A stretch of 62,363 bases of DNA from Gammaproteobacteria bacterium (lineage in GTDB: Bacteria > Pseudomonadota > Gammaproteobacteria > Xanthomonadales > Wenzhouxiangellaceae), in contig JAHJQV010000055.1 in NCBI GenBank assembly GCA_018819105.1, positions 1 to 62,363 on the forward strand. Direction: 5' to 3'. This document shows, in pieces, positions 1 through 62,363 of this stretch (the stretch's first letter is position 1; each line of letters starts with the position of its first letter). Below the pieces are notes generated by a model. It ran no database searches, was not told the origin of the DNA, and saw only the letters and a program-made list of their open reading frames with translations. The position numbers were made by a program, and so were the translations under genes.

Positions 1-137
1 GATAGTGGACAAATTCAGCGAGAAGGTCTCTGGAGCAGAGATCAAGGCAGATTCGGGGCAGCGCCGTGCAGCTGCATGTGGTGTGGAATGTGGAGCTTAA
101 ACTCAAGTGGATTTTGTCTTGACTATGGGGTCCACTT
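1..137. other. Left window edge, possible insertion-sequence end
   Basis: No complete gene is visible. One frame runs open from base 2 to a TAA at about 98-100, but its translation matches nothing I recognise. The right border of this stretch lies where the NTF2-like reading frame begins abruptly. The sequence just before it (TGACTATGGGGTCCAC, about 120-135) has the look of an insertion-sequence terminus. That identification is a guess: no transposase and no partner repeat lies in the window. Confidence 0.25.
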
Positions 138-320
138 TACGGCGACTGGGCCATCCTCGAGTGGAAAGATCCCAACGGTCTGCGTGGCTGCGGCTTTTTC
201 CATGTCCGCAACGATCAGATTGTCTTTCAGCGAGGCTACTTTGACCAGCTGTCATTCTTCCGCCTGCAGGGCATCGCTGTCCCGCAAAGCTATCTGGACA
301 CACCGCCTGAAATTCTGTAA
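138..320 (+). pseudogene. NTF2-like (SnoaL-fold) protein, 3' fragment
   Basis: A frame of about 60 codons ending in TAA at 318-320 encodes the C-terminal part of a nuclear transport factor 2 family protein. Recognisable are GDWAILEW, the glycine-rich GLRGCGFF turn and the IVFQRGYFD strand, all typical of the last third of these small cone-shaped enzymes or binding proteins. The frame has a stop at 120-122 and no start codon or upstream domain, so about two thirds of the gene is missing. The break coincides with the unexplained sequence on its left, consistent with disruption by an inserted element or a rearrangement. The family call comes from motif memory only. Confidence 0.6.
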
Positions 321-587
321 TTGCAGCGCAATAAAAGGTCCATGCCGCAACGCATGCCTCCGACATCATCGTCAAGCGACATCACACAGAGGATGAGTGC
401 TTTCCGGCTCGCTCTGCGAGTGCGTATCTGCGGCTGCATGACAGCGTTGCATTCTTTCGCTGGCATCCATTCGGCATGCGTTGATCAACCTCTTTAACAT
501 GGGTTAATGCTGGCTGACGGAATCATCGGTATCGTCTCACCTGGAATTGCGAACCAGCCTGTTCGCATGAATGTTGAGGAGATGACC
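321..587. other. Non-coding stretch before the csbD gene
   Basis: I see no supported gene between the NTF2-like remnant and the CsbD gene. A TTGATC hexamer at about 482-487 could be the -35 of a csbD promoter, but the -10 at the proper distance is poor, so no promoter is called. Confidence 0.4.
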
Positions 588-794
588 ATGAACAAAGATC
601 AGACTCAAGCCCGAGCCGACCACCTGGCCGCCAGGATCAAACAGGAATGGGGCAAACTCACCGACGATGAAGTCACCCGGGCCGAAGGCAACATGGATGA
701 GCTGATCGCCAGCATTCAGCAAAGCTACGGTGACAGTCGGGAAAAAATTGCAGAAAAGATCAATCAGCTGAAACACAAACTCGATGAAGACTGA
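588..794 (+). CDS. CsbD family stress-response protein
   Basis: A 68-residue hydrophilic, mostly helical protein starting MNKDQTQARADHLAARIKQEW, matching the CsbD/YjbJ family. These are small proteins whose expression rises in stress and stationary phase; their biochemical role is unknown. The start at 588 was chosen because the family begins with MN(K/W)DQ and because TTGAGGAG lies about 7 nt upstream. In-frame ATGs further upstream add residues unlike the family. It has no membrane segment or signal peptide. It is transcribed toward the phospholipase gene, leaving only 33 nt between the two stop codons. Confidence 0.85.
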   Translation: MNKDQTQARADHLAARIKQEWGKLTDDEVTRAEGNMDELIASIQQSYGDSREKIAEKINQLKHKLDED

Positions 795-827
795 TGCAGC
801 AGTTCTGTCGGCCTGTCGCCTGTTCGA

Positions 828-2096
828 TCAGCGCAGGATGCCAATGCCAAAGCGCAGGCGCGTGTCCTTGACGTTGTAGTTGAGCAGGTTCTCGCCGAAG
901 CCGGTGAAAAACTGACTGTACAGATACAGATCCACGCCCGGCAGCAGGCGATTGACCGGATAGCTGAGGTCCATTTGCAATGCGCCACGACCGCTGCCGA
1001 TGTTGCCGCGCAACATGGTTTCCAACTGCCAGCTGTCGCGTTTGCTGAAGGTGGCGGTGATGCTGTTGTTGCCGCGGAAGCGACGGATGTCGGGGTTGTC
1101 CACTTTGCTGCCGACATAGGCCCAGACCCTGGGCGTCAGCGAAAACAGATAGTCGTCACCGAAGCGGAAATGCATGGCCGGTTCCAGATAGGCAATGTTC
1201 AGACTGCGTGAGCGCTCCTCGTCCTCGCCGTTCGACTCATGCTGGACGCCGGTGCGCAGATCGGCATACGCCGTGTCCGGCAGAAAACTGAACCGCACAT
1301 CGTTGAACTGGTAAAACAGCTCCGGCTTGAAATTGGTGTCGGTAAACGGAATCGATTCCGACGACAGATCCCAGAACGAAGTCTGGCTGTAGGCCATGTA
1401 GAAGCCGGTCAGCCAGGGATGGCGATCGGCAATGTCGGTGTCGGGATGCAGAAAACGGTATTTGAAACTGAGCTGAAACTTGGCGTTGGACGGGCTGGCC
1501 CCGGCGATGAAGTAAACCGGCTCGTAGGCCATGATGTTGTCGCGGAACGGGTTGCGGGTGGCTTCTTCATCAATGTTTTCGGTTTCGCTGGCAACCTGCA
1601 CCAGATCCTCGGCTGATGACTTCTGCTGCACCTCCACAGCCTGACCGGCGGCTTCGCCGGTGCCGGCTGCAGCCAGCGTCTGTGTGCCATTGGCCAACTG
1701 CTGCGGATCGTTGATCAGCACATAAGCGGGCTTGCTGCGCAGGCTGCCGCTGTGGTGCTCGACGCGCAGTTCCAGCAATCCCGCCGCCGCAGGTTGCGGA
1801 AGGTCAAGCTGATAGCTGGCGCTGACCGTGGCAGGGTCTGCATGGCGTTGCTTGAGTTGCGCCAGCACCGCGTTGGTGTCACCGGCAGCGTTGCGCCACA
1901 GCAGCTGCAGCTGCGCGGGAAAATCGTCGGCACCAGTGATCATGGCATCGGCGTGGGCATACACCACCAGTTCAATCCTGGTGCCGGCAGCAGCCACCGC
2001 CTGCCCGGGCACCAGCAGCAGTTCTGCCTGCACGCCGACAGGCCATGACAAGCACAGCAGCAGCAGCCAGCGGCATATCCGGGTAGAGATGTTCAT
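828..2096 (-). CDS. pldA: Outer membrane phospholipase A (OMPLA family) with N-terminal extension
   Basis: A 422-residue protein with a signal peptide (residues 1-24, cut after VQA). Residues about 185-422 are a PldA-type beta-barrel. The catalytic triad is readable: His286 and Ser288 in HESNG and Asn300 in SRSLN, matching the His-Ser-Asn triad of E. coli OMPLA. The enzyme hydrolyses phospholipids that reach the outer leaflet of the outer membrane. Residues 25-180 form an extra periplasmic region not found in E. coli PldA (about 290 aa), with a beta-rich part and a low-complexity Q/E/A linker. The start ATG at 2096 begins the signal peptide. It lies 22 nt after the glycosyltransferase gene on the same strand, probably in one operon. 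Confidence 0.85.
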   Translation of the reverse strand: MNISTRICRWLLLLCLSWPVGVQAELLLVPGQAVAAAGTRIELVVYAHADAMITGADDFPAQLQLLWRNAAGDTNAVLAQLKQRHADPATVSASYQLDLPQPAAAGLLELRVEHHSGSLRSKPAYVLINDPQQLANGTQTLAAAGTGEAAGQAVEVQQKSSAEDLVQVASETENIDEEATRNPFRDNIMAYEPVYFIAGASPSNAKFQLSFKYRFLHPDTDIADRHPWLTGFYMAYSQTSFWDLSSESIPFTDTNFKPELFYQFNDVRFSFLPDTAYADLRTGVQHESNGEDEERSRSLNIAYLEPAMHFRFGDDYLFSLTPRVWAYVGSKVDNPDIRRFRGNNSITATFSKRDSWQLETMLRGNIGSGRGALQMDLSYPVNRLLPGVDLYLYSQFFTGFGENLLNYNVKDTRLRFGIGILR

Positions 2097-2118
2097 AATC
2101 CTGTTTCCTGTGATGGTT

Positions 2119-4815
2119 TCATGCGTCGGCAAACACGCGAACATAGTCTTCCGCCAGCGCACGCCAGTCCAGATGCTCGGCAAAGGCGCGTCCGGCTGCT
2201 GCCATCTCGGCGTGCCGGGGCTGGTGCTGCAGCAACTCGACAATGGCATCGGCCATCTGCTCCCAGTCGTCGGTGATCACCGCTTCCACCCCGTTGCTGA
2301 CCTCAATGCCCTCGATGCCCTTGGCGGTGCTCACCACCGGCACGCTGCAGGCGAAGTAATCAATGATTTTCATGCGCGTCCCGCCACCATCGAGCAGCGG
2401 CACCACAGCCACATCGGCAGCACGCAACCAGCCGGCCACGCGCTCGACACTGCCGGTGAACACCATGTCGGGATGCAGGCTCTCAGGCGGCGGCATTTTG
2501 CCCACCGCCATCACCGCCGGGTACACGCCGCGCGCATGCAGCCGGGGCAACACCTCACTGGCCATCACTTTCATCGCCGTGAGATTGGGCGGGTACTCAT
2601 AGGTGCCGTGATACACCAGCACCGGCCGCTCCGGTGTCCAACCACAGCGCTGGCGCACATCAATCACTGGCTCGGCATCAAAGCTCGGCAGATCGACGCC
2701 ATGTGGAATGATGTGCAGCAAGTTATCGCCAACACCATCGTTGCTCAGCTGCTGGCGATCATTGCGGGAGACGCAGATCACCGCATCACTGAGATTGCAG
2801 AAATCGACCTCCATCGCCTTGAGGCGGTGAAACTGCTCGGCGGTGAGCGATTTTTCCTGCGCCAGCAGACGCTGATACTCGACATTGTGCTCAACGATCA
2901 CGACCTTGCCACCACGCACCCGGCGGGCAAAGAAGGCGGCACGGGCATAGGCCGGGAACTCGGCCTGATAGACATTGGCATTGATGCGCCGGGCCACATG
3001 CACGGTGCGCCAGAGAAAACTGTTGTCGCTCAATGCCAGATACAGAAACTGATTGCTTCTGGGCACATCGTAGGACAGGTGCAACAGACTGCTGAAGCGC
3101 TGCGGCAGGCTGCACAGTTTCAGCCAGAACGGCAGTTTGCGTTCCTCCCGCACCCCATCGCGGTAGAGCCAGTATCGGTGTCGCTCACTGGTGACAATGG
3201 CCACGTCACGACCGGTCCGGGACAGTGCGCGAGCGGTTTCGACGATTTTCACCGCACCGCCGTGGTCGGTGGGATACAGGTCCGCACGCGTGATGATGAC
3301 CACGTTGCCGGGCTCGCTGGCGGCGACGCGACCGGCAAACAGACCCGCCAGCGCGACCATGCCACGGTAGAACAGCAAGCGTGGCAATTGTCGCAGCGAA
3401 CCCTGATACGGAATACGCCGACGCAGCGCATGGCGAAGCTGCTGCGCCAGGTGACGCCAGCTCATGCTGCCCAGACTGCGCTGGCGGTCATAAATGCTCT
3501 GTTCCTCGCTCAGGCCCTGCTCAGCGTCGGCTGTGGCAACGTCCTGATCCGGTTCAGCAGCACTGGCTTCGATCTGCATGGATGCCGCAGCCTCCGCAGT
3601 GGCAGTCTGATCGGGGTCGATCATGCTGCTGTCGGCGGCGCTCTCTGGAGGTGACGCAGCCTCCGCTGTGGCTGCCAGCAGCAGCGGCGCGGTACGCGCC
3701 ACCCGCTGCGGCTGCTGCAGATACTGCAACAGATCGGCCGCTGCCGAGAGCGGTGCAAACTGCTCCTGCAGCAGCGTCAGGGCATTGTTGGCGCGCTGCT
3801 GCCACTGATGCGGATTGTGCATGATCTGCTGCAGCAAGGCGGGCAGCTGGTGCGGCGACTGCACTGTCCAGCCGGCTTCGGCAGCAGTGATTTTTTCCGC
3901 CAGTTCGGTGTAATCGTTGCAGATCACCGGAATGCCGTGGCGCAGGTATTCCATGGCCCGGAATGACTGGCTGAAATAACGCTCGATATTGAACTCCGCC
4001 AGTTCCAGGCCAATGTGCGCATGCCTGGCGAGAAAACCGCAGTAATCCCGATAGCTCTGCAGCCCCAGACTGTGGCAGGGCTGATCCGGCTGCAAGGCGT
4101 TGATCTCATCGCTGCCGGGTTGATGAATCATTGGATAATCGCCACCAAACATGACCAGGTGTGCCTGCGGATCGCCGTGGTTGAACTGCGGCAGCCAGTC
4201 CTGCAGCACCGCCAGATAGTCCTGCTGCTGACGCCAGGCCCACTGCACCCCGCCACCGGCGATGATCCAGTGCTTAGGCGGTGCCGGGCGCGCCTGGCTG
4301 ACCGCTGGCGCAGCAGCAATCGGCAGCACCAGCACCGGGTAGTGGAAACGCAGATCAAGCCCGGCGGCAAGCAGATAAGGCACCAGCAGATGCCGCTGGC
4401 GATGGTTGCCGACGAGAAAGCAATCGGCCTTGCGCAGACAGGCGCTGAGCCGCTGCAGCGACAGATCGCGGGTGGCTTCGTCCTCAAACAGGGCCTCCAG
4501 CGGACGCGGCGCGATAAAGTCCATGATCACCGGCAGCTCACTGTGTTCCGGCAGATCCTCGGCCAGGGCCCAGTAGCCCAGCAACAGCACATCCGCCTGG
4601 AAATCGGCAATAAAGTCCTGCAAACCCTCGGCGTCGGTGTACATGTTGCCGTGATCGACGACCGGCGACTGGTCATAGGGCTGGCGGAACACCTGCCTGA
4701 CCTGGTGGCCGGCAGCGCGCAGCGTGTCATACAACTGCGCCGCGCGCACGACATTGCCACGCACCGCCATGTCCGCATTCAATGGCGGCTCCAGAGTAAT
4801 CAGCAGAATGTTCAT
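2119..4815 (-). CDS. Tandem glycosyltransferase (two GT-B type domains)
   Basis: An 898-residue cytoplasmic protein with two glycosyltransferase-like halves. Residues 1-372 resemble a GT-B enzyme; the stretch FRAMEYLRHGIPVICNDY is a typical nucleotide-sugar site. Residues 373-440 are an acidic, Ala-rich linker. Residues 503-898 are a clear GT family 4-like enzyme: IIPHGVDLP, a VLVYHGTYEYPPN strand, GTRMKIIDYFACSVPVVST and a donor-site glutamate. Acceptor and donor are unknown; an envelope polysaccharide is the natural guess. The ATG at 4815 overlaps the mgtE stop (ATGA), which fixes the start; the open frame upstream of it is a shadow of mgtE. The phospholipase gene follows 22 nt downstream. 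The halves may act in series or one may be inactive. Confidence 0.8.
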   Translation of the reverse strand: MNILLITLEPPLNADMAVRGNVVRAAQLYDTLRAAGHQVRQVFRQPYDQSPVVDHGNMYTDAEGLQDFIADFQADVLLLGYWALAEDLPEHSELPVIMDFIAPRPLEALFEDEATRDLSLQRLSACLRKADCFLVGNHRQRHLLVPYLLAAGLDLRFHYPVLVLPIAAAPAVSQARPAPPKHWIIAGGGVQWAWRQQQDYLAVLQDWLPQFNHGDPQAHLVMFGGDYPMIHQPGSDEINALQPDQPCHSLGLQSYRDYCGFLARHAHIGLELAEFNIERYFSQSFRAMEYLRHGIPVICNDYTELAEKITAAEAGWTVQSPHQLPALLQQIMHNPHQWQQRANNALTLLQEQFAPLSAAADLLQYLQQPQRVARTAPLLLAATAEAASPPESAADSSMIDPDQTATAEAAASMQIEASAAEPDQDVATADAEQGLSEEQSIYDRQRSLGSMSWRHLAQQLRHALRRRIPYQGSLRQLPRLLFYRGMVALAGLFAGRVAASEPGNVVIITRADLYPTDHGGAVKIVETARALSRTGRDVAIVTSERHRYWLYRDGVREERKLPFWLKLCSLPQRFSSLLHLSYDVPRSNQFLYLALSDNSFLWRTVHVARRINANVYQAEFPAYARAAFFARRVRGGKVVIVEHNVEYQRLLAQEKSLTAEQFHRLKAMEVDFCNLSDAVICVSRNDRQQLSNDGVGDNLLHIIPHGVDLPSFDAEPVIDVRQRCGWTPERPVLVYHGTYEYPPNLTAMKVMASEVLPRLHARGVYPAVMAVGKMPPPESLHPDMVFTGSVERVAGWLRAADVAVVPLLDGGGTRMKIIDYFACSVPVVSTAKGIEGIEVSNGVEAVITDDWEQMADAIVELLQHQPRHAEMAAAGRAFAEHLDWRALAEDYVRVFADA

Positions 4816-6173
4816 TGCAGCAGGACGAGGGTTCCCAGACCAAGAAAAACAACAAAGCCGATGACATCGGTGACCGTGGTGAGCACCACCCCACCGGCCA
4901 GCGCCGGATCGATACGCAGACGGCGCAGCAACAGCGGAATGCCGACACCGGACAGGGCCGCCACCATCAGATTGACCGCAATGGCAACACCGATCACCAA
5001 GCCCAGCTGCACGCTGCGGAACCAGAGCATCGCCACCAGCCCGACCACCAGCGCCCAGACCATGCCATTGAGCACGCCGACCAGCAGTTCCTTGCGCAGC
5101 ATGTACAGCGCATTGGCGGCGGTGATCTGCCCCAGCGCCATGCCGCGCACCATCAGGGTCAGGGTCTGGGTGCCGGCGATGCCACCCATGCTGGCGACCA
5201 CCGGCATCAGTATGGCCAGTGCCACCACCGCCGCCAGCGAGTCCTCGAACTGGCCGATCACGGCGGCGGCAAGAAACGCGGTGAGCAGATTGATGCCCAG
5301 CCACAGCGTGCGCCGGGCCGCGCTTTTGATCACCGGCGCAAACATGTCCTCGTCCTCATCCAGACCGGCCACGGCCAGCACCGAGTGCTCGGCCTGTTCG
5401 CGGATGACATCGATGACATCGTCAATGGTGATGCGGCCGAGCAGGTTGTTCTCGGCATCCACCACCGGTGCGCTGACCAGATCGTAGTGGGTGAATTCCC
5501 GCGCCACCTCGTTGTCCGGCATGGACACCGGGATGGTCTGCATGTCCAGGTTGATGGTGTCGGCGACGGTGAGTTCGGGATCGGAAGTGAGCAGATCATG
5601 CAGGCTCAGACAGCCCTGATACTTGCCGCTGCGATTGACCACGAACAGCTGGTCGGTCAGATCGGGCAGTTCACCGCGGGCGCGCAGATAGCGCTGCACC
5701 ACATCCAGACTCACATCCGGGCGCACGGTGACCACATCGGTGCTCATCAGGCCGCCAGCGGAATCCTCGTCGTACTGCAGCACGCGCACCAGATCCTCAC
5801 GGTTCTGGCGGTCCATCGACGCCATTACCTCACGGATCACGGCGTCCGGCAGATCGTCGACGATGTCGGCCACATCGTCGATGTCCAGCGTGCCGATGGC
5901 GCTGACCAGTTCCGCCTGATCCATGCCACGGATCAGTTGTGAGCGCACTTCGTCGTTGACCTCGACGAGCACCTCACCGTCCAGATCAGGATCGACCAGC
6001 TCCCAGGCCGCAAGACGCTTCGCTGGCGGCAGTGATTCCAGCAGATCGGCAACTTCAGAAGCAGAAAGTGTCGCGATCATGCGACGAACACGCGCTAACG
6101 TGCCCTCATCCAACGCCTCAGTGATGCGATGAATCTGGCGTACCTGTTTTTCCTGATAGTTCAGTTCAGCCAT
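4812..6173 (-). CDS. mgtE: Magnesium transporter MgtE
   Basis: A 453-residue protein with the full MgtE layout. Residues about 30-130 are the N-terminal superhelical Mg2+-sensing domain. A CBS pair lies at about 140-255, opened by the hallmark AGGLM at 139-143. A cytosolic acidic plug helix contains DEDED, and about five membrane helices from residue 285 form the inner-membrane pore. MgtE dimers pass Mg2+ when cytosolic Mg2+ is low and the sensor domains relax. The final codons overlap the glycosyltransferase start by 4 nt, implying coupled translation. The 160-nt leader contains hairpins but I could not recognise an M-box riboswitch. Confidence 0.95.
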   Translation of the reverse strand: MAELNYQEKQVRQIHRITEALDEGTLARVRRMIATLSASEVADLLESLPPAKRLAAWELVDPDLDGEVLVEVNDEVRSQLIRGMDQAELVSAIGTLDIDDVADIVDDLPDAVIREVMASMDRQNREDLVRVLQYDEDSAGGLMSTDVVTVRPDVSLDVVQRYLRARGELPDLTDQLFVVNRSGKYQGCLSLHDLLTSDPELTVADTINLDMQTIPVSMPDNEVAREFTHYDLVSAPVVDAENNLLGRITIDDVIDVIREQAEHSVLAVAGLDEDEDMFAPVIKSAARRTLWLGINLLTAFLAAAVIGQFEDSLAAVVALAILMPVVASMGGIAGTQTLTLMVRGMALGQITAANALYMLRKELLVGVLNGMVWALVVGLVAMLWFRSVQLGLVIGVAIAVNLMVAALSGVGIPLLLRRLRIDPALAGGVVLTTVTDVIGFVVFLGLGTLVLLQ

Positions 6174-6333
6174 GATCGGACTCCATAGCGGCTTATTATG
6201 CCCGATCTGCCGGGCAGCTACCCGACCACCGGCATGATCGCCAGCAGCGAGTCAGAGCATCAGAGAGGAAGCGGGCCGGGTGCCATGACAACAGCGCCGC
6301 GCCGACTGGCCCGGCAGCAACGGCCCTGCCAGA

Positions 6334-6954
6334 TCAGGTCAGCGCGGCACGCTGACGGCTGCGAGCGGATGGCAGATGGCGACAGACCAGCGCATAGCCG
6401 CTGAACAGCACCGCGCACCAGACCAGGTCACCGACGATCTGCTGCGCATTGAACGGAATCGCGGCGATGTAACAGGCCAGCAGTCCGGCAGCCGTGAGCG
6501 GATACAGCAGGCCACTGGCCCAGACCCCCAGATTGGTGAGCACAAAGAACAGACTGGAAGCGGTCACGCTGACCCCGGCAACGCGCAGCACGCCACGCCG
6601 CCGCGACAGCAGCGTGCGACCGAGCAGCACAGTCAGCGCGACCGCAGCGTAGGTCCAGGCCAGGTCGCTGTGCCAGAGCACGAAGCCGTCGAAGTATTGT
6701 GCATAGATGAGGTTGTTGAGCACCACATCACTGAGCCACATCGCCGTCAGCGGCACGATCAGCGCCAGCCGCCAGTCGCGCAGCATGGCACCGCCAAACA
6801 ATGCCACCGCCGTGACCGCCGTCACGTTCCACGGATGCGGAATCAGGCGCGTGGCAACAGCCAGTGCAATCATCCCTGCAATCACGCCGATGTGGCTGGT
6901 AAAGCGCTCGTCTGAGTGCTGCTGACTGGGCTGCGATGACGGATTCTGGCTCAT
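6334..6954 (-). CDS. DUF6580 family putative transport protein
   Basis: A 206-residue integral membrane protein with about six hydrophobic helices after a short polar N-terminus. The stretch RLIPHPWNVT...ALFGGAMLRD followed by MWLSDVVLNN is characteristic of DUF6580, a family resembling the substrate-binding S components of ECF vitamin transporters. Substrate unknown. The ATG at 6954 has GGAAG about 6 nt upstream. Longer in-frame versions would add a Cys-rich extension unlike the family, on DNA that overlaps the promoter region of the divergent aminotransferase. mgtE lies 160 nt downstream on the same strand, so co-transcription is possible. Confidence 0.75.
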   Translation of the reverse strand: MSQNPSSQPSQQHSDERFTSHIGVIAGMIALAVATRLIPHPWNVTAVTAVALFGGAMLRDWRLALIVPLTAMWLSDVVLNNLIYAQYFDGFVLWHSDLAWTYAAVALTVLLGRTLLSRRRGVLRVAGVSVTASSLFFVLTNLGVWASGLLYPLTAAGLLACYIAAIPFNAQQIVGDLVWCAVLFSGYALVCRHLPSARSRQRAALT

Positions 6955-7118
6955 GAACTGCTTCCGGTTTGGCTGAAAATCGCATTCATTATAACGACAT
7001 TCGGAGACGCTGGCAGCGCAAACGTGGCCACAGGATGGGCAGTTTCCCCACCCCATCAGCATGCTGCTATCATGGTATCGTTGCAGCATATCTGACAGTT
7101 TTTTGCATCGGTTCCCAC

Positions 7119-8258
7119 ATGGATTTTTCCCACCAGTTTCCCAGCAGCGAGCGGCTGCATTATCTCAACCATGCCGCGATTTCGCCCTGGCCTCGCGCCA
7201 GCGCCGATGCCGTGCAGCAGTTTGCCGAGGAAAACGCGCTGCAGGGTGGACTCGATTACGCCCGCTGGATGGGCACTGAGCAGCGCTGCCGCGAGCGTTA
7301 TGCGGCATTGCTCAATGCCGCCGCCGAGGACATCGCGCTGGTCAAGAACACCTCGGAGGGCCTGTCTTTCATCGCCAACGGGCTGAGCTGGCAGGCCGGC
7401 GACAATGTGGTGCTCCCGGACTGCGAGTTTCCCTCCAACTGGCTGGCCTGGGACGCCCTGCGCCGCCATGGGGTCGAGCTGCGCCAGGTGGCCATCCAGT
7501 CGCCACAGCATGTCGAGCAGCCGGAGCAGGCGCTGCTGGATGCCTGTGATGAGCACACCCGGCTGCTGGCCGTCAGTGCGGTGCAGTATCGAGACGGTTT
7601 TCGCCTCGACCTTGGCACACTGGGCAGATTCTGCCAGCAGCACGATATCCTGTTCAGTGTTGATGCCATCCAGCAACTGGGCATGCTGCCACTGGATGTG
7701 CAGGCCTGTCACATCGATTTCGTCAGCGCCGATGCCCACAAATGGCTGCTCGGCCCCGAGGGCCAGGCGGTGTTTTACTGTGCCCCGGCACAGCGGCCGC
7801 GCTTGCAGCCCAGTCAGTACGGCTGGAAACAGTATGAGGAGCCGTTTGATTTTGACCGCCAGCACTGGCAGCCATCAAGCACTGGCAAACGCTACGAACC
7901 GGGCAGCCCCAACTCGCTGGGCATCTGCGCCGCCGATGCCGCCCTGGGCGTCTTGCTGGAGGTCGGCATGGACGAGGTTGCCCGTCTGGCAATGGCCAAC
8001 GCCGAGTTGTTGCGCACCAGGCTGGCGGCATGTGCCGGTGTTGCGGTGAGCACCCCAGCGCTGCCACGTCAGCGCACCGCCATTGTCAACTTCAGACCAT
8101 TGCAGCGCAGTGCCGATGAGGTCTACCGGCACCTGCTGCAACAGGGCATCTTCTGTGCCCAGCGTGGCCAGGGCATTCGTCTGTCAGCGCACTTCTATCA
8201 GCGCCCGGAGCGAATTGCAGAGGCCGCCGAGCTGATTTGCGCTGCCTGCAAACACTGA
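7119..8258 (+). CDS. Class V aminotransferase (cysteine desulfurase-like PLP enzyme)
   Basis: A 379-residue fold-type I PLP enzyme. It has an N-terminal YLNHAAISPWP substrate loop, a phosphate-binding KNTSEGLSF segment, Asp182 in VDAIQQ that holds the pyridine nitrogen, and the Schiff-base Lys208 in SADAHKWLLGPEG. This places it in aminotransferase class V, with cysteine desulfurases, kynureninases and isopenicillin N epimerase-like proteins. No conserved catalytic-cysteine loop of a true NifS/IscS is evident, so the substrate is uncertain. The ATG at 7119 was chosen because the family pattern starts immediately after it; the upstream frame lies in the promoter region shared with the divergent DUF6580 gene. 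No partner gene follows. Confidence 0.85.
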   Translation: MDFSHQFPSSERLHYLNHAAISPWPRASADAVQQFAEENALQGGLDYARWMGTEQRCRERYAALLNAAAEDIALVKNTSEGLSFIANGLSWQAGDNVVLPDCEFPSNWLAWDALRRHGVELRQVAIQSPQHVEQPEQALLDACDEHTRLLAVSAVQYRDGFRLDLGTLGRFCQQHDILFSVDAIQQLGMLPLDVQACHIDFVSADAHKWLLGPEGQAVFYCAPAQRPRLQPSQYGWKQYEEPFDFDRQHWQPSSTGKRYEPGSPNSLGICAADAALGVLLEVGMDEVARLAMANAELLRTRLAACAGVAVSTPALPRQRTAIVNFRPLQRSADEVYRHLLQQGIFCAQRGQGIRLSAHFYQRPERIAEAAELICAACKH

Positions 8259-8309
8259 TCACCGTCAGCAACAGCCTGCTGCGGCTGCACTGGATCAGCG
8301 ACCGGCTCA

Positions 8310-8467
8310 GCCCGGATTATTCATGAACCAACTTATTGCGACCGGCCCAAGCCCGGCATCCGCGCCGTTTCGCGCGGTCGCGAAACCCGCGACTATAGGA
8401 TGCTGGATCCAGTCCGAGACGGCCGCTGGGACCTTCTCGCGACGGCAGGGGCATGAATGATCCGGCC
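8310..8467. repeat. Short element with imperfect terminal inverted repeats (MITE-like)
   Basis: GCCCGGATTATTCATG at 8310-8325 is repeated in inverted orientation at 8452-8467, with 14 of 16 bases matching. The 158 bp between has no open frame. It contains a perfect 7-bp stem with a 4-nt loop (TTTCGCG/CGCGAAA, 8368-8385). A third copy of the terminal 16-mer lies at 62209-62224. This looks like a non-autonomous transposon-derived element; the parent is not in the window. Confidence 0.55.
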
Positions 8468-8493
8468 AAAGAACGGCTGATTAGAACGGCTGA

Positions 8494-9051
8494 CTAGAAC
8501 GGCTGATAAGAAAAATTCTGACCGCCAATCGCGGCTTCCAGCATCAGGCCCTGCTCACCCAAGGTGAACACGGCCACACCATTCTTGAATTTGGCGTTGG
8601 CACCGGCACCGGATTTCAGCGCCACGGCCGTGGCCTGTGAAGTAAAGGTCAATTCATCGAACTTGAAGCGATCCAGGGCCTGTTGCCGGTTGAACACGAG
8701 AATTTCGGTGTACTTCTGGCCACCGAGCTGAAAACCAATGGTGGCCTGACTGAGATCGGTGTAGCCGGTGGCCACGCCATTCTCATACAGAATGCCGCGG
8801 CCATAGGCACCACCGACGCCGGCACCGCCCTTGCCCACCGACGGATACACGGCATAACCCTTGGCCGAATCCAGCAGCGGTGCCAGGGTGGAGTCGGTAT
8901 AGCGCGCGGTCTGCAGCGCCTGGTCGGCCTTGGCACGCAAGGATTCGCGTTCGCGATCACTGCCGGGTGCGGTGGCACAGGCGCTGAGCAACAGTGCGCT
9001 GAGCAACATCAGACAGGCAGGCAGAATGCGTTGACGACTAGATACTGGCAT
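8494..9051 (-). CDS. YSC84-related (SYLF domain) lipoprotein
   Basis: A 185-residue predicted lipoprotein with a type II signal peptide and lipobox LLSAC near residue 24. The rest is a SYLF/Ysc84 domain: a helical segment with AKGYAVYPSVGKGGAGVGGAYG, then IGFQLGGQKYTEILVF and a C-terminal FTLGEQGLMLEAAIGGQ. Eukaryotic SYLF domains bind phosphoinositides; the bacterial role is unknown but probably envelope-associated. GGAGG lies 5-6 nt before the ATG at 9051, favouring it over the ATG at 9063, which would add MEAF. It follows pilZ directly and may be the last gene of the fab-pilZ transcript. Confidence 0.85.
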   Translation of the reverse strand: MPVSSRQRILPACLMLLSALLLSACATAPGSDRERESLRAKADQALQTARYTDSTLAPLLDSAKGYAVYPSVGKGGAGVGGAYGRGILYENGVATGYTDLSQATIGFQLGGQKYTEILVFNRQQALDRFKFDELTFTSQATAVALKSGAGANAKFKNGVAVFTLGEQGLMLEAAIGGQNFSYQPF

Positions 9052-9062
9052 GAAGGCCTCCA

Positions 9063-9407
9063 TTAGAGTGTTTCGGTACGGGTTTCGCGATTGAGCAGGC
9101 CACCAAGATGTGCCTCGATCACCTTGCGGGCATTGCCGCCGTCGGCGGTGTCGGCGAACTGCACGCCGATGCCGGCACGGCGGTTTCCCTGCGCCCCGGG
9201 CGGCGTCACCCAGACCACCTTGCCGGTGATTGGCAACTGCTCGTCAATGTCTTCCAGCGTGGTGAGCACGAACACGTCGTCACCGAGGCGGAAGGTGTTG
9301 CTGGTCGGCACAAACAGGCCGCCTCCGCGCACAAACGGCATGTAGTGGCGGTAGAGTTGCTCGCGATCACGAATTTTGGTGGACAACAGTTTTTGCTGGG
9401 TGTTCAT
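9063..9407 (-). CDS. pilZ: Type IV pilus assembly protein PilZ
   Basis: A 114-residue single PilZ domain. Its N-terminal half contains YMPFVRGGGLFVPT and its C-terminal half the strand GKVVWVTPPGAQGNRRAGIGVQF. The canonical c-di-GMP-binding RxxxR and (D/N)xSxxG motifs are not evident, as expected for the founder-type PilZ that works in type IV pilus biogenesis through protein contacts with PilB and FimX. Its place directly after holB and tmk is the conserved gammaproteobacterial location. The start overlaps the holB stop (ATGA). The pilus minor proteins it serves are encoded at 42.4-49.6 kb of this window. Confidence 0.9.
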   Translation of the reverse strand: MNTQQKLLSTKIRDREQLYRHYMPFVRGGGLFVPTSNTFRLGDDVFVLTTLEDIDEQLPITGKVVWVTPPGAQGNRRAGIGVQFADTADGGNARKVIEAHLGGLLNRETRTETL

Positions 9408-10465
9408 GCTTGCCTACCGCCGGTCCCGACTTGCCCGGTTCCGACTTGTTGTTTGACGAAGTCACCAATCATAGCATGAGAATTGCACAGCAATCGCCAC
9501 TGCAGCAGCCAGGCCTGCAGCTGCAGATCCTGACGCAGGCCGGTGGCTGCCAGAGCCAGTGATTTGCCCGCCTCGGCATACAGCTGCCAGCAAGCCTGCA
9601 GGGCGTCTGACTCCGCTGCCGAAGCCAGCAGCAGGGACCGGCAACAGCGATGCAGATGATGCTGCAACCAGTGCCAGCAGCGCTCCGCCGGGATACCCTG
9701 CCATTGCGCCAGCACGGTGGCGACATCGGTATCACCGGCAGCCAGTGCACCAAGACCCTCGTTGATGCTGACCGCTTCTGCCACGCTGTCGTCGTGCAGC
9801 ATGTGCCAGGCCTGCAGCGGTGCGCCATGCGCCAGTTCCAGTGCCAGCCTCAGGCTGGCGGCATCATGCTGACAATGCTGTTGCAGCCAGTGCATGGCGG
9901 CGTCCTCATCGGGCGCAGCCAGCGCCCATTGCTGGCAGCGACTGTAGATGGTGGCCGGCAGGGCCTTGCGGGTGTCCACCAGCAATAGCAGCAGGGTGCG
10001 TGCGCCGGGCTCCTCCAGCGTTTTCAGCAGCGCATTGGCAGCGTTGTCGGTCATACTGGCGGCATGCTCGATGATGGCTATGCGCCAGCCGTTGAATCCG
10101 GCGGTCAGATTCAGTGCGTTGATCAGACTGCGGATCTGCTCGACCTTGATCGTGCTGCTGTCTTCTTCCAGTGCCAATTTGAGCAGGTCGGGATGGCTGC
10201 CAGCCTGCAGCATCCGGCAACTGCGACATGACCCACAGGCCGCCTCCGTGCCGGGCTGCTGGCACAACAGCCAGCTGGCCAGGTGGCTGGCGGTGGCGTG
10301 GCGGCCACTGCCGGCACTACCGACCAGCATCAGCGCGTGCGGTGCGGCCTGCTGCGAATCAGTAAAGCGCTGGCGCAGCTGCGCCCACTGCGACTGCAGC
10401 CACGGCAGATCCGTCGGTGGCAGCGGCACCGCATCTGGCTGCAACGCCTGCACATCATTGCTCAT
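9404..10465 (-). CDS. holB: DNA polymerase III delta' subunit
   Basis: A 353-residue clamp-loader subunit. A P-loop-like GSAGSGR lacks the usual lysine, as in delta' proteins. A zinc-binding cluster (C, then CGSCRSC) follows at about residues 70-85. A RecA-like core includes IIEHAASMTDNAANALLKTLEEP with the clamp-loader signature, and an SRCQ segment follows. Delta' is the non-hydrolysing stator that helps load the beta clamp at primed DNA. The ATG at 10465 overlaps the tmk stop by 4 nt; the longer open frame reads tmk sequence out of frame. The 3' end overlaps pilZ in the same way. The C-terminal part is diverged, as usual. Confidence 0.92.
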   Translation of the reverse strand: MSNDVQALQPDAVPLPPTDLPWLQSQWAQLRQRFTDSQQAAPHALMLVGSAGSGRHATASHLASWLLCQQPGTEAACGSCRSCRMLQAGSHPDLLKLALEEDSSTIKVEQIRSLINALNLTAGFNGWRIAIIEHAASMTDNAANALLKTLEEPGARTLLLLLVDTRKALPATIYSRCQQWALAAPDEDAAMHWLQQHCQHDAASLRLALELAHGAPLQAWHMLHDDSVAEAVSINEGLGALAAGDTDVATVLAQWQGIPAERCWHWLQHHLHRCCRSLLLASAAESDALQACWQLYAEAGKSLALAATGLRQDLQLQAWLLQWRLLCNSHAMIGDFVKQQVGTGQVGTGGRQA

Positions 10466-11100
10466 GGCAACAGCAGGCCGCGCGACTGCAGCAACTGGCA
10501 TATGCCCGACCAGGCTGCGGCGGCGACAGCGGCAGCAGGCTGACTGGCATCCAGACACAGAAAGCGCTGCGGCTGTTGCTCGATGCGACGCAGGTAACCA
10601 TCGCGCACGCGCTCGAAGAACGCCAGCGTCTCACGTTCGATGCGGTCTGGCTGCTGATGCCGTTTGCGGGCGATGCCTGCGGCCACCGGCAGGTCCAGAA
10701 ACAGGGTCAGATCCGGCTGCAGATCCGGATGAACCACCCGCTCGATGGCGGCAACACTGGCAAAGCCAAGCTCCCGGCCTGCCCCCTGATAGGCATAACT
10801 GGCATCGGTAAAGCGGTCACTAAGCACCAGCCTGCCATTGGCCAGCGCCGGGCGGATGTCCTGCTCCAGCAGGTGCGCCCGTGAGGCAAACATCAGCAAC
10901 AGTTCTGCCGTTGCCGAGATGTGCAGTTCACGCCGGTGCAACAGCAAATCGCGGATGCGTTCACAGGTGGGATTGCCGCCCGGCTCGCGGGTGGCCAGGT
11001 AATCGATTGCGCTGGCATCGAGCTGCTGTCTGATGCTGCCGATCAGCGTACTTTTGCCGGCTCCCTCGACGCCCTCAAAACTGATGAAAACACCGTTCAT
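10462..11100 (-). CDS. tmk: Thymidylate kinase
   Basis: A 212-residue kinase that converts dTMP to dTDP in the cytoplasm. The P-loop GVEGAGKST is at residues 10-18, the dTMP-binding REPGGNP near 38, the DRF(T) motif near 96 followed by SYAYQGAGRE, and the LFLDLPV strand of the Walker B region precedes the lid. Length is normal for the family (about 210). It is embedded between mltG and holB with ATGA overlaps at both ends, so its level is probably set by translational coupling within the operon. The usual REPGGTP appears here as REPGGNP, a conservative departure. Confidence 0.96.
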   Translation of the reverse strand: MNGVFISFEGVEGAGKSTLIGSIRQQLDASAIDYLATREPGGNPTCERIRDLLLHRRELHISATAELLLMFASRAHLLEQDIRPALANGRLVLSDRFTDASYAYQGAGRELGFASVAAIERVVHPDLQPDLTLFLDLPVAAGIARKRHQQPDRIERETLAFFERVRDGYLRRIEQQPQRFLCLDASQPAAAVAAAAWSGICQLLQSRGLLLP

Positions 11101-12236
11101 TGCTGTTGTTCCCGTTGTTGGCGCAATGTTGCCAGATACGCCTGCACAGCGCGCTGATGCTCGGCGAGGGTGCGCGAAAACACGTGTCCGCCATCGCCGC
11201 TGGCGACAAAATACAGGCTGTCACCGGCCTCTGGATTGGCCGCTGCGCGGATCGCATCAGCCCCTGGATTGGCAATCGGTGCCGGCGGCAGACCCTTGCG
11301 GGTGTAAGTATTGTAAGCATGGTCGGTGCTCAGATCGCGACGGCGGATGTTGCCATCGTAGCTTGCCCCCAACCCGTAGATCACGGTGGGATCGGTCTGC
11401 AACAGCATGCCGCGCTGCAGCCGGCGATGAAACACACCGGCGATCTGTTCGCGTTCTGCCGCCACGGCCGTCTCCTTCTCAATGATGGAAGCCAGTATCA
11501 ACAGCTGATAAGGGCTGTGCAGAGTGCGTGCTGCGGCATCCGGATGGCGTGCGGTGTAGTCCGCCCAACTGCGCATGGTCACCGCCAGCACGGCCTGATG
11601 CATGCGTTGCAGCACCGCCTGTGCCGATTCACCACGGGCATGGTAATAGGTTTCCGGCAACAGCATGCCTTCCAGCAATGCCCGCGGTTCCAGCGCCTGT
11701 TTCCGCACCGCCTGCGCGGCCTGTTGCAGCAGCACAGAATCTGTGCCAGCGAGCAGTTGCTGGTGTATTGCCGCCGGTGTATCGGCCAGGCTGCTGCAGT
11801 CCAGCAGCGGTTGTTGTCGCAGCTGCGCCAGAACCTCGGCACTGGTCCAGCCCTCGACCACGGTGAGCGCATGCTGCACCACGGCACCCTGCTGCAGCTG
11901 CTGCAACCATTCGCTGACGGTCATGCCCGGGCGCAAATGGTATTCACCGGCACGGATCACCGGCTGTTGCAAGCGGCCATGCAGTCGCCACAACCATGCA
12001 TCAGGCGTGTTCGTGATCTCGCCCAGTTGCCGCACCATGGCCGCATAACTGCTGCCGGGCGCAATGATGACCGTCTGCGTGTCCGCCTGCAGTGGTGACA
12101 GCTCGGTGCCGGCAAACGCCTCATACTGTTGCCACAGCCAGTAGCCTGCGAGCAATGCCAGCAGCAACAGCAGGCTGAGCAGCCACAGCATGAAACGCAG
12201 CACCGCGGGCAGCCCGGAGCGCGCAGCGGCAGTCAT
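11097..12236 (-). CDS. mltG: Endolytic transglycosylase MltG
   Basis: A 379-residue inner-membrane protein with one N-terminal transmembrane segment (about residues 13-35) and a periplasmic YceG/LytG catalytic domain. The active-site glutamate lies in LILASIIEKE, followed by HRRLQRGMLLQTDPTVIYG and the NTYTRKGLPPAPIANPG signature. MltG cuts nascent peptidoglycan strands and so sets their length. The ATG at 12236 overlaps the pabC stop (ATGA), and its own stop overlaps tmk. The open frame upstream of this start is a pabC shadow and lacks the signal anchor. The pabC-mltG-tmk-holB order is the classic gammaproteobacterial one. Confidence 0.94.
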   Translation of the reverse strand: MTAAARSGLPAVLRFMLWLLSLLLLLALLAGYWLWQQYEAFAGTELSPLQADTQTVIIAPGSSYAAMVRQLGEITNTPDAWLWRLHGRLQQPVIRAGEYHLRPGMTVSEWLQQLQQGAVVQHALTVVEGWTSAEVLAQLRQQPLLDCSSLADTPAAIHQQLLAGTDSVLLQQAAQAVRKQALEPRALLEGMLLPETYYHARGESAQAVLQRMHQAVLAVTMRSWADYTARHPDAAARTLHSPYQLLILASIIEKETAVAAEREQIAGVFHRRLQRGMLLQTDPTVIYGLGASYDGNIRRRDLSTDHAYNTYTRKGLPPAPIANPGADAIRAAANPEAGDSLYFVASGDGGHVFSRTLAEHQRAVQAYLATLRQQREQQQ

Positions 12237-13066
12237 CTGGCAGCCCGTAGGCAGGCAGTGACCGTATCCACCAGCACACTGGTCGCTGCACTGTCGGGCA
12301 ATGGCTGCTGCGCCAGTTCGGTGACCGGCATGATGCCACGCACCGAGTTGCACAGTGCCAATGCGGCCGGCTGCGCCAGCTCGGCGCGCAGCAGGCGGGC
12401 TGCAGTGATCAGCCCCTTATCCAGCAGCCAGCTGCGCAGCACGCCATTGACGCCACAGCGATCGATCACCGGCGTCAGCCATTGCCCCTGCACCCATACC
12501 AGCACATTGCTACTGATCGCCTCCACCAGACAACCCTGCTGATCACACAGCAGCAGCTCATCCACTCCACGCCGCTGTGCTTCGCTGGCAGCCAGCACCT
12601 GTTCCAGTCGTGCCAGGTGTTTGATGCCCGCCAGCAATGGCTGACTGCTCAGCTGCAATTCAGCCCAGTCCAGCCGCAGTCCGGCAGTGCGCGCAGCCGG
12701 CATGGCGCGACGCTGCCAGCGCAGCTCGCAACGACTCAACCGCTGTCCGTCGTGGTTCTCATCCAGCAGCGGCCAGTAGCCCTGCCCCTGCGCACGCGCA
12801 AGGGTCAGCCGCAGCACACAATCATCGTTGCCGGCCAGGCTTGTCGCCTGCGCCAGCAATACATCCTCTGCCGGCGGCACCAGCGCCAGCCGGCGTGCGT
12901 CGCGCTGCAGCCGCTGCATGTGCCAGCGCCACCATGGCGCGCGGCCACGGAAAAAGGCAATGGTTTCAAACAGACCATCGGCATAGTCTGCAGCGCGCGC
13001 CAGCTCGCCTGCTGCCGGGGAGTGACTGGTCGGCGCGGAGTTCGGTGTCACCGAGGGCTGCATCAT
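12233..13066 (-). CDS. pabC: Aminodeoxychorismate lyase
   Basis: A 277-residue fold-type IV PLP enzyme that splits 4-amino-4-deoxychorismate into p-aminobenzoate and pyruvate for folate synthesis. DGLFETIAFFRG lies near the N-terminus. The PLP lysine sits in LLAGIKHLARLEQVLA, and the cofactor-phosphate segment is LVEAISSNVLVWVQG. Two adjacent ATGs (13066 and 13063) are possible; the first overlaps the pabB TGA as ATGA and is used here. The first 25 residues are a Pro/Ser-rich extension before the conserved fold. It sits directly behind pabB, giving the two enzymes of p-aminobenzoate synthesis in order. Confidence 0.9.
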   Translation of the reverse strand: MMQPSVTPNSAPTSHSPAAGELARAADYADGLFETIAFFRGRAPWWRWHMQRLQRDARRLALVPPAEDVLLAQATSLAGNDDCVLRLTLARAQGQGYWPLLDENHDGQRLSRCELRWQRRAMPAARTAGLRLDWAELQLSSQPLLAGIKHLARLEQVLAASEAQRRGVDELLLCDQQGCLVEAISSNVLVWVQGQWLTPVIDRCGVNGVLRSWLLDKGLITAARLLRAELAQPAALALCNSVRGIMPVTELAQQPLPDSAATSVLVDTVTACLRAAR

Positions 13067-14460
13067 GCCGGCAGCGGGTTGAGGCTGCGCACGATGCCAG
13101 CGGCCTTGGCCTCGGTCTCGGCGAGCTCACTACGTGGATCGGAATCGGCCACGATGCCGCTGCCACAGCGCCATTGCACGACCTGCTGCTGGCACCACAG
13201 ACTGCGAATCAGGATGTTCATGTCCATGCTGCCATGTCGACTCAGATAACCCATCGAACCAGTATAGAAATGCCGCGGCTGTTGTTCCAGCGCGGCGATG
13301 ATCTGCATGCAGCGGACTTTGGGACAACCGGTGATGGTGCCGCCGGGAAACGTCGCGGCAATGGCATCCACCGGGGTCAGACCCGGGCGCAGCCGGCCAC
13401 TGACATTGGACACGATGTGGTGCACCGAGGCATAGCTTTCGCTGACCATCAGCTCATCCACAACCATACTGCCGGCGGCGCACACCCGTCCCAGGTCATT
13501 GCGCTCCAGATCGATCAGCATGATGTGCTCGGCACGCTCCTTGGGGTTGTCCAGCAATTCCCGCAGCAGCCGCCGGTCCTGTTCGGCGTCGGCACCGCGC
13601 GGTCTGGTGCCGGCAATCGGGCGTGTTGATACTCGCCCCCGGTGCACCGCCACCAGTCGTTCCGGGGAGGCACTCACCAGGGTGCCGCCAAACATGTTTG
13701 CCAGCCCGGCAAACGGTGCCGGATTGCGCTGACACAGGCTGGCATACAGCAGCATGGCAAGCTGCCCGGCGTCGATGTCACGCTCAGCGCGGGCGCGCCA
13801 GCCGCGCGACAGGTTGACCTGAAACACGTCACCCGCCGCGATCCAGCGTTTGATACGATCAACATTGGCGCAGAAACGTGCGCCATCCTCGGCTTCGATG
13901 TGCCAGCGCAAAGGCTGCAGGACTGCGGGATCGGGTGCGACACAGTGGCTGCCTGTTTCCACCAGCGCCTGCAGCCGCGTGAGGGCGGCAGAGGATTCTG
14001 CCACCAGCAGCGTCTGTTGCTGCCAGTGATCAATGATCACCGCCGCATCGCAACGCCAGGCAGCGGCGATCGGCTGTTGTGCCGCCGGCAGCCTCAGCAC
14101 CGGCTCGATCTCGCCAGCCAGTTCGTAGCCCAGATAAACGAACCAACCGCCAACAAACGGCAGCTCGCTGCAGTCCGGTGCAATCGCTGCGGCCTGATAG
14201 GCTGCTGCCAGTCGGGGCAGAAAATTGTCATTGTCGTCAGCGGCAAGCTGCGCCTGCCCTGCACTGCGCGCATGCGCCAGCAGCGGTGGCTGATCGGCTC
14301 GCGCCAGCAGCATGGAATAGCGGTGTCGACGGTCGGCATGACCACAGCTGTGCAGCATGAACGGCAGGGCATCGGGATGCTGCTGGTGCAGCGCAGTCAG
14401 GTCCAGCACCCGGGGCAGCAGACTGAGCTGCACGGGGCCGTCTTGATCGATGGCTAACAC
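13063..14460 (-). CDS. pabB: Aminodeoxychorismate synthase component I
   Basis: A 465-residue chorismate-utilising enzyme. The N-terminal domain (about residues 1-150) and the catalytic domain (about 190-460) are both present, with PIAGTRPRG, DLERNDLGRV, ATFPGGTITGCPK and GSGIVADSDP. It aminates chorismate using ammonia from a PabA-type amidotransferase, which is not in this window. The motif PIAGT has Ala where E. coli PabB has the catalytic Lys of PIKGT; Ala is the usual residue in anthranilate synthase TrpE. The overlap with pabC argues for PabB, but TrpE-like activity cannot be excluded from sequence. About 55 nt separate it from fabF upstream. Confidence 0.85.
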   Translation of the reverse strand: MLAIDQDGPVQLSLLPRVLDLTALHQQHPDALPFMLHSCGHADRRHRYSMLLARADQPPLLAHARSAGQAQLAADDNDNFLPRLAAAYQAAAIAPDCSELPFVGGWFVYLGYELAGEIEPVLRLPAAQQPIAAAWRCDAAVIIDHWQQQTLLVAESSAALTRLQALVETGSHCVAPDPAVLQPLRWHIEAEDGARFCANVDRIKRWIAAGDVFQVNLSRGWRARAERDIDAGQLAMLLYASLCQRNPAPFAGLANMFGGTLVSASPERLVAVHRGRVSTRPIAGTRPRGADAEQDRRLLRELLDNPKERAEHIMLIDLERNDLGRVCAAGSMVVDELMVSESYASVHHIVSNVSGRLRPGLTPVDAIAATFPGGTITGCPKVRCMQIIAALEQQPRHFYTGSMGYLSRHGSMDMNILIRSLWCQQQVVQWRCGSGIVADSDPRSELAETEAKAAGIVRSLNPLPA

Positions 14461-14516
14461 GGGGGCGCTAACACGAAGTCAACGGGCACAAAAATGGCAA
14501 CCGCGCCGAACGCGGT

Positions 14517-15758
14517 TCAGAGCTTTTTGAACAGCAGGGTGCCGTTGGTACCGCCAAAGCCGAACGAGTTGGACATGGCCGTGCTGATCGGCATTTCGCG
14601 CGCCTGGTGCGGGGTGTAATCGAGATCACAGCCCGGGCTGGGTTGATCCAGATTGATGGTTGGCGGCACCACGCCGTCACGCATGGCCAGCAGCGTGAAA
14701 ATGGCTTCCACACCACCGGCGGCACCAAGCAGATGTCCGGTCATGGATTTGGTCGAGCTGATCGCCAGCCGGTAGGCATGTTCACCAAAGCAGCGCTTGA
14801 TGCCATCGGACTCGGCCTGGTCACCCAGCGGCGTCGAGGTGCCATGGGCATTGACGTAATCGACCTGGTCGGCGCTGATGCCGGCATCCAGCAGGGCGTT
14901 GTGCATGCTGCGGGCCGCGCCATCGCCGCCTTCCGGCGGCTGGGTAATGTGGTGGGCATCCGAACTCATGCCAAACCCGGCCAGTTCGGCCAGGATGTTG
15001 GCGCCACGGGCACGGGCGTGCTCGAGTTCTTCCAGCACCAGTATGCCGGCACCGTTGCTGAGTACGAAGCCGTCACGGTCCTGATCCCATGGCCGTGAAG
15101 CGGTGGTCGGATTGTCGTTGTTGGTGGAAAGCGCCTTGGCCGAGGCAAAGCCGCCCATGGCGGTGGGCGTGGTGGCAAATTCGCAGCCGCCGGCGATCAT
15201 CACATCGGCGTCACCGTAGGCGATCATGCGCGCGGATTCGCCGATGTTGTGGTTGGCCGAGGTGCAGGCCGAAACGATGCTGAAACTGGGGCCCTGCAAG
15301 CCATAGCGGATCGACAGCAGCCCGGACACGATGTTGATGATTGTGGCCGGAACAAACAGCGGCGAAATGCGTCGCGGCCCACCTTTCAGGTAGGCGTCGT
15401 AGTTTTGCTCGATGGTCTTGATGCCACCGACACCGGCACCGATCAGCGTGCCGGCACGGGTGCGGTCCATGCGCTCGAAATCCAGTCCGGCATGTTCGAT
15501 CGCCTGGATTGCTGCGGCCAGTCCGTAGTGCGTGAACGGATCGTACTTGCGAGCATCCTTGGGGCCGATCCAGGCGGCCGCATCAAAATCGCTGATCTGA
15601 CCGGCAATGCGGCTGGCAAACAGCTCCGGGGCAAACTCATCCAGCGTGCTGATGCCGCTGCGGCCGTGGACGATGTTGTCCCACGCGCTGTCGATGTCGT
15701 TGCCGACCGGGGAAATGATCCCCATGCCGGTGACGACGATTCTGCGGTCACTGCGCAT
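14517..15758 (-). CDS. fabF: 3-oxoacyl-ACP synthase II
   Basis: A 413-residue condensing enzyme that elongates acyl-ACP with malonyl-ACP. The thiolase-fold catalytic triad is visible: Cys165 in SACTSAN, His in NAHGTSTPLGD and His in KSMTGHLLGAAGG. The C-terminal NSFGFGGTNGTL loop is typical of FabF/FabB. Length is that of FabF. The ATG at 15758 has AGGAG about 6 nt upstream; an upstream start would add seven residues unlike the family. It follows acpP by 53 nt on the same strand, the conserved order, and is followed by pabB. Confidence 0.96.
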   Translation of the reverse strand: MRSDRRIVVTGMGIISPVGNDIDSAWDNIVHGRSGISTLDEFAPELFASRIAGQISDFDAAAWIGPKDARKYDPFTHYGLAAAIQAIEHAGLDFERMDRTRAGTLIGAGVGGIKTIEQNYDAYLKGGPRRISPLFVPATIINIVSGLLSIRYGLQGPSFSIVSACTSANHNIGESARMIAYGDADVMIAGGCEFATTPTAMGGFASAKALSTNNDNPTTASRPWDQDRDGFVLSNGAGILVLEELEHARARGANILAELAGFGMSSDAHHITQPPEGGDGAARSMHNALLDAGISADQVDYVNAHGTSTPLGDQAESDGIKRCFGEHAYRLAISSTKSMTGHLLGAAGGVEAIFTLLAMRDGVVPPTINLDQPSPGCDLDYTPHQAREMPISTAMSNSFGFGGTNGTLLFKKL

Positions 15759-15811
15759 GATGCTCCTGGTGCTTCGCAAGCATGAAATGGATCTGGCTGA
15801 GCGCGACGCAA

Positions 15812-16051
15812 TCAGCCGGCGGCGTTGTTTTTGACGTAGTCAATGGCCTGCTGGACGTTGGTGATTTTTTCTGCTTCTTCGTCCGGAATTTCGCATTCGA
15901 ATTCCTCTTCCAGCGCCATCACCAGTTCCACGGTATCCAGGGAATCGGCGCCCAGATCGTCGACAAATGATGCGCTCGGAGTGACTTCATCTTCCTTGAC
16001 GCCCAGTTGTTCTACAACAATCTTGGTAACACGTTGTTCAATACTGCTCAT
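15812..16051 (-). CDS. acpP: Acyl carrier protein
   Basis: A 79-residue acidic protein with the 4'-phosphopantetheine attachment Ser37 in [19 protein letters not shown]. It carries growing acyl chains between the Fab enzymes. Start MSSIEQRV matches the family; AGGAAA lies about 5 nt upstream of the ATG. It stands between fabG (upstream, 185-nt gap) and fabF. The AT-rich gap carries a consensus -10 element, so acpP probably has its own strong promoter in addition to read-through, in keeping with the high amounts of ACP that cells need. Confidence 0.97.
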
Positions 16052-16161
16052 GATGCATTTCCTGTGGTGGTGGAGGATCGGGTAGAAAGACATGACATTG
16101 TAATCGAACCGATGCAATGCTGCTATATGTCTGGTCTGTTATGATCTATATGATTGATTTT

Positions 16162-16190
16162 ATTATAAATTAATGACTATTTTTCAGTCC
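16162..16190 (-). promoter_or_regulatory. Putative acpP promoter
   Basis: On the minus strand a perfect TATAAT occupies 16162-16167 in a markedly AT-rich gap between fabG and acpP. The hexamer 17 nt upstream (GGACTG) is a poor -35. The leader to the acpP ATG would be about 105 nt. Called on the -10 and the base composition only. Confidence 0.45.
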
Positions 16191-16236
16191 GGAAACAGCC
16201 GATTCAGGTGCCCGTCTGCGCGATCTGACGGCGCAT

Positions 16237-17001
16237 TCAGGCCATGTACATGCCACCGTTGACATGCAGCGTTTCGCCGCTGATGTAGGCGGCCTGTTCG
16301 GAGGCCAGAAAACTCACCGCATGGGCGATGTCTTCGACCTGGCCAAGCCGCGCCAGCGGAATGTTGGCCAGCATGGCATCGCGCTGCTGGGCATCCAGAT
16401 CTGCGGTCATGTCGGTCTCGATGAAACCCGGCGCCACCACGTTGACGGTGATGCCGCGACTGCCGACCTCACGCGCCAGCGACTTGCTGAATGCGGTCAC
16501 GCCGGCCTTGGCGGCGGCATAGTTGGCCTGGCCTGGGTTGCCGATGCTGCCGATCACCGAGGTGATTGAGATGATGCGCCCCCAGCGCTGCTTCATCATG
16601 CCGCGCAGGCAGGCCTTGCTGAGTCGGAACACCGAGCGCAGATCGGTGTTCTGCACGCTCTGCCAGTCGTCCTCGCTCATGCGCAACAGCAACTGATCGC
16701 GGGTGATGCCGGCATTGTTGACCAGAATCGTCGGCGCACCGGCGCGCTCACTGATCACCGCCAGCGCCTGGGCAATGCTGTCACTGTCGTTCACGTCCAG
16801 TTGCAGACCGGCAGCGTCCAGCTGCGGATTGAGTGCGGCCAGTCTGGCACTGATGGCGCTGGCCCCGGCTGCCGAGGTGGCGGTGCCGAACACCTGATGC
16901 CCCTGGGCTGCCAGGGCGTCGGCGATCGCCGCACCGATGCCACGGCTGGCACCGGTGACCAGAGCGATGCGCGCAGCGGATGTTGATGTGCTTGGGTTCA
17001 T
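16237..17001 (-). CDS. fabG: 3-oxoacyl-ACP reductase
   Basis: A 254-residue short-chain dehydrogenase/reductase that reduces 3-oxoacyl-ACP with NADPH. Cofactor motif TGASRGIG lies at about residues 16-23, NNAG near 95, catalytic Ser in ISITSVIGSIGNPGQ, then the YAAAKAG Tyr-Lys pair and a PGFIETDMT loop typical of FabG. The start MNPSTSTSAAR was chosen because longer frames run back into the fabD end. The N-terminus is a short Ser/Thr-rich extension before the first strand. It lies 91 nt after fabD and ahead of acpP, as in most proteobacteria. Confidence 0.95.
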   Translation of the reverse strand: MNPSTSTSAARIALVTGASRGIGAAIADALAAQGHQVFGTATSAAGASAISARLAALNPQLDAAGLQLDVNDSDSIAQALAVISERAGAPTILVNNAGITRDQLLLRMSEDDWQSVQNTDLRSVFRLSKACLRGMMKQRWGRIISITSVIGSIGNPGQANYAAAKAGVTAFSKSLAREVGSRGITVNVVAPGFIETDMTADLDAQQRDAMLANIPLARLGQVEDIAHAVSFLASEQAAYISGETLHVNGGMYMA

Positions 17002-17092
17002 GCCTTGATTGCTCTTGGTTGTCGCGCTGATTTGATTTGCACTGTTTGACTGATGGCTTGCCGGTGCAGCGTCCGGTGCTGCCTGAGCGTAT

Positions 17093-18130
17093 TCAGGCGT
17101 CGGCTTGTGGGTGCACCAGCGCCTGCAGTGCCGGCGGCGAATCCAGCCGCACCAGGCTGATCTCAGTGTCCAGGCCCTGATCTTTGGCAATGCGCTTGAT
17201 CAGTCCGCCCAGCACATTGCCGGGACCGCACTCAACGAAGCGCCGCACGCCCTGCTGCAGCAGCCATTGCACGCTCTGTGTCCAGCGCACCGGTTTGTAC
17301 AGCTGTTCGACCAACAGTTCGGCGATGTCAGCGGCGTCACTGTGCACCTGGGCATCCACATTGTGCACCACCGGCACCAGCGGCTGCCTCAGTGTCATCC
17401 CGCGCAAGGTGAAGCCCAGCTGCTCGGCCGCCGGTCGCATCAGTGCACAGTGCGACGGCACGCTGACCGGCAGCGGCAGTGCGCGTTTGGCACCGGCCTG
17501 CTGGCACAGCGCAATGGCTGCGTCCACTGCGGCGGCGGCACCGGCGATGACCACCTGGCCGGGGCTGTTGAAGTTGGCTGCACTGACGGTGCCCTCGGCC
17601 TGGGCCTGATGACAGGCATTGACCACGGCCATGTCATCCAGCCCGAGGATGGCCGCCATCTTGCCGGCACCCTCCGGGGCCGCCGACTGCATCAATCGGC
17701 CACGCTCCGCCACCAGCTTCACTGCGGTGGCAAACTCCAGGCTGCCGGCAGCGCACAGCGCGGTGTATTCCCCCAGGCTGTGGCCGGCCAGATAGTCCAC
17801 TTGTAACGCATGGCCGGCGCGCTGGCTCTCCGCCTGCAGTGCCCGCCAGCAGGCCATGCCTGCGGTGAGCAGCGCCGGCTGGGTGATGGTGGTGTTGTCC
17901 AGCTGCTCAGCCGGTCCACTGCTTACCAGTTGCCACAGGTCATAGCCCAGCACAGCACTGGCTTCAGCAAACGTGGCCGCTACCTGTGGGTAGGCAGCCG
18001 CAAGCTCGTCCAGCATGCCGACAGCCTGTGAACCCTGGCCGGGGAACACCAGCGCCGTTGGCAGGTGAGCGGAATTTGAACTTGAAATTGAATTTGAAAT
18101 TGAATTTATATCGGTAGCGTTCATAGGCAT
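17093..18130 (-). CDS. fabD: Malonyl-CoA:ACP transacylase
   Basis: A 345-residue acyltransferase that loads malonate onto ACP. FPGQGSQ is at residues 29-35, the nucleophile Ser118 in AGHSLGEYTAL, and the catalytic His in PVSVPSHCALM; the closing ECGPGNVLGGLIKRI is also typical. The protein is about 30 residues longer than E. coli FabD, partly because residues 8-20 are a Ser/Ile/Asn repeat encoded by a short tandem DNA repeat. Two starts (18130 and 18124) are possible. The first lies 7 nt after the fabH stop. A truncated form starting after the repeat has no ATG available. Confidence 0.94.
   Translation of the reverse strand: MPMNATDINSISNSISSSNSAHLPTALVFPGQGSQAVGMLDELAAAYPQVAATFAEASAVLGYDLWQLVSSGPAEQLDNTTITQPALLTAGMACWRALQAESQRAGHALQVDYLAGHSLGEYTALCAAGSLEFATAVKLVAERGRLMQSAAPEGAGKMAAILGLDDMAVVNACHQAQAEGTVSAANFNSPGQVVIAGAAAAVDAAIALCQQAGAKRALPLPVSVPSHCALMRPAAEQLGFTLRGMTLRQPLVPVVHNVDAQVHSDAADIAELLVEQLYKPVRWTQSVQWLLQQGVRRFVECGPGNVLGGLIKRIAKDQGLDTEISLVRLDSPPALQALVHPQADA
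18072..18107. repeat. 12-nt tandem repeat in the fabD 5' end
   Basis: Three imperfect copies of a GAATTTGAAATT-type unit lie head to tail within fabD. On the coding strand they encode an Ile/Ser/Asn-Ser pattern. The AT-rich unit stands out from the surrounding GC-rich DNA, and the repeat length keeps the frame. Confidence 0.7.
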
Positions 18131-18137
18131 GCCGGAA

Positions 18138-19115
18138 TCAGTATCTGATCAGCGCCGAGCCCCAGGTGAAACCGCCACCAAAGGCTTCCAGCAGCAGCAT
18201 TTCGCCGCGCTTGATGCGACCATCGCTGATGCCTTCGTCCAGTGCCAGCGGTACCGAGCCGGAGGAGGTGTTGCCATGGCGGTCGACGGTGACGATGACC
18301 TGATCCATGGACATATCGAGTTTTTTTGCCGTGGCGCTGATGATGCGCAGATTGGCCTGGTGTGGAATCAGCCAGTCCAGTTCGGATTTGTCCATCTGGT
18401 TGGCTTCCAGCGTTTCGTCAACGATGCGACCCAGTGTGCGCACAGCCACCTTGAACACCTCATTGCCCTTCATCAGCACATGCAGGCCGGCATTCTTTTC
18501 GTGCTCGCGGAATCCGCGCGAAACACCAACATCGGCACACAGCAGATCGGCATGGGCGCCACTGGCGTGAATGTGGGTGGACAGAATGCCGGGCTCAGCG
18601 GCCGGCTCCAGAATCACCGCACCGGCACCGTCACCAAACAGTACAGCAGTGGAACGATCCTCCCAGTCGATCATGCGCGTCAGCGTCTCGGCACCCACCA
18701 CCAGCACCCGTCTGGAAGTGCCGGCTCGAATGAACTGGTCGGCCACCGACAAGGCATAGATGAAGCCTGAGCAGGCCGCGTTGACGTCAAAGGCACCGCA
18801 TTCGCCGGCACCCAGCCGGTGTTGCAGCAGACAGGCGGTGCTGGGGAAGATCAGGTCCGGCGTGGTGGTGCCGACAATGATCAGATCCAGCGTCGCAGCA
18901 TCGATCCCGGCCCGCTCCAGCGCCAGCCTGGCGGCGCGCTCGGCCAGGTCACAGGTGGTTTCGTCAGCGGTAGCGACACGCCGTTCGGCAATGCCTGTGC
19001 GCTCGCGGATCCAGCTGTCGCTGGTTTCCACCATCAGCTCCAGGTCATGATTGGTCACCACCCGCTCCGGCAGCGCACTGCCGCTGGCGACGATTCTGCT
19101 GTAGATGCGCGTCAT
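18138..19115 (-). CDS. fabH: 3-oxoacyl-ACP synthase III
   Basis: A 325-residue condensing enzyme that starts fatty acid synthesis from acetyl-CoA and malonyl-ACP. The Cys-His-Asn triad is complete: Cys115 in VNAACSGF, His in WLIPHQAN and Asn in HGNTSSGS. The C-terminal EAFGGGFTWGSALIRY is the FabH signature. It begins 24 nt after the rpmF stop. In many bacteria plsX lies in that gap; here there is no room for it. FabH is usually feedback-inhibited by long-chain acyl-ACP; nothing in the DNA speaks to that. Confidence 0.97.
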   Translation of the reverse strand: MTRIYSRIVASGSALPERVVTNHDLELMVETSDSWIRERTGIAERRVATADETTCDLAERAARLALERAGIDAATLDLIIVGTTTPDLIFPSTACLLQHRLGAGECGAFDVNAACSGFIYALSVADQFIRAGTSRRVLVVGAETLTRMIDWEDRSTAVLFGDGAGAVILEPAAEPGILSTHIHASGAHADLLCADVGVSRGFREHEKNAGLHVLMKGNEVFKVAVRTLGRIVDETLEANQMDKSELDWLIPHQANLRIISATAKKLDMSMDQVIVTVDRHGNTSSGSVPLALDEGISDGRIKRGEMLLLEAFGGGFTWGSALIRY

Positions 19116-19139
19116 CGAAACCGCAACCGCCGTGGCGAT

Positions 19140-19343
19140 TCAGTCCTGATCGTCGTCGAAGGTTTCGATGATCTTTTCTTCCACCACGCGACGGCCCCGG
19201 TAGAAGCCTTCTTCGGTGATGTGGTGACGCCGGTGAATTTCGCCGGTGGTCGGATCGGTCGACAGCGTCGGCATGGTGATCGCATCATGCGAACGGCGCA
19301 TACCGCGTCGGGATGGGGTTTTACGGCTTTTTTGCACGGCCAT
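19140..19343 (-). CDS. rpmF: 50S ribosomal protein L32
   Basis: A 67-residue basic protein beginning [20 protein letters not shown], the diagnostic L32 N-terminus, with CxxC positions absent as in the zinc-free form. It is part of the large ribosomal subunit near the peptide exit region. The C-terminus is longer and more acidic (ETFDDDQD) than in E. coli L32. It lies 66 nt behind yceD and just ahead of fabH, the classic yceD-rpmF-fab arrangement linking translation and membrane lipid supply in one transcript. Confidence 0.97.
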
Positions 19344-19409
19344 GGTGTTGTTCCTCTAGATAACGTACTGTGGTTTGTTCAATTCATTGACCGGTCGCGG
19401 CCGGTCATC

Positions 19410-19985
19410 TCAATCGTCGCTGTCGCTGTGTTGGCGGGCATCCGGCCGACCACCAATGAGGCCATCCAGCGCCGCAAACGGATTCTCTGCATGCCCAATG
19501 CCGGTGGCGTCCGCGCTGCCCAGTGTCACGGCAACCGGTTCGGTCTGCGGTGCCACCGGTGCCAGCGGTAGTGACAGCAGCAGTTCTTCCGCCAGCAGCA
19601 ACATCACGTCCACTGCCCGGGCATCGGCCAGCATCGGCTCACATGCATCCGGCAGACCGGCTGCCTGCTCATCATCGGCCACCAGCACCACGCTGGAATG
19701 CACCTGCAGCTCGTGCGCGAACGGTTGCAGCGTGCGCTGGCACATCAGTGTCACCGCGGCCTGCATCTGCACCTCAATGCACAGCAGATTTTTGCTGCCA
19801 TCGGCAAGCTCGATGCGCCGGAACTGCGGCTGCAGCCGGTAGGCCACGCTGCCCTGCCGATCGGCCAGACGATCATGCAACAGAGTCAGATCGGCGATAT
19901 CATGGCGACCTGTCAAGCTGCCGCCGCGACGTGCAATCTGCTGCATGTCGACAATCTGGTCGACCACTTGGCACTTTTTCGACAT
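19410..19985 (-). CDS. yceD: YceD family protein (DUF177), 23S rRNA accumulation protein
   Basis: A 191-residue protein of the DUF177/YceD family, which in E. coli and plants is needed for normal 23S rRNA accumulation. Matching features are the N-terminal VDQIVDMQQIARRGGSLTG segment, LMCQRTLQPF in the middle, and a C-terminal acidic ENPFAAL motif. The family's CxxC (CQRC) is reduced here to CQRT, so any metal binding through it is lost. Start MSKKCQ at 19985 fits the family and sits 9 nt after a TATAAT sequence. It is divergent from maf/yceF, as in E. coli. Confidence 0.88.
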   Translation of the reverse strand: MSKKCQVVDQIVDMQQIARRGGSLTGRHDIADLTLLHDRLADRQGSVAYRLQPQFRRIELADGSKNLLCIEVQMQAAVTLMCQRTLQPFAHELQVHSSVVLVADDEQAAGLPDACEPMLADARAVDVMLLLAEELLLSLPLAPVAPQTEPVAVTLGSADATGIGHAENPFAALDGLIGGRPDARQHSDSDD

Positions 19986-19994
19986 AAGCCGACC

Positions 19995-20023
19995 ATTATA
20001 ACGGATTACTTGAGATGTGCATA
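19995..20023 (-). promoter_or_regulatory. Putative yceD-rpmF-fab promoter, very short leader
   Basis: On the minus strand TATAAT (19995-20000) lies 17 nt from TATGCA (20018-20023, 3 of 6 matches to TTGACA). The yceD ATG begins only 9 nt after the -10, so a transcript from it would have a leader of about 3 nt. The -10 is perfect, the -35 is weak, and another promoter inside maf is possible. Confidence 0.45.
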
Positions 20024-20078
20024 CCATTCCAGCAGGCATGCGAGCGGTCTGTCCGTCGCGCCACTCCCGGCCAGGACC

Positions 20079-20741
20079 GTGCCTGATCTGTCGCTGCAAC
20101 GCCCATCACCCAGTTGTCGACTGGTACTGGCCTCATCATCGCCGTATCGCCGCATGCTGCTGCAGCGCCTGGCGCTGGCATTTGACTGCATCGCCCCGGA
20201 GATCGATGAATCGGTGCTGCCGGATGAGCCTCCGCGGCAGTATGTCAGCCGGCTGGCCCTGGCCAAGGCTCAGCGGGTGGCCACGCTGCTGCTGCAACAG
20301 CACAATACCGATGAGCGCACCAGCCAGCCCGAGCCGGTGCTGATCATCGGCTCCGACCAGGCGCTGGTGCTGGACGATGAGATCATCAGCAAACCCGCCG
20401 ACCACAGCGCCGCCGTGGCCATGCTGCAGCGCTGCGCCGGCCGCACAGTCATGTTCCACTGCGGCTGGCAGTTGCTGCAGCTGGCCGCCAATGGCACGGT
20501 GGCGTCACTGGCTGCCGCCGTGGTACCGACCGAGGTGGAGTTTCGCCAGCTCGCTGACGACGAAATCCTGCGCTACATCGAGCGCGAACCAGCCCTGGAC
20601 TGCGCCGGTGCCTTCAAGTCCGAGGCGCTGGGCATCAGCCTGTTCGCCGCCCTGCGCAGCGATGACCCGACCGCGCTGATTGGCCTGCCCCTGATCAGTC
20701 TCAGCGCAGGGCTGCGTCAGGCCGGGCTGGCCCTGCCCTGA
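20079..20741 (+). CDS. yceF: Maf/YceF nucleotide pyrophosphatase
   Basis: A Maf-family house-cleaning pyrophosphatase of about 220 residues that hydrolyses non-canonical nucleotides. The N-terminal RLVLASSSPYRR is the YceF variant (SPYR), linked to 7-methyl-GTP hydrolysis in E. coli. The GSDQALVLDDEIISKP motif carries the catalytic Asp, and the C-terminal CAGAFKSEALGISLF is typical. No ATG fits: the GTG at 20079, preceded by CAGGA, is the best start, and the first 13 residues are poorly conserved. It is divergent from yceD, exactly as in E. coli. Confidence 0.88.
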   Translation: MPDLSLQRPSPSCRLVLASSSPYRRMLLQRLALAFDCIAPEIDESVLPDEPPRQYVSRLALAKAQRVATLLLQQHNTDERTSQPEPVLIIGSDQALVLDDEIISKPADHSAAVAMLQRCAGRTVMFHCGWQLLQLAANGTVASLAAAVVPTEVEFRQLADDEILRYIEREPALDCAGAFKSEALGISLFAALRSDDPTALIGLPLISLSAGLRQAGLALP

Positions 20742-20900
20742 TTCCGATCAGATCTGCGACAATTCCGACAGCCACCGCACCCGGGCCTATTGGCCTATGA
20801 GTCAATGCCCCTATCTTGTTAACATGTACATCCGGACATCACGGGGTTCGGCGGCATCGCAGAACCACACACCCAATCCAGTCAGCAATCGGATAGCAGC

Positions 20901-23213
20901 ATGAATGCAACCAGCAAGCAAACTTATCGTCACTGGCAGCTTGAGCACGATATCGACAACGTTGCCTGGCTTAGCATTGATCGTGCCGGCGCCTCCACCA
21001 ACGTGCTCAGCAACGAGGTACTTAACGAGCTGCAGGATGTGATTCTGCATCTGGAACAGCATCGCCCGGCCGGGCTGGTGCTGATATCAGGCAAGCCCGG
21101 TCAGTTCATTGCCGGTGCCGATGTCAATGAATTCGACGAAGTGACCGACCTGGAAACCGGTCGCAAGCAGCTCAATCGGGTGCATGATCTGTTCACCCGC
21201 ATCGAGAACCTGAACTTCCCCACTGCAGTGGCATTTGAGGGTTTCTGTCTCGGCGGCGGACTGGAGCTGTCGCTGTGCTTTGACTGGATCATCGCCCGCA
21301 ACGATGAGCACACCCGCATCGGTTTTCCGGAGGTCAATCTTGGCATCTACCCCGGCTTCGGCGGCTCGGCGCGGACACCGCAGCGCATCGGTGGCCAGAA
21401 TGCCATGCAGATCATGCTCACCGGACAGATGCTGCGGCCCGGTGCCGCGCGCGGCATGGGGCTGGTGGATCAACTGGTGGGAGAACACGAAACCCTGCGC
21501 TGGGCCGCACGGCGCGCGGTGCTGGCGGGTAAAAAACACCGCCAGCCGGGGCTGCTGGCACGCGCTACCAATCTGGGCCCGGCGCGCAAGCTTCTGGCCG
21601 GCATCATGCGCAAGAAAACCGCCGCCAAGGCACCGCAACAGCACTATCCGGCTCCATACAAGCTGATCGACGCCTGGGAAGCCTGTGGCAACGATCAGGA
21701 TCACATGCTGCGCGCAGAGGTGCGCAATGTGCCGGAACTGCTGGTTGGCGACACCTCGCGCAATCTGCGCCGCGTGTTCAAGCTGATGGAGGCGCTCAAG
21801 GCGCAGGGCAAACAGAGCGACTTCAAGGCCCACCGTGTGCACGTCATCGGTGCCGGTGTGATGGGTGGCGACATCGCTGCCTGGTGTGTGCTGAAAGGGC
21901 TGGAAGTAACCCTGCAGGACCGCGAGATGAAATACATCGAACCGGCCATCAAACGCGCCAAACAGCTGTTCCGCAAGAAACTGCGCACCGATGCCAAGGT
22001 GATGGCAGCGATGTCACGGCTGCGCGCCGATGTCGACGGTGACGGCGTGGCGCGGGCCGATGTGGTCATCGAGGCCATCTTCGAAAATCTGGAAGCCAAG
22101 CAGGCGCTGTATAAGAACATCGAGCCACAGATGCAGCCGCATGCCCTGCTCGCCACCAACACCTCGGCACTGCCGCTGGCGGATCTGGCCAAAGTGCTGC
22201 AGCAGCCCAAACGGCTGATCGGACTGCATTATTTCAACCCGGTGGCAAAAATGCCGCTGGTAGAAATCGTTTACGACGAGCAGCTCACCAACGAGGATCT
22301 GGTCGCCGACGGTGCCAGCTTCGTGCGCCAGATCGGCAAATATCCATTGCCGGTCAAATCCACCCCTGGTTTTCTGGTCAACCGGGTGCTGGCACCGTAC
22401 ATGGCCAATGCCATTGAATTGTACCGTGACGGCATACCCAAGGAGGCCATCGACAAGGCAGCGGTGCGCTTCGGCATGCCGATGGGGCCGGTGGAGCTGG
22501 CCGACACCGTGGGCCTGGATGTGGGCATGTCGGTGATCAAGACCGTCGGCATCGACACCGACGGCAGCAAGGCCAAATACATGAAAAACTTTGTCGATGC
22601 CGGCAAGCTGGGCAAGAAATCCGGCGAAGGTTTCTACACCTGGGAAAAAGGCAAACCCAAACGCGACAAGGACGCTGCCCAGGGGCACGATCTGCACGCA
22701 CTCGGGCTGCAGCTGGTGCAACCCTATCTGGATGAGTGTGCCGCCTGCGCCAAAGACGGCATCGTCGGCAGCGATGATCTGATCGACGCCGGCATGATCT
22801 TCGGCACCGGCTTTGCGCCGTTTCGCGGCGGCCCGCTGCACTACCTGCGCTCGCGTCCAGCCGAGGATGCCACCGCAGCCAAAGCGGCACCGCGCACGCC
22901 CAACCGGCAATCGGCGACCAGCGAACAGACCTCCGCTGCGCAGCAATCCAACGACGAGCCTGACCCAGATAGCCAAGGCAGCAGTGTCGACAAGTCCGCA
23001 GGCAGCAAGCAATCAGCCCGCAAGAGCGGCAAGAAAACCGGCAAGAAAACCGCCGCCAAAACGGCGAAAAAAGTCAGCAAAAAGACCACCGGCAAGGCTG
23101 CCGCAAAAAAGTCTTCCAGCAAGAAGACAGCGAACAAGAGCACTGCCAAGAATGAATCCGCCGACATTCGCAATGAAACCGCCACCAACACGCAGCAAGG
23201 AGACCAGTCATGA
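20901..23213 (+). CDS. fadB: Fatty acid oxidation complex alpha subunit with Lys-rich tail
   Basis: A 770-residue bifunctional enoyl-CoA hydratase / 3-hydroxyacyl-CoA dehydrogenase. Residues 1-190 are a crotonase domain with GFCLGGGLELSL and GFPEVNLGIYPGFGG holding the two catalytic glutamates. From residue 313 (VIGAGVMGGDIAAW) an NAD domain follows, with GLHYFNPVAKMPLVEIV containing the catalytic His, then the C-terminal helical dehydrogenase domain to about 655. Residues 657-770 are extra. Within 697-750 there are 19 Lys and one Arg in 54 residues, mixed with Ala/Ser/Thr/Gly, like AlgP, PhaF or histone H1 tails. The ATGA overlap with fadI at 23210-23213 shows the tail is translated to its natural stop. 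Confidence 0.93.
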   Translation: MNATSKQTYRHWQLEHDIDNVAWLSIDRAGASTNVLSNEVLNELQDVILHLEQHRPAGLVLISGKPGQFIAGADVNEFDEVTDLETGRKQLNRVHDLFTRIENLNFPTAVAFEGFCLGGGLELSLCFDWIIARNDEHTRIGFPEVNLGIYPGFGGSARTPQRIGGQNAMQIMLTGQMLRPGAARGMGLVDQLVGEHETLRWAARRAVLAGKKHRQPGLLARATNLGPARKLLAGIMRKKTAAKAPQQHYPAPYKLIDAWEACGNDQDHMLRAEVRNVPELLVGDTSRNLRRVFKLMEALKAQGKQSDFKAHRVHVIGAGVMGGDIAAWCVLKGLEVTLQDREMKYIEPAIKRAKQLFRKKLRTDAKVMAAMSRLRADVDGDGVARADVVIEAIFENLEAKQALYKNIEPQMQPHALLATNTSALPLADLAKVLQQPKRLIGLHYFNPVAKMPLVEIVYDEQLTNEDLVADGASFVRQIGKYPLPVKSTPGFLVNRVLAPYMANAIELYRDGIPKEAIDKAAVRFGMPMGPVELADTVGLDVGMSVIKTVGIDTDGSKAKYMKNFVDAGKLGKKSGEGFYTWEKGKPKRDKDAAQGHDLHALGLQLVQPYLDECAACAKDGIVGSDDLIDAGMIFGTGFAPFRGGPLHYLRSRPAEDATAAKAAPRTPNRQSATSEQTSAAQQSNDEPDPDSQGSSVDKSAGSKQSARKSGKKTGKKTAAKTAKKVSKKTTGKAAAKKSSSKKTANKSTAKNESADIRNETATNTQQGDQS

Positions 23214-24496
23214 GTGAGCAAACACTGCGCCGAGTCGCCATCGTCGGTGGCGTTCGCATTCCGTTCTGCCGCTCCAACACCAGCTATGCCGACGTCACCA
23301 ACCTGGACATGCTGGCGTCCGCCCTGCAGGGAATGGTCGAGCGCTATGAACTGGCCGGGGTGAAAATCGATGAAGTCATCGGCGGTGCCGTCACCACCCA
23401 CAGCAAGGACTGGAATCTGGCCCGAGAAGCGGTACTGTCCACCGACCTGTCGCCACTGACCCCGGGCATCACACTGCAGCAGGCCTGCGGCACCAGCCTG
23501 CAGGCGGCGCTGATTTCCGGCGCCAAGATTGCCAGCGGTCAGATCGACAGCGCCATCGCCTGTGGCACCGACACCACCAGCGATGCGCCACTGGTGCTCA
23601 AGCGCAAACTGGCCCAACGCCTGATCAAACTGCCCCGCGCACGCTCATTCAAGGACAAGCTGAAATTGTTCAAGGGCTTCAGTCCGGGCGAGCTGACGCC
23701 GGTGCCGCCAGCCAATGGCGAACCACGCACCGGCCTGTCCATGGGCCAGCATTGCGAACGCATGGCGCGCGCCTGGAACATCGGTCGTGAAGCACAGGAC
23801 AAAATCGCACTGGCCAGTCATCAAAGCGCCCACCAGGCGTGGGAAAACGGCTTCTATGACGACATGGTGCGAAGCTTTGCCGGCGTCACCCGCGACAACA
23901 ACATCCGCGCCGACAGCTCACTGGAAACACTGGCCGGACTGCGCCCGGTGTTTGATCGTAAATCCGGCAAGGGCACACTGACCGCCGCCAACAGCACTCC
24001 GCTGACCGATGGTGCGGCCGCGGTGATGCTGTGCTCGGAAGAGTACGCGGAAAAACATGACCTGCCGGTGCTGGCCTACCTCACCCACGGCCGCCATGCG
24101 GCGGTCGACTTCGTCAACGACGAGGGTCTGCTGATGGCACCGACCGTGGCCATGGCGGAAATGCTGCAGGCGGCGAATCTGAAGCTGCAGGACTTTGACC
24201 GCTACGAAATCCACGAAGCCTTCGCTGCCCAGTTGCTGTGCACGCTGAAGGCCTGGGAATCCGAGGATTACTGTCGCGAGCGACTGGGTCTGAACAGCGC
24301 CATGGGCAGCATCGACCTGAGCAAAATGAACCTGCATGGCGGCAGCATCGCCATCGGCCATCCGTTCGCCGCCACCGGTGCCCGCATTGTCGCCACACTG
24401 GCGGAAGAACTCGCCGCCGGCGGCGGCCAGCGCGGCGTGATTTCGGTGTGTACTGCCGGTGGCATGGGGGTCACGGCGATTCTGGAAAAAGCCTGA
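23210..24496 (+). CDS. fadI: Acetyl-CoA C-acyltransferase (thiolase), FadI type
   Basis: A 428-residue thiolase, the beta subunit of the beta-oxidation complex, which cleaves 3-ketoacyl-CoA with CoA. The nucleophile Cys is in QQACGTSLQA near residue 93, the catalytic His in GGSIAIGHPFAATGAR, and the second Cys in CTAGGMGV. The long loop between residues 140 and 170 resembles FadI/trifunctional beta subunits more than FadA. Its start overlaps the fadB stop (ATGA), so the subunits are translationally coupled. A strong hairpin follows the stop by 12 nt. Confidence 0.93.
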   Translation: MSEQTLRRVAIVGGVRIPFCRSNTSYADVTNLDMLASALQGMVERYELAGVKIDEVIGGAVTTHSKDWNLAREAVLSTDLSPLTPGITLQQACGTSLQAALISGAKIASGQIDSAIACGTDTTSDAPLVLKRKLAQRLIKLPRARSFKDKLKLFKGFSPGELTPVPPANGEPRTGLSMGQHCERMARAWNIGREAQDKIALASHQSAHQAWENGFYDDMVRSFAGVTRDNNIRADSSLETLAGLRPVFDRKSGKGTLTAANSTPLTDGAAAVMLCSEEYAEKHDLPVLAYLTHGRHAAVDFVNDEGLLMAPTVAMAEMLQAANLKLQDFDRYEIHEAFAAQLLCTLKAWESEDYCRERLGLNSAMGSIDLSKMNLHGGSIAIGHPFAATGARIVATLAEELAAGGGQRGVISVCTAGGMGVTAILEKA

Positions 24497-24508
24497 GCCA
24501 GACGGTTG

Positions 24509-24545
24509 CAATGTCAGCGGGCCATTGTGCCCGCTGGCATTGTTT
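24509..24545 (+). terminator. Probable transcription terminator of fadB-fadI
   Basis: A 14-bp stem (24509-24522 with 24529-24542) with one G-T mismatch and a 6-nt loop follows the fadI stop. It ends in TTGTTT rather than a long T run, so termination may be partial. Confidence 0.6.
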
Positions 24546-24570
24546 GGCGCTCGCTCCCGCGCTCCTGCGT

Positions 24571-24888
24571 GGAAACGACTGGTCTAGCGCTTGTGCCCGA
24601 GCATGGCCAGCAGCCCGATTGAGTTCGCCTGCAGGCAGTCTCCTACAGGAAGCGATGTTTATCCGCCGAACGACGCCCCGGAGCGCCAGCGTCCCCGCTG
24701 GCATCTAATGATGCTCGTTTGCAAGTACCCGCTTTGGAATACCTGGTCGAACGCTTGGGCCCGAACATGGCCAGCAGCCCGACATGGCCAGGAGCATGAT
24801 TGGATAGGGTTCGCCTGCAAGCAGTTTCCTAAAGGAAGCGCTGTTTGACCGCTGAAAAACGCTCTGGAGCACCCGCGTCTCCGCTGAC
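24571..24888. repeat. Two diverged copies of an intergenic repeat
   Basis: The 529-nt gap between fadI and the SulP gene holds no gene. Two direct copies lie at about 24571-24703 and 24736-24888. They share the identical 17-mer CATGGCCAGCAGCCCGA (24602-24618 and 24766-24782), then TTCGCCTGCA(G/A)GCAG, CCTA(C/A)AGGAAGCG and a GGAGC...CCCGCGTC/GCGTCCCCGCTG end. The second copy has about 20 extra bases. The composition is that of dispersed intergenic repeats of pseudomonads and xanthomonads; its function is unknown. Confidence 0.65.
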
Positions 24889-25025
24889 AGCAAGCTCGAC
24901 CTGCCTGATGCATTCCACCGCTTGCACCATTGCAGGCAACAAGCCGCCAGGGGAGCGCCAACGTATACTGTCAGGGAAATATCTCCATCGCGGTCCTGTC
25001 CCGCCAACCCTGCCATGGATTGAGA

Positions 25026-26657
25026 ATGTCGCAACCCAGTCTGTCCGGTGATCTGTTCGGTGGCCTGACCGCTGCCGTCGTGGCCTTGCCGCTGGCGCTG
25101 GCGTTTGGTGTCGCTTCCGGCCTGGGTCCACTTGCCGGGGTCTATGGTGCCATTGCCATCGGCTTTTTTGCATCCGCTTTCGGTGGCACGCCAGCGCAAA
25201 TTTCCGGCCCGACCGGGCCCATGACCGTGGTCACCGCCGCTGTGGTCGCGCAATATGCGGAGAATCTGAACATGGCGTTCACCATCATCATGCTCGGCGG
25301 CGTCATGCAGATGCTGCTGGGTGTGCTCAAGGTCGGCAAAGCCATTGCCTACACGCCGTACTCGGTGATTTCCGGCTTCATGAGCGGCATCGGCATCATC
25401 ATCATCCTGCTGCAACTGCCGGCCTTGTTCGGTGTGCCGCAAGTCGAAGGCGCTGCGGCCGCTGTGCTGCTGCAACTGGATCAGCTCTGGCACAGCTTAA
25501 ATCCGCATGCCCTGCTGGTTGGCCTGGGCACACTGCTGGTGGCGCTGTTGTGGCCCGCGCGCTGGCAACGCTGGCTGCCGGCACCACTGGCTGCATTGAT
25601 TGCCGGCAGTCTGCTGGCAAACCTCCTGCTGACCCGGGCTCCGGTGCTCGGCGAACTGCCATTTGGTCTGCCTACGCTGCACTGGCCTGGCTTGCAGGCC
25701 AGCCAGTTGACCCAGGCCATCCAGCCCGCGTTTGTGCTCGCCCTGCTGGGCAGCATCGACAGCCTGCTCACCTCACTGGTGGCCGATTCGCTGACCCGCA
25801 CCCAGCATCGGCCCAACCGCGAGCTGCTGGGACAGGGTCTGGGCAACACCATTGCCGGTCTGGTTGGCGGCATTCCCGGTGCCGGTGCCACCATGCGCAC
25901 TGTGATCAACATCCAGGCCGGAGGCCGTGGTCGCACATCCGGCATCGTCCATGCCGTCACCCTGCTGCTGCTGGTGCTGGTGCTGGCACCGTTGACCGGA
26001 AAAATTCCGCATGCAGTGCTCGCCGGCATTCTGCTCAAGGTGGGCTGGGACATCATCGACTGGGGCTATCTGCGCGTGCTGCTGCAATTGCCTCGTGACA
26101 AGGTGCTGGTCATGCTGATCACGCTTATCCTGACCGTGTTTGTGGATCTGATCACCGCCGTCGCGGTGGGTCTGATCGTCGCTGGCATCGTCACCGCCAT
26201 GCGCACCGAACGTGACGAGATGTCCCGTGTACAGGCGGGATCTGCCGCGGCTGTCGATGATCTCAGCGCAGCCGAACAACATCTGCTGGCGGGATCGGGC
26301 GATGCCATTGCCATCCTCAGCATGTCCGGCCACTTTTCCTATGCTTCGGCGCGTGCGCTGAATCAGCGTCTGGCATTGCTGGACAGTCAGCACCGTGTGC
26401 TGATACTGGATTTCGGCCGACTCGCCTATGTTGATCCATCCATGGCGCTGGCGATTCGTGATCTGCTGCATGCAGCCGCAGATCATCGCTTGCACTGTGT
26501 CGTGGTTTGCCCTCACCAGCAGGCACTTTCCCCGCTGCAGGCATTTCAGGTGTTCGCCCGCAGTCATCCCGACGACATTGTGACCGATCGCCACGCTGCC
26601 CTCACACGTGCTGTCCAGATTATCAACCAGACCAACCAGATCAACCAGGCCCATTGA
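25026..26657 (+). CDS. SulP family anion transporter with STAS domain
   Basis: A 543-residue inner-membrane protein of the SLC26/SulP family. About residues 5-400 form a UraA-fold membrane domain with about 12-14 helices, including GGTPAQISGPTGPMTVV (anion-site half-helix), FMSGIGIIIILLQLP and a GNTIAGLVGGIPGAGATMRT motif. Residues about 440-535 are a cytoplasmic STAS domain (VLILDFGRLAYVDPSMALAI). Known substrates in the family are sulfate, bicarbonate and dicarboxylates; none can be assigned, and no carbonic anhydrase lies beside it. The start MSQPSLSGDL follows a weak GGA site, and longer frames add non-conserved residues. The gene ends in an Asn/Gln-rich tail. Confidence 0.9.
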   Translation: MSQPSLSGDLFGGLTAAVVALPLALAFGVASGLGPLAGVYGAIAIGFFASAFGGTPAQISGPTGPMTVVTAAVVAQYAENLNMAFTIIMLGGVMQMLLGVLKVGKAIAYTPYSVISGFMSGIGIIIILLQLPALFGVPQVEGAAAAVLLQLDQLWHSLNPHALLVGLGTLLVALLWPARWQRWLPAPLAALIAGSLLANLLLTRAPVLGELPFGLPTLHWPGLQASQLTQAIQPAFVLALLGSIDSLLTSLVADSLTRTQHRPNRELLGQGLGNTIAGLVGGIPGAGATMRTVINIQAGGRGRTSGIVHAVTLLLLVLVLAPLTGKIPHAVLAGILLKVGWDIIDWGYLRVLLQLPRDKVLVMLITLILTVFVDLITAVAVGLIVAGIVTAMRTERDEMSRVQAGSAAAVDDLSAAEQHLLAGSGDAIAILSMSGHFSYASARALNQRLALLDSQHRVLILDFGRLAYVDPSMALAIRDLLHAAADHRLHCVVVCPHQQALSPLQAFQVFARSHPDDIVTDRHAALTRAVQIINQTNQINQAH

Positions 26658-26694
26658 TCTCGCGACTGAGGCGATCGGCAAGCCGCTTTTGCGC

Positions 26695-27078
26695 TTAATC
26701 GATTCTGCTTTTGTGCGCCAGATTGTGCGCGTGCTGTTCCCAGTTCTGACCATCAAAATCGGTGACCTGGATGTGCGCCGGTTGCGTATCCAGACAGTTG
26801 ACGTTGATGTCGATGCCATCCGGGTTGGAACGAGGCAGATAAAATGGCTTGATGCCACAAACCTTGCAGAACCAGTGTTGAGCAACACCGCTGTTGAACG
26901 TGTATGTGCTCAGATTCTGCTCTCCCGTGAGCAGGCGAAAATCCCTGCGTGGCACGATCAGGTGGAGAAAACCCGATTTGCTGCAGATGGAGCAATTGCA
27001 GCGGTCAGCCGCGATGACCGCTGGTGCCTCAACTTCAAACCTGACCGCCTGACAATGGCAGCTGCCCTGATAAATCAT
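26695..27078 (-). CDS. GFA family protein
   Basis: A 127-residue zinc protein of the glutathione-dependent formaldehyde-activating (GFA/CENP-V) family. It opens with YQGSCHCQAVRFEVEAP. The zinc ligands appear as CHC near residue 7, CNCSIC near 27 and CKVCG near 92, and the FYLPRSNPDGIDINVNCLD segment is typical. The true substrates of most members are unknown; only some bind S-hydroxymethylglutathione. It runs opposite to the SulP gene and ends 37 nt from it. The start ATG at 27078 fits the family exactly. Confidence 0.88.
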   Translation of the reverse strand: MIYQGSCHCQAVRFEVEAPAVIAADRCNCSICSKSGFLHLIVPRRDFRLLTGEQNLSTYTFNSGVAQHWFCKVCGIKPFYLPRSNPDGIDINVNCLDTQPAHIQVTDFDGQNWEQHAHNLAHKSRID

Positions 27079-27174
27079 TCTCGCCTCTCTGTCGCTGCGG
27101 TAAGCAGCATGCTCAACAGCGCTGTCACATGACGGTCGCGTGCCACTGCAGTCAGCGATGCAGGCTGCCCTGAT

Positions 27175-28428
27175 TCACCAGCCAAGTTGCAGGCAGCGAA
27201 ATTCATAATGGCTTTCCACCGGGCCACGAAAACAGGCACTGGTCCCGGTCACCACCGGACCTTCGCCCGGATAGTAGGGATTGTCCGCCGTGGCCAAAGC
27301 CTGCTGCGCATGCAGGTGGTGGTTGAACAGCAGCAGTTTGGCCTGAAAGTCCAGTAAGCGGGCGGTGTATGCCAGATATGATCGGGACAGATTACCCTGT
27401 ACTTCAAGCAGTCGAGTGCCACTGAAATTGCGCAACCAGAAGCTTGAGTCTGATGCCTTGTCATCCGCAGCGAGTGCCAGCACAAACTGCCCCGGCGGCA
27501 GTGCCGAGCTGTTGATGGTCTCCAGGTATTCCGGCAAATGTGCATTGCTGGTCATGTTCGGCTTGAACAGCACGCGCGCCAGCCAGCCCGGCAGCTTGCC
27601 ATCTGCTTGCAGCAGATCATGACTTTGATCCAGCTTGTGCATCTCATTGTGGAACAGGGCAAACTCTCTGGCCATAACAGTAGACATGTCGATCTCGGCC
27701 GCAGTCAGTGCTGGCAGCTGCGCTGCCGCCATGTCCGCCTGCAGCACGATAATGCCTGTGACATCCAGTAGATGATTCAGCCCGGCCAGCAAAGTCATCT
27801 TGCCGATCAGGGTGTCCTGCAGGCGCATGGCATGGCGCAGCGCTGCCATCTGGTGTCTCAGTGCCACCATGGCAGCAGCGCTTTGGCCAGCGCGATGCAG
27901 GGATATTGCGGCCAGTGCTTCGAGGTGTACAGCCGCAATCAGCGGATGCAGGGGCACGATCATTTCAGTCAATGCCGGCCGGGTCAGCGTGGCAAATTCA
28001 GCATACTGAAAAAACCGCTCGGCACGAGCTCTGAGCAGGGCGTGCTCGGCAAGCAGCCGGTCAAAATCTGCATCCGTGGTGAACAGGGTCTGCAGGCAAC
28101 CGTCCTTTCTGCTGTAACAATACAGTTCGCCCTGGGGCAGCGTCAGCTTGCCGGGCGCATCGTAATGGGCAAGTTGATAACTGGCGTCGGCCTCCTGCTT
28201 GCGATACTCCTGCAGCATCGCAGTCCCGACCTGAACCGGGTCATCGTCAGGGGCGGCCAGAATGCCGTGCAGGAACAGAAAGGCCTCGCTGCTGGCTGCG
28301 GGCTTTGCCTGCACCAGCAGATCCTGTGCCATTGGTGACAGTTCATCGTCGATCTGCCCCAGTGCAACCAGTACCAGTGCCAGTGCCAATATAAACACGA
28401 GAGTGAGTGACCACAGCAGCTTTTTCAT
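27175..28428 (-). CDS. Uncharacterised membrane-anchored protein
   Basis: A 417-residue protein that I do not recognise. It has an N-terminal hydrophobic segment (residues 4-24, positively charged start MKK), either an uncleaved anchor or a signal peptide, and otherwise looks soluble and helical. The body therefore probably faces the periplasm. Four cysteines are visible: a pair at about 104 and 110 (CYSRKDGC) and another at about 400 and 413 near the C-terminus, which could form disulfides. Internal stretches rich in Leu, Ala and Met (about 180-240) suggest helical repeats. Codon use matches the neighbours. It has no obvious partner; the GFA gene follows 97 nt downstream. Confidence 0.7.
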   Translation of the reverse strand: MKKLLWSLTLVFILALALVLVALGQIDDELSPMAQDLLVQAKPAASSEAFLFLHGILAAPDDDPVQVGTAMLQEYRKQEADASYQLAHYDAPGKLTLPQGELYCYSRKDGCLQTLFTTDADFDRLLAEHALLRARAERFFQYAEFATLTRPALTEMIVPLHPLIAAVHLEALAAISLHRAGQSAAAMVALRHQMAALRHAMRLQDTLIGKMTLLAGLNHLLDVTGIIVLQADMAAAQLPALTAAEIDMSTVMAREFALFHNEMHKLDQSHDLLQADGKLPGWLARVLFKPNMTSNAHLPEYLETINSSALPPGQFVLALAADDKASDSSFWLRNFSGTRLLEVQGNLSRSYLAYTARLLDFQAKLLLFNHHLHAQQALATADNPYYPGEGPVVTGTSACFRGPVESHYEFRCLQLGW

Positions 28429-28641
28429 CGACCTGTCCTGATTGGCGTGGCTGTCAAATTGTTGCTGGTTATCACTGCACTTGCAACATATTCGTCAGGT
28501 TGGAGACGTCTGCCTAGGCCGACATTGATCAGCCAGGATTGCCACAACGGCGAGCCCGCTTCGCAATAACGTCTTCGTGATTCTGGATTGGCAAAGCGCT
28601 GGCACCAGTTTCTACTGTGTGCAGAGATTACGCAATCAGCG

Positions 28642-28929
28642 CTAATCCAGATACCGGCGCTGGATGAGTTTATCAATCTCACGTCGCAAGGCGTCTTGTG
28701 CGATTTTTTTCTCCAGCTGATTTGTAATGAGTCTGATTCTGTAGAGATAAATGCATATTTTGATCAAGAATGTTAGCAACGTAGCAATCAGGCCCAAAAT
28801 CACAGATGCGCCTGGTTCTTGCGACCAACGATATATTGCATAGGCGATGAAGCCGCCAATCGCGATAGCCAGACCAATGTCCGGCAATTCGACCATTTTT
28901 CTTTTTTTTGAACTATTTGCAAGGCTCAT
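28642..28929 (-). CDS. Small membrane protein of unknown function
   Basis: A 95-residue protein with two hydrophobic segments (about residues 17-32 and 42-62) followed by a charged C-terminal helix (ITNQLEKKIAQDALRREID), suggesting a two-pass inner-membrane protein with a cytoplasmic tail. No family is recognised. The ATG at 28929 lies 12 nt after the nhaA stop, with AAAGG about 8 nt upstream; a TTG one codon earlier is less likely. Base composition is more AT-rich than nhaA. The tight spacing suggests co-transcription with nhaA, perhaps as a late-acquired gene. Confidence 0.6.
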   Translation of the reverse strand: MSLANSSKKRKMVELPDIGLAIAIGGFIAYAIYRWSQEPGASVILGLIATLLTFLIKICIYLYRIRLITNQLEKKIAQDALRREIDKLIQRRYLD

Positions 28930-28941
28930 CAAGAAAGCCTT

Positions 28942-30198
28942 TCAGGTTGCACGCTGCCGGGAAGTCTCTGCTGTCTCAGGTGTGCTTTTCAGCGACCATT
29001 TGACGACAAAATACCCCAGCAGTCCGGCCGCCAGTGAGCCGGCGATAATGCCGACGCGCTCGTCAAAGATGCGGTTGGCGACGGTCTCCTGAAACGCCAG
29101 TGAGCCGATGAACAGACTCATGGTGAAGCCGACGCCGGACAGTGCGGCGACGCCGTACAGTCCTTTCCAGCTCATGCCGGCGGGCAGCGAGGCCAGCCCC
29201 ATTCTGACGCCGATCCAGCACATGCTGAACACGCCGACCTGCTTGCCGAGCAACAGCCCCAGTGCCACCCCGACCGGCACCGGATGCAGCAGCTCGTCCA
29301 TGCCCACTCCACGCAGATCAACCCCGGCATTGGCGAACGCGAAGATCGGCAGAATGGCGTAGCTGACCATGTTGTGCAGATCAGACTCCAGCGCCAGCAG
29401 AGGTGACGGCATGTCGTCATCGCGGTGCTTGCTGCGCAAGGGAATGAACATCGCCAGCAGCACGCCCGCCAGCGTGGCGTGCACACCGGATTTCAGCATG
29501 GCCACCCACATCACTGCCCCCACCAGCAGATACACCGCGATGCCATTGACGCCACTGCGGTTCATGAGCAACAGCACGACCAGGCTGGCCGCCACCACCA
29601 GCAGCGGAACGGTGCTGATGTTTTCGGTGTAGAACAGGGCAATGATGGCGATGGCACCAATGTCGTCAAAGATGGCCAGTGAGATCAGGAAAACCTTCAG
29701 GCTTTTTGGTACCTGCGAGCCCAGCAGCAGCAGAATGCCCATGGCGAATGCGATGTCGGTGGCCGCCGGAATGGCCCAGCCGCGAGCCGTATAGTCGTCA
29801 CCGGCGTTGAAAAACAGATACACCAGCGCCGGCACGACCATGCCGCCAACCGCGCCAAACGCCGGCAGGCTGATCTTGCGCAGCTCATTGAGCTCACCGA
29901 CCAGAAACTCGCGCTTGAGCTCAAGACCGATGAGCAGAAAAAAGATCGCCATCAGCCCGTCGTTGATCCACAGCAGCAGCGGCTTGGCGATCTCCAGCGC
30001 GCCGACCTTGATCGCCACCTCGGTACTGATCAGCAGGTCGTAATACACCGACAGCGGCGTGTTGGCAATGATCAATGCCAGGGCCGCCGACAGCATGAGC
30101 AGAATGCCGGTGCTGGATTTTTGCTGCAGAAATCTGTTGATCAGGAATTTCGCCTGATCAATCATCGGCTTGGGATCTGGAATAATGTTGTCCTGCAT
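28942..30198 (-). CDS. nhaA: Na+/H+ antiporter NhaA
   Basis: A 418-residue inner-membrane antiporter. The paired ion-binding aspartates are visible in SLAIFDDIGAIAIIA, corresponding to the DD of E. coli NhaA helix V. ATDIAFAMGILLLLG, the half-helix LKSGVHATLAGVLLAMFIP and FAFANAGVDL are also family marks. It exchanges 2 H+ for 1 Na+ and supports growth in salt or at high pH. The ATG at 30198 gives a family-like N-terminus (MQDNIIPDPKPM) about 20 residues longer than E. coli NhaA. It is divergent from gltB across a 217-nt gap. Confidence 0.95.
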   Translation of the reverse strand: MQDNIIPDPKPMIDQAKFLINRFLQQKSSTGILLMLSAALALIIANTPLSVYYDLLISTEVAIKVGALEIAKPLLLWINDGLMAIFFLLIGLELKREFLVGELNELRKISLPAFGAVGGMVVPALVYLFFNAGDDYTARGWAIPAATDIAFAMGILLLLGSQVPKSLKVFLISLAIFDDIGAIAIIALFYTENISTVPLLVVAASLVVLLLMNRSGVNGIAVYLLVGAVMWVAMLKSGVHATLAGVLLAMFIPLRSKHRDDDMPSPLLALESDLHNMVSYAILPIFAFANAGVDLRGVGMDELLHPVPVGVALGLLLGKQVGVFSMCWIGVRMGLASLPAGMSWKGLYGVAALSGVGFTMSLFIGSLAFQETVANRIFDERVGIIAGSLAAGLLGYFVVKWSLKSTPETAETSRQRAT

Positions 30199-30234
30199 GC
30201 TCTGCCCGGGCTGATTCTGGTGGATGACTGGTTG

Positions 30235-30240
30235 ATTATA
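30235..30240 (-). promoter_or_regulatory. Putative nhaA -10 element
   Basis: A perfect TATAAT on the minus strand, 36 nt before the nhaA ATG. No convincing -35 is present at 16-18 nt, so an activator may be needed. A matching gltB promoter in the same gap was not recognised. Confidence 0.35.
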
Positions 30241-30415
30241 ACCATGTAGCCTGACTGATCTGCTACATTGAATGACATTGCAGGAAATGCCGCAGCAGGC
30301 CATGTCTCTGTCCGCACAGCGGCTACGAACCATTGCCTGAAACCATCAGCATTGATGACAACATGGAGATGATCATCGCTATCAGAAACCAACAGCCAGC
30401 CACGGTATCTGCGCC

Positions 30416-36315
<5,900 letters not shown>

Positions 36316-36388
36316 CACAACCCGATCCCACCCCGATCATGGCAGCTGTGACCTATACTGACGCCTGTCATCGCAAACATCTGCAAGC

Positions 36389-37669
36389 ATGCCCAACAAG
36401 CCTGAACTGATTCGCGGCATCAGCCGCTGGCAACTGGTCGGCATTTCCATCAACGATGTCATCGGCAGTGGCATCTACCTGCTGCCGGCGGCTGCAGCGG
36501 CCCTGCTCGGACCGTTCAGCCTGTGGGCGATCCTGCTCGCCGGACTGGCGGTCGCCGTGCTGGTACTGTGTCATGCCCAGGCCGCGAGCTATTTTGACCA
36601 GCCCGGCGGTGCCTATCTGTACACGCGTGAGGCATTTGGCGATTTCATCGGCTTCGAGGTCGGCTGGATGACCTGGCTCACGCGCATCGCTTCGGTGGCG
36701 GCATTGAGCAATGGCCTGGCGCTGGCGGTGGCCGAACTGTGGCCAGCGGCTGCGACTGGCGGGGCGCGGCTGATGGTGATCAGCGCGGCCCTGCTGGTGC
36801 TGGCCTGGGTCAACGTGGTCGGGGTCAAGTCCGGAGCCCGTCTCGCTGTGGCGCTGACCATCGCCAAGCTGCTGCCGCTGGCGTTTTTTGTGCTGGTCGG
36901 GCTGTTTTACGTGGACTGGTCGCTGCTGGCCATACCCAGCGGACAGCCGCTGCTCAGTGGCAGCCTGACCGAGGCCGCCCTGCTGCTGCTGTTTGCCTAC
37001 GCCGGCTTCGAAAACACACCGGCTGCCGCCGGTGAGTACCGCAACCCGAAACGCGATGTGCCGTTTGCCATGCTGACCATGATCGGCATCATCACGCTGA
37101 CCTATGTGGCGGTGCAGGCGGTGGCGCTGGGCACCCTGCCCGAGCTGGCCAGTGCGGCATCGCCGCTGGCGCGTGCAGCCGGACAATTTGCCGGCCCGGC
37201 GGCGGTGTTGCTGCTCAGCGTCGGTGCTCTGGTGTCGATCTTCGGCAATCTGGGCAACACCACACTGATCGGCCCACGCTATGCCTACGCACTGGCTGCC
37301 GACGGCTATGGGCCGCGCTGGCTGGCGGCGGTGCATCCGCAGTTCCACACCCCGGCCAATGCCATCATCGCGCAAACGCTGATCGCCCTGTTGCTGGCCC
37401 TCAGCGGCAGTTTTGTGGCACTGGCCATGTTGTCGGTGGTGGCAAGGCTGGCCACCTACATCGGCACCTGTAGCGCACTGCTGGTGCTGCAACGGCGTTT
37501 CACCAACGCGCCGGATGCTTTGCAGCTGCCCGGCGGTGTGCTGGTGCCGCTGCTCGGGCTGGCCCTGTCGTTGTGCTTTGTGGCGGCAACCAGCTGGAAA
37601 AACCTGCTGGCTGCCGCAGCGGCGCTTGTGCTGGGCGCGCTGATCTATCATTATCGTCGGCACACCTGA
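36389..37669 (+). CDS. APC family amino acid permease
   Basis: A 426-residue inner-membrane transporter with about 12 helices in the LeuT-fold APC superfamily. The first helix carries the substrate-site NDVIGSGIYLLP. GGAYLYTREAFGDFIGFEVGWMTWL is the conserved loop-helix 3 region, and FAYAGFENTPAAAGEYRNPKRDVPFA is the helix 6-7 signature. It imports an amino acid or amine; the specific substrate cannot be told. It follows gltD by 73 nt on the same strand, a loose nitrogen-metabolism neighbourhood, and precedes the DUF885 gene by 34 nt. Confidence 0.88.
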   Translation: MPNKPELIRGISRWQLVGISINDVIGSGIYLLPAAAAALLGPFSLWAILLAGLAVAVLVLCHAQAASYFDQPGGAYLYTREAFGDFIGFEVGWMTWLTRIASVAALSNGLALAVAELWPAAATGGARLMVISAALLVLAWVNVVGVKSGARLAVALTIAKLLPLAFFVLVGLFYVDWSLLAIPSGQPLLSGSLTEAALLLLFAYAGFENTPAAAGEYRNPKRDVPFAMLTMIGIITLTYVAVQAVALGTLPELASAASPLARAAGQFAGPAAVLLLSVGALVSIFGNLGNTTLIGPRYAYALAADGYGPRWLAAVHPQFHTPANAIIAQTLIALLLALSGSFVALAMLSVVARLATYIGTCSALLVLQRRFTNAPDALQLPGGVLVPLLGLALSLCFVAATSWKNLLAAAAALVLGALIYHYRRHT

Positions 37670-37703
37670 TTCGATCAGTCCACGCAAACCATTGAGTGCC
37701 ACC

Positions 37704-39545
37704 ATGAAACATTGCCTGCTTTACCCATTGTTGATGCTGTCCATGCTGCTGGCCGGTTGCCAGCAGGACGCCCCGTCAAACGCTGCCGACAGCAATGACC
37801 AGACCGCCACCGGGGCCAGCACCGGGGCCAGTCCCGCCCCGGCAAGTGCAGCCCCAGACGAAACCGCAGCACACAGCGCCAGCGCGGCATGGGTTTTGTT
37901 CATCAATGACTACATCGAAGCCAGTCTGGCGGCACATCCGGCCTGGGCGGTGTATCAGGGCCGGCACGAGTTTGACGGCCAGATGCCGGACTGGAGCCGC
38001 AGCGGCATTGTCGGCGAAATTGCCCGCCTGCAGCAGGCACGCAATGAAGCCAGGGCGTTCAGCGCTGCAGCACTGACAGAGCGCGAACAGTTTCAGCGTG
38101 ACTATTTCATTGCCCGCATTGACCACGACCTGTTCTGGCTGGAGAAAGCCAGATGGCCGTTCCGCAACCCGATCCATTACCTGGGCTGGATGTCTGATTC
38201 GCTGGATCCATCGCCCTACATCACGCTGGATTACGCGCCTGCTGCGCAGCGCATGCAGGCGTTCACCGATTACCTCAAGACCATCCCGCGCGTGAGCGCC
38301 CAGATCCAGGCCAATCTGCAACTGCCGATGCCCGCCACCTGGCTGCAGTACGGCATTGACAGCTTCGGCGGCTACGCCGATTATTTTGCCAACGAAGTGC
38401 CAGCGGTGTGGGTAGGTGTTGACGATGCCGAACTGCAGGCTGAGTTCACCGCTGCCAACAACGCTGCAATCAGCGCCATGGGTGAGTTGGCCGCATGGCT
38501 GGAAGCCAATCGTGACAGCGCCACCGACGACTATGCGCTGGGGCCTGATCTGTACCGGCAGATGCTGTGGGACACCGAACGCGTCAACACGCCCCTGGAT
38601 CAGCTTGAAGCCATCGCCCGTGCCGATCTGGCACGCAACCAGGCCGATCTGGGCAGCGCCTGCGCCAGTTTTGCACCGGGCCTGGATGTCCGCGCCTGTT
38701 TTGCCAGGATGTCTGCCAACAAACCCGAAGGTGGGCCGGTGGCAGCGGCCAGACAGCAGCTGGATGAACTGAAAGCGTTTCTACTGGCACAGGATCTGGT
38801 GAGCATTCCCGGCAGCGAGGAAGCACTGGTGGCGGAAGCGCCGCCGTATGCCCGCTCCAACTTTGCCTACATCAACATTCCCGGACCATGGGAGCAGAAC
38901 CAGCCCAGCGTGTACTACATTGCGCCACCGAATCCGGACTGGCCGGCCGAAGTTCAGGCCGGTTACATTCCCGGTGAAGCCGATCTGCTGGGCACCTCCG
39001 TGCACGAGGTCTGGCCCGGTCATTTTCTCAATTTCCTGCACGCCAACCGCTCACCGTGGATCTTCGGCCGCGCTTATGTCGGTTATGCCTTTGCCGAAGG
39101 CTGGGCGCACTACACCGAGGAGATGATGCTGGATGCCGGCCTGCGCGATGGTTCTGCGGAGGCAAAAATCGGCCAGATCGCCAATGCGCTGCTGCGCAAT
39201 GCACGCTTTATCTCGTCGCTGGGTCTGCACACGCAGGGCTGGACGGTGGAGCAGTCGCGGCAGTTTTTTATTGAGGAAGGTTATCAGAGCGAAGGCCAGG
39301 CGCTGCAGCAGGCGGCCCGTGGCACCTACGATCCCGGCTATCTCAATTACAACATGGGCAAGCTGATGATCATGCGCCTGCGCGATGACTGGAGCGCCAG
39401 CCGCGGCGGTCGCGCCGCCTGGAAAGCATTTCACGATGAGTTTCTCAGCTATGGCGGACCGCCGATTCCGCTGGTGCGACAGTCCATGCTGGGCGAGGAT
39501 GCACCGCGCAGCGAGTTTCCGGCGTTTTTGCTGCCAACACCATGA
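37704..39545 (+). CDS. DUF885 family metallopeptidase-like lipoprotein
   Basis: A 613-residue lipoprotein with signal peptide and lipobox LLAGC (Cys at about residue 19), then a low-complexity Ala/Ser/Thr linker to about residue 60. The remainder is a DUF885 domain, an all-helical fold related to M32/M2-type peptidases. The probable zinc motif is HEVWPGHF with a downstream EGWAHYTEEMM glutamate, the usual DUF885 arrangement. Its substrate is unknown; a periplasmic peptidase is the working inference. The ATG at 37704 directly begins the signal peptide. Its stop overlaps the yceH start (ATGA). Confidence 0.85.
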   Translation: MKHCLLYPLLMLSMLLAGCQQDAPSNAADSNDQTATGASTGASPAPASAAPDETAAHSASAAWVLFINDYIEASLAAHPAWAVYQGRHEFDGQMPDWSRSGIVGEIARLQQARNEARAFSAAALTEREQFQRDYFIARIDHDLFWLEKARWPFRNPIHYLGWMSDSLDPSPYITLDYAPAAQRMQAFTDYLKTIPRVSAQIQANLQLPMPATWLQYGIDSFGGYADYFANEVPAVWVGVDDAELQAEFTAANNAAISAMGELAAWLEANRDSATDDYALGPDLYRQMLWDTERVNTPLDQLEAIARADLARNQADLGSACASFAPGLDVRACFARMSANKPEGGPVAAARQQLDELKAFLLAQDLVSIPGSEEALVAEAPPYARSNFAYINIPGPWEQNQPSVYYIAPPNPDWPAEVQAGYIPGEADLLGTSVHEVWPGHFLNFLHANRSPWIFGRAYVGYAFAEGWAHYTEEMMLDAGLRDGSAEAKIGQIANALLRNARFISSLGLHTQGWTVEQSRQFFIEEGYQSEGQALQQAARGTYDPGYLNYNMGKLMIMRLRDDWSASRGGRAAWKAFHDEFLSYGGPPIPLVRQSMLGEDAPRSEFPAFLLPTP

Positions 39546-40189
39546 CCTTCACGGCAACGCTGAACCCGATCCAGATTCGCATTCTCGGCTGTCTGGTGGA
39601 AAAACAGAAGACCACACCGGATCAGTACCCATTGAGCCTGAACGGCCTGAAGAACGCCTGCAATCAGAAAACCAGCCGCGATCCGGTGATGAACTGCTTT
39701 GAAGGTGAAATCGGTGCCGCGCTGAACGAGCTGGAAAGCCTGCAGCTGGTCAGTACGCAGTGGTCCGGACGCACCGCCAAATACGATCATCGCCTGGTGC
39801 GTGAACTGGAACTGCAGTCACCGGCGCTGGCGGTACTGGCCACGCTGATGCTGCGCGGCCCGCAAACCGCCGCCGAGATCCGCAGCCACTGTCAGCGGCT
39901 GCACGCCTTCGATGATGTCGATGATGTGGAATATGTGCTGCAACGACTGCAGGATCGTGAACCTGCGCTGGTGCGACAGCTGCCGCGCCAGCCCGGACAG
40001 AAGGAGCAGCGTTTCGTGCAACTGCTGGGTGGGGAACCGGATCCGGCCACCTTGAGCGCAGCCAGCCGCCCGGCCCGTATCAACTCGCCGCTGGAGCAGC
40101 GCGTGAGCGAACTGGAAGCCAGGCTGGAACAATTGCAACAGCGGGTGGCCCTGCTGGAAGACAGTCAGCAGCCTGCAGACCGGCATTGA
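39542..40189 (+). CDS. yceH: YceH family protein (DUF480)
   Basis: A 215-residue protein of the DUF480/YceH family, built from two winged-helix units. Conserved marks are RILGCLVEKQKTTPDQYPLSLNGL and NACNQKTSRDPVM in the first unit, and LMLRGPQTAAEIRSHCQRLHAF in the second. A C-terminal coiled coil (about 178-208: LEQRVSELEARLEQLQQRVALLE) follows. A regulatory or DNA-binding role is inferred from the fold; no target is known. The start overlaps the end of the DUF885 gene by 4 nt, suggesting coupling, although no functional link is known. Confidence 0.9.
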   Translation: MTFTATLNPIQIRILGCLVEKQKTTPDQYPLSLNGLKNACNQKTSRDPVMNCFEGEIGAALNELESLQLVSTQWSGRTAKYDHRLVRELELQSPALAVLATLMLRGPQTAAEIRSHCQRLHAFDDVDDVEYVLQRLQDREPALVRQLPRQPGQKEQRFVQLLGGEPDPATLSAASRPARINSPLEQRVSELEARLEQLQQRVALLEDSQQPADRH

Positions 40190-40312
40190 GTCGTTCAGAC
40201 CAATGACAAAATGCATGGTGCCTACGCATTACAGGCCTACGCGACCAATGCATATCGCCCAAGGTGGATTGGATCTCGACGCTACAGCTTGATATTCACC
40301 GATTATCCAAGA

Positions 40313-40603
40313 TTATGTGTGTATCGCTTCGATAACGCCTTGCGGATCGTTCTTCAGTGCCTGCAATAGCACTGCTGCCGGTCCTTCTGGCTGCCGCCGT
40401 CCCTGTTCCCAATTGCGAATGGTGCCGACGCTAACGCGCACCAAACGCGCAAACTCCGGTTGAGAAAGTTTCAGCGACTGTCGAATGTTGCGAACCCGAC
40501 TGGCAGCAGCTTCAGTGACCCTGCTCGGCTTGCTTTCACCTTTGATGATGGCATCTGCCTGCTTCACGCTTTGTAGCAGAGTGTCAAAGTCCTGGGTATT
40601 CAT
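40313..40603 (-). CDS. HTH antitoxin (NadS/HigA-like)
   Basis: A 96-residue protein with an N-terminal helix (MNTQDFDTLLQSVKQADAIIKGE), typical of NadS-type antitoxins, and a C-terminal XRE helix-turn-helix: SLKLSQPEFARLVRVSVGTIRNWEQGRR. It neutralises the toxin and probably represses the operon by binding the palindrome at 40952-40966. The ATG at 40603 was preferred because GGAG lies 9 nt upstream and the family starts MN; the ATG at 40618 overlaps the toxin stop. Toxin-first order, as here, is typical of higBA-type operons. Confidence 0.88.
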   Translation of the reverse strand: MNTQDFDTLLQSVKQADAIIKGESKPSRVTEAAASRVRNIRQSLKLSQPEFARLVRVSVGTIRNWEQGRRQPEGPAAVLLQALKNDPQGVIEAIHT

Positions 40604-40608
40604 AGCTG

Positions 40609-40938
40609 CTATCTCCATGTGTTGACAATTTCAGCAAGTTGTTTCTTTTGTGCATGGTTCAGGTCTGTCTGCTCGGACTTGCCATACATCATGAGCATAA
40701 TGATTTGCTCATGACTGGAGCGGTAGTAATAAATGACACGATTGCCACCGCGCTTGCCGCGCCCGGAAGCTGGATCAGCCCAGCGCAGTTTGCGGAGGCC
40801 ACCAGTCTGGCAAATGACCACTCCAGCTTCTGGGTTTTCAGCCATAAACGATTGAAGTTCAGAGTATTGTTCATCTGTCAAGTGGGCTGTGACTTGATCG
40901 GTAAACAGCGGTGTTTCGACAAACTGAACCCGAATCAT
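40609..40938 (-). CDS. Type II toxin, RelE/HigB superfamily
   Basis: A 109-residue basic protein beginning MIRVQFVETPLF. The core GGLRKLRWADPASGRGKRGGNRVIYYY and the C-terminal MLMMYGKSEQTDLNHAQKKQLAEI match the RelE-like branch paired with NadS antitoxins. Members cut mRNA on the ribosome. The arginine/lysine-rich centre and the final KSE(Q)xDL segment are intact, so it should be active. Start at 40938, or 40941 for the doublet Met. The upstream ATGs at 40959 and 40971 lie inside the promoter. Antitoxin translation starts 5 nt after its stop. Confidence 0.88.
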   Translation of the reverse strand: MIRVQFVETPLFTDQVTAHLTDEQYSELQSFMAENPEAGVVICQTGGLRKLRWADPASGRGKRGGNRVIYYYRSSHEQIIMLMMYGKSEQTDLNHAQKKQLAEIVNTWR

Positions 40939-40947
40939 CATAACGAA

Positions 40948-40977
40948 TTTATACGCCATTGGCGTACCCATTGTCAA
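40948..40977 (-). promoter_or_regulatory. Toxin-antitoxin promoter with palindromic operator
   Basis: On the minus strand TTGACA (40972-40977) and TATAAA (40948-40953) are 18 nt apart. A perfect 15-nt palindrome (40952-40966, TACGCCA and its reverse complement around one central base) fills the spacer and touches the -10. This is a typical site for autorepression by the helix-turn-helix antitoxin. The -10 ends 6 nt before the ATG at 40941. Confidence 0.75.
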
Positions 40978-41086
40978 CCGTTAAGTGCAGGGTATTTTTG
41001 CCTGCTAATCGCTGACGCCAGACCTGCAGCGGGAACTGCTATGGCACTGAGGCTGTGCGGGATGATTGTAACCAGTACATGGACAA

Positions 41087-41162
<76 letters not shown>

Positions 41163-41250
41163 TGTGATGTTGCCATTGCCACGATGCAATGGTTTGAAGC
41201 GTCATCGGCCAGCGTGGGACTGGCCTGAAAGACGGACAATTATAGCGATT

Positions 41251-42327
41251 TCAAGCCACCGGCGCAGCTTGATTTGCCGCCATGACCAGCTCGGTAAGGC
41301 GCTGCGCCGACGCTGGTGCCATGCCCAGCCCATTGCGGTAATGCCCGCTGTTGATCCACACCCCGGGCAGCTGCGGATGTGCCGCAATCACCGGGATGTC
41401 GTCGGCAACGCCAGGGCGCAGCCCCGACCACTGCTGCAGCAGCGGCATGTCTCCAGCCGCTGGATACAGTGCCACACAATCGCTCATGATCTCCTCCCGG
41501 GCCGCCATGGTGGTGCCGGCATCAAAGCCCACATCCTCCACCGTGCTGCCGCACAGGATCAGTCCGTCCGCTCGTGGAATCAGGTATTTGCCGTTGCCGG
41601 AGACGATATGACGCAGTTCGCCCGGCCTACCCTGCAGCAGCAGCATCTGCCCGCGCAGGGGGCGAATGCCGCAGGTTTGCAATCCACAGCGCTGCAGTAC
41701 GGTGTCGGTCCAGGCACCGGCGGCGATCACCACATAATCGGCAGCATGCGTTGCGCCGTTGCCGCAATGCACCTCAAGTCGTCTGGCTGTGGCCGGGCTG
41801 ATGTCCATCACCGCATGTCCGGGTAGCACGCTGACGCCAACAGCCTGACAGGACGCCAACAAAGCCTTGCCCAGGCGCGGGTTGCGCAACTGGGCAACAT
41901 TTTTCAGCAGCCACGCCTCGCGTCCATCGCAGCCTGGCTGCCAGTCCTGCAGGCTGCCACAGGCCACCGCATCGGCATGCTGCTGTCGCCACGGTACGGC
42001 ATCGGCATCGAACGGACCGGTAAACAGCAGGCCGGTGACCGCATAATCCAGCGTCACGCCGGACAGTGCCTGCAGCCGGTCAATCAAGTCCGGATACAGC
42101 TGCAGCGATGCGCGCACCAGCGCGTCCACCGCTGCCGGATAGTGCCATGGCGGCACCGGACTGAGAATGCCGCCACCGGCCCAGGATGAACCGGCAAACG
42201 GTTGCTGCTGATCCAGCACGGTTACCGTGAATCCCTGCGCCCGCAGATACCAGGCACTAAGCATGCCGATGGCACCAGCACCGACCACAATCACATCAGA
42301 TTCGTTGGCATTGGCTTGCCTGCTCAT
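41251..42327 (-). CDS. thiO: Glycine oxidase ThiO
   Basis: A 358-residue FAD-dependent amine oxidase of the DAO family. The dinucleotide-binding VVGAGAIGMLSAWYLRAQG is at about residues 13-31, SSWAGGGILSPVPPWHYP follows, and the C-terminal INSGHYRNGLGMAPASAQRL holds the substrate-contacting residues of ThiO. It oxidises glycine to iminoglyoxylate (dehydroglycine) for the thiazole half of thiamine, with H2O2 as by-product. Other thi genes are absent here. The start MSRQANANES at 42327 was chosen for its CAGG site and fit; the longer frame adds residues from the promoter region shared with the pilin operon. Confidence 0.85.
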   Translation of the reverse strand: MSRQANANESDVIVVGAGAIGMLSAWYLRAQGFTVTVLDQQQPFAGSSWAGGGILSPVPPWHYPAAVDALVRASLQLYPDLIDRLQALSGVTLDYAVTGLLFTGPFDADAVPWRQQHADAVACGSLQDWQPGCDGREAWLLKNVAQLRNPRLGKALLASCQAVGVSVLPGHAVMDISPATARRLEVHCGNGATHAADYVVIAAGAWTDTVLQRCGLQTCGIRPLRGQMLLLQGRPGELRHIVSGNGKYLIPRADGLILCGSTVEDVGFDAGTTMAAREEIMSDCVALYPAAGDMPLLQQWSGLRPGVADDIPVIAAHPQLPGVWINSGHYRNGLGMAPASAQRLTELVMAANQAAPVA

Positions 42328-42428
42328 GGATACCTGTCCCGTGGATTTGTGACCGTTTATCAGCCAATTCTGCATTTCGTCGGCTATGCTATAGCAATTG
42401 CATCGGGCTTGCTGGAGAATTCACGGTC

Positions 42429-42950
42429 ATGAAACCACCTATAGATCAACACGCTGGCTACACCATTGTCGAGATCATGATCGCGATTGCGATCCTGGCC
42501 ATACTCACTGCACTGGCCATGCCCAGTCTGCAGCAATTCATGGCCCGCAATGAGCTGGTTGGCACCAGCAACGCACTGATTACCGGCATCAATCTGGCCC
42601 GCACCGAAGCGGTAACCCGCTCCACGGCGGTGGCCATCTGCCCCAGTACCGATGGTGCCACCTGCTCGGGTGGTGACTGGGAATCGGGCTTTCTGGTGTT
42701 CGTCGACGACAACAACAACAGCAGTTTCAATGGCGGCGAGGAACTCATCCGCGCCGAATCCGGTTACACCAACCCGGCCATCACCATTGACGGCACCGGC
42801 GGCTTGAACAATGGGTTCACATTCAGCGCTGACGGTATCAGATCAGCCGTTGTGGGGGCAGGAACAATAGACCTCAATCACAACGTTGCCACCAATGGGA
42901 TTCAGATCATAGTAAATAATACAGGTCAAATTTCGAGGATAGAAATATGA
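42429..42950 (+). CDS. fimT: Minor pilin, GspH/FimT family
   Basis: A 173-residue type IV pilus minor pilin. Prepilin peptidase would cut after Gly10 (AG^YTIVE), leaving Glu at position 5 of the mature protein and a hydrophobic N-terminal helix. The rest is a GspH-like globular domain with LITGINLARTEAVTRSTAVAICPS, as in FimT and FimU. It stands where Pseudomonas has fimU. It is the first gene of a seven-gene operon and overlaps pilV by ATGA. GGAG lies about 12 nt before the start. The last 35 codons turn AT-rich relative to the first part. Confidence 0.9.
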   Translation: MKPPIDQHAGYTIVEIMIAIAILAILTALAMPSLQQFMARNELVGTSNALITGINLARTEAVTRSTAVAICPSTDGATCSGGDWESGFLVFVDDNNNSSFNGGEELIRAESGYTNPAITIDGTGGLNNGFTFSADGIRSAVVGAGTIDLNHNVATNGIQIIVNNTGQISRIEI

Positions 42951-43492
42951 TGAGTATACACTCAGCACGCACCAATCAACAGGGCTATTCACTGATCGAG
43001 GTCATGCTCACCGTGGTCATATTGTCGATCGGACTGGCTGGATTGGGTCTGCTGCAGGTCAACAACGTGCAGAACACCTACAACGCCAACAACCGCGCCC
43101 TGGCCACAAATGCAGCAATGGACATGTCGAGTAGAATACGAGCCAATATGCAAGGCTATGGCTTCCAAGCCTTTGCTAATATTGACACAGGATCTGACAA
43201 CAACTGTACCAACAATTCAGACGATGACTGCACGCCTCTGGAAATGGCACAAGACGACTTTAATCAGTGGAATGATAACATTGCAGCCATACTGCCGCAA
43301 GGATCAGGCATTGTATGTACCGACTCAACACCATTTGATGGGCAGCCAGGCGCTACTGCATGCGATGGAACAGGGAACAATGTCATAAAAATATTCTGGG
43401 CAGAAACTGCCACATTTAGCGATGAGACAGTAGCCGATGACATTGATGGCTCAACCATTAGCCAAGTATTCTCTCTTATCATATCACCATAA
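42947..43492 (+). CDS. pilV: Type IV pilus minor pilin PilV
   Basis: A 181-residue prepilin with cleavage site QQG13^YSLIE (Glu at mature position 5) and a helix VMLTVVILSIGLAGLGLLQ, the PilV/GspI-type N-terminus. Such minor pilins form, with PilW, PilX and PilY1, the priming complex and tip of the type IV pilus. The start overlaps the fimT stop. The first third is GC-rich and the rest strongly AT-rich, with a switch near position 43130. The C-terminal part has four cysteines that could form disulfides. Confidence 0.88.
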   Translation: MMSIHSARTNQQGYSLIEVMLTVVILSIGLAGLGLLQVNNVQNTYNANNRALATNAAMDMSSRIRANMQGYGFQAFANIDTGSDNNCTNNSDDDCTPLEMAQDDFNQWNDNIAAILPQGSGIVCTDSTPFDGQPGATACDGTGNNVIKIFWAETATFSDETVADDIDGSTISQVFSLIISP

Positions 43493-43506
43493 AATGAGTC
43501 TATATT

Positions 43507-44352
43507 ATGCAAAAGCATCAGTTGACTAAATATATGCGTTCAATATACGGATTTAGTGTCATTGAGCTTATGGTAGCTCTCGCCATAACTGCGTTTCTTT
43601 TGATTGGATTGGTACAAATATTTTCTAGCGTACGTGCTAGCTATGATCTGCAGGAAGGACTTGGCAGATTACAAGAAAATGCTCGCTTTGCGAGCACATT
43701 CATGAGCCAGCAGCTACGTGAAGTAGGTTATTTTCCATTTGCGGAGACACAAAAGGCAATTGAAGACCCGACCGTTGTCGATATGGGTTTTTTATTTCCT
43801 GCCATTCTTAATGGAACAGTGCCTTTTCCAGTTACGCTGAACAGCACAGACGGAGGCGGCCTCTTGCCTGACACTCTGGAAGTTAACCTTTATGACGAAT
43901 ATGATTGTTCTGGAAATTTAAATCCTGTGACTGCTGTTGGCACTCCGGCTATTCTGCAAAAACAAATTCAATTTAATCACAACCCAGCTACCAATGAGTT
44001 GAGATTTACTTGTAGAATTGGTGTGCCAAATCCTACACCCGGGTTCGTACCACCTGTAGTAATAAATAACCAACCTATCTTAAACAATGTAGAAACAATA
44101 CAATTTCAATACGGTCAAGATAGAGACGGTGACGGTACAGCAGATATTTATACAGACGGTTTCAATGCTATAAGTCAAGGTGATATAACAGCAATCAGAG
44201 TCGGACTGATTCTTACTTCTCCGATCATTGGAACATTGCCGCCTGATGATCAAACCATAACGCTTATGAACATGGACTTTGCAGCTACAGGAATTCGTCA
44301 ACTCAGACGCCCGGTTGTATTTAATATAAGTCTGCGAAATGCAACAGCATAA
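43507..44352 (+). CDS. pilW: Type IV pilus minor pilin PilW
   Basis: A 281-residue prepilin of the PilW/GspJ type: cleavage after Gly15 in YG^FSVIE, then a hydrophobic helix, then GRLQENARFASTFMSQQLREVGYF, the PilW signature. The C-terminal half is a large beta domain containing a DRDGDG sequence, possibly calcium-binding. It starts 14 nt after pilV. The Shine-Dalgarno is poor for both possible starts (43507 and 43534). G+C is far below the chromosome average: 22 of 60 at 43861-43920. Confidence 0.88.
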   Translation: MQKHQLTKYMRSIYGFSVIELMVALAITAFLLIGLVQIFSSVRASYDLQEGLGRLQENARFASTFMSQQLREVGYFPFAETQKAIEDPTVVDMGFLFPAILNGTVPFPVTLNSTDGGGLLPDTLEVNLYDEYDCSGNLNPVTAVGTPAILQKQIQFNHNPATNELRFTCRIGVPNPTPGFVPPVVINNQPILNNVETIQFQYGQDRDGDGTADIYTDGFNAISQGDITAIRVGLILTSPIIGTLPPDDQTITLMNMDFAATGIRQLRRPVVFNISLRNATA

Positions 44353-44397
44353 TGTGATCGTATCATTATGAAACTATAATATTCGAGCCAGTTGAAT

Positions 44398-44991
44398 ATG
44401 AATAAATCATATAACTCACAAACAGGATCAGCCATGTTAATGGCTCTTTTGATACTTATAGTATTAACCCTGCTAGCAGTCTTTTCTTCCAGCAGTGGCA
44501 TAATGCAAGAGCGCATGAGCGGCAACTATACTGACTATGCGCGCGCGTATGAGGCTGCAGAGGCCGGCATCGCCTGGGGAGAAGGCTATCTTGCAGACAC
44601 AAACCTCACACAACAACCTTTTACCTGCACACCTGCCCAATGCGCAACTGGCACCAATGTTATCAGGGACATCGGTTCCCTACCAGGAAATATCTCCTCA
44701 CTGAATGAGACCTGGTGGACTGATAATGGATTACGCTATGGGGACATACCTGGAGTCGCCACACCTACACCCGCAACGTTAACAGCCATCACCGTCGACG
44801 CGACATTGCCTGGCGTTAGCACTGTTCCAAGAATTATTATCGAGCGAGTGTTCTGCCGTGATGATGTAGCAGCTGGGCCCAGATGCTCAGGACCGGGAAT
44901 TCATTTTTACAGGATCACATCGTTTGCTACTGGTGGAAATCCAAACAACACTGTTATTCTGGAGTCAACATTCTCGAGAAGATTCCAATAG
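44398..44991 (+). CDS. pilX: Type IV pilus minor pilin PilX
   Basis: A 197-residue protein with a prepilin-like N-terminus (TG10^SAMLM) and hydrophobic helix MALLILIVLTLLAVFS, followed by MQERMSGNYTDYARAYEAAEAG, the PilX N-domain signature. Residue 5 of the mature form is Met rather than Glu. The ATG at 44398 is preferred over a TTG two codons earlier. It contributes to the minor pilin complex under PilY1. Four cysteines lie in the globular domain. The DNA is moderately AT-rich, and pilY1 begins 71 nt after its stop. Confidence 0.85.
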   Translation: MNKSYNSQTGSAMLMALLILIVLTLLAVFSSSSGIMQERMSGNYTDYARAYEAAEAGIAWGEGYLADTNLTQQPFTCTPAQCATGTNVIRDIGSLPGNISSLNETWWTDNGLRYGDIPGVATPTPATLTAITVDATLPGVSTVPRIIIERVFCRDDVAAGPRCSGPGIHFYRITSFATGGNPNNTVILESTFSRRFQ

Positions 44992-45062
44992 CACTTCAAA
45001 ATTTTATATCTATATTTGATATGCATCATAGTCAATTAAAATTAGCGAAATGCAGAGATGTT

Positions 45063-48000
45063 ATGAATAGTTTTAATAATTACCTTCATTATTCGGCCAC
45101 TAATCGACTGTGTGCCATGATGTTGACATGTGCAATTGCATTACTCAGCGGTTATTCACCGCGAGCATCTGCGATGCTTTTAAATATTCCGAATTTACCA
45201 CTATTTGTAGGTGTTGATATTCAACCCAATGTGTTTCTGGAAATTGACGATTCCGGTTCCATGGATTGGGAAGTACTCACCAGCGAACACTTTATGTACT
45301 GTAGTTATATCCCGTCACCTGACAACGGTGCGGTATGTCCGAATTTCGTACAAAGTGATACCATGGTATTCCCAAGACTGAACAACTTTACTCTGCGTGG
45401 CTGGGTCTACTATTCCGACACCAACGACAACACGCTAAACGAATCTTGTCAGGATTTCCAGGGCGGTGGCCAAAACAACTCAGTGCGCCGTTGTCTCGCC
45501 AATGGTTACAATCCGATTGTCGATGAGTGGCGATTTTACTCCTCAGACCACAACCTGATGTTTTTCAACCCCAATGTGGACTACCAGCCATGGGTCGGCT
45601 TCGGCGATGCCATTTTTAGTGCTGCGAGATCCAATCCTCAATCCGGCACCCCGGGCTTTACCAACTTCGCTGATCTGGATGGCTTCGAGTTCGCCGTGTG
45701 GATTGATGATCGTGGCTTTGATGGGCCATTCCCTGAGCCCGTTTCAGCAGACATGACCAACACCGGCAACGGACGGGTAGATCTCTGGGACAGTCATGTG
45801 CGCGTGCGCGTCAACAGTGGCAACCTGCAGTGCTGGCAGGTCAACTACACAACTGCCGCCTTCCGCCCCACACGTCAACAGACCGGCATGACCAATGCCG
45901 CCTGTGCCGCATTCATCAACAACCAGAGTCTGGCAGAACTGCAGCAGAACATTGCCAACTGGTACCAGTATTCCAGACGCCGCTCACTGGTCACCCGCGG
46001 TGCCGTGGTGCAGTTGCTGGAGGAAGTGCCCAATCTGCGCTATGGCATCAGCCTGATCAATGAATTCAACGAGCTGTTTGTGGAAATGCCACCGGCCAGC
46101 GCCGATGCCCAGGATATCCTGGATCACAACGAAGATCTGGCGGAAGATTTCCTTGACCATGACTGGCAAAATTTCGGCACCCCGCTGCGCAACGGTCTGC
46201 GTCGGGTTGGCGATTACTTCGATGCCGCAAGCAACCCGCTGGATCAGGGCCGCACCAGCCCGATCATTGAGGCCTGCCAGAAAAACTTCGCGGTTGTCTT
46301 TACCGATGGTTTCTGGAATGGGGGCAATCCCGGGGTCGGTGATGTGGATGGAGATGGCATTCCGGATTTGCTCGCTGATGTGGCGATGGAATATTACAAC
46401 CGTGATCTTGACACCTCACTGGATGACATCGTACCGGTTGATGCATTTGATTCCAACACCGCCCAGCATCTGGTCACCTATACCATCGCTTTTGGTCTGC
46501 AGGGTGCACTGGTAGACACCGACGACGATGGCTGGCCGAACCCTCCGCTGGCACGTAACAGCAATGTCTGGTGGAATGCCGGCGGCGGCGGCAACACCAG
46601 CCGCGTGGATGATCTATGGCACTCAGCCTTCAATGCCCGTGGCGAGTTCATCTCAGCGAGTCGGCCGGAACAGGTGGCGTCCGCCCTGCTTGATACATTG
46701 CAAAACATCGTTGATCGAACCGGCACAGCAGCCTCGGCGGCAACAAATGGCGGTTCAATATCTGCTGAAAGTAGAGTATATCAGGCCATTTTCAACAGTG
46801 AAGACTGGAGTGGTCAGTTGTTCTCGTTTCGCGTACAAAACGATGGTACATTGAGCACTACGCCTGAATGGGATGCTGGCGCACTGTTAAATGCAAGACC
46901 GGCAAGTTATTTCTCTGGCAGCAGAACAATCATCACTACAGATCCAGTTAGTAACAGCGCATATGAATTTCGTTGGGCGAACCTGACTCCAGATCAACAG
47001 GCAATGCTTGACCGAGATCCAGATACAGGCATTCCGGATGGGCTTGGAGAAGAGCGCGTAAACATGATACGCGGTGTCGACGTCAATAATCCAGACATTC
47101 GCCAACCTGATAACAAACTTGGCGATCTGATTAATTCAGATCCGGAGTTCGTATCAGCACCTCGTTTTTTCTTCAACTTTGATAATTATCAGACTTTTTT
47201 TGATAACAATAAAACCAGAAGACCAATGGTATATATTGGTGGTAATGATGGGATGCTACATGGCTTTGATGCAGTCACTGGGAGCGAAATGTTCAACTTT
47301 ATACCTTCTGCTGTGATGCCAAGACTTAACCAGCTTACTGAACCCTCATACAGTCACCAGTTTTTTGTTGATGGCTCACCCGTATACGGCGATGTACAAA
47401 TCGGTGGCAGCTGGTCAAGCATTTTGACTGGCGGCTTACGCAGTGGCGGTCAAGCGATGTATGCACTCGATATCACTAATCCAGATAGTTTTACAGCCAG
47501 TAATGTACTATGGGAATTCACTGATGCCGATGATCCAGAACTTGGATATACTTTTGCAAAACCACTAATTGCAAAAATGAACAATAACAAATGGGCAGTA
47601 ATTTTTGGAAATGGCTATAACAATGCTGAGCCAGACAGCAATACCCCCCCTGCATCACAAGCTGGTGATGCTGCAATCTTCATTCTATTTATAGAAGATG
47701 GTATAGATGGATTTCAATCAAGTGACTTTGTAAAAATTAATACTAATTCAGGTAGTGTTTCTAATCCGAATGGCATGGGATCGGTGGGTGCAGCTGATAT
47801 CAATGGCGATGGCAAGGTTGATGCTCTCTATGCGGGAGACCTATTCGGTAACGTGTGGAAGTTTGATGTAAGTGACCCTAGTCAAGGCAGTTGGAATGTA
47901 GATTTTGGAGGTGACGCTCTATTTACAGCTGTCAATGATGGTGGCATTGCTCAACCAATAACCAGCGCCCCAATCGCTGTTCCTCATCCACTCGGTATTG

Positions 48001-48806
48001 GTCAAGGCGTATTGGTGCTGATTGGCACGGGCAAATTTATTGAGGGCACTGATGCCAATCCGCTAACCACTCCAGATCAATCTTTTTACGCTATTTGGGA
48101 TAGAGATTTATCTACTATCGTTACAGATACAAGCCATGGCTTCATGCGCTCACAACTTGCTGAGATTAAGTTATCAACCACTGGTAATCAAAGATTTATC
48201 AATGAACTTGCCTCGACAGAACCTGAGTGGCTGAATAGCAGCGGTATCCCTGTCAACCGTGGTTGGTATGTTGATTTACCAGCCCAAGGTGAACGTGTGA
48301 TCAGACCGGCGCTTGCTCGCAGTGGCGTCGTGTTTTTTGTCACATTAATACCATCTGAGGAACCTTGTATTCCCGGTGGAACTGGGTTCCTCATGGCGCT
48401 TGACATCAGCACGGGTGGAGTACCATCACCAGAACAACTCGGAACATCAGCGGTGTTTGATACCAATGGTGACGGTGTATTTGATGAGTTCGATAATCCA
48501 TCTGGTGAGGTGGTTATTGGCCTTGAACAAGGTGGGATACCAGCACTTCCTGCTGTAATATTTGACCCTAGACCACTGTGTGAGAGAGACCCAGGCAATC
48601 CACAATGCGACTCCGATGGAGATGGCACGCCTGATATAGCTCCTGTGTCAACATTCCCACCACCTCTTAATCGATCACGAGCATGCGGATCTGATACGAC
48701 ACGAATGTATTTGTATACAACAACTTCAAATGGCAGCATTACCAATGCCAGCGCAGCCATGGATACCTTAAGCTGTGGACGAACCGCATGGAGACAAAGA
48801 AAATGA
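45063..48806 (+). CDS. pilY1: Type IV pilus tip adhesin/biogenesis protein PilY1
   Basis: A 1247-residue secreted protein. A signal peptide occupies residues 1-37 (RASA end). A von Willebrand A-like segment begins with MIDAS DxSxS at D62-S64-S66 (EIDDSGSMDW). A C-terminal PilY1 beta-propeller includes PMVYIGGNDGMLHGFDA and the calcium loop DINGDGKVDALYAGDLFG near residue 912, equivalent to the Ca2+ site that controls retraction in Pseudomonas. More DxDGDG loops lie near the C-terminus (DTNGDGVFDEFD, DSDGDGTPD). The start at 45063 fits the signal peptide; 45021 is possible but lacks a ribosome site. The end overlaps pilY2 by ATGA. Base composition alternates within the gene. Confidence 0.9.
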   Translation: MNSFNNYLHYSATNRLCAMMLTCAIALLSGYSPRASAMLLNIPNLPLFVGVDIQPNVFLEIDDSGSMDWEVLTSEHFMYCSYIPSPDNGAVCPNFVQSDTMVFPRLNNFTLRGWVYYSDTNDNTLNESCQDFQGGGQNNSVRRCLANGYNPIVDEWRFYSSDHNLMFFNPNVDYQPWVGFGDAIFSAARSNPQSGTPGFTNFADLDGFEFAVWIDDRGFDGPFPEPVSADMTNTGNGRVDLWDSHVRVRVNSGNLQCWQVNYTTAAFRPTRQQTGMTNAACAAFINNQSLAELQQNIANWYQYSRRRSLVTRGAVVQLLEEVPNLRYGISLINEFNELFVEMPPASADAQDILDHNEDLAEDFLDHDWQNFGTPLRNGLRRVGDYFDAASNPLDQGRTSPIIEACQKNFAVVFTDGFWNGGNPGVGDVDGDGIPDLLADVAMEYYNRDLDTSLDDIVPVDAFDSNTAQHLVTYTIAFGLQGALVDTDDDGWPNPPLARNSNVWWNAGGGGNTSRVDDLWHSAFNARGEFISASRPEQVASALLDTLQNIVDRTGTAASAATNGGSISAESRVYQAIFNSEDWSGQLFSFRVQNDGTLSTTPEWDAGALLNARPASYFSGSRTIITTDPVSNSAYEFRWANLTPDQQAMLDRDPDTGIPDGLGEERVNMIRGVDVNNPDIRQPDNKLGDLINSDPEFVSAPRFFFNFDNYQTFFDNNKTRRPMVYIGGNDGMLHGFDAVTGSEMFNFIPSAVMPRLNQLTEPSYSHQFFVDGSPVYGDVQIGGSWSSILTGGLRSGGQAMYALDITNPDSFTASNVLWEFTDADDPELGYTFAKPLIAKMNNNKWAVIFGNGYNNAEPDSNTPPASQAGDAAIFILFIEDGIDGFQSSDFVKINTNSGSVSNPNGMGSVGAADINGDGKVDALYAGDLFGNVWKFDVSDPSQGSWNVDFGGDALFTAVNDGGIAQPITSAPIAVPHPLGIGQGVLVLIGTGKFIEGTDANPLTTPDQSFYAIWDRDLSTIVTDTSHGFMRSQLAEIKLSTTGNQRFINELASTEPEWLNSSGIPVNRGWYVDLPAQGERVIRPALARSGVVFFVTLIPSEEPCIPGGTGFLMALDISTGGVPSPEQLGTSAVFDTNGDGVFDEFDNPSGEVVIGLEQGGIPALPAVIFDPRPLCERDPGNPQCDSDGDGTPDIAPVSTFPPPLNRSRACGSDTTRMYLYTTTSNGSITNASAAMDTLSCGRTAWRQRK

Positions 48807-49189
48807 AACCCATAATAGCTATCGCAATAAGTATGAGACATTTCAAACGCACGATACTGGTAAGCGCTGTGCTGTTCGTGGCGCTGCCCTTGCTGGCACA
48901 GTCGGACACCTATGACCAGCAAACACAGGCCACCAGCGAGGCAAAGCAGGACCTTGGGCAGCGGGCGAATCGCAGTGGCAACTATGAAGGCATCAACATC
49001 AACGACAATACCGTCATGATCAGTGGCAAGGCTTATAAGACACCGATCAACCCTTCCAGGGTTCCGACCCTGGCCAATAGCAACAGCATGCCGCTGATGA
49101 TGATTCCCGATGGCACGCGCATTGATTTCCACGTCGATGCAGATGGCAGATTAACGGCGGTATGGGTCAATGGAGACATGACACAATAA
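48803..49189 (+). CDS. pilY2: PilY2-like small secreted protein
   Basis: A 128-residue protein with a hydrophobic N-terminal segment ending in PLLAQS, probably a signal peptide. It has a basic-polar middle (TQATSEAKQDLGQRANRSGNYEG) and a C-terminal beta domain, MISGKAYKTP...MIPDGTRIDFHVDADGRLTAVWV. Position and length match pilY2 of Pseudomonas, whose role is unknown but linked to pilus assembly. The ATG at 48803 overlaps the pilY1 stop, with GGAG about 10 nt upstream; an internal Met (48833) would shorten the signal. GC content returns to the chromosomal level from about 48850. Confidence 0.75.
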   Translation: MKPIIAIAISMRHFKRTILVSAVLFVALPLLAQSDTYDQQTQATSEAKQDLGQRANRSGNYEGININDNTVMISGKAYKTPINPSRVPTLANSNSMPLMMIPDGTRIDFHVDADGRLTAVWVNGDMTQ

Positions 49190-49203
49190 TGGCAAGGATG
49201 CAG

Positions 49204-49611
49204 ATGAACATGAGCGAGCAAGCGCGCGGCTTTACCCTGATCGAACTGGTGGTGGCGATTGCCATTCTGGCCATCATCGTGGCCATCGCCGTACCCAGCT
49301 ACACCAACCAGGTGCTGCGCTCGAACCGCACCGAGGCGATCGATGAACTGCTGCGCCAGGCTGGCTTCCAGCAGGCCACCTACACGCGCACCAACCAGTT
49401 TGCCGCGCCCGCGACCAATCCGTTCAACATCAACAGCGGTCGCTACACCATCAACACGGTAATCGCAGCCGGCGGCCAGACCTACACCATCAGAGCCACC
49501 CCGCAGGGGGCACAGGTGAACGATGATTGTGGTTGGCTGCAAATCAACCAGTTGGGACAAAAGACAGCCGAAGGCAATGCCCAGAACTGCTGGGCCGGTA
49601 GATCGAATTAA
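49204..49611 (+). CDS. pilE: Type IV pilus minor pilin PilE
   Basis: A 135-residue prepilin with a textbook cleavage site RG9^FTLIELVVAIAILAIIVAIAVPSY. The body has the short PilE-type beta domain with DDCGWLQINQLGQK and a disulfide between that Cys and the last one (NCWAG). PilE is an initiator-type minor pilin in the fimU-pilVWXY1Y2-pilE set. The start at 49204 was picked because AAGGA lies 5 nt upstream; in-frame ATGs at 49189 and 49198 are alternatives. It closes the operon, 62 nt before tRNA-Asn. Confidence 0.88.
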   Translation: MNMSEQARGFTLIELVVAIAILAIIVAIAVPSYTNQVLRSNRTEAIDELLRQAGFQQATYTRTNQFAAPATNPFNINSGRYTINTVIAAGGQTYTIRATPQGAQVNDDCGWLQINQLGQKTAEGNAQNCWAGRSN

Positions 49612-49673
49612 CGCTATTTGGTCTGCATCTTGCTTGACCTGAAAAGCGGAAACAGCGACAATAGTCAGCTTGA

Positions 49674-49750
49674 TCCCCGGTAGCTCAGCTGGTTAGAGCG
49701 GGTGACTGTTAATCACTAGGTCGTTGGTTCGAATCCGACCCGGGGAGCCA
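49674..49750 (+). tRNA. tRNA-Asn (GTT)
   Basis: A 77-nt cloverleaf with encoded CCA. The acceptor stem is TCCCCGG/CCGGGGA. The anticodon loop CTGTTAA in the GTGA/TCAC stem gives anticodon GTT, and the T loop GGTTCGAATCC is canonical. No tRNA-derived att duplicate was seen downstream. Confidence 0.96.
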
Positions 49751-49758
49751 TCCAGCAC

Positions 49759-49793
49759 AAAGCCTCGCAAGACCTTGTCTGCGAGGCTTTTTT
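49759..49793 (+). terminator. Rho-independent terminator after tRNA-Asn
   Basis: An 11-bp perfect stem (AAAGCCTCGCA with its complement TGCGAGGCTTT) and 10-nt loop are followed by further T residues. It sits 9 nt after the tRNA and ends the pilus/tRNA transcription unit or the tRNA alone. Confidence 0.9.
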
Positions 49794-49874
49794 ACGCCAA
49801 CAAGATAGGGATAGAGCGATGCGTAGTTGGCTTTGGGCAAGCCAGGGTGTCACCATTCTGCATGCAGCCAGTAC

Positions 49875-49905
49875 TGTAGGTCGGATAAGCGCAGCGCATC
49901 CGGCA
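49875..49905. repeat. REP-like palindromic element
   Basis: TGTAGGTCGGATAAGCGCAG continues to GCGCATCCGGCA, an imperfect palindrome (CGGAT..ATCCG around GCGCAGCGC). It matches the GGATAAGCG...GCGCATCC class of repetitive extragenic palindromes found in many proteobacteria. It lies between the terminator and the 3' end of ligA. Confidence 0.65.
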
Positions 49906-49974
49906 TCCAGACTATGTCACAGTTCCCAGATACGCTGTGCTTATTCAGCCCAATACCAATCAACACCAGTTTGA

Positions 49975-53180
<3,206 letters not shown>

Positions 53181-53282
53181 GCTGCAATTATGCCTTCAGG
53201 CCGGCAACTGCGCCACCCTGCCAAATTTCGAGCTCTGGCGCACAGACAAGATGTGTTCCGGTATCGCGGCCGCCGACTCGGT

Positions 53283-56200
53283 TCATCCGGCCGCAGCCAT
53301 GCTGGCTGCCTGTTCGATGTCCACCGAAACCAGTCGCGAAACACCGGCTTCGCGCATGGTCACGCCGCACAGCTGGCCGGCCATTTCCATGGTGGCCTTG
53401 TTGTGGGTGACGACCAGAAACTGCACGCGATCAGACATTTCCCGGACCAGACTGGAGAAGCGATCGACATTGGCATCGTCCAACGGAGCATCGACCTCAT
53501 CGAGCAGGCAGAACGGTGCCGGATTCAGCGCAAAGATGGAAAACACCAGCGCCACCGCCGTCATCGCCTTTTCGCCGCCGGAGAGCAGATGCAGGCTGCT
53601 GTTGCGCTTGCCCGGCGGTCTCGCCATGATCGCCACACCGGCTGACAGCCAGTCGTCGCCGGTCAGTTCCAGATAGGCATGGCCACCACCGAATAGGCGC
53701 GGAAACAGCACTTCCATTTGCTGGTTGACCTGTTCAAAGGTGTCGCGAAAGCGTGTGCGCGTGGTTTTGTCGATACGCGCGATGGCTTTTTCCAGCGTCT
53801 CCAGCGCCTGTACCAGATCATCGTTCTGGCTGTCCAGATAGGTCTTGCGCTGCTGTTCCTGCTCGAATTCACTGATCGCAGCCAGATTGATCGGCTCCAT
53901 GCGCGTGATGCGCTGCTGCAGCCGCTCCAGCTGTTCGCTGGCAGTGTCCAGATCGAACGCCGGATCCAGCTGCTGCAGCAATGCATCGATGTCGCTGTCG
54001 GGCATCAGCCGGTGAATCGCTGTTACCAGGTTCTCGCTGTTGATCTGCAGTGACTGGCGCTGCAGTTTGCGCTCGGACACCTGCTCACGCAGCACCTCGG
54101 CCTGCTGTTGTGCCTGCTGCCGCTGCTGGGCTGCATCCTGCAACTGGGTGGCCAGTTCATCCACCCGGATGCGCGCATCCTTCAGCCGCTGTTGCGTCTG
54201 CAATTGTTCCTGACCATACTGTTCCAGCTGTTCGGCCTCGGCCTGCCCCGGCTGCGCCTCGGCGGCCAGCTGCTCGCGCAACTGCTGCTGGCGCTGACGC
54301 GCTTCGTCGACCTGGGTCTGGCCACGCTGCATGGCGTTTTCCAGCGAGGCCAGGCTGGCCCGTGCCGACTCAATGCGTACCGCCAGTTCACGCTCGTGCT
54401 GGCTGTGTTCGCGCAAGGCAGTGCGAGCGGCATCGCGCTGCTGCAGCGCATCCTCATGTTCATCGCGCAGGCGCTGCAGCTGTGCCTGCTCGTCGTCGAT
54501 GCTGGTGGCCAGCTGCTGCACTTCATCGCGCATGGCCTGTTCGCTCTCCGCCGCCTGCTGCAGACTCTGCTGCAAGGCCTCGATCTGGCGCAGAATCGAT
54601 TGCTGCCGGTCACTGAGTACCTGCTTGCGATCCTGCAGGGCATGCAGTCTGGCAGCCTGCTCGCTGTGACTGGCGTGGGCGCTGTTGGCCTGCTGACGGC
54701 TGCTTTCCAGCGCCTGCTCGGCCTGGCGCAGCGTTTCTGCAGCGCTCTGGTTCTGTTGCTGCAGTTCGGTGGCGGTCTGTTGCAGTGACGACAGCGTCTG
54801 CTGCAGCTCACGCATGCGCTGCTGGCGCTGCAGCGAGCCGGCCGCCGGATCGTTGCCGTGCGCGATGCGCACCCAGTCGGCGCTGACCCACTCACCGCTG
54901 GGCGTGATCAGGCTCTGTCCCGGGGCCAGCGAAGCCTGCTGCGACAGGGCCTGCTGCAGATCCTCGACACAGCCGACATTGGCCAGCAGACGCAGGATCG
55001 GTGTCGGTGCGGTAACCTGCGCTGCCAGTGTGCTGGCCATCTCCGGCCGCTCCGACGGTTTGCTCTCAGCGCCGGCCTGCAACAGCCAAAGATCGTCGTC
55101 GCGGATGTCGTCTGCGGCCTGCAGCAGCTGCGCCGTGTGCTCGCTGCAGTGCTCGGCCACCAGCGCCTGCAACAGATCACCAAGCACCACCTCAACCGCA
55201 CGCGCCCAATCGCCATCGGTGTTGATCATCTCCGCCAGACGCGGCAGCGCATCCATACCATTGCGCTGCAGCCACTGCTGCAGGTCAGCGCGATCTTCAC
55301 CCAGTGCTGCCTGCTGCAGCGCCTGCAGCGATTGCAGATGCGCCTTGTGCTGGCTGATTTCATCCTGGCAGGCGCGCAACTGCTCGGCCAGCTGTTGACG
55401 CTGCTTGCGTGCCTGCTCCAATTGCTGCTGGTTGTGTTCGTGCCTGGTCTGCTGCTCGCTCAGCCGGGCGCTGAACTGCTCGACCTCGGCGCTGGCCGCC
55501 GCGATCTGCCGGGCAAGCTCGGCAGCCTTGCTGCTGCTGTCTTCCTGCTGCAATTGCTGCAGCTGGTTCTGCTCCCGCTGACGCTGCTCGCCCAACGCAT
55601 TGATGCGGGTCAGCAGGACCTCGTGGCGCTGGCGCTGATCGGCGCTGTGCCGCTGCTGCTGCTCGATGCTTTGCTGCTGCTGCTGGCACTGCTGCTCCAG
55701 CTGCTGCAGTGAGTCACTGAGCTGCTTGCCGGCAGCCTGCTGCTGTTCCAGCAGCGGTTCCTGCTGCTGCAGCAGATCTCGCAGCTCCTGCATGCGCTCG
55801 GCATCACTGGCATGCAGGTGCTGGTACTGCTGACTGCGCTGCTCAAGCTCGGCCAGCTCCTGCTCCTGCCGCTGGCGCATTTCCTGCTGGTGCTTGATGC
55901 TCTGCTCCAGCCGCGCCATGCTGGCACCGATCTCATACACCTGCGCCTGCACCGCATTGACGTGTTCCTGCGCCTTGTTCTGCTGCTCACGCAACATTTC
56001 CTGGGCGGCTTCGTTGCGGCGCTGGTCAGCCAGTGCCTGCTGCAGCTGCAACTCGTCTCGCTTGCTGACTTCATCGGCCTGCTGCAATGCAGCGCGCAAT
56101 TGCAGCAGCTGACTGGCCTGCACATCCACCTGCAGTGCCCGCGACTGCTGCTGCAGTTTCTTGTAGCGCTCGGCCGCCCGGGCCTGACTCTGCAGCTTCT

Positions 56201-56816
56201 GCAATTGTTTGTTGACCTCTTCGCGCAGATCGTTGAGACGATCGAGGTTCTCACGTGTGTGGCGGATGCGGTTTTCGGTTTCACGACGGCGTTCGCGATA
56301 CCTGGATATGCCGGCCGCCTCTTCCAGGTGATTGCGCAACTCTTCCGGCCGCGCTTCCACGATCTGCGAGATCATGCCCTGTTCGATGATGGAATAACTG
56401 CGCGGCCCCAGTCCGGTGCCGAGAAACAGGTCAGTGATGTCCTTGCGCCGGCAGCGCGTGCCGTTGAGAAAATAGCTGGAAGTGCCATCGCGACTGACCT
56501 GACGACGCACGGCGATTTCGTTGTAGCCGGCGTATTCGCCACCAGCGCGGCCATCGCTGTTGTCAAACAGCAGTTCCACACTGGCCATGCCCACCGGTTT
56601 GCGCTGGCCGGAACCGCTGAAGATGACGTCGCTCATGGATTCGCCGCGCAACTGGCGCGCGGAAGACTCACCCATGACCCAGCGCACCGCATCAATGATG
56701 TTGGACTTGCCGCAGCCGTTGGGGCCGACAATGGCGGTCATGTTGTCGGGAAAACTGACTGTTACCGGATCCACGAAGGATTTGAAGCCAGCCATTTTAA
56801 TTGCAGTTAATCGCAT
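53283..56816 (-). CDS. smc: Chromosome segregation protein SMC
   Basis: A 1177-residue SMC ATPase. The N-terminal head has Walker A GPNGCGKSN at residues 32-40. Two very long Gln-rich coiled coils flank a hinge at about 500-660. The C-terminal head carries the signature LLSGGEKAMTA and Walker B PFCLLDEVDAPLDD. It compacts and segregates the chromosome with ScpA/ScpB, which are not in this window. The presence of SMC rather than MukB argues against Enterobacterales. Start MRLTAIKMAGFKSFVDP is the invariant family beginning. Confidence 0.97.
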   Translation of the reverse strand: MRLTAIKMAGFKSFVDPVTVSFPDNMTAIVGPNGCGKSNIIDAVRWVMGESSARQLRGESMSDVIFSGSGQRKPVGMASVELLFDNSDGRAGGEYAGYNEIAVRRQVSRDGTSSYFLNGTRCRRKDITDLFLGTGLGPRSYSIIEQGMISQIVEARPEELRNHLEEAAGISRYRERRRETENRIRHTRENLDRLNDLREEVNKQLQKLQSQARAAERYKKLQQQSRALQVDVQASQLLQLRAALQQADEVSKRDELQLQQALADQRRNEAAQEMLREQQNKAQEHVNAVQAQVYEIGASMARLEQSIKHQQEMRQRQEQELAELEQRSQQYQHLHASDAERMQELRDLLQQQEPLLEQQQAAGKQLSDSLQQLEQQCQQQQQSIEQQQRHSADQRQRHEVLLTRINALGEQRQREQNQLQQLQQEDSSSKAAELARQIAAASAEVEQFSARLSEQQTRHEHNQQQLEQARKQRQQLAEQLRACQDEISQHKAHLQSLQALQQAALGEDRADLQQWLQRNGMDALPRLAEMINTDGDWARAVEVVLGDLLQALVAEHCSEHTAQLLQAADDIRDDDLWLLQAGAESKPSERPEMASTLAAQVTAPTPILRLLANVGCVEDLQQALSQQASLAPGQSLITPSGEWVSADWVRIAHGNDPAAGSLQRQQRMRELQQTLSSLQQTATELQQQNQSAAETLRQAEQALESSRQQANSAHASHSEQAARLHALQDRKQVLSDRQQSILRQIEALQQSLQQAAESEQAMRDEVQQLATSIDDEQAQLQRLRDEHEDALQQRDAARTALREHSQHERELAVRIESARASLASLENAMQRGQTQVDEARQRQQQLREQLAAEAQPGQAEAEQLEQYGQEQLQTQQRLKDARIRVDELATQLQDAAQQRQQAQQQAEVLREQVSERKLQRQSLQINSENLVTAIHRLMPDSDIDALLQQLDPAFDLDTASEQLERLQQRITRMEPINLAAISEFEQEQQRKTYLDSQNDDLVQALETLEKAIARIDKTTRTRFRDTFEQVNQQMEVLFPRLFGGGHAYLELTGDDWLSAGVAIMARPPGKRNSSLHLLSGGEKAMTAVALVFSIFALNPAPFCLLDEVDAPLDDANVDRFSSLVREMSDRVQFLVVTHNKATMEMAGQLCGVTMREAGVSRLVSVDIEQAASMAAAG

Positions 56817-56936
56817 CGTCGTTATGGAGTCCGTGTTCGTGCAGTGATTCGCAGCAACCCGGTCACAGCCGAGGCAAGGTCAGCGCTGTTCGGGTAGCAT
56901 ATGACGCTTGTTTCGTTGCCAACACAAGTGCCAATC

Positions 56937-57362
56937 ATGCCCAGCACAAGCAGCCCTGTATTGACCCCCAGTCGTGATCTGGAAGTTTTTCCCAACCCGC
57001 AGTCGGCAGACGGCAGCGGGCAAGCGAGAGATTATAGCATTCACATTGATATGCCGGAGTTTACCTGTCTGTGTCCAAAAACCGGCCAGCCGGATTTTGC
57101 CGAACTGGCGCTGGTGTATGTGCCGGACCGGCTTTGTGTGGAATTGAAATCACTGAAACAGTACCTGTGGTGGTACCGGGATCAGGGCGCCTTCCATGAA
57201 GCCGTCACCAATCAGATTCTGGATGACCTGGCGGCTGCCACGTCACCGAAGTTCATGCGTTTGAGTGCTGACTTCAATGTCCGCGGTGGCATCTACACCA
57301 GAGTGGTGGTGGAGCACCGCGACCCCGACTGGCAGCCCCCGCTGCCGGTGGAGCTGCCCTGA
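56937..57362 (+). CDS. queF: NADPH-dependent preQ0 reductase QueF (short form)
   Basis: A 141-residue single-domain QueF of the Bacillus YkvM type, reducing 7-cyano-7-deazaguanine to preQ1 for queuosine tRNA modification. The catalytic Cys46 sits in [15 protein letters not shown], and the QueF motif [20 protein letters not shown] follows near residue 80. Start [10 protein letters not shown] at 56937; the ATG 36 nt upstream would add a hydrophobic stretch not seen in the family. No preQ1 riboswitch was recognised ahead of it. It is divergent from smc. E. coli has the longer two-domain form. Confidence 0.93.
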
Positions 57363-57402
57363 TCATCAGCTCGGCAGCAAACCGGATGCATAGGCCGCTT
57401 GC

Positions 57403-58212
57403 TCAGGGATCGACGCTGACGTTTTCCAGCTCGATGTCGGCGCGCTCGCGCAGACTCTGTATCCAGGCCTGAACCTTCTTGCGGTTGATGTCCGCGCGCA
57501 TGCCGGCGCGCACCTGCTCGAATGGCGGCGGACTGAATTCACGTGTCTCTATCACCTGCACCACACGCCATTCGCCACCGCTCTCCAGCGGCACCGCGAC
57601 CACTTCGTCCACTGCCGTGTTGCGCAGCGCAGCGCGAAATGCCTGCGGCAATGCGGCCGGGTTGGTCCAGTCCAGCGACTCGCTGCTGGCATTGGCGGCT
57701 AGCTCGTCGAAACTGCTGTCGCCCTGCTGGATTCGCACCAGTGCCTGCATGGCATCGGCCTGCTGTTCGAAGCGCAAGGTCTGCAAACGGTACTCACGTC
57801 TGCCGCTGGCGGCAACGGTGTCCTGGTACTGCTGCCGCAACTGCTCATCGGAGACCGGAAAACGCTCTACATAATCGGCCGCATAACGTTCGAACAGCAG
57901 ACGTCGGCGGGCCAGTTCCAGTTCTGCCTGCAGCTCGGCCTGCTGCATGAACTCAGCATTGGCTGCCGCCGCCTCCGACACCGCATACAGCTGCAGCAGA
58001 TTTTCCAGCGCCTCGCCGTTCTGTTCGGCGGTGGGCTCGGCAATGCCCTGCTGGCGCAAGTAAGCCTGCAGCACCTCGGTGCTGACCGGCACACCGTTCA
58101 CGGTGGCCAGCGCTGGCATGGACAGATCGGGGCTTTCCGTCTGGCAGCCAGCGAGCAGCAGGACCAGCACAGCAAAGCCCAGGTTAAAAGTATATTTAGC
58201 CATTTTTATCAT
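57403..58212 (-). CDS. Parvulin-type peptidyl-prolyl isomerase lipoprotein
   Basis: A 269-residue lipoprotein with a signal peptide ending in the lipobox LLAGC and an N-terminal SurA-like helical region (VNGVPVSTEVLQAYLRQQG, common to periplasmic PpiC/SurA proteins). The parvulin domain at about residues 130-240 is diverged: the usual HILV strand and GG(D/E)LG motif are not obvious, so isomerase activity is uncertain and a chaperone role is possible. The start at 58212 (MIKMAKY) is preferred; 58203 is an alternative. It lies 68 nt behind bolA, the neighbour it has in pseudomonads. Confidence 0.75.
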   Translation of the reverse strand: MIKMAKYTFNLGFAVLVLLLAGCQTESPDLSMPALATVNGVPVSTEVLQAYLRQQGIAEPTAEQNGEALENLLQLYAVSEAAAANAEFMQQAELQAELELARRRLLFERYAADYVERFPVSDEQLRQQYQDTVAASGRREYRLQTLRFEQQADAMQALVRIQQGDSSFDELAANASSESLDWTNPAALPQAFRAALRNTAVDEVVAVPLESGGEWRVVQVIETREFSPPPFEQVRAGMRADINRKKVQAWIQSLRERADIELENVSVDP

Positions 58213-58280
58213 AGGTTTAGAGGGTAATTTTAAAGTGAATGATGCAACAGTACAAGACACCATCCGACAGCTGGCGCGGC

Positions 58281-58547
58281 TCAGGATTCCGGCGCTGTGG
58301 CGGTGATGCTGAGGGCATGGATGTCGCTTCGCATCAGCTCACCCAGTGCGGCGTAAATCAGTTTGTGTCGGCGCATCAGTGGCAGCCCGACAAAGGCCTG
58401 GGCCTGCACGGTAACATGAAAGTGACCACGGCCATCGCGCGCACCGGCATGGCCGGCATGCAGATGGCTCTGATCCTCGATCTCCAGCAGACTGGGCGAC
58501 AATGCCTGCTGCAGTGCGTTGCGAATCTGTTCGGTGCGATCGGTCAA
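58281..58547 (-). CDS. BolA family protein
   Basis: An 88-residue BolA-fold protein. The helix DQSHLHAGHAGARDGRGHFHVTV matches the conserved BolA Ser-His-His region, and RHKLIYAALGELM is the second helix with its conserved HR-type signature. Members partner monothiol glutaredoxins in iron-sulfur cluster traffic or act as transcription factors. The His residues seen suit cluster ligation. The start at 58547 gives a family-like N-terminus. It is probably co-transcribed with the downstream parvulin-like gene. Confidence 0.9.
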   Translation of the reverse strand: MTDRTEQIRNALQQALSPSLLEIEDQSHLHAGHAGARDGRGHFHVTVQAQAFVGLPLMRRHKLIYAALGELMRSDIHALSITATAPES

Positions 58548-58667
58548 AGTCTGAGGTTTCTGCTACCGTGCCAGACACTATTCTGACACAATCGGCAATC
58601 GATGACAGCAGCATCACCTGCCGCTGTTGCAGTCGCTGAACTGCAGCCGACAGCAACACTGCCATGC

Positions 58668-58696
58668 AAAAAAAAGGCTGTGCCGGAGCACAGCCT
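58668..58696 (-). terminator. Rho-independent terminator of the glycine-zipper gene
   Basis: On the minus strand a perfect 9-bp stem (AGGCTGTGC and its complement, 4-nt loop) is followed by eight T residues. It lies 22 nt after the stop of the lipoprotein gene at 58719. Confidence 0.92.
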
Positions 58697-58718
58697 GTGA
58701 TCTTGCGATCACGGTTAA

Positions 58719-59345
58719 TCAGTAGGATGGCCGTCGGTAACTGCCCTCATAGACACCGTTGGGCTGGGCCTGCGGCCCGAGCTGCGCCAGCGGCACGCGA
58801 ACCTGATTACCGGGGTTGTACTCCATGTAGAGTTGTCCCTGATAACCGTCGTAGTCATAGGTGACTTCGTAACCGGTGACACCGCGCTCGGTGTGATATT
58901 CGGTGATGTCATCACAGACCTCGTAGACTTCAGAACGACCCGGACCGGCCGCTTCGCTGGCGATGCCGGCTCCAATGGCGCCACCGGCGGCAGCACCAAT
59001 CAGGGTGCCGGCGGTACGCCGGTAACCACCATCAATGGCATTGCCCACACCGGCTCCAATGAGCGCGCCAAAGATGGCTCCGGCAGGATTGGCACGGCGC
59101 TTGTAGGTAACCTGTTCCTCGCGGCAGATCTGGCGCACTTCCGGCACCTGCACCGGCCCGTACACCGGCGTGGCTGCCACCACATCGGCATACACGTAGG
59201 CATCGCTGCTGTAGCTGTCGTACACACCCTGCGCGGCACAGCCTGCCAGCAGCACCAGAGCGGGCAGCAGCAACAGCATGCCGGTCGTTCCGGCCTGCCT
59301 GGCCCGATTAAAAACAGATGGCGATCTGGACGGCATTCTGGTCAT
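58719..59345 (-). CDS. Glycine-zipper 2TM lipoprotein
   Basis: A 208-residue lipoprotein with a signal peptide ending in VLLAGC (Cys about residue 35). A glycine-zipper region at about 88-132 (GAIFGALIGAGVGNAIDGG, then GTLIGAAAGGAIGAGIAS) would form two membrane-inserted helices, as in the SlyB/PcP family. A C-terminal Tyr-rich beta domain follows, with two Cys (one at each flank of the zipper) possibly bonded. Such proteins sit in the outer membrane or its inner leaflet and support envelope integrity. The ATG at 59345 has GGAAG about 7 nt upstream. It has its own terminator. Confidence 0.85.
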   Translation of the reverse strand: MTRMPSRSPSVFNRARQAGTTGMLLLLPALVLLAGCAAQGVYDSYSSDAYVYADVVAATPVYGPVQVPEVRQICREEQVTYKRRANPAGAIFGALIGAGVGNAIDGGYRRTAGTLIGAAAGGAIGAGIASEAAGPGRSEVYEVCDDITEYHTERGVTGYEVTYDYDGYQGQLYMEYNPGNQVRVPLAQLGPQAQPNGVYEGSYRRPSY

Positions 59346-59418
59346 GGTTTTCTTCCATGCTGTGAGTGACAGCATGGATGCTAGCAAAGCAGGCTGAACC
59401 ATGCCTGAACCATGCCCG

Positions 59419-60795
59419 TCACAGCAGTTTGCCGGGATTGAGTATGCCGCCCGGATCCAGCACCGACTTGATCCGGCGCATGATGTCGATCTCGACCGGC
59501 GTGCGGCTGTATTGCAGCCAGGGCTGTTTCAGCAGCCCGACACCGTGTTCGGCAGATATGCTGCCAGCCAGGCGCTGAATGCAGTCAAACACCTGCTCGT
59601 TGACAAGTTCACACTGCTGCTTGAAGGCAGCCGGTGACAGGTCGTCCGGTTTCAGCACATTCATGTGGATGTTGCCATCACCAATGTGGCCGTACCACAG
59701 TACCTCGAACGCCGGATAGTGGCGCTGGATCAGTTCATCCAGCTGCTGCAGCAGCTCCGGCACGGCGGCAATGCGCACGGCAATGTCGTTTTTGTATGGT
59801 CGTTGCGCGGCGATGCTCTCGCTGATGCGTTCGCGATACTGCCACAGTTGCTGCGCATGCTGTCGGGACTGGCTGATGACGCCATCGCTGACCAGCTGCT
59901 GCTCCACCAGCTGTTCGAACAGTGCGGCCACCTGCTCATCGCTCACGGCATCGCATTCCAGCAGCACGTACATCCCGGCGGCCTGCTCCAGCGGCGGCGG
60001 CAGTCCGGCGTGGGCGCAGACATGGCGCACACAGTCGTGGGTGAAGAACTCGAATGCCGACAACCGCAGCGCCTGGCGCGCGGCCATAAACAGCGGCAGC
60101 AGCGCCTGATGACCGTCCACCGCCAACAGCAGCACCTGACGCTCGCCGGGGTCCGGCCACAGCTTCAGCGTGGCGGCGGTGATGACCGCCAGTGTGCCCT
60201 CACTGCCAATCAGCAGATGACGCAGATCATAGCCAGTGGCATTCTTGATCAGGCCATGGTTGAGCTGCAGCAGCTCACCTTTGCCGCTGACCGCCTCCAG
60301 CCCCAGCACCTGGTCGCGGGTCAGGCCGTAGCGCAGCACCCTGATGCCACCGGCATTGGTGGCAATGTTGCCACCGATCTGGCTGCTGCCGGCGGCAGCA
60401 AAATCCACCCCGTAAAACAGCCCAGCGCGCTCGGCCTGCTGCTGAATACTGGCGGTGACCACGCCAGCCTCGACGCGCACACTGGCATCGGCATGGTTGA
60501 CCGGATCAAGCTGGCGCATGCGCTCCAGACTCAGCACCAGTTCGCCATCGGCGGCAATTGCCCCGCCACTGAGCCCGGTGCGGCCACCCGATGGCACCAG
60601 CGCCAGACCCTCGCGGTTGGCGCAGTCGATGATCTGCGCCACCTGTTCCTGGTGCTGCGGAAACAGCACCGCAGCCGGAGCCGGCTCGCGCAGCCTGCTC
60701 CAGTCACTGCCGTAGCTGGCCAGATCATCTGCCTGCTGGCTGGCCTGAATGCCGGGCAGATGCTGGTGTAACCAGAGCTTGTCGATGTCACTCAT
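59419..60795 (-). CDS. FAD-linked D-2-hydroxyglutarate dehydrogenase (GlcD/D2HGDH family)
   Basis: A 458-residue FAD enzyme of the vanillyl-alcohol oxidase fold. The PP-loop PSGGRTGLSGG at about 69-79 and the FAD segment GGNIATNAGGIRVLRYG hold the cofactor. The C-terminal WYGHIGDGNIHMNV with its HxxxGxGxxH pattern and the closing AEHGVGLLK...DPGGILNPGK are diagnostic of the D2HGDH/GlcD subgroup. The substrate is most likely D-2-hydroxyglutarate: the gene is divergent from serA, whose product makes that compound as a side reaction. D-lactate or glycolate cannot be excluded. The intergenic gap is only 101 nt. Confidence 0.85.
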   Translation of the reverse strand: MSDIDKLWLHQHLPGIQASQQADDLASYGSDWSRLREPAPAAVLFPQHQEQVAQIIDCANREGLALVPSGGRTGLSGGAIAADGELVLSLERMRQLDPVNHADASVRVEAGVVTASIQQQAERAGLFYGVDFAAAGSSQIGGNIATNAGGIRVLRYGLTRDQVLGLEAVSGKGELLQLNHGLIKNATGYDLRHLLIGSEGTLAVITAATLKLWPDPGERQVLLLAVDGHQALLPLFMAARQALRLSAFEFFTHDCVRHVCAHAGLPPPLEQAAGMYVLLECDAVSDEQVAALFEQLVEQQLVSDGVISQSRQHAQQLWQYRERISESIAAQRPYKNDIAVRIAAVPELLQQLDELIQRHYPAFEVLWYGHIGDGNIHMNVLKPDDLSPAAFKQQCELVNEQVFDCIQRLAGSISAEHGVGLLKQPWLQYSRTPVEIDIMRRIKSVLDPGGILNPGKLL

Positions 60796-60896
60796 ATCGG
60801 GGCAATGCCTGAAAAATGGTTGCTGCAGACTGATTCGCTGCCATTGGCTCAGCGATTCGCTTTATGATGACATCAGCATAATCTGTATGGAACATT

Positions 60897-62132
60897 ATGA
60901 ACAGCACACGCCTGTCACTGGCCAAGGACAAGATCCACTTTCTGCTGCTGGAAGGGGTACATGCCGATGCCACCGCCAATCTGCGTCAGCACGGCTATCA
61001 CCACATCACCGAACACAAGGCCGGCATGGGTGCCGCGGAACTGCGTGAGGCGCTCGCAGAGACACATTTTCTGGGCATCCGCTCACGCAGTCAGATCAGT
61101 GCCGACATCCTTGCCGCCGCACCCAAGCTGACCGCGATCGGCTGTTTCTGCATCGGCACCAACCAGGTGGATCTGGAGGCCGCCGCCAGTGCCGGCATCC
61201 CGGTGTTCAATGCGCCCTACTCCAACACCCGCTCGGTTGCCGAACTGGCGCTGGCGGAAATCATCCTGCTGCTGCGCGGCATACCGCAGAAAAATGCCGC
61301 GGCACATCGCGGCCAGTGGCTGAAAACCGCCGCTGGGAGCTTCGAGGTGCGCGGCAAGACGCTGGGCATCATCGGTTATGGCCACATCGGCACCCAGTTG
61401 GGCATCCTGGCGGAAAACCTGGGCATGCGCGTGATCTATTTCGATATCGAAAACAAGCTGCCGCTGGGCAATGCCAGCGCCATGGCCAGTCAGCAGGATC
61501 TGCTGGCGGCCAGCGATGTCGTCAGCCTGCATGTGCCGGCCATCGAGTTGACCGCCAACATGATCACCGCCACCGAACTGGCGCAGATGAAGCCGGGCGC
61601 CCACCTGCTTAATCTGGCACGCGGCAACATTGTCGACATCGATGCCCTGTGTGACGCGCTGACCTCGGGCCACATCGCCGGTGCCGCGCTGGATGTGTAC
61701 CCGCAGGAACCGAAAAGCAACAGCGATCCGTTTGTCAGCAGGCTGCAGGCATTCGATCAGGTGATCCTGAGCCCGCACATCGGCGGCAGCACGCTGGAGG
61801 CACAGCAGAACATCGCGCTGGAAGTCACCGGCAAGCTGATACGCTACAGCGACAACGGCAGCACCCAGTCAGCGGTGAACTTCCCCGAAGTCAGTCTGCC
61901 CGACAACGCCGGCACCCACCGCATTATGCACATTCACCACAACGAGCCGGGCGTGCTGCAGCAGATCAACCAGGCCATTTCCGCCAGCGATGTGAACATC
62001 GCCGCGCAGTTTCTGCAGACCCGTGACAAGCTGGGTTACGTCATCATCGACGTGGAAACCGACGACGCCACCGATCTGCTGCGGCAACTGCGCGAGGTCA
62101 CGGCGACGATTCGCTGCCGGGTGCTGTACTGA
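60897..62132 (+). CDS. serA: D-3-phosphoglycerate dehydrogenase
   Basis: A 411-residue first enzyme of serine synthesis. The NAD motif GIIGYGHIGTQLG is at about 155-167. The catalytic Arg is in NLARGNIVD, the Glu in the DVYPQEP segment, and the His in SPHIGGSTLEAQQN. Residues about 340-411 are an ACT domain (HHNEPGVLQQINQ) that gives serine feedback inhibition. Length matches the E. coli type rather than the longer form with an extra domain. It is divergent from the D-2-hydroxyglutarate dehydrogenase gene. Confidence 0.96.
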   Translation: MNSTRLSLAKDKIHFLLLEGVHADATANLRQHGYHHITEHKAGMGAAELREALAETHFLGIRSRSQISADILAAAPKLTAIGCFCIGTNQVDLEAAASAGIPVFNAPYSNTRSVAELALAEIILLLRGIPQKNAAAHRGQWLKTAAGSFEVRGKTLGIIGYGHIGTQLGILAENLGMRVIYFDIENKLPLGNASAMASQQDLLAASDVVSLHVPAIELTANMITATELAQMKPGAHLLNLARGNIVDIDALCDALTSGHIAGAALDVYPQEPKSNSDPFVSRLQAFDQVILSPHIGGSTLEAQQNIALEVTGKLIRYSDNGSTQSAVNFPEVSLPDNAGTHRIMHIHHNEPGVLQQINQAISASDVNIAAQFLQTRDKLGYVIIDVETDDATDLLRQLREVTATIRCRVLY

Positions 62133-62208
62133 AGCCGGTATTTTCGCGCAGCCGACATCCCGGCTCACCGCTTGCAGCCATGACAACCTTTGCTGCAGAT
62201 GGCGGCTA

Positions 62209-62363
62209 GCCCGCATTATTCATGAGTCGACGTCGCGAGATGCTGCCAGAGCCTGCCCCGGACTTGATCCGGGGGCCTGTAGCTGTGGTGTTTCACGACC
62301 GAACGAACCGCAGGCGTACTTGACAGTACGTTGAGGATTCGTGACCGAGCGAAACGCCGCAGA
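62209..62363. repeat. Right window edge: transposon-like repeat sequence
   Basis: GCCCGCATTATTCATG at 62209-62224 matches the terminal repeat at 8310-8325 in 15 of 16 bases. The following bases contain a GGACTTGATCCGGGGGCC hairpin-like stretch, a perfect CGTACT/AGTACG hairpin (62315-62330) and two similar GACCGA(A/G)CGAA blocks. No open frame is supported. It is probably the edge of an insertion element or dispersed repeat cut by the window. Confidence 0.5.

Follow-up and report, generated by a model that had tools for sequence, protein, structure and literature searches.

The window, that is, the whole stretch of 62,363 nucleotides analysed here, contains a fadB-type gene whose product ends in a long lysine-rich tail. 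The question raised by this locus is whether such a tail is a real and lasting part of a beta-oxidation enzyme and, if so, which role it may play.

The fadB gene of the window and its tail

The features of the locus are as follows.

20901..23213, + strand: fadB-type gene, alpha subunit of the beta-oxidation complex, 770 aa plus stop (open reading frame; Pfam ECH_1, 3HCDH_N and 3HCDH)
20901..22863, + strand: folded core of FadB, residues 1-654, hydratase and dehydrogenase domains (AlphaFold pLDDT mostly >80 up to residue ~660; closest PDB fold 6ysv, the alpha subunit of E. coli anaerobic trifunctional enzyme, TFE)
22869..22988, + strand: polar linker of FadB, residues 657-696 (sequence; pLDDT <50 from residue 664)
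22989..23150, + strand: lysine-rich block of FadB, residues 697-750, 19 Lys and 1 Arg in 54 (composition; 9 Lys in a 20-residue window)
23151..23210, + strand: end of the FadB tail, without lysine, residues 751-770 (sequence)
23210..24496, + strand: fadI-type thiolase gene, 428 aa, ATGA overlap with fadB (Pfam Thiolase_N/C; NCBIfam NF006740 above cut-off)

The Pfam search of FadB gave three domains above cut-off (PF00378, PF02737 and PF00725), i.e. enoyl-CoA hydratase followed by the NAD-binding and C-terminal domains of 3-hydroxyacyl-CoA dehydrogenase. All of them lay in the core, and no match was found in the tail. The thiolase partner (PF00108 and PF02803) adjoins fadB at 23210-24496, and both hallmarks of a trifunctional alpha subunit were present. 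The best PDB match of the core, by sequence as well as by fold, was the alpha subunit of E. coli anaerobic TFE. The NCBIfam equivalog cut-offs were not reached by the window FadB (483 of 869 bits for PRK11154 FadJ, 431 of 870 for PRK11730 FadB and 425 of 968 for TIGR02440). By sequence, the core is related to both FadJ and FadB.

FadB proteins of the same subtype without a tail end at about 651-690 aa, so the tail does lie beyond the normal FadB end of this subtype, as a previous sequence-only reading had stated. Of 13 more remote relatives belonging to other families of the order, 12 end in an extra segment of about 30 residues with the motif RF.P..GW, which is absent from the subtype of the window. 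The codon of residue 657 starts at 22869. Counting of residues 697-750 (n = 54) gave K19, R1, A10, S9, T7 and G4, which confirmed the 19 lysines and single arginine reported there before, and the lysine peak was 9 in 20 residues. The G+C content was 60% in the window and 54% in the lysine-rich block, indicating that lysine was enriched despite the G+C-rich setting. In the AlphaFold model of FadB (29 sequences), the core was modelled well, and residues 664-770 had a pLDDT <50.

The end of fadB and the start of fadI share an ATGA at 23210-23213, from which it had been argued that the reading frame is real. The overlap was found as described, and the congener G001, a separate MAG, encodes a 764-aa FadB with a Lys-rich C-terminal tail of 109 residues and shows the same overlap. 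An assembly frameshift or read-through was ruled out, since tails were seen in more than one assembly and also in the records of named strains. Nor is the tail absent from close relatives, as G001 and all six genomes of genus g5 have it at the same place. Expansion of a DNA repeat was ruled out as the source of the tail, because only a 2.2-copy 12-base unit (23027-23052) was found. A known RNA element was ruled out as well, as no Rfam family reached the gathering score within 20000-25500. Finally, a pure spacer role in translational coupling was rejected, because the fadB-fadI junctions differ (in the host genus, g1, the tail coding sequence and fadI share an ATGA; in genus g5, 46-83 bases lie between the FadB tail and fadI) and because genus g4 carries its tail at the N-terminus. 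Downstream, between fadI and the next ORF, diverged direct repeats were observed at 24521-24889 of the window (98 nt at 72% and 87 nt at 80% identity), which may represent a small repeat dispersed over intergenic regions. The ORF that follows them (24930-26657) was a SulP-like transporter by eye.

Lysine-rich tails across the Wenzhouxiangellaceae

The family sample consisted of 43 genomes from seven genera, with the host genome (G000) being 3.14 Mb and 98.68% complete. Tails were scored in 38 of the 43; G029 and G035 were dropped for lack of a FadB at E 1e-150, and G028, G061 and G030 because FadB or FadI was cut by contig ends. A tail was called at 6 or more Lys in 20 terminal residues, a threshold that was set after the data had been seen, and the nearest upstream ATG was taken as the start codon. 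It was found that 27 of the 38 genomes had a Lys-rich tail, located at the FadB C-terminus in 8, the FadB N-terminus in 2 and the FadI C-terminus in 17. At a stricter level of 8 Lys in 20, 25 of these 27 were retained (G004 had 7 and G026 had 6). The 11 tail-less genomes were ten g6 genomes and G003, whose FadB is split over two contigs, so that its C-terminal part and N-terminus were read separately. No complex with two tails was seen among the 27 tailed genomes, in 26 of which both subunits were read; in G017 the FadI end follows an N run in a shifted frame and is unreadable, and a second tail is possible there.

The place of the tail depended on the genus. The FadB C-terminal tail was present in all six g5 genomes at the same place as in the window FadB. 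Together with G001, these genomes supplied the homologue comparison that had been proposed earlier, and they upheld the conservation of the tail. Both genomes of g4, the sister genus of g1, had no FadB C-terminal tail but a short Lys-rich extension at the FadB N-terminus, which was preceded by the only in-frame start codon (ATG, GTG or TTG) listed. In g2, g7 and 15 g6 genomes, FadB was plain, and FadI was 475-515 aa long compared with 426-432 aa and ended in a Lys-rich tail. Lys-rich tails on FadB or FadI were also found in Wenzhouxiangella sp. XN79A, W. sediminis XDB06 and W. limi C33, and residues 431-482 of the W. sediminis FadI were likewise modelled by AlphaFold with a pLDDT <50. A given tail persisted across whole genera (g5, 6/6; g1, 2/2; g4, 2/2). 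A PPK2-family gene was observed to adjoin fadI in both g4 genomes (L082 and L083; G004:C12:154029-154727 and G008:C44:74632-75336).

For comparison beyond the family, eighty named loci were inspected, 29 of which were taken as family and 51 of which matched no family genome. All three ends were read in 48 of the 51; none of these 48 had a Lys-rich tail, and no read end among the 51 exceeded 2 Lys in 20. The 22 rows outside the family in the tree set had no tail either. Two FadB proteins from outside the family showed long disordered-looking C-terminal tails, acidic/Pro-rich in L155 and Ala/acidic-rich in L163, without Lys blocks. In the open-licence PMC literature, covered by titles and abstract openings, no report of a lysine-rich tail on FadB or FadI was found.

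The history of the tail was followed on a tree of the FadB and FadI cores (60 rows, 1070 columns; quick search, LG+G4). The four tail states required 6 changes on this tree, compared with a mean of 23.9 after shuffling. The rows of g1 (FadB C-terminus) and g4 (FadB N-terminus) were joined at an SH-aLRT of 99, and those of g5 (FadB C-terminus) stood elsewhere. AU tests, whose groups were named after the data had been seen, rejected a single clade of all tailed rows (p 1.9e-11) as well as a single clade of the FadB C-terminal ones (p 4.4e-8), and a single origin of FadB C-terminal tails was rejected on the latter result. Gain and loss of tails were indistinguishable on the tree. The pattern that no complex has two tails is only suggestive, because the 6 changes on the tree represent few independent events.

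The 27 tails together comprised 1891 residues, with 425 Lys, 94 Arg and 43 hydrophobic residues. Lys and Arg were about equally frequent in the FadB cores, whereas Lys was strongly favoured over Arg in the tails (425 vs 94), in genomes that are G+C-rich. Tail identity was 27-84% in the same compared pairs in which core identity was 77-99%; for example, core and tail identities were 86% and 34% for G000/G001, and 93% and 42% for G005/G009. These results demonstrated that the tail sequence is fast-changing and its composition is not. Because the genera differ in which of the three termini bears the tail, it looks like a module of the FadB-FadI complex that changes place, and not a property of one subunit. 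This behaviour as a property of the complex, which the sequence-only reading had missed, is better supported than the role proposed there.

Possible roles of the tail

We propose that the tail may serve as a polycationic, intrinsically disordered tether of the whole FadB-FadI complex, with nucleic acid as its most likely target, and we put the probability of this reading at roughly 0.45. Selection would act on the charge of the complex, such that a tail gained on one terminus would make another dispensable. The tail would bind a cellular polyanion electrostatically and independently of sequence, most likely nucleic acid (nucleoid or RNA). Such binding would hold the enzyme in place, perhaps near neutral-lipid inclusions, whose phasin is likewise Lys-rich at its end in these genomes. 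Should the complex form an alpha2beta2 tetramer, as its relatives of solved structure do, two tails would be present, whichever gene encodes them. The fuller statement, that a polylysine tether has moved between the FadB C-terminus, the FadB N-terminus and the FadI C-terminus of a complex selected to keep one, and that the beta-oxidation machinery of the family is thereby held on nucleic acid or membrane, is put forward tentatively, at somewhat less than even odds.

If this were true, it would be a case of a conserved function without conserved sequence, position or gene. Retention of a polycation by a central lipid-degrading complex, despite the changes in its place, would imply that selection acts on where this metabolic enzyme sits in the cell. 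The case also illustrates an annotation trap, since such conservation is invisible when each subunit is examined alone. Against a tether, the 11 tail-less family genomes showed no known relevant difference.

The alternative that survived best, although we consider it rather unlikely, is an electrostatic anchor on anionic phospholipid (the inner membrane or a lipid-droplet monolayer), which would hold a peripheral TFE where acyl-CoA is made. Among solved structures, the alpha subunit of E. coli anaerobic TFE is the closest, and this enzyme and human TFE are described as membrane-associated (PMC11301753); this membrane association of the sister subfamily of known structure favours membrane over nucleic acid as the target. 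WS/DGAT was found in 40 of the 43 genomes, which makes neutral-lipid inclusions plausible, and a purely electrostatic anchor would be indifferent to the terminus. On the other hand, the scarcity of hydrophobic residues in the tails (43/1891) speaks against an amphipathic helix. WS/DGAT occurred in 26/27 tailed and 9/11 tail-less genomes, an association that was not significant, and in this and the other gene-tail tests (PhaC, PPK1, phasin) the genome rows were not phylogenetically independent. With the DNA binding of comparable Lys-rich tails (MLDS and AlgP) and the presence of other Lys-rich ends of the host on a ribosomal protein and a phasin, a nucleic-acid tether is ranked first among the candidate targets and an anionic-membrane anchor second.

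How unusual such an end is in this lineage was assessed on ORFs of at least 90 aa, which were picked mechanically from stretches of five family genomes. It was found that 4 of the 960 ORFs reached 8 Lys in 20, or 3 of 959 without the window FadB, which was in the sample by construction. When the Lys block was used as a similarity query against the host genome, three other places were hit, namely a PF05597 phasin, ribosomal protein L30 and one place without a Lys-rich frame. Searches with this query were insensitive, as the known tails of G009, G004, G014, G016, G018 and G010 were missed, and no weight is placed on absence. The two host genes with Lys-rich ends are listed below.

L245:1465-1875, host contig C53: ribosomal protein L30 with Lys-rich extension (relatives L284, L291, L297, L304, L305 and L306)
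L244:1042-1596, host contig C9: PF05597 phasin with Lys-rich ends (domain at 16246-16632)

Of 30 phasins read, 28 had a 20-residue stretch with at least 6 Lys near an end (among the first 40 or the last 50 residues), and the N-terminus was Lys-rich in most; in the two exceptions (G016 and G021) the start had been picked far upstream. A long Lys-rich N-terminal extension of L30 was found in 6 of 30 read (G001, G004, G008, G019, G030 and G035) and in the host, i.e. in g1, g4 and three g6 genomes on scattered branches, while the other 24 of the 30 had at most 64 aa. The host phasin, encoded in a genome without a PhaC match, may coat inclusions of wax esters or triacylglycerol; a WS/DGAT gene (C9 12934-13737) lies a few kilobases from its gene. 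A 140-aa protein of G004 (L307:1183-1605, contig C20), by eye a helix-turn-helix regulator, has a Lys/Arg-rich tail end with 8 Lys in 20, which gives another Lys-rich end on a probable nucleic-acid binder. There is a small club of family proteins with Lys-rich ends, of which the beta-oxidation complex is a member at three places. The existence of this club speaks for function but also, to some extent, for a lineage habit.

Such a habit, in which weakly selected, Lys-rich low-complexity ends are borne by a few abundant proteins and merely tolerated by the complex, is regarded as improbable, although the ends of L30 and the phasin imply that part of the pattern may be of this kind. It would agree with the Lys-rich ends of the phasins (28/30) and of L30 on scattered branches (6/30 and the host), with the fast change of the tails and with the 11 of 38 complexes that have none. 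It agrees poorly with the rarity of equally Lys-dense ORFs (3/959), with the persistence of tails in whole genera (g5, 6/6; g1, 2/2; g4, 2/2), and with the preference for Lys over Arg in G+C-rich genomes, unlike in the cores.

Binding of polyphosphate (lysine polyphosphate modification) could recruit or regulate the complex. The window tail, with 9 Lys in 20, is as dense in lysine as EngA and SrmB, two proteins that shift with polyphosphate (PMC12077175), and PPK1 was found in 39 of the 43 genomes, the host included. This reading was weakened, because three tailed genomes, G007, G010 and G018 (91, 99 and 97% complete, with FadI tails of 10-12 Lys in 20), showed no PPK1 match, and PPK2 was also not found in them (12 genomes examined). 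PPK1 was present in 24/27 tailed vs 10/11 tail-less genomes, a difference that was not significant, and the FadB of P. aeruginosa, which has fewer Lys, did not shift in that study. We give this reading little credence.

Electrostatic retention of acyl-CoA intermediates, in which a positive cloud near the active sites would keep CoA esters on the complex, is considered very unlikely. It would work whichever terminus bears the charge, and for TFE it has been proposed that positively charged residues on the surface guide the CoA intermediates, which are negatively charged (PMC11301753). But 11 family members and the relatives outside the family manage without a tail, and a long flexible tail has no fixed position along the channel.

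A link of the enzyme to PHA granules, which the sequence-only reading had included among its targets and which the Lys-rich ends of the host PF05597 phasin might suggest, is hardly credible: no PhaC_N match was found in the host genome (98.68% complete), PhaC was also unmatched in the congener and in genus g4, and its distribution over the family (8/27 tailed vs 6/11 tail-less, Fisher p 0.27) ran in the wrong direction. The PF05597 phasin itself occurred in 26/27 tailed and 8/11 tail-less genomes (p 0.065, not significant). The earlier interpretation as a whole is partly supported, and the observation behind it is confirmed. For the proposed tether, the natural variants with tails at three termini and their tail-less relatives, some of them named strains, are ready-made constructs for tests of target and position.

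Comparison with known systems

The enzyme itself is closest to the E. coli anaerobic trifunctional enzyme (FadJ-FadI), with which the window FadB shares core fold and domain order. It differs in the gene order fadB-fadI with an overlap, and in falling below the NCBIfam cut-offs for FadJ and FadB.

Lys-rich ends on other proteins offer partial parallels to the tail. EngA and SrmB, polyphosphate targets of P. aeruginosa, have about nine Lys in 20 like the FadB tail, but they are unrelated proteins (PMC12077175). The KKE/D domains of eukaryotic snoRNPs are Lys-rich and disordered, stand at the N- or C-terminus of different proteins and act electrostatically, as is proposed here; they differ in being eukaryotic and nucleolar, in being mixed with acidic residues and in binding rRNA (PMC11528048). 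In MLDS of Rhodococcus jostii, the Lys-rich C-terminus binds DNA, Lys-to-Glu substitution abolishes the binding, and binding without sequence specificity is expected (PMC5504291). MLDS coats lipid droplets and contains PAKKA motifs; FadB is neither a coat protein of this kind nor a carrier of such motifs.

The likeness to AlgP and PhaF, which had been noticed from the start, held in character. Both Pseudomonas proteins have, like the window FadB, a long disordered Lys/Ala-rich tail on a folded domain (PMC3574117 and PMC9239181). C-terminal peptides of AlgP bind DNA (PMC9239181), and the Lys-rich tail of PhaF has been modelled on DNA, its final 35 residues being free of basic residues (PMC3574117), comparable with the 20 residues without Lys that end the FadB tail. 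Unlike in PhaF and AlgP, Pro is absent from residues 697-750, KPAA-type repeats are lacking, no PF05597 match was found in FadB or its tail, and the bearer is a metabolic enzyme. By analogy, with its 19 Lys in 54 residues and a pLDDT <50, the FadB tail resembles the tails of AlgP, PhaF, histone H1 and MLDS in its Lys-rich, predicted-disordered character.
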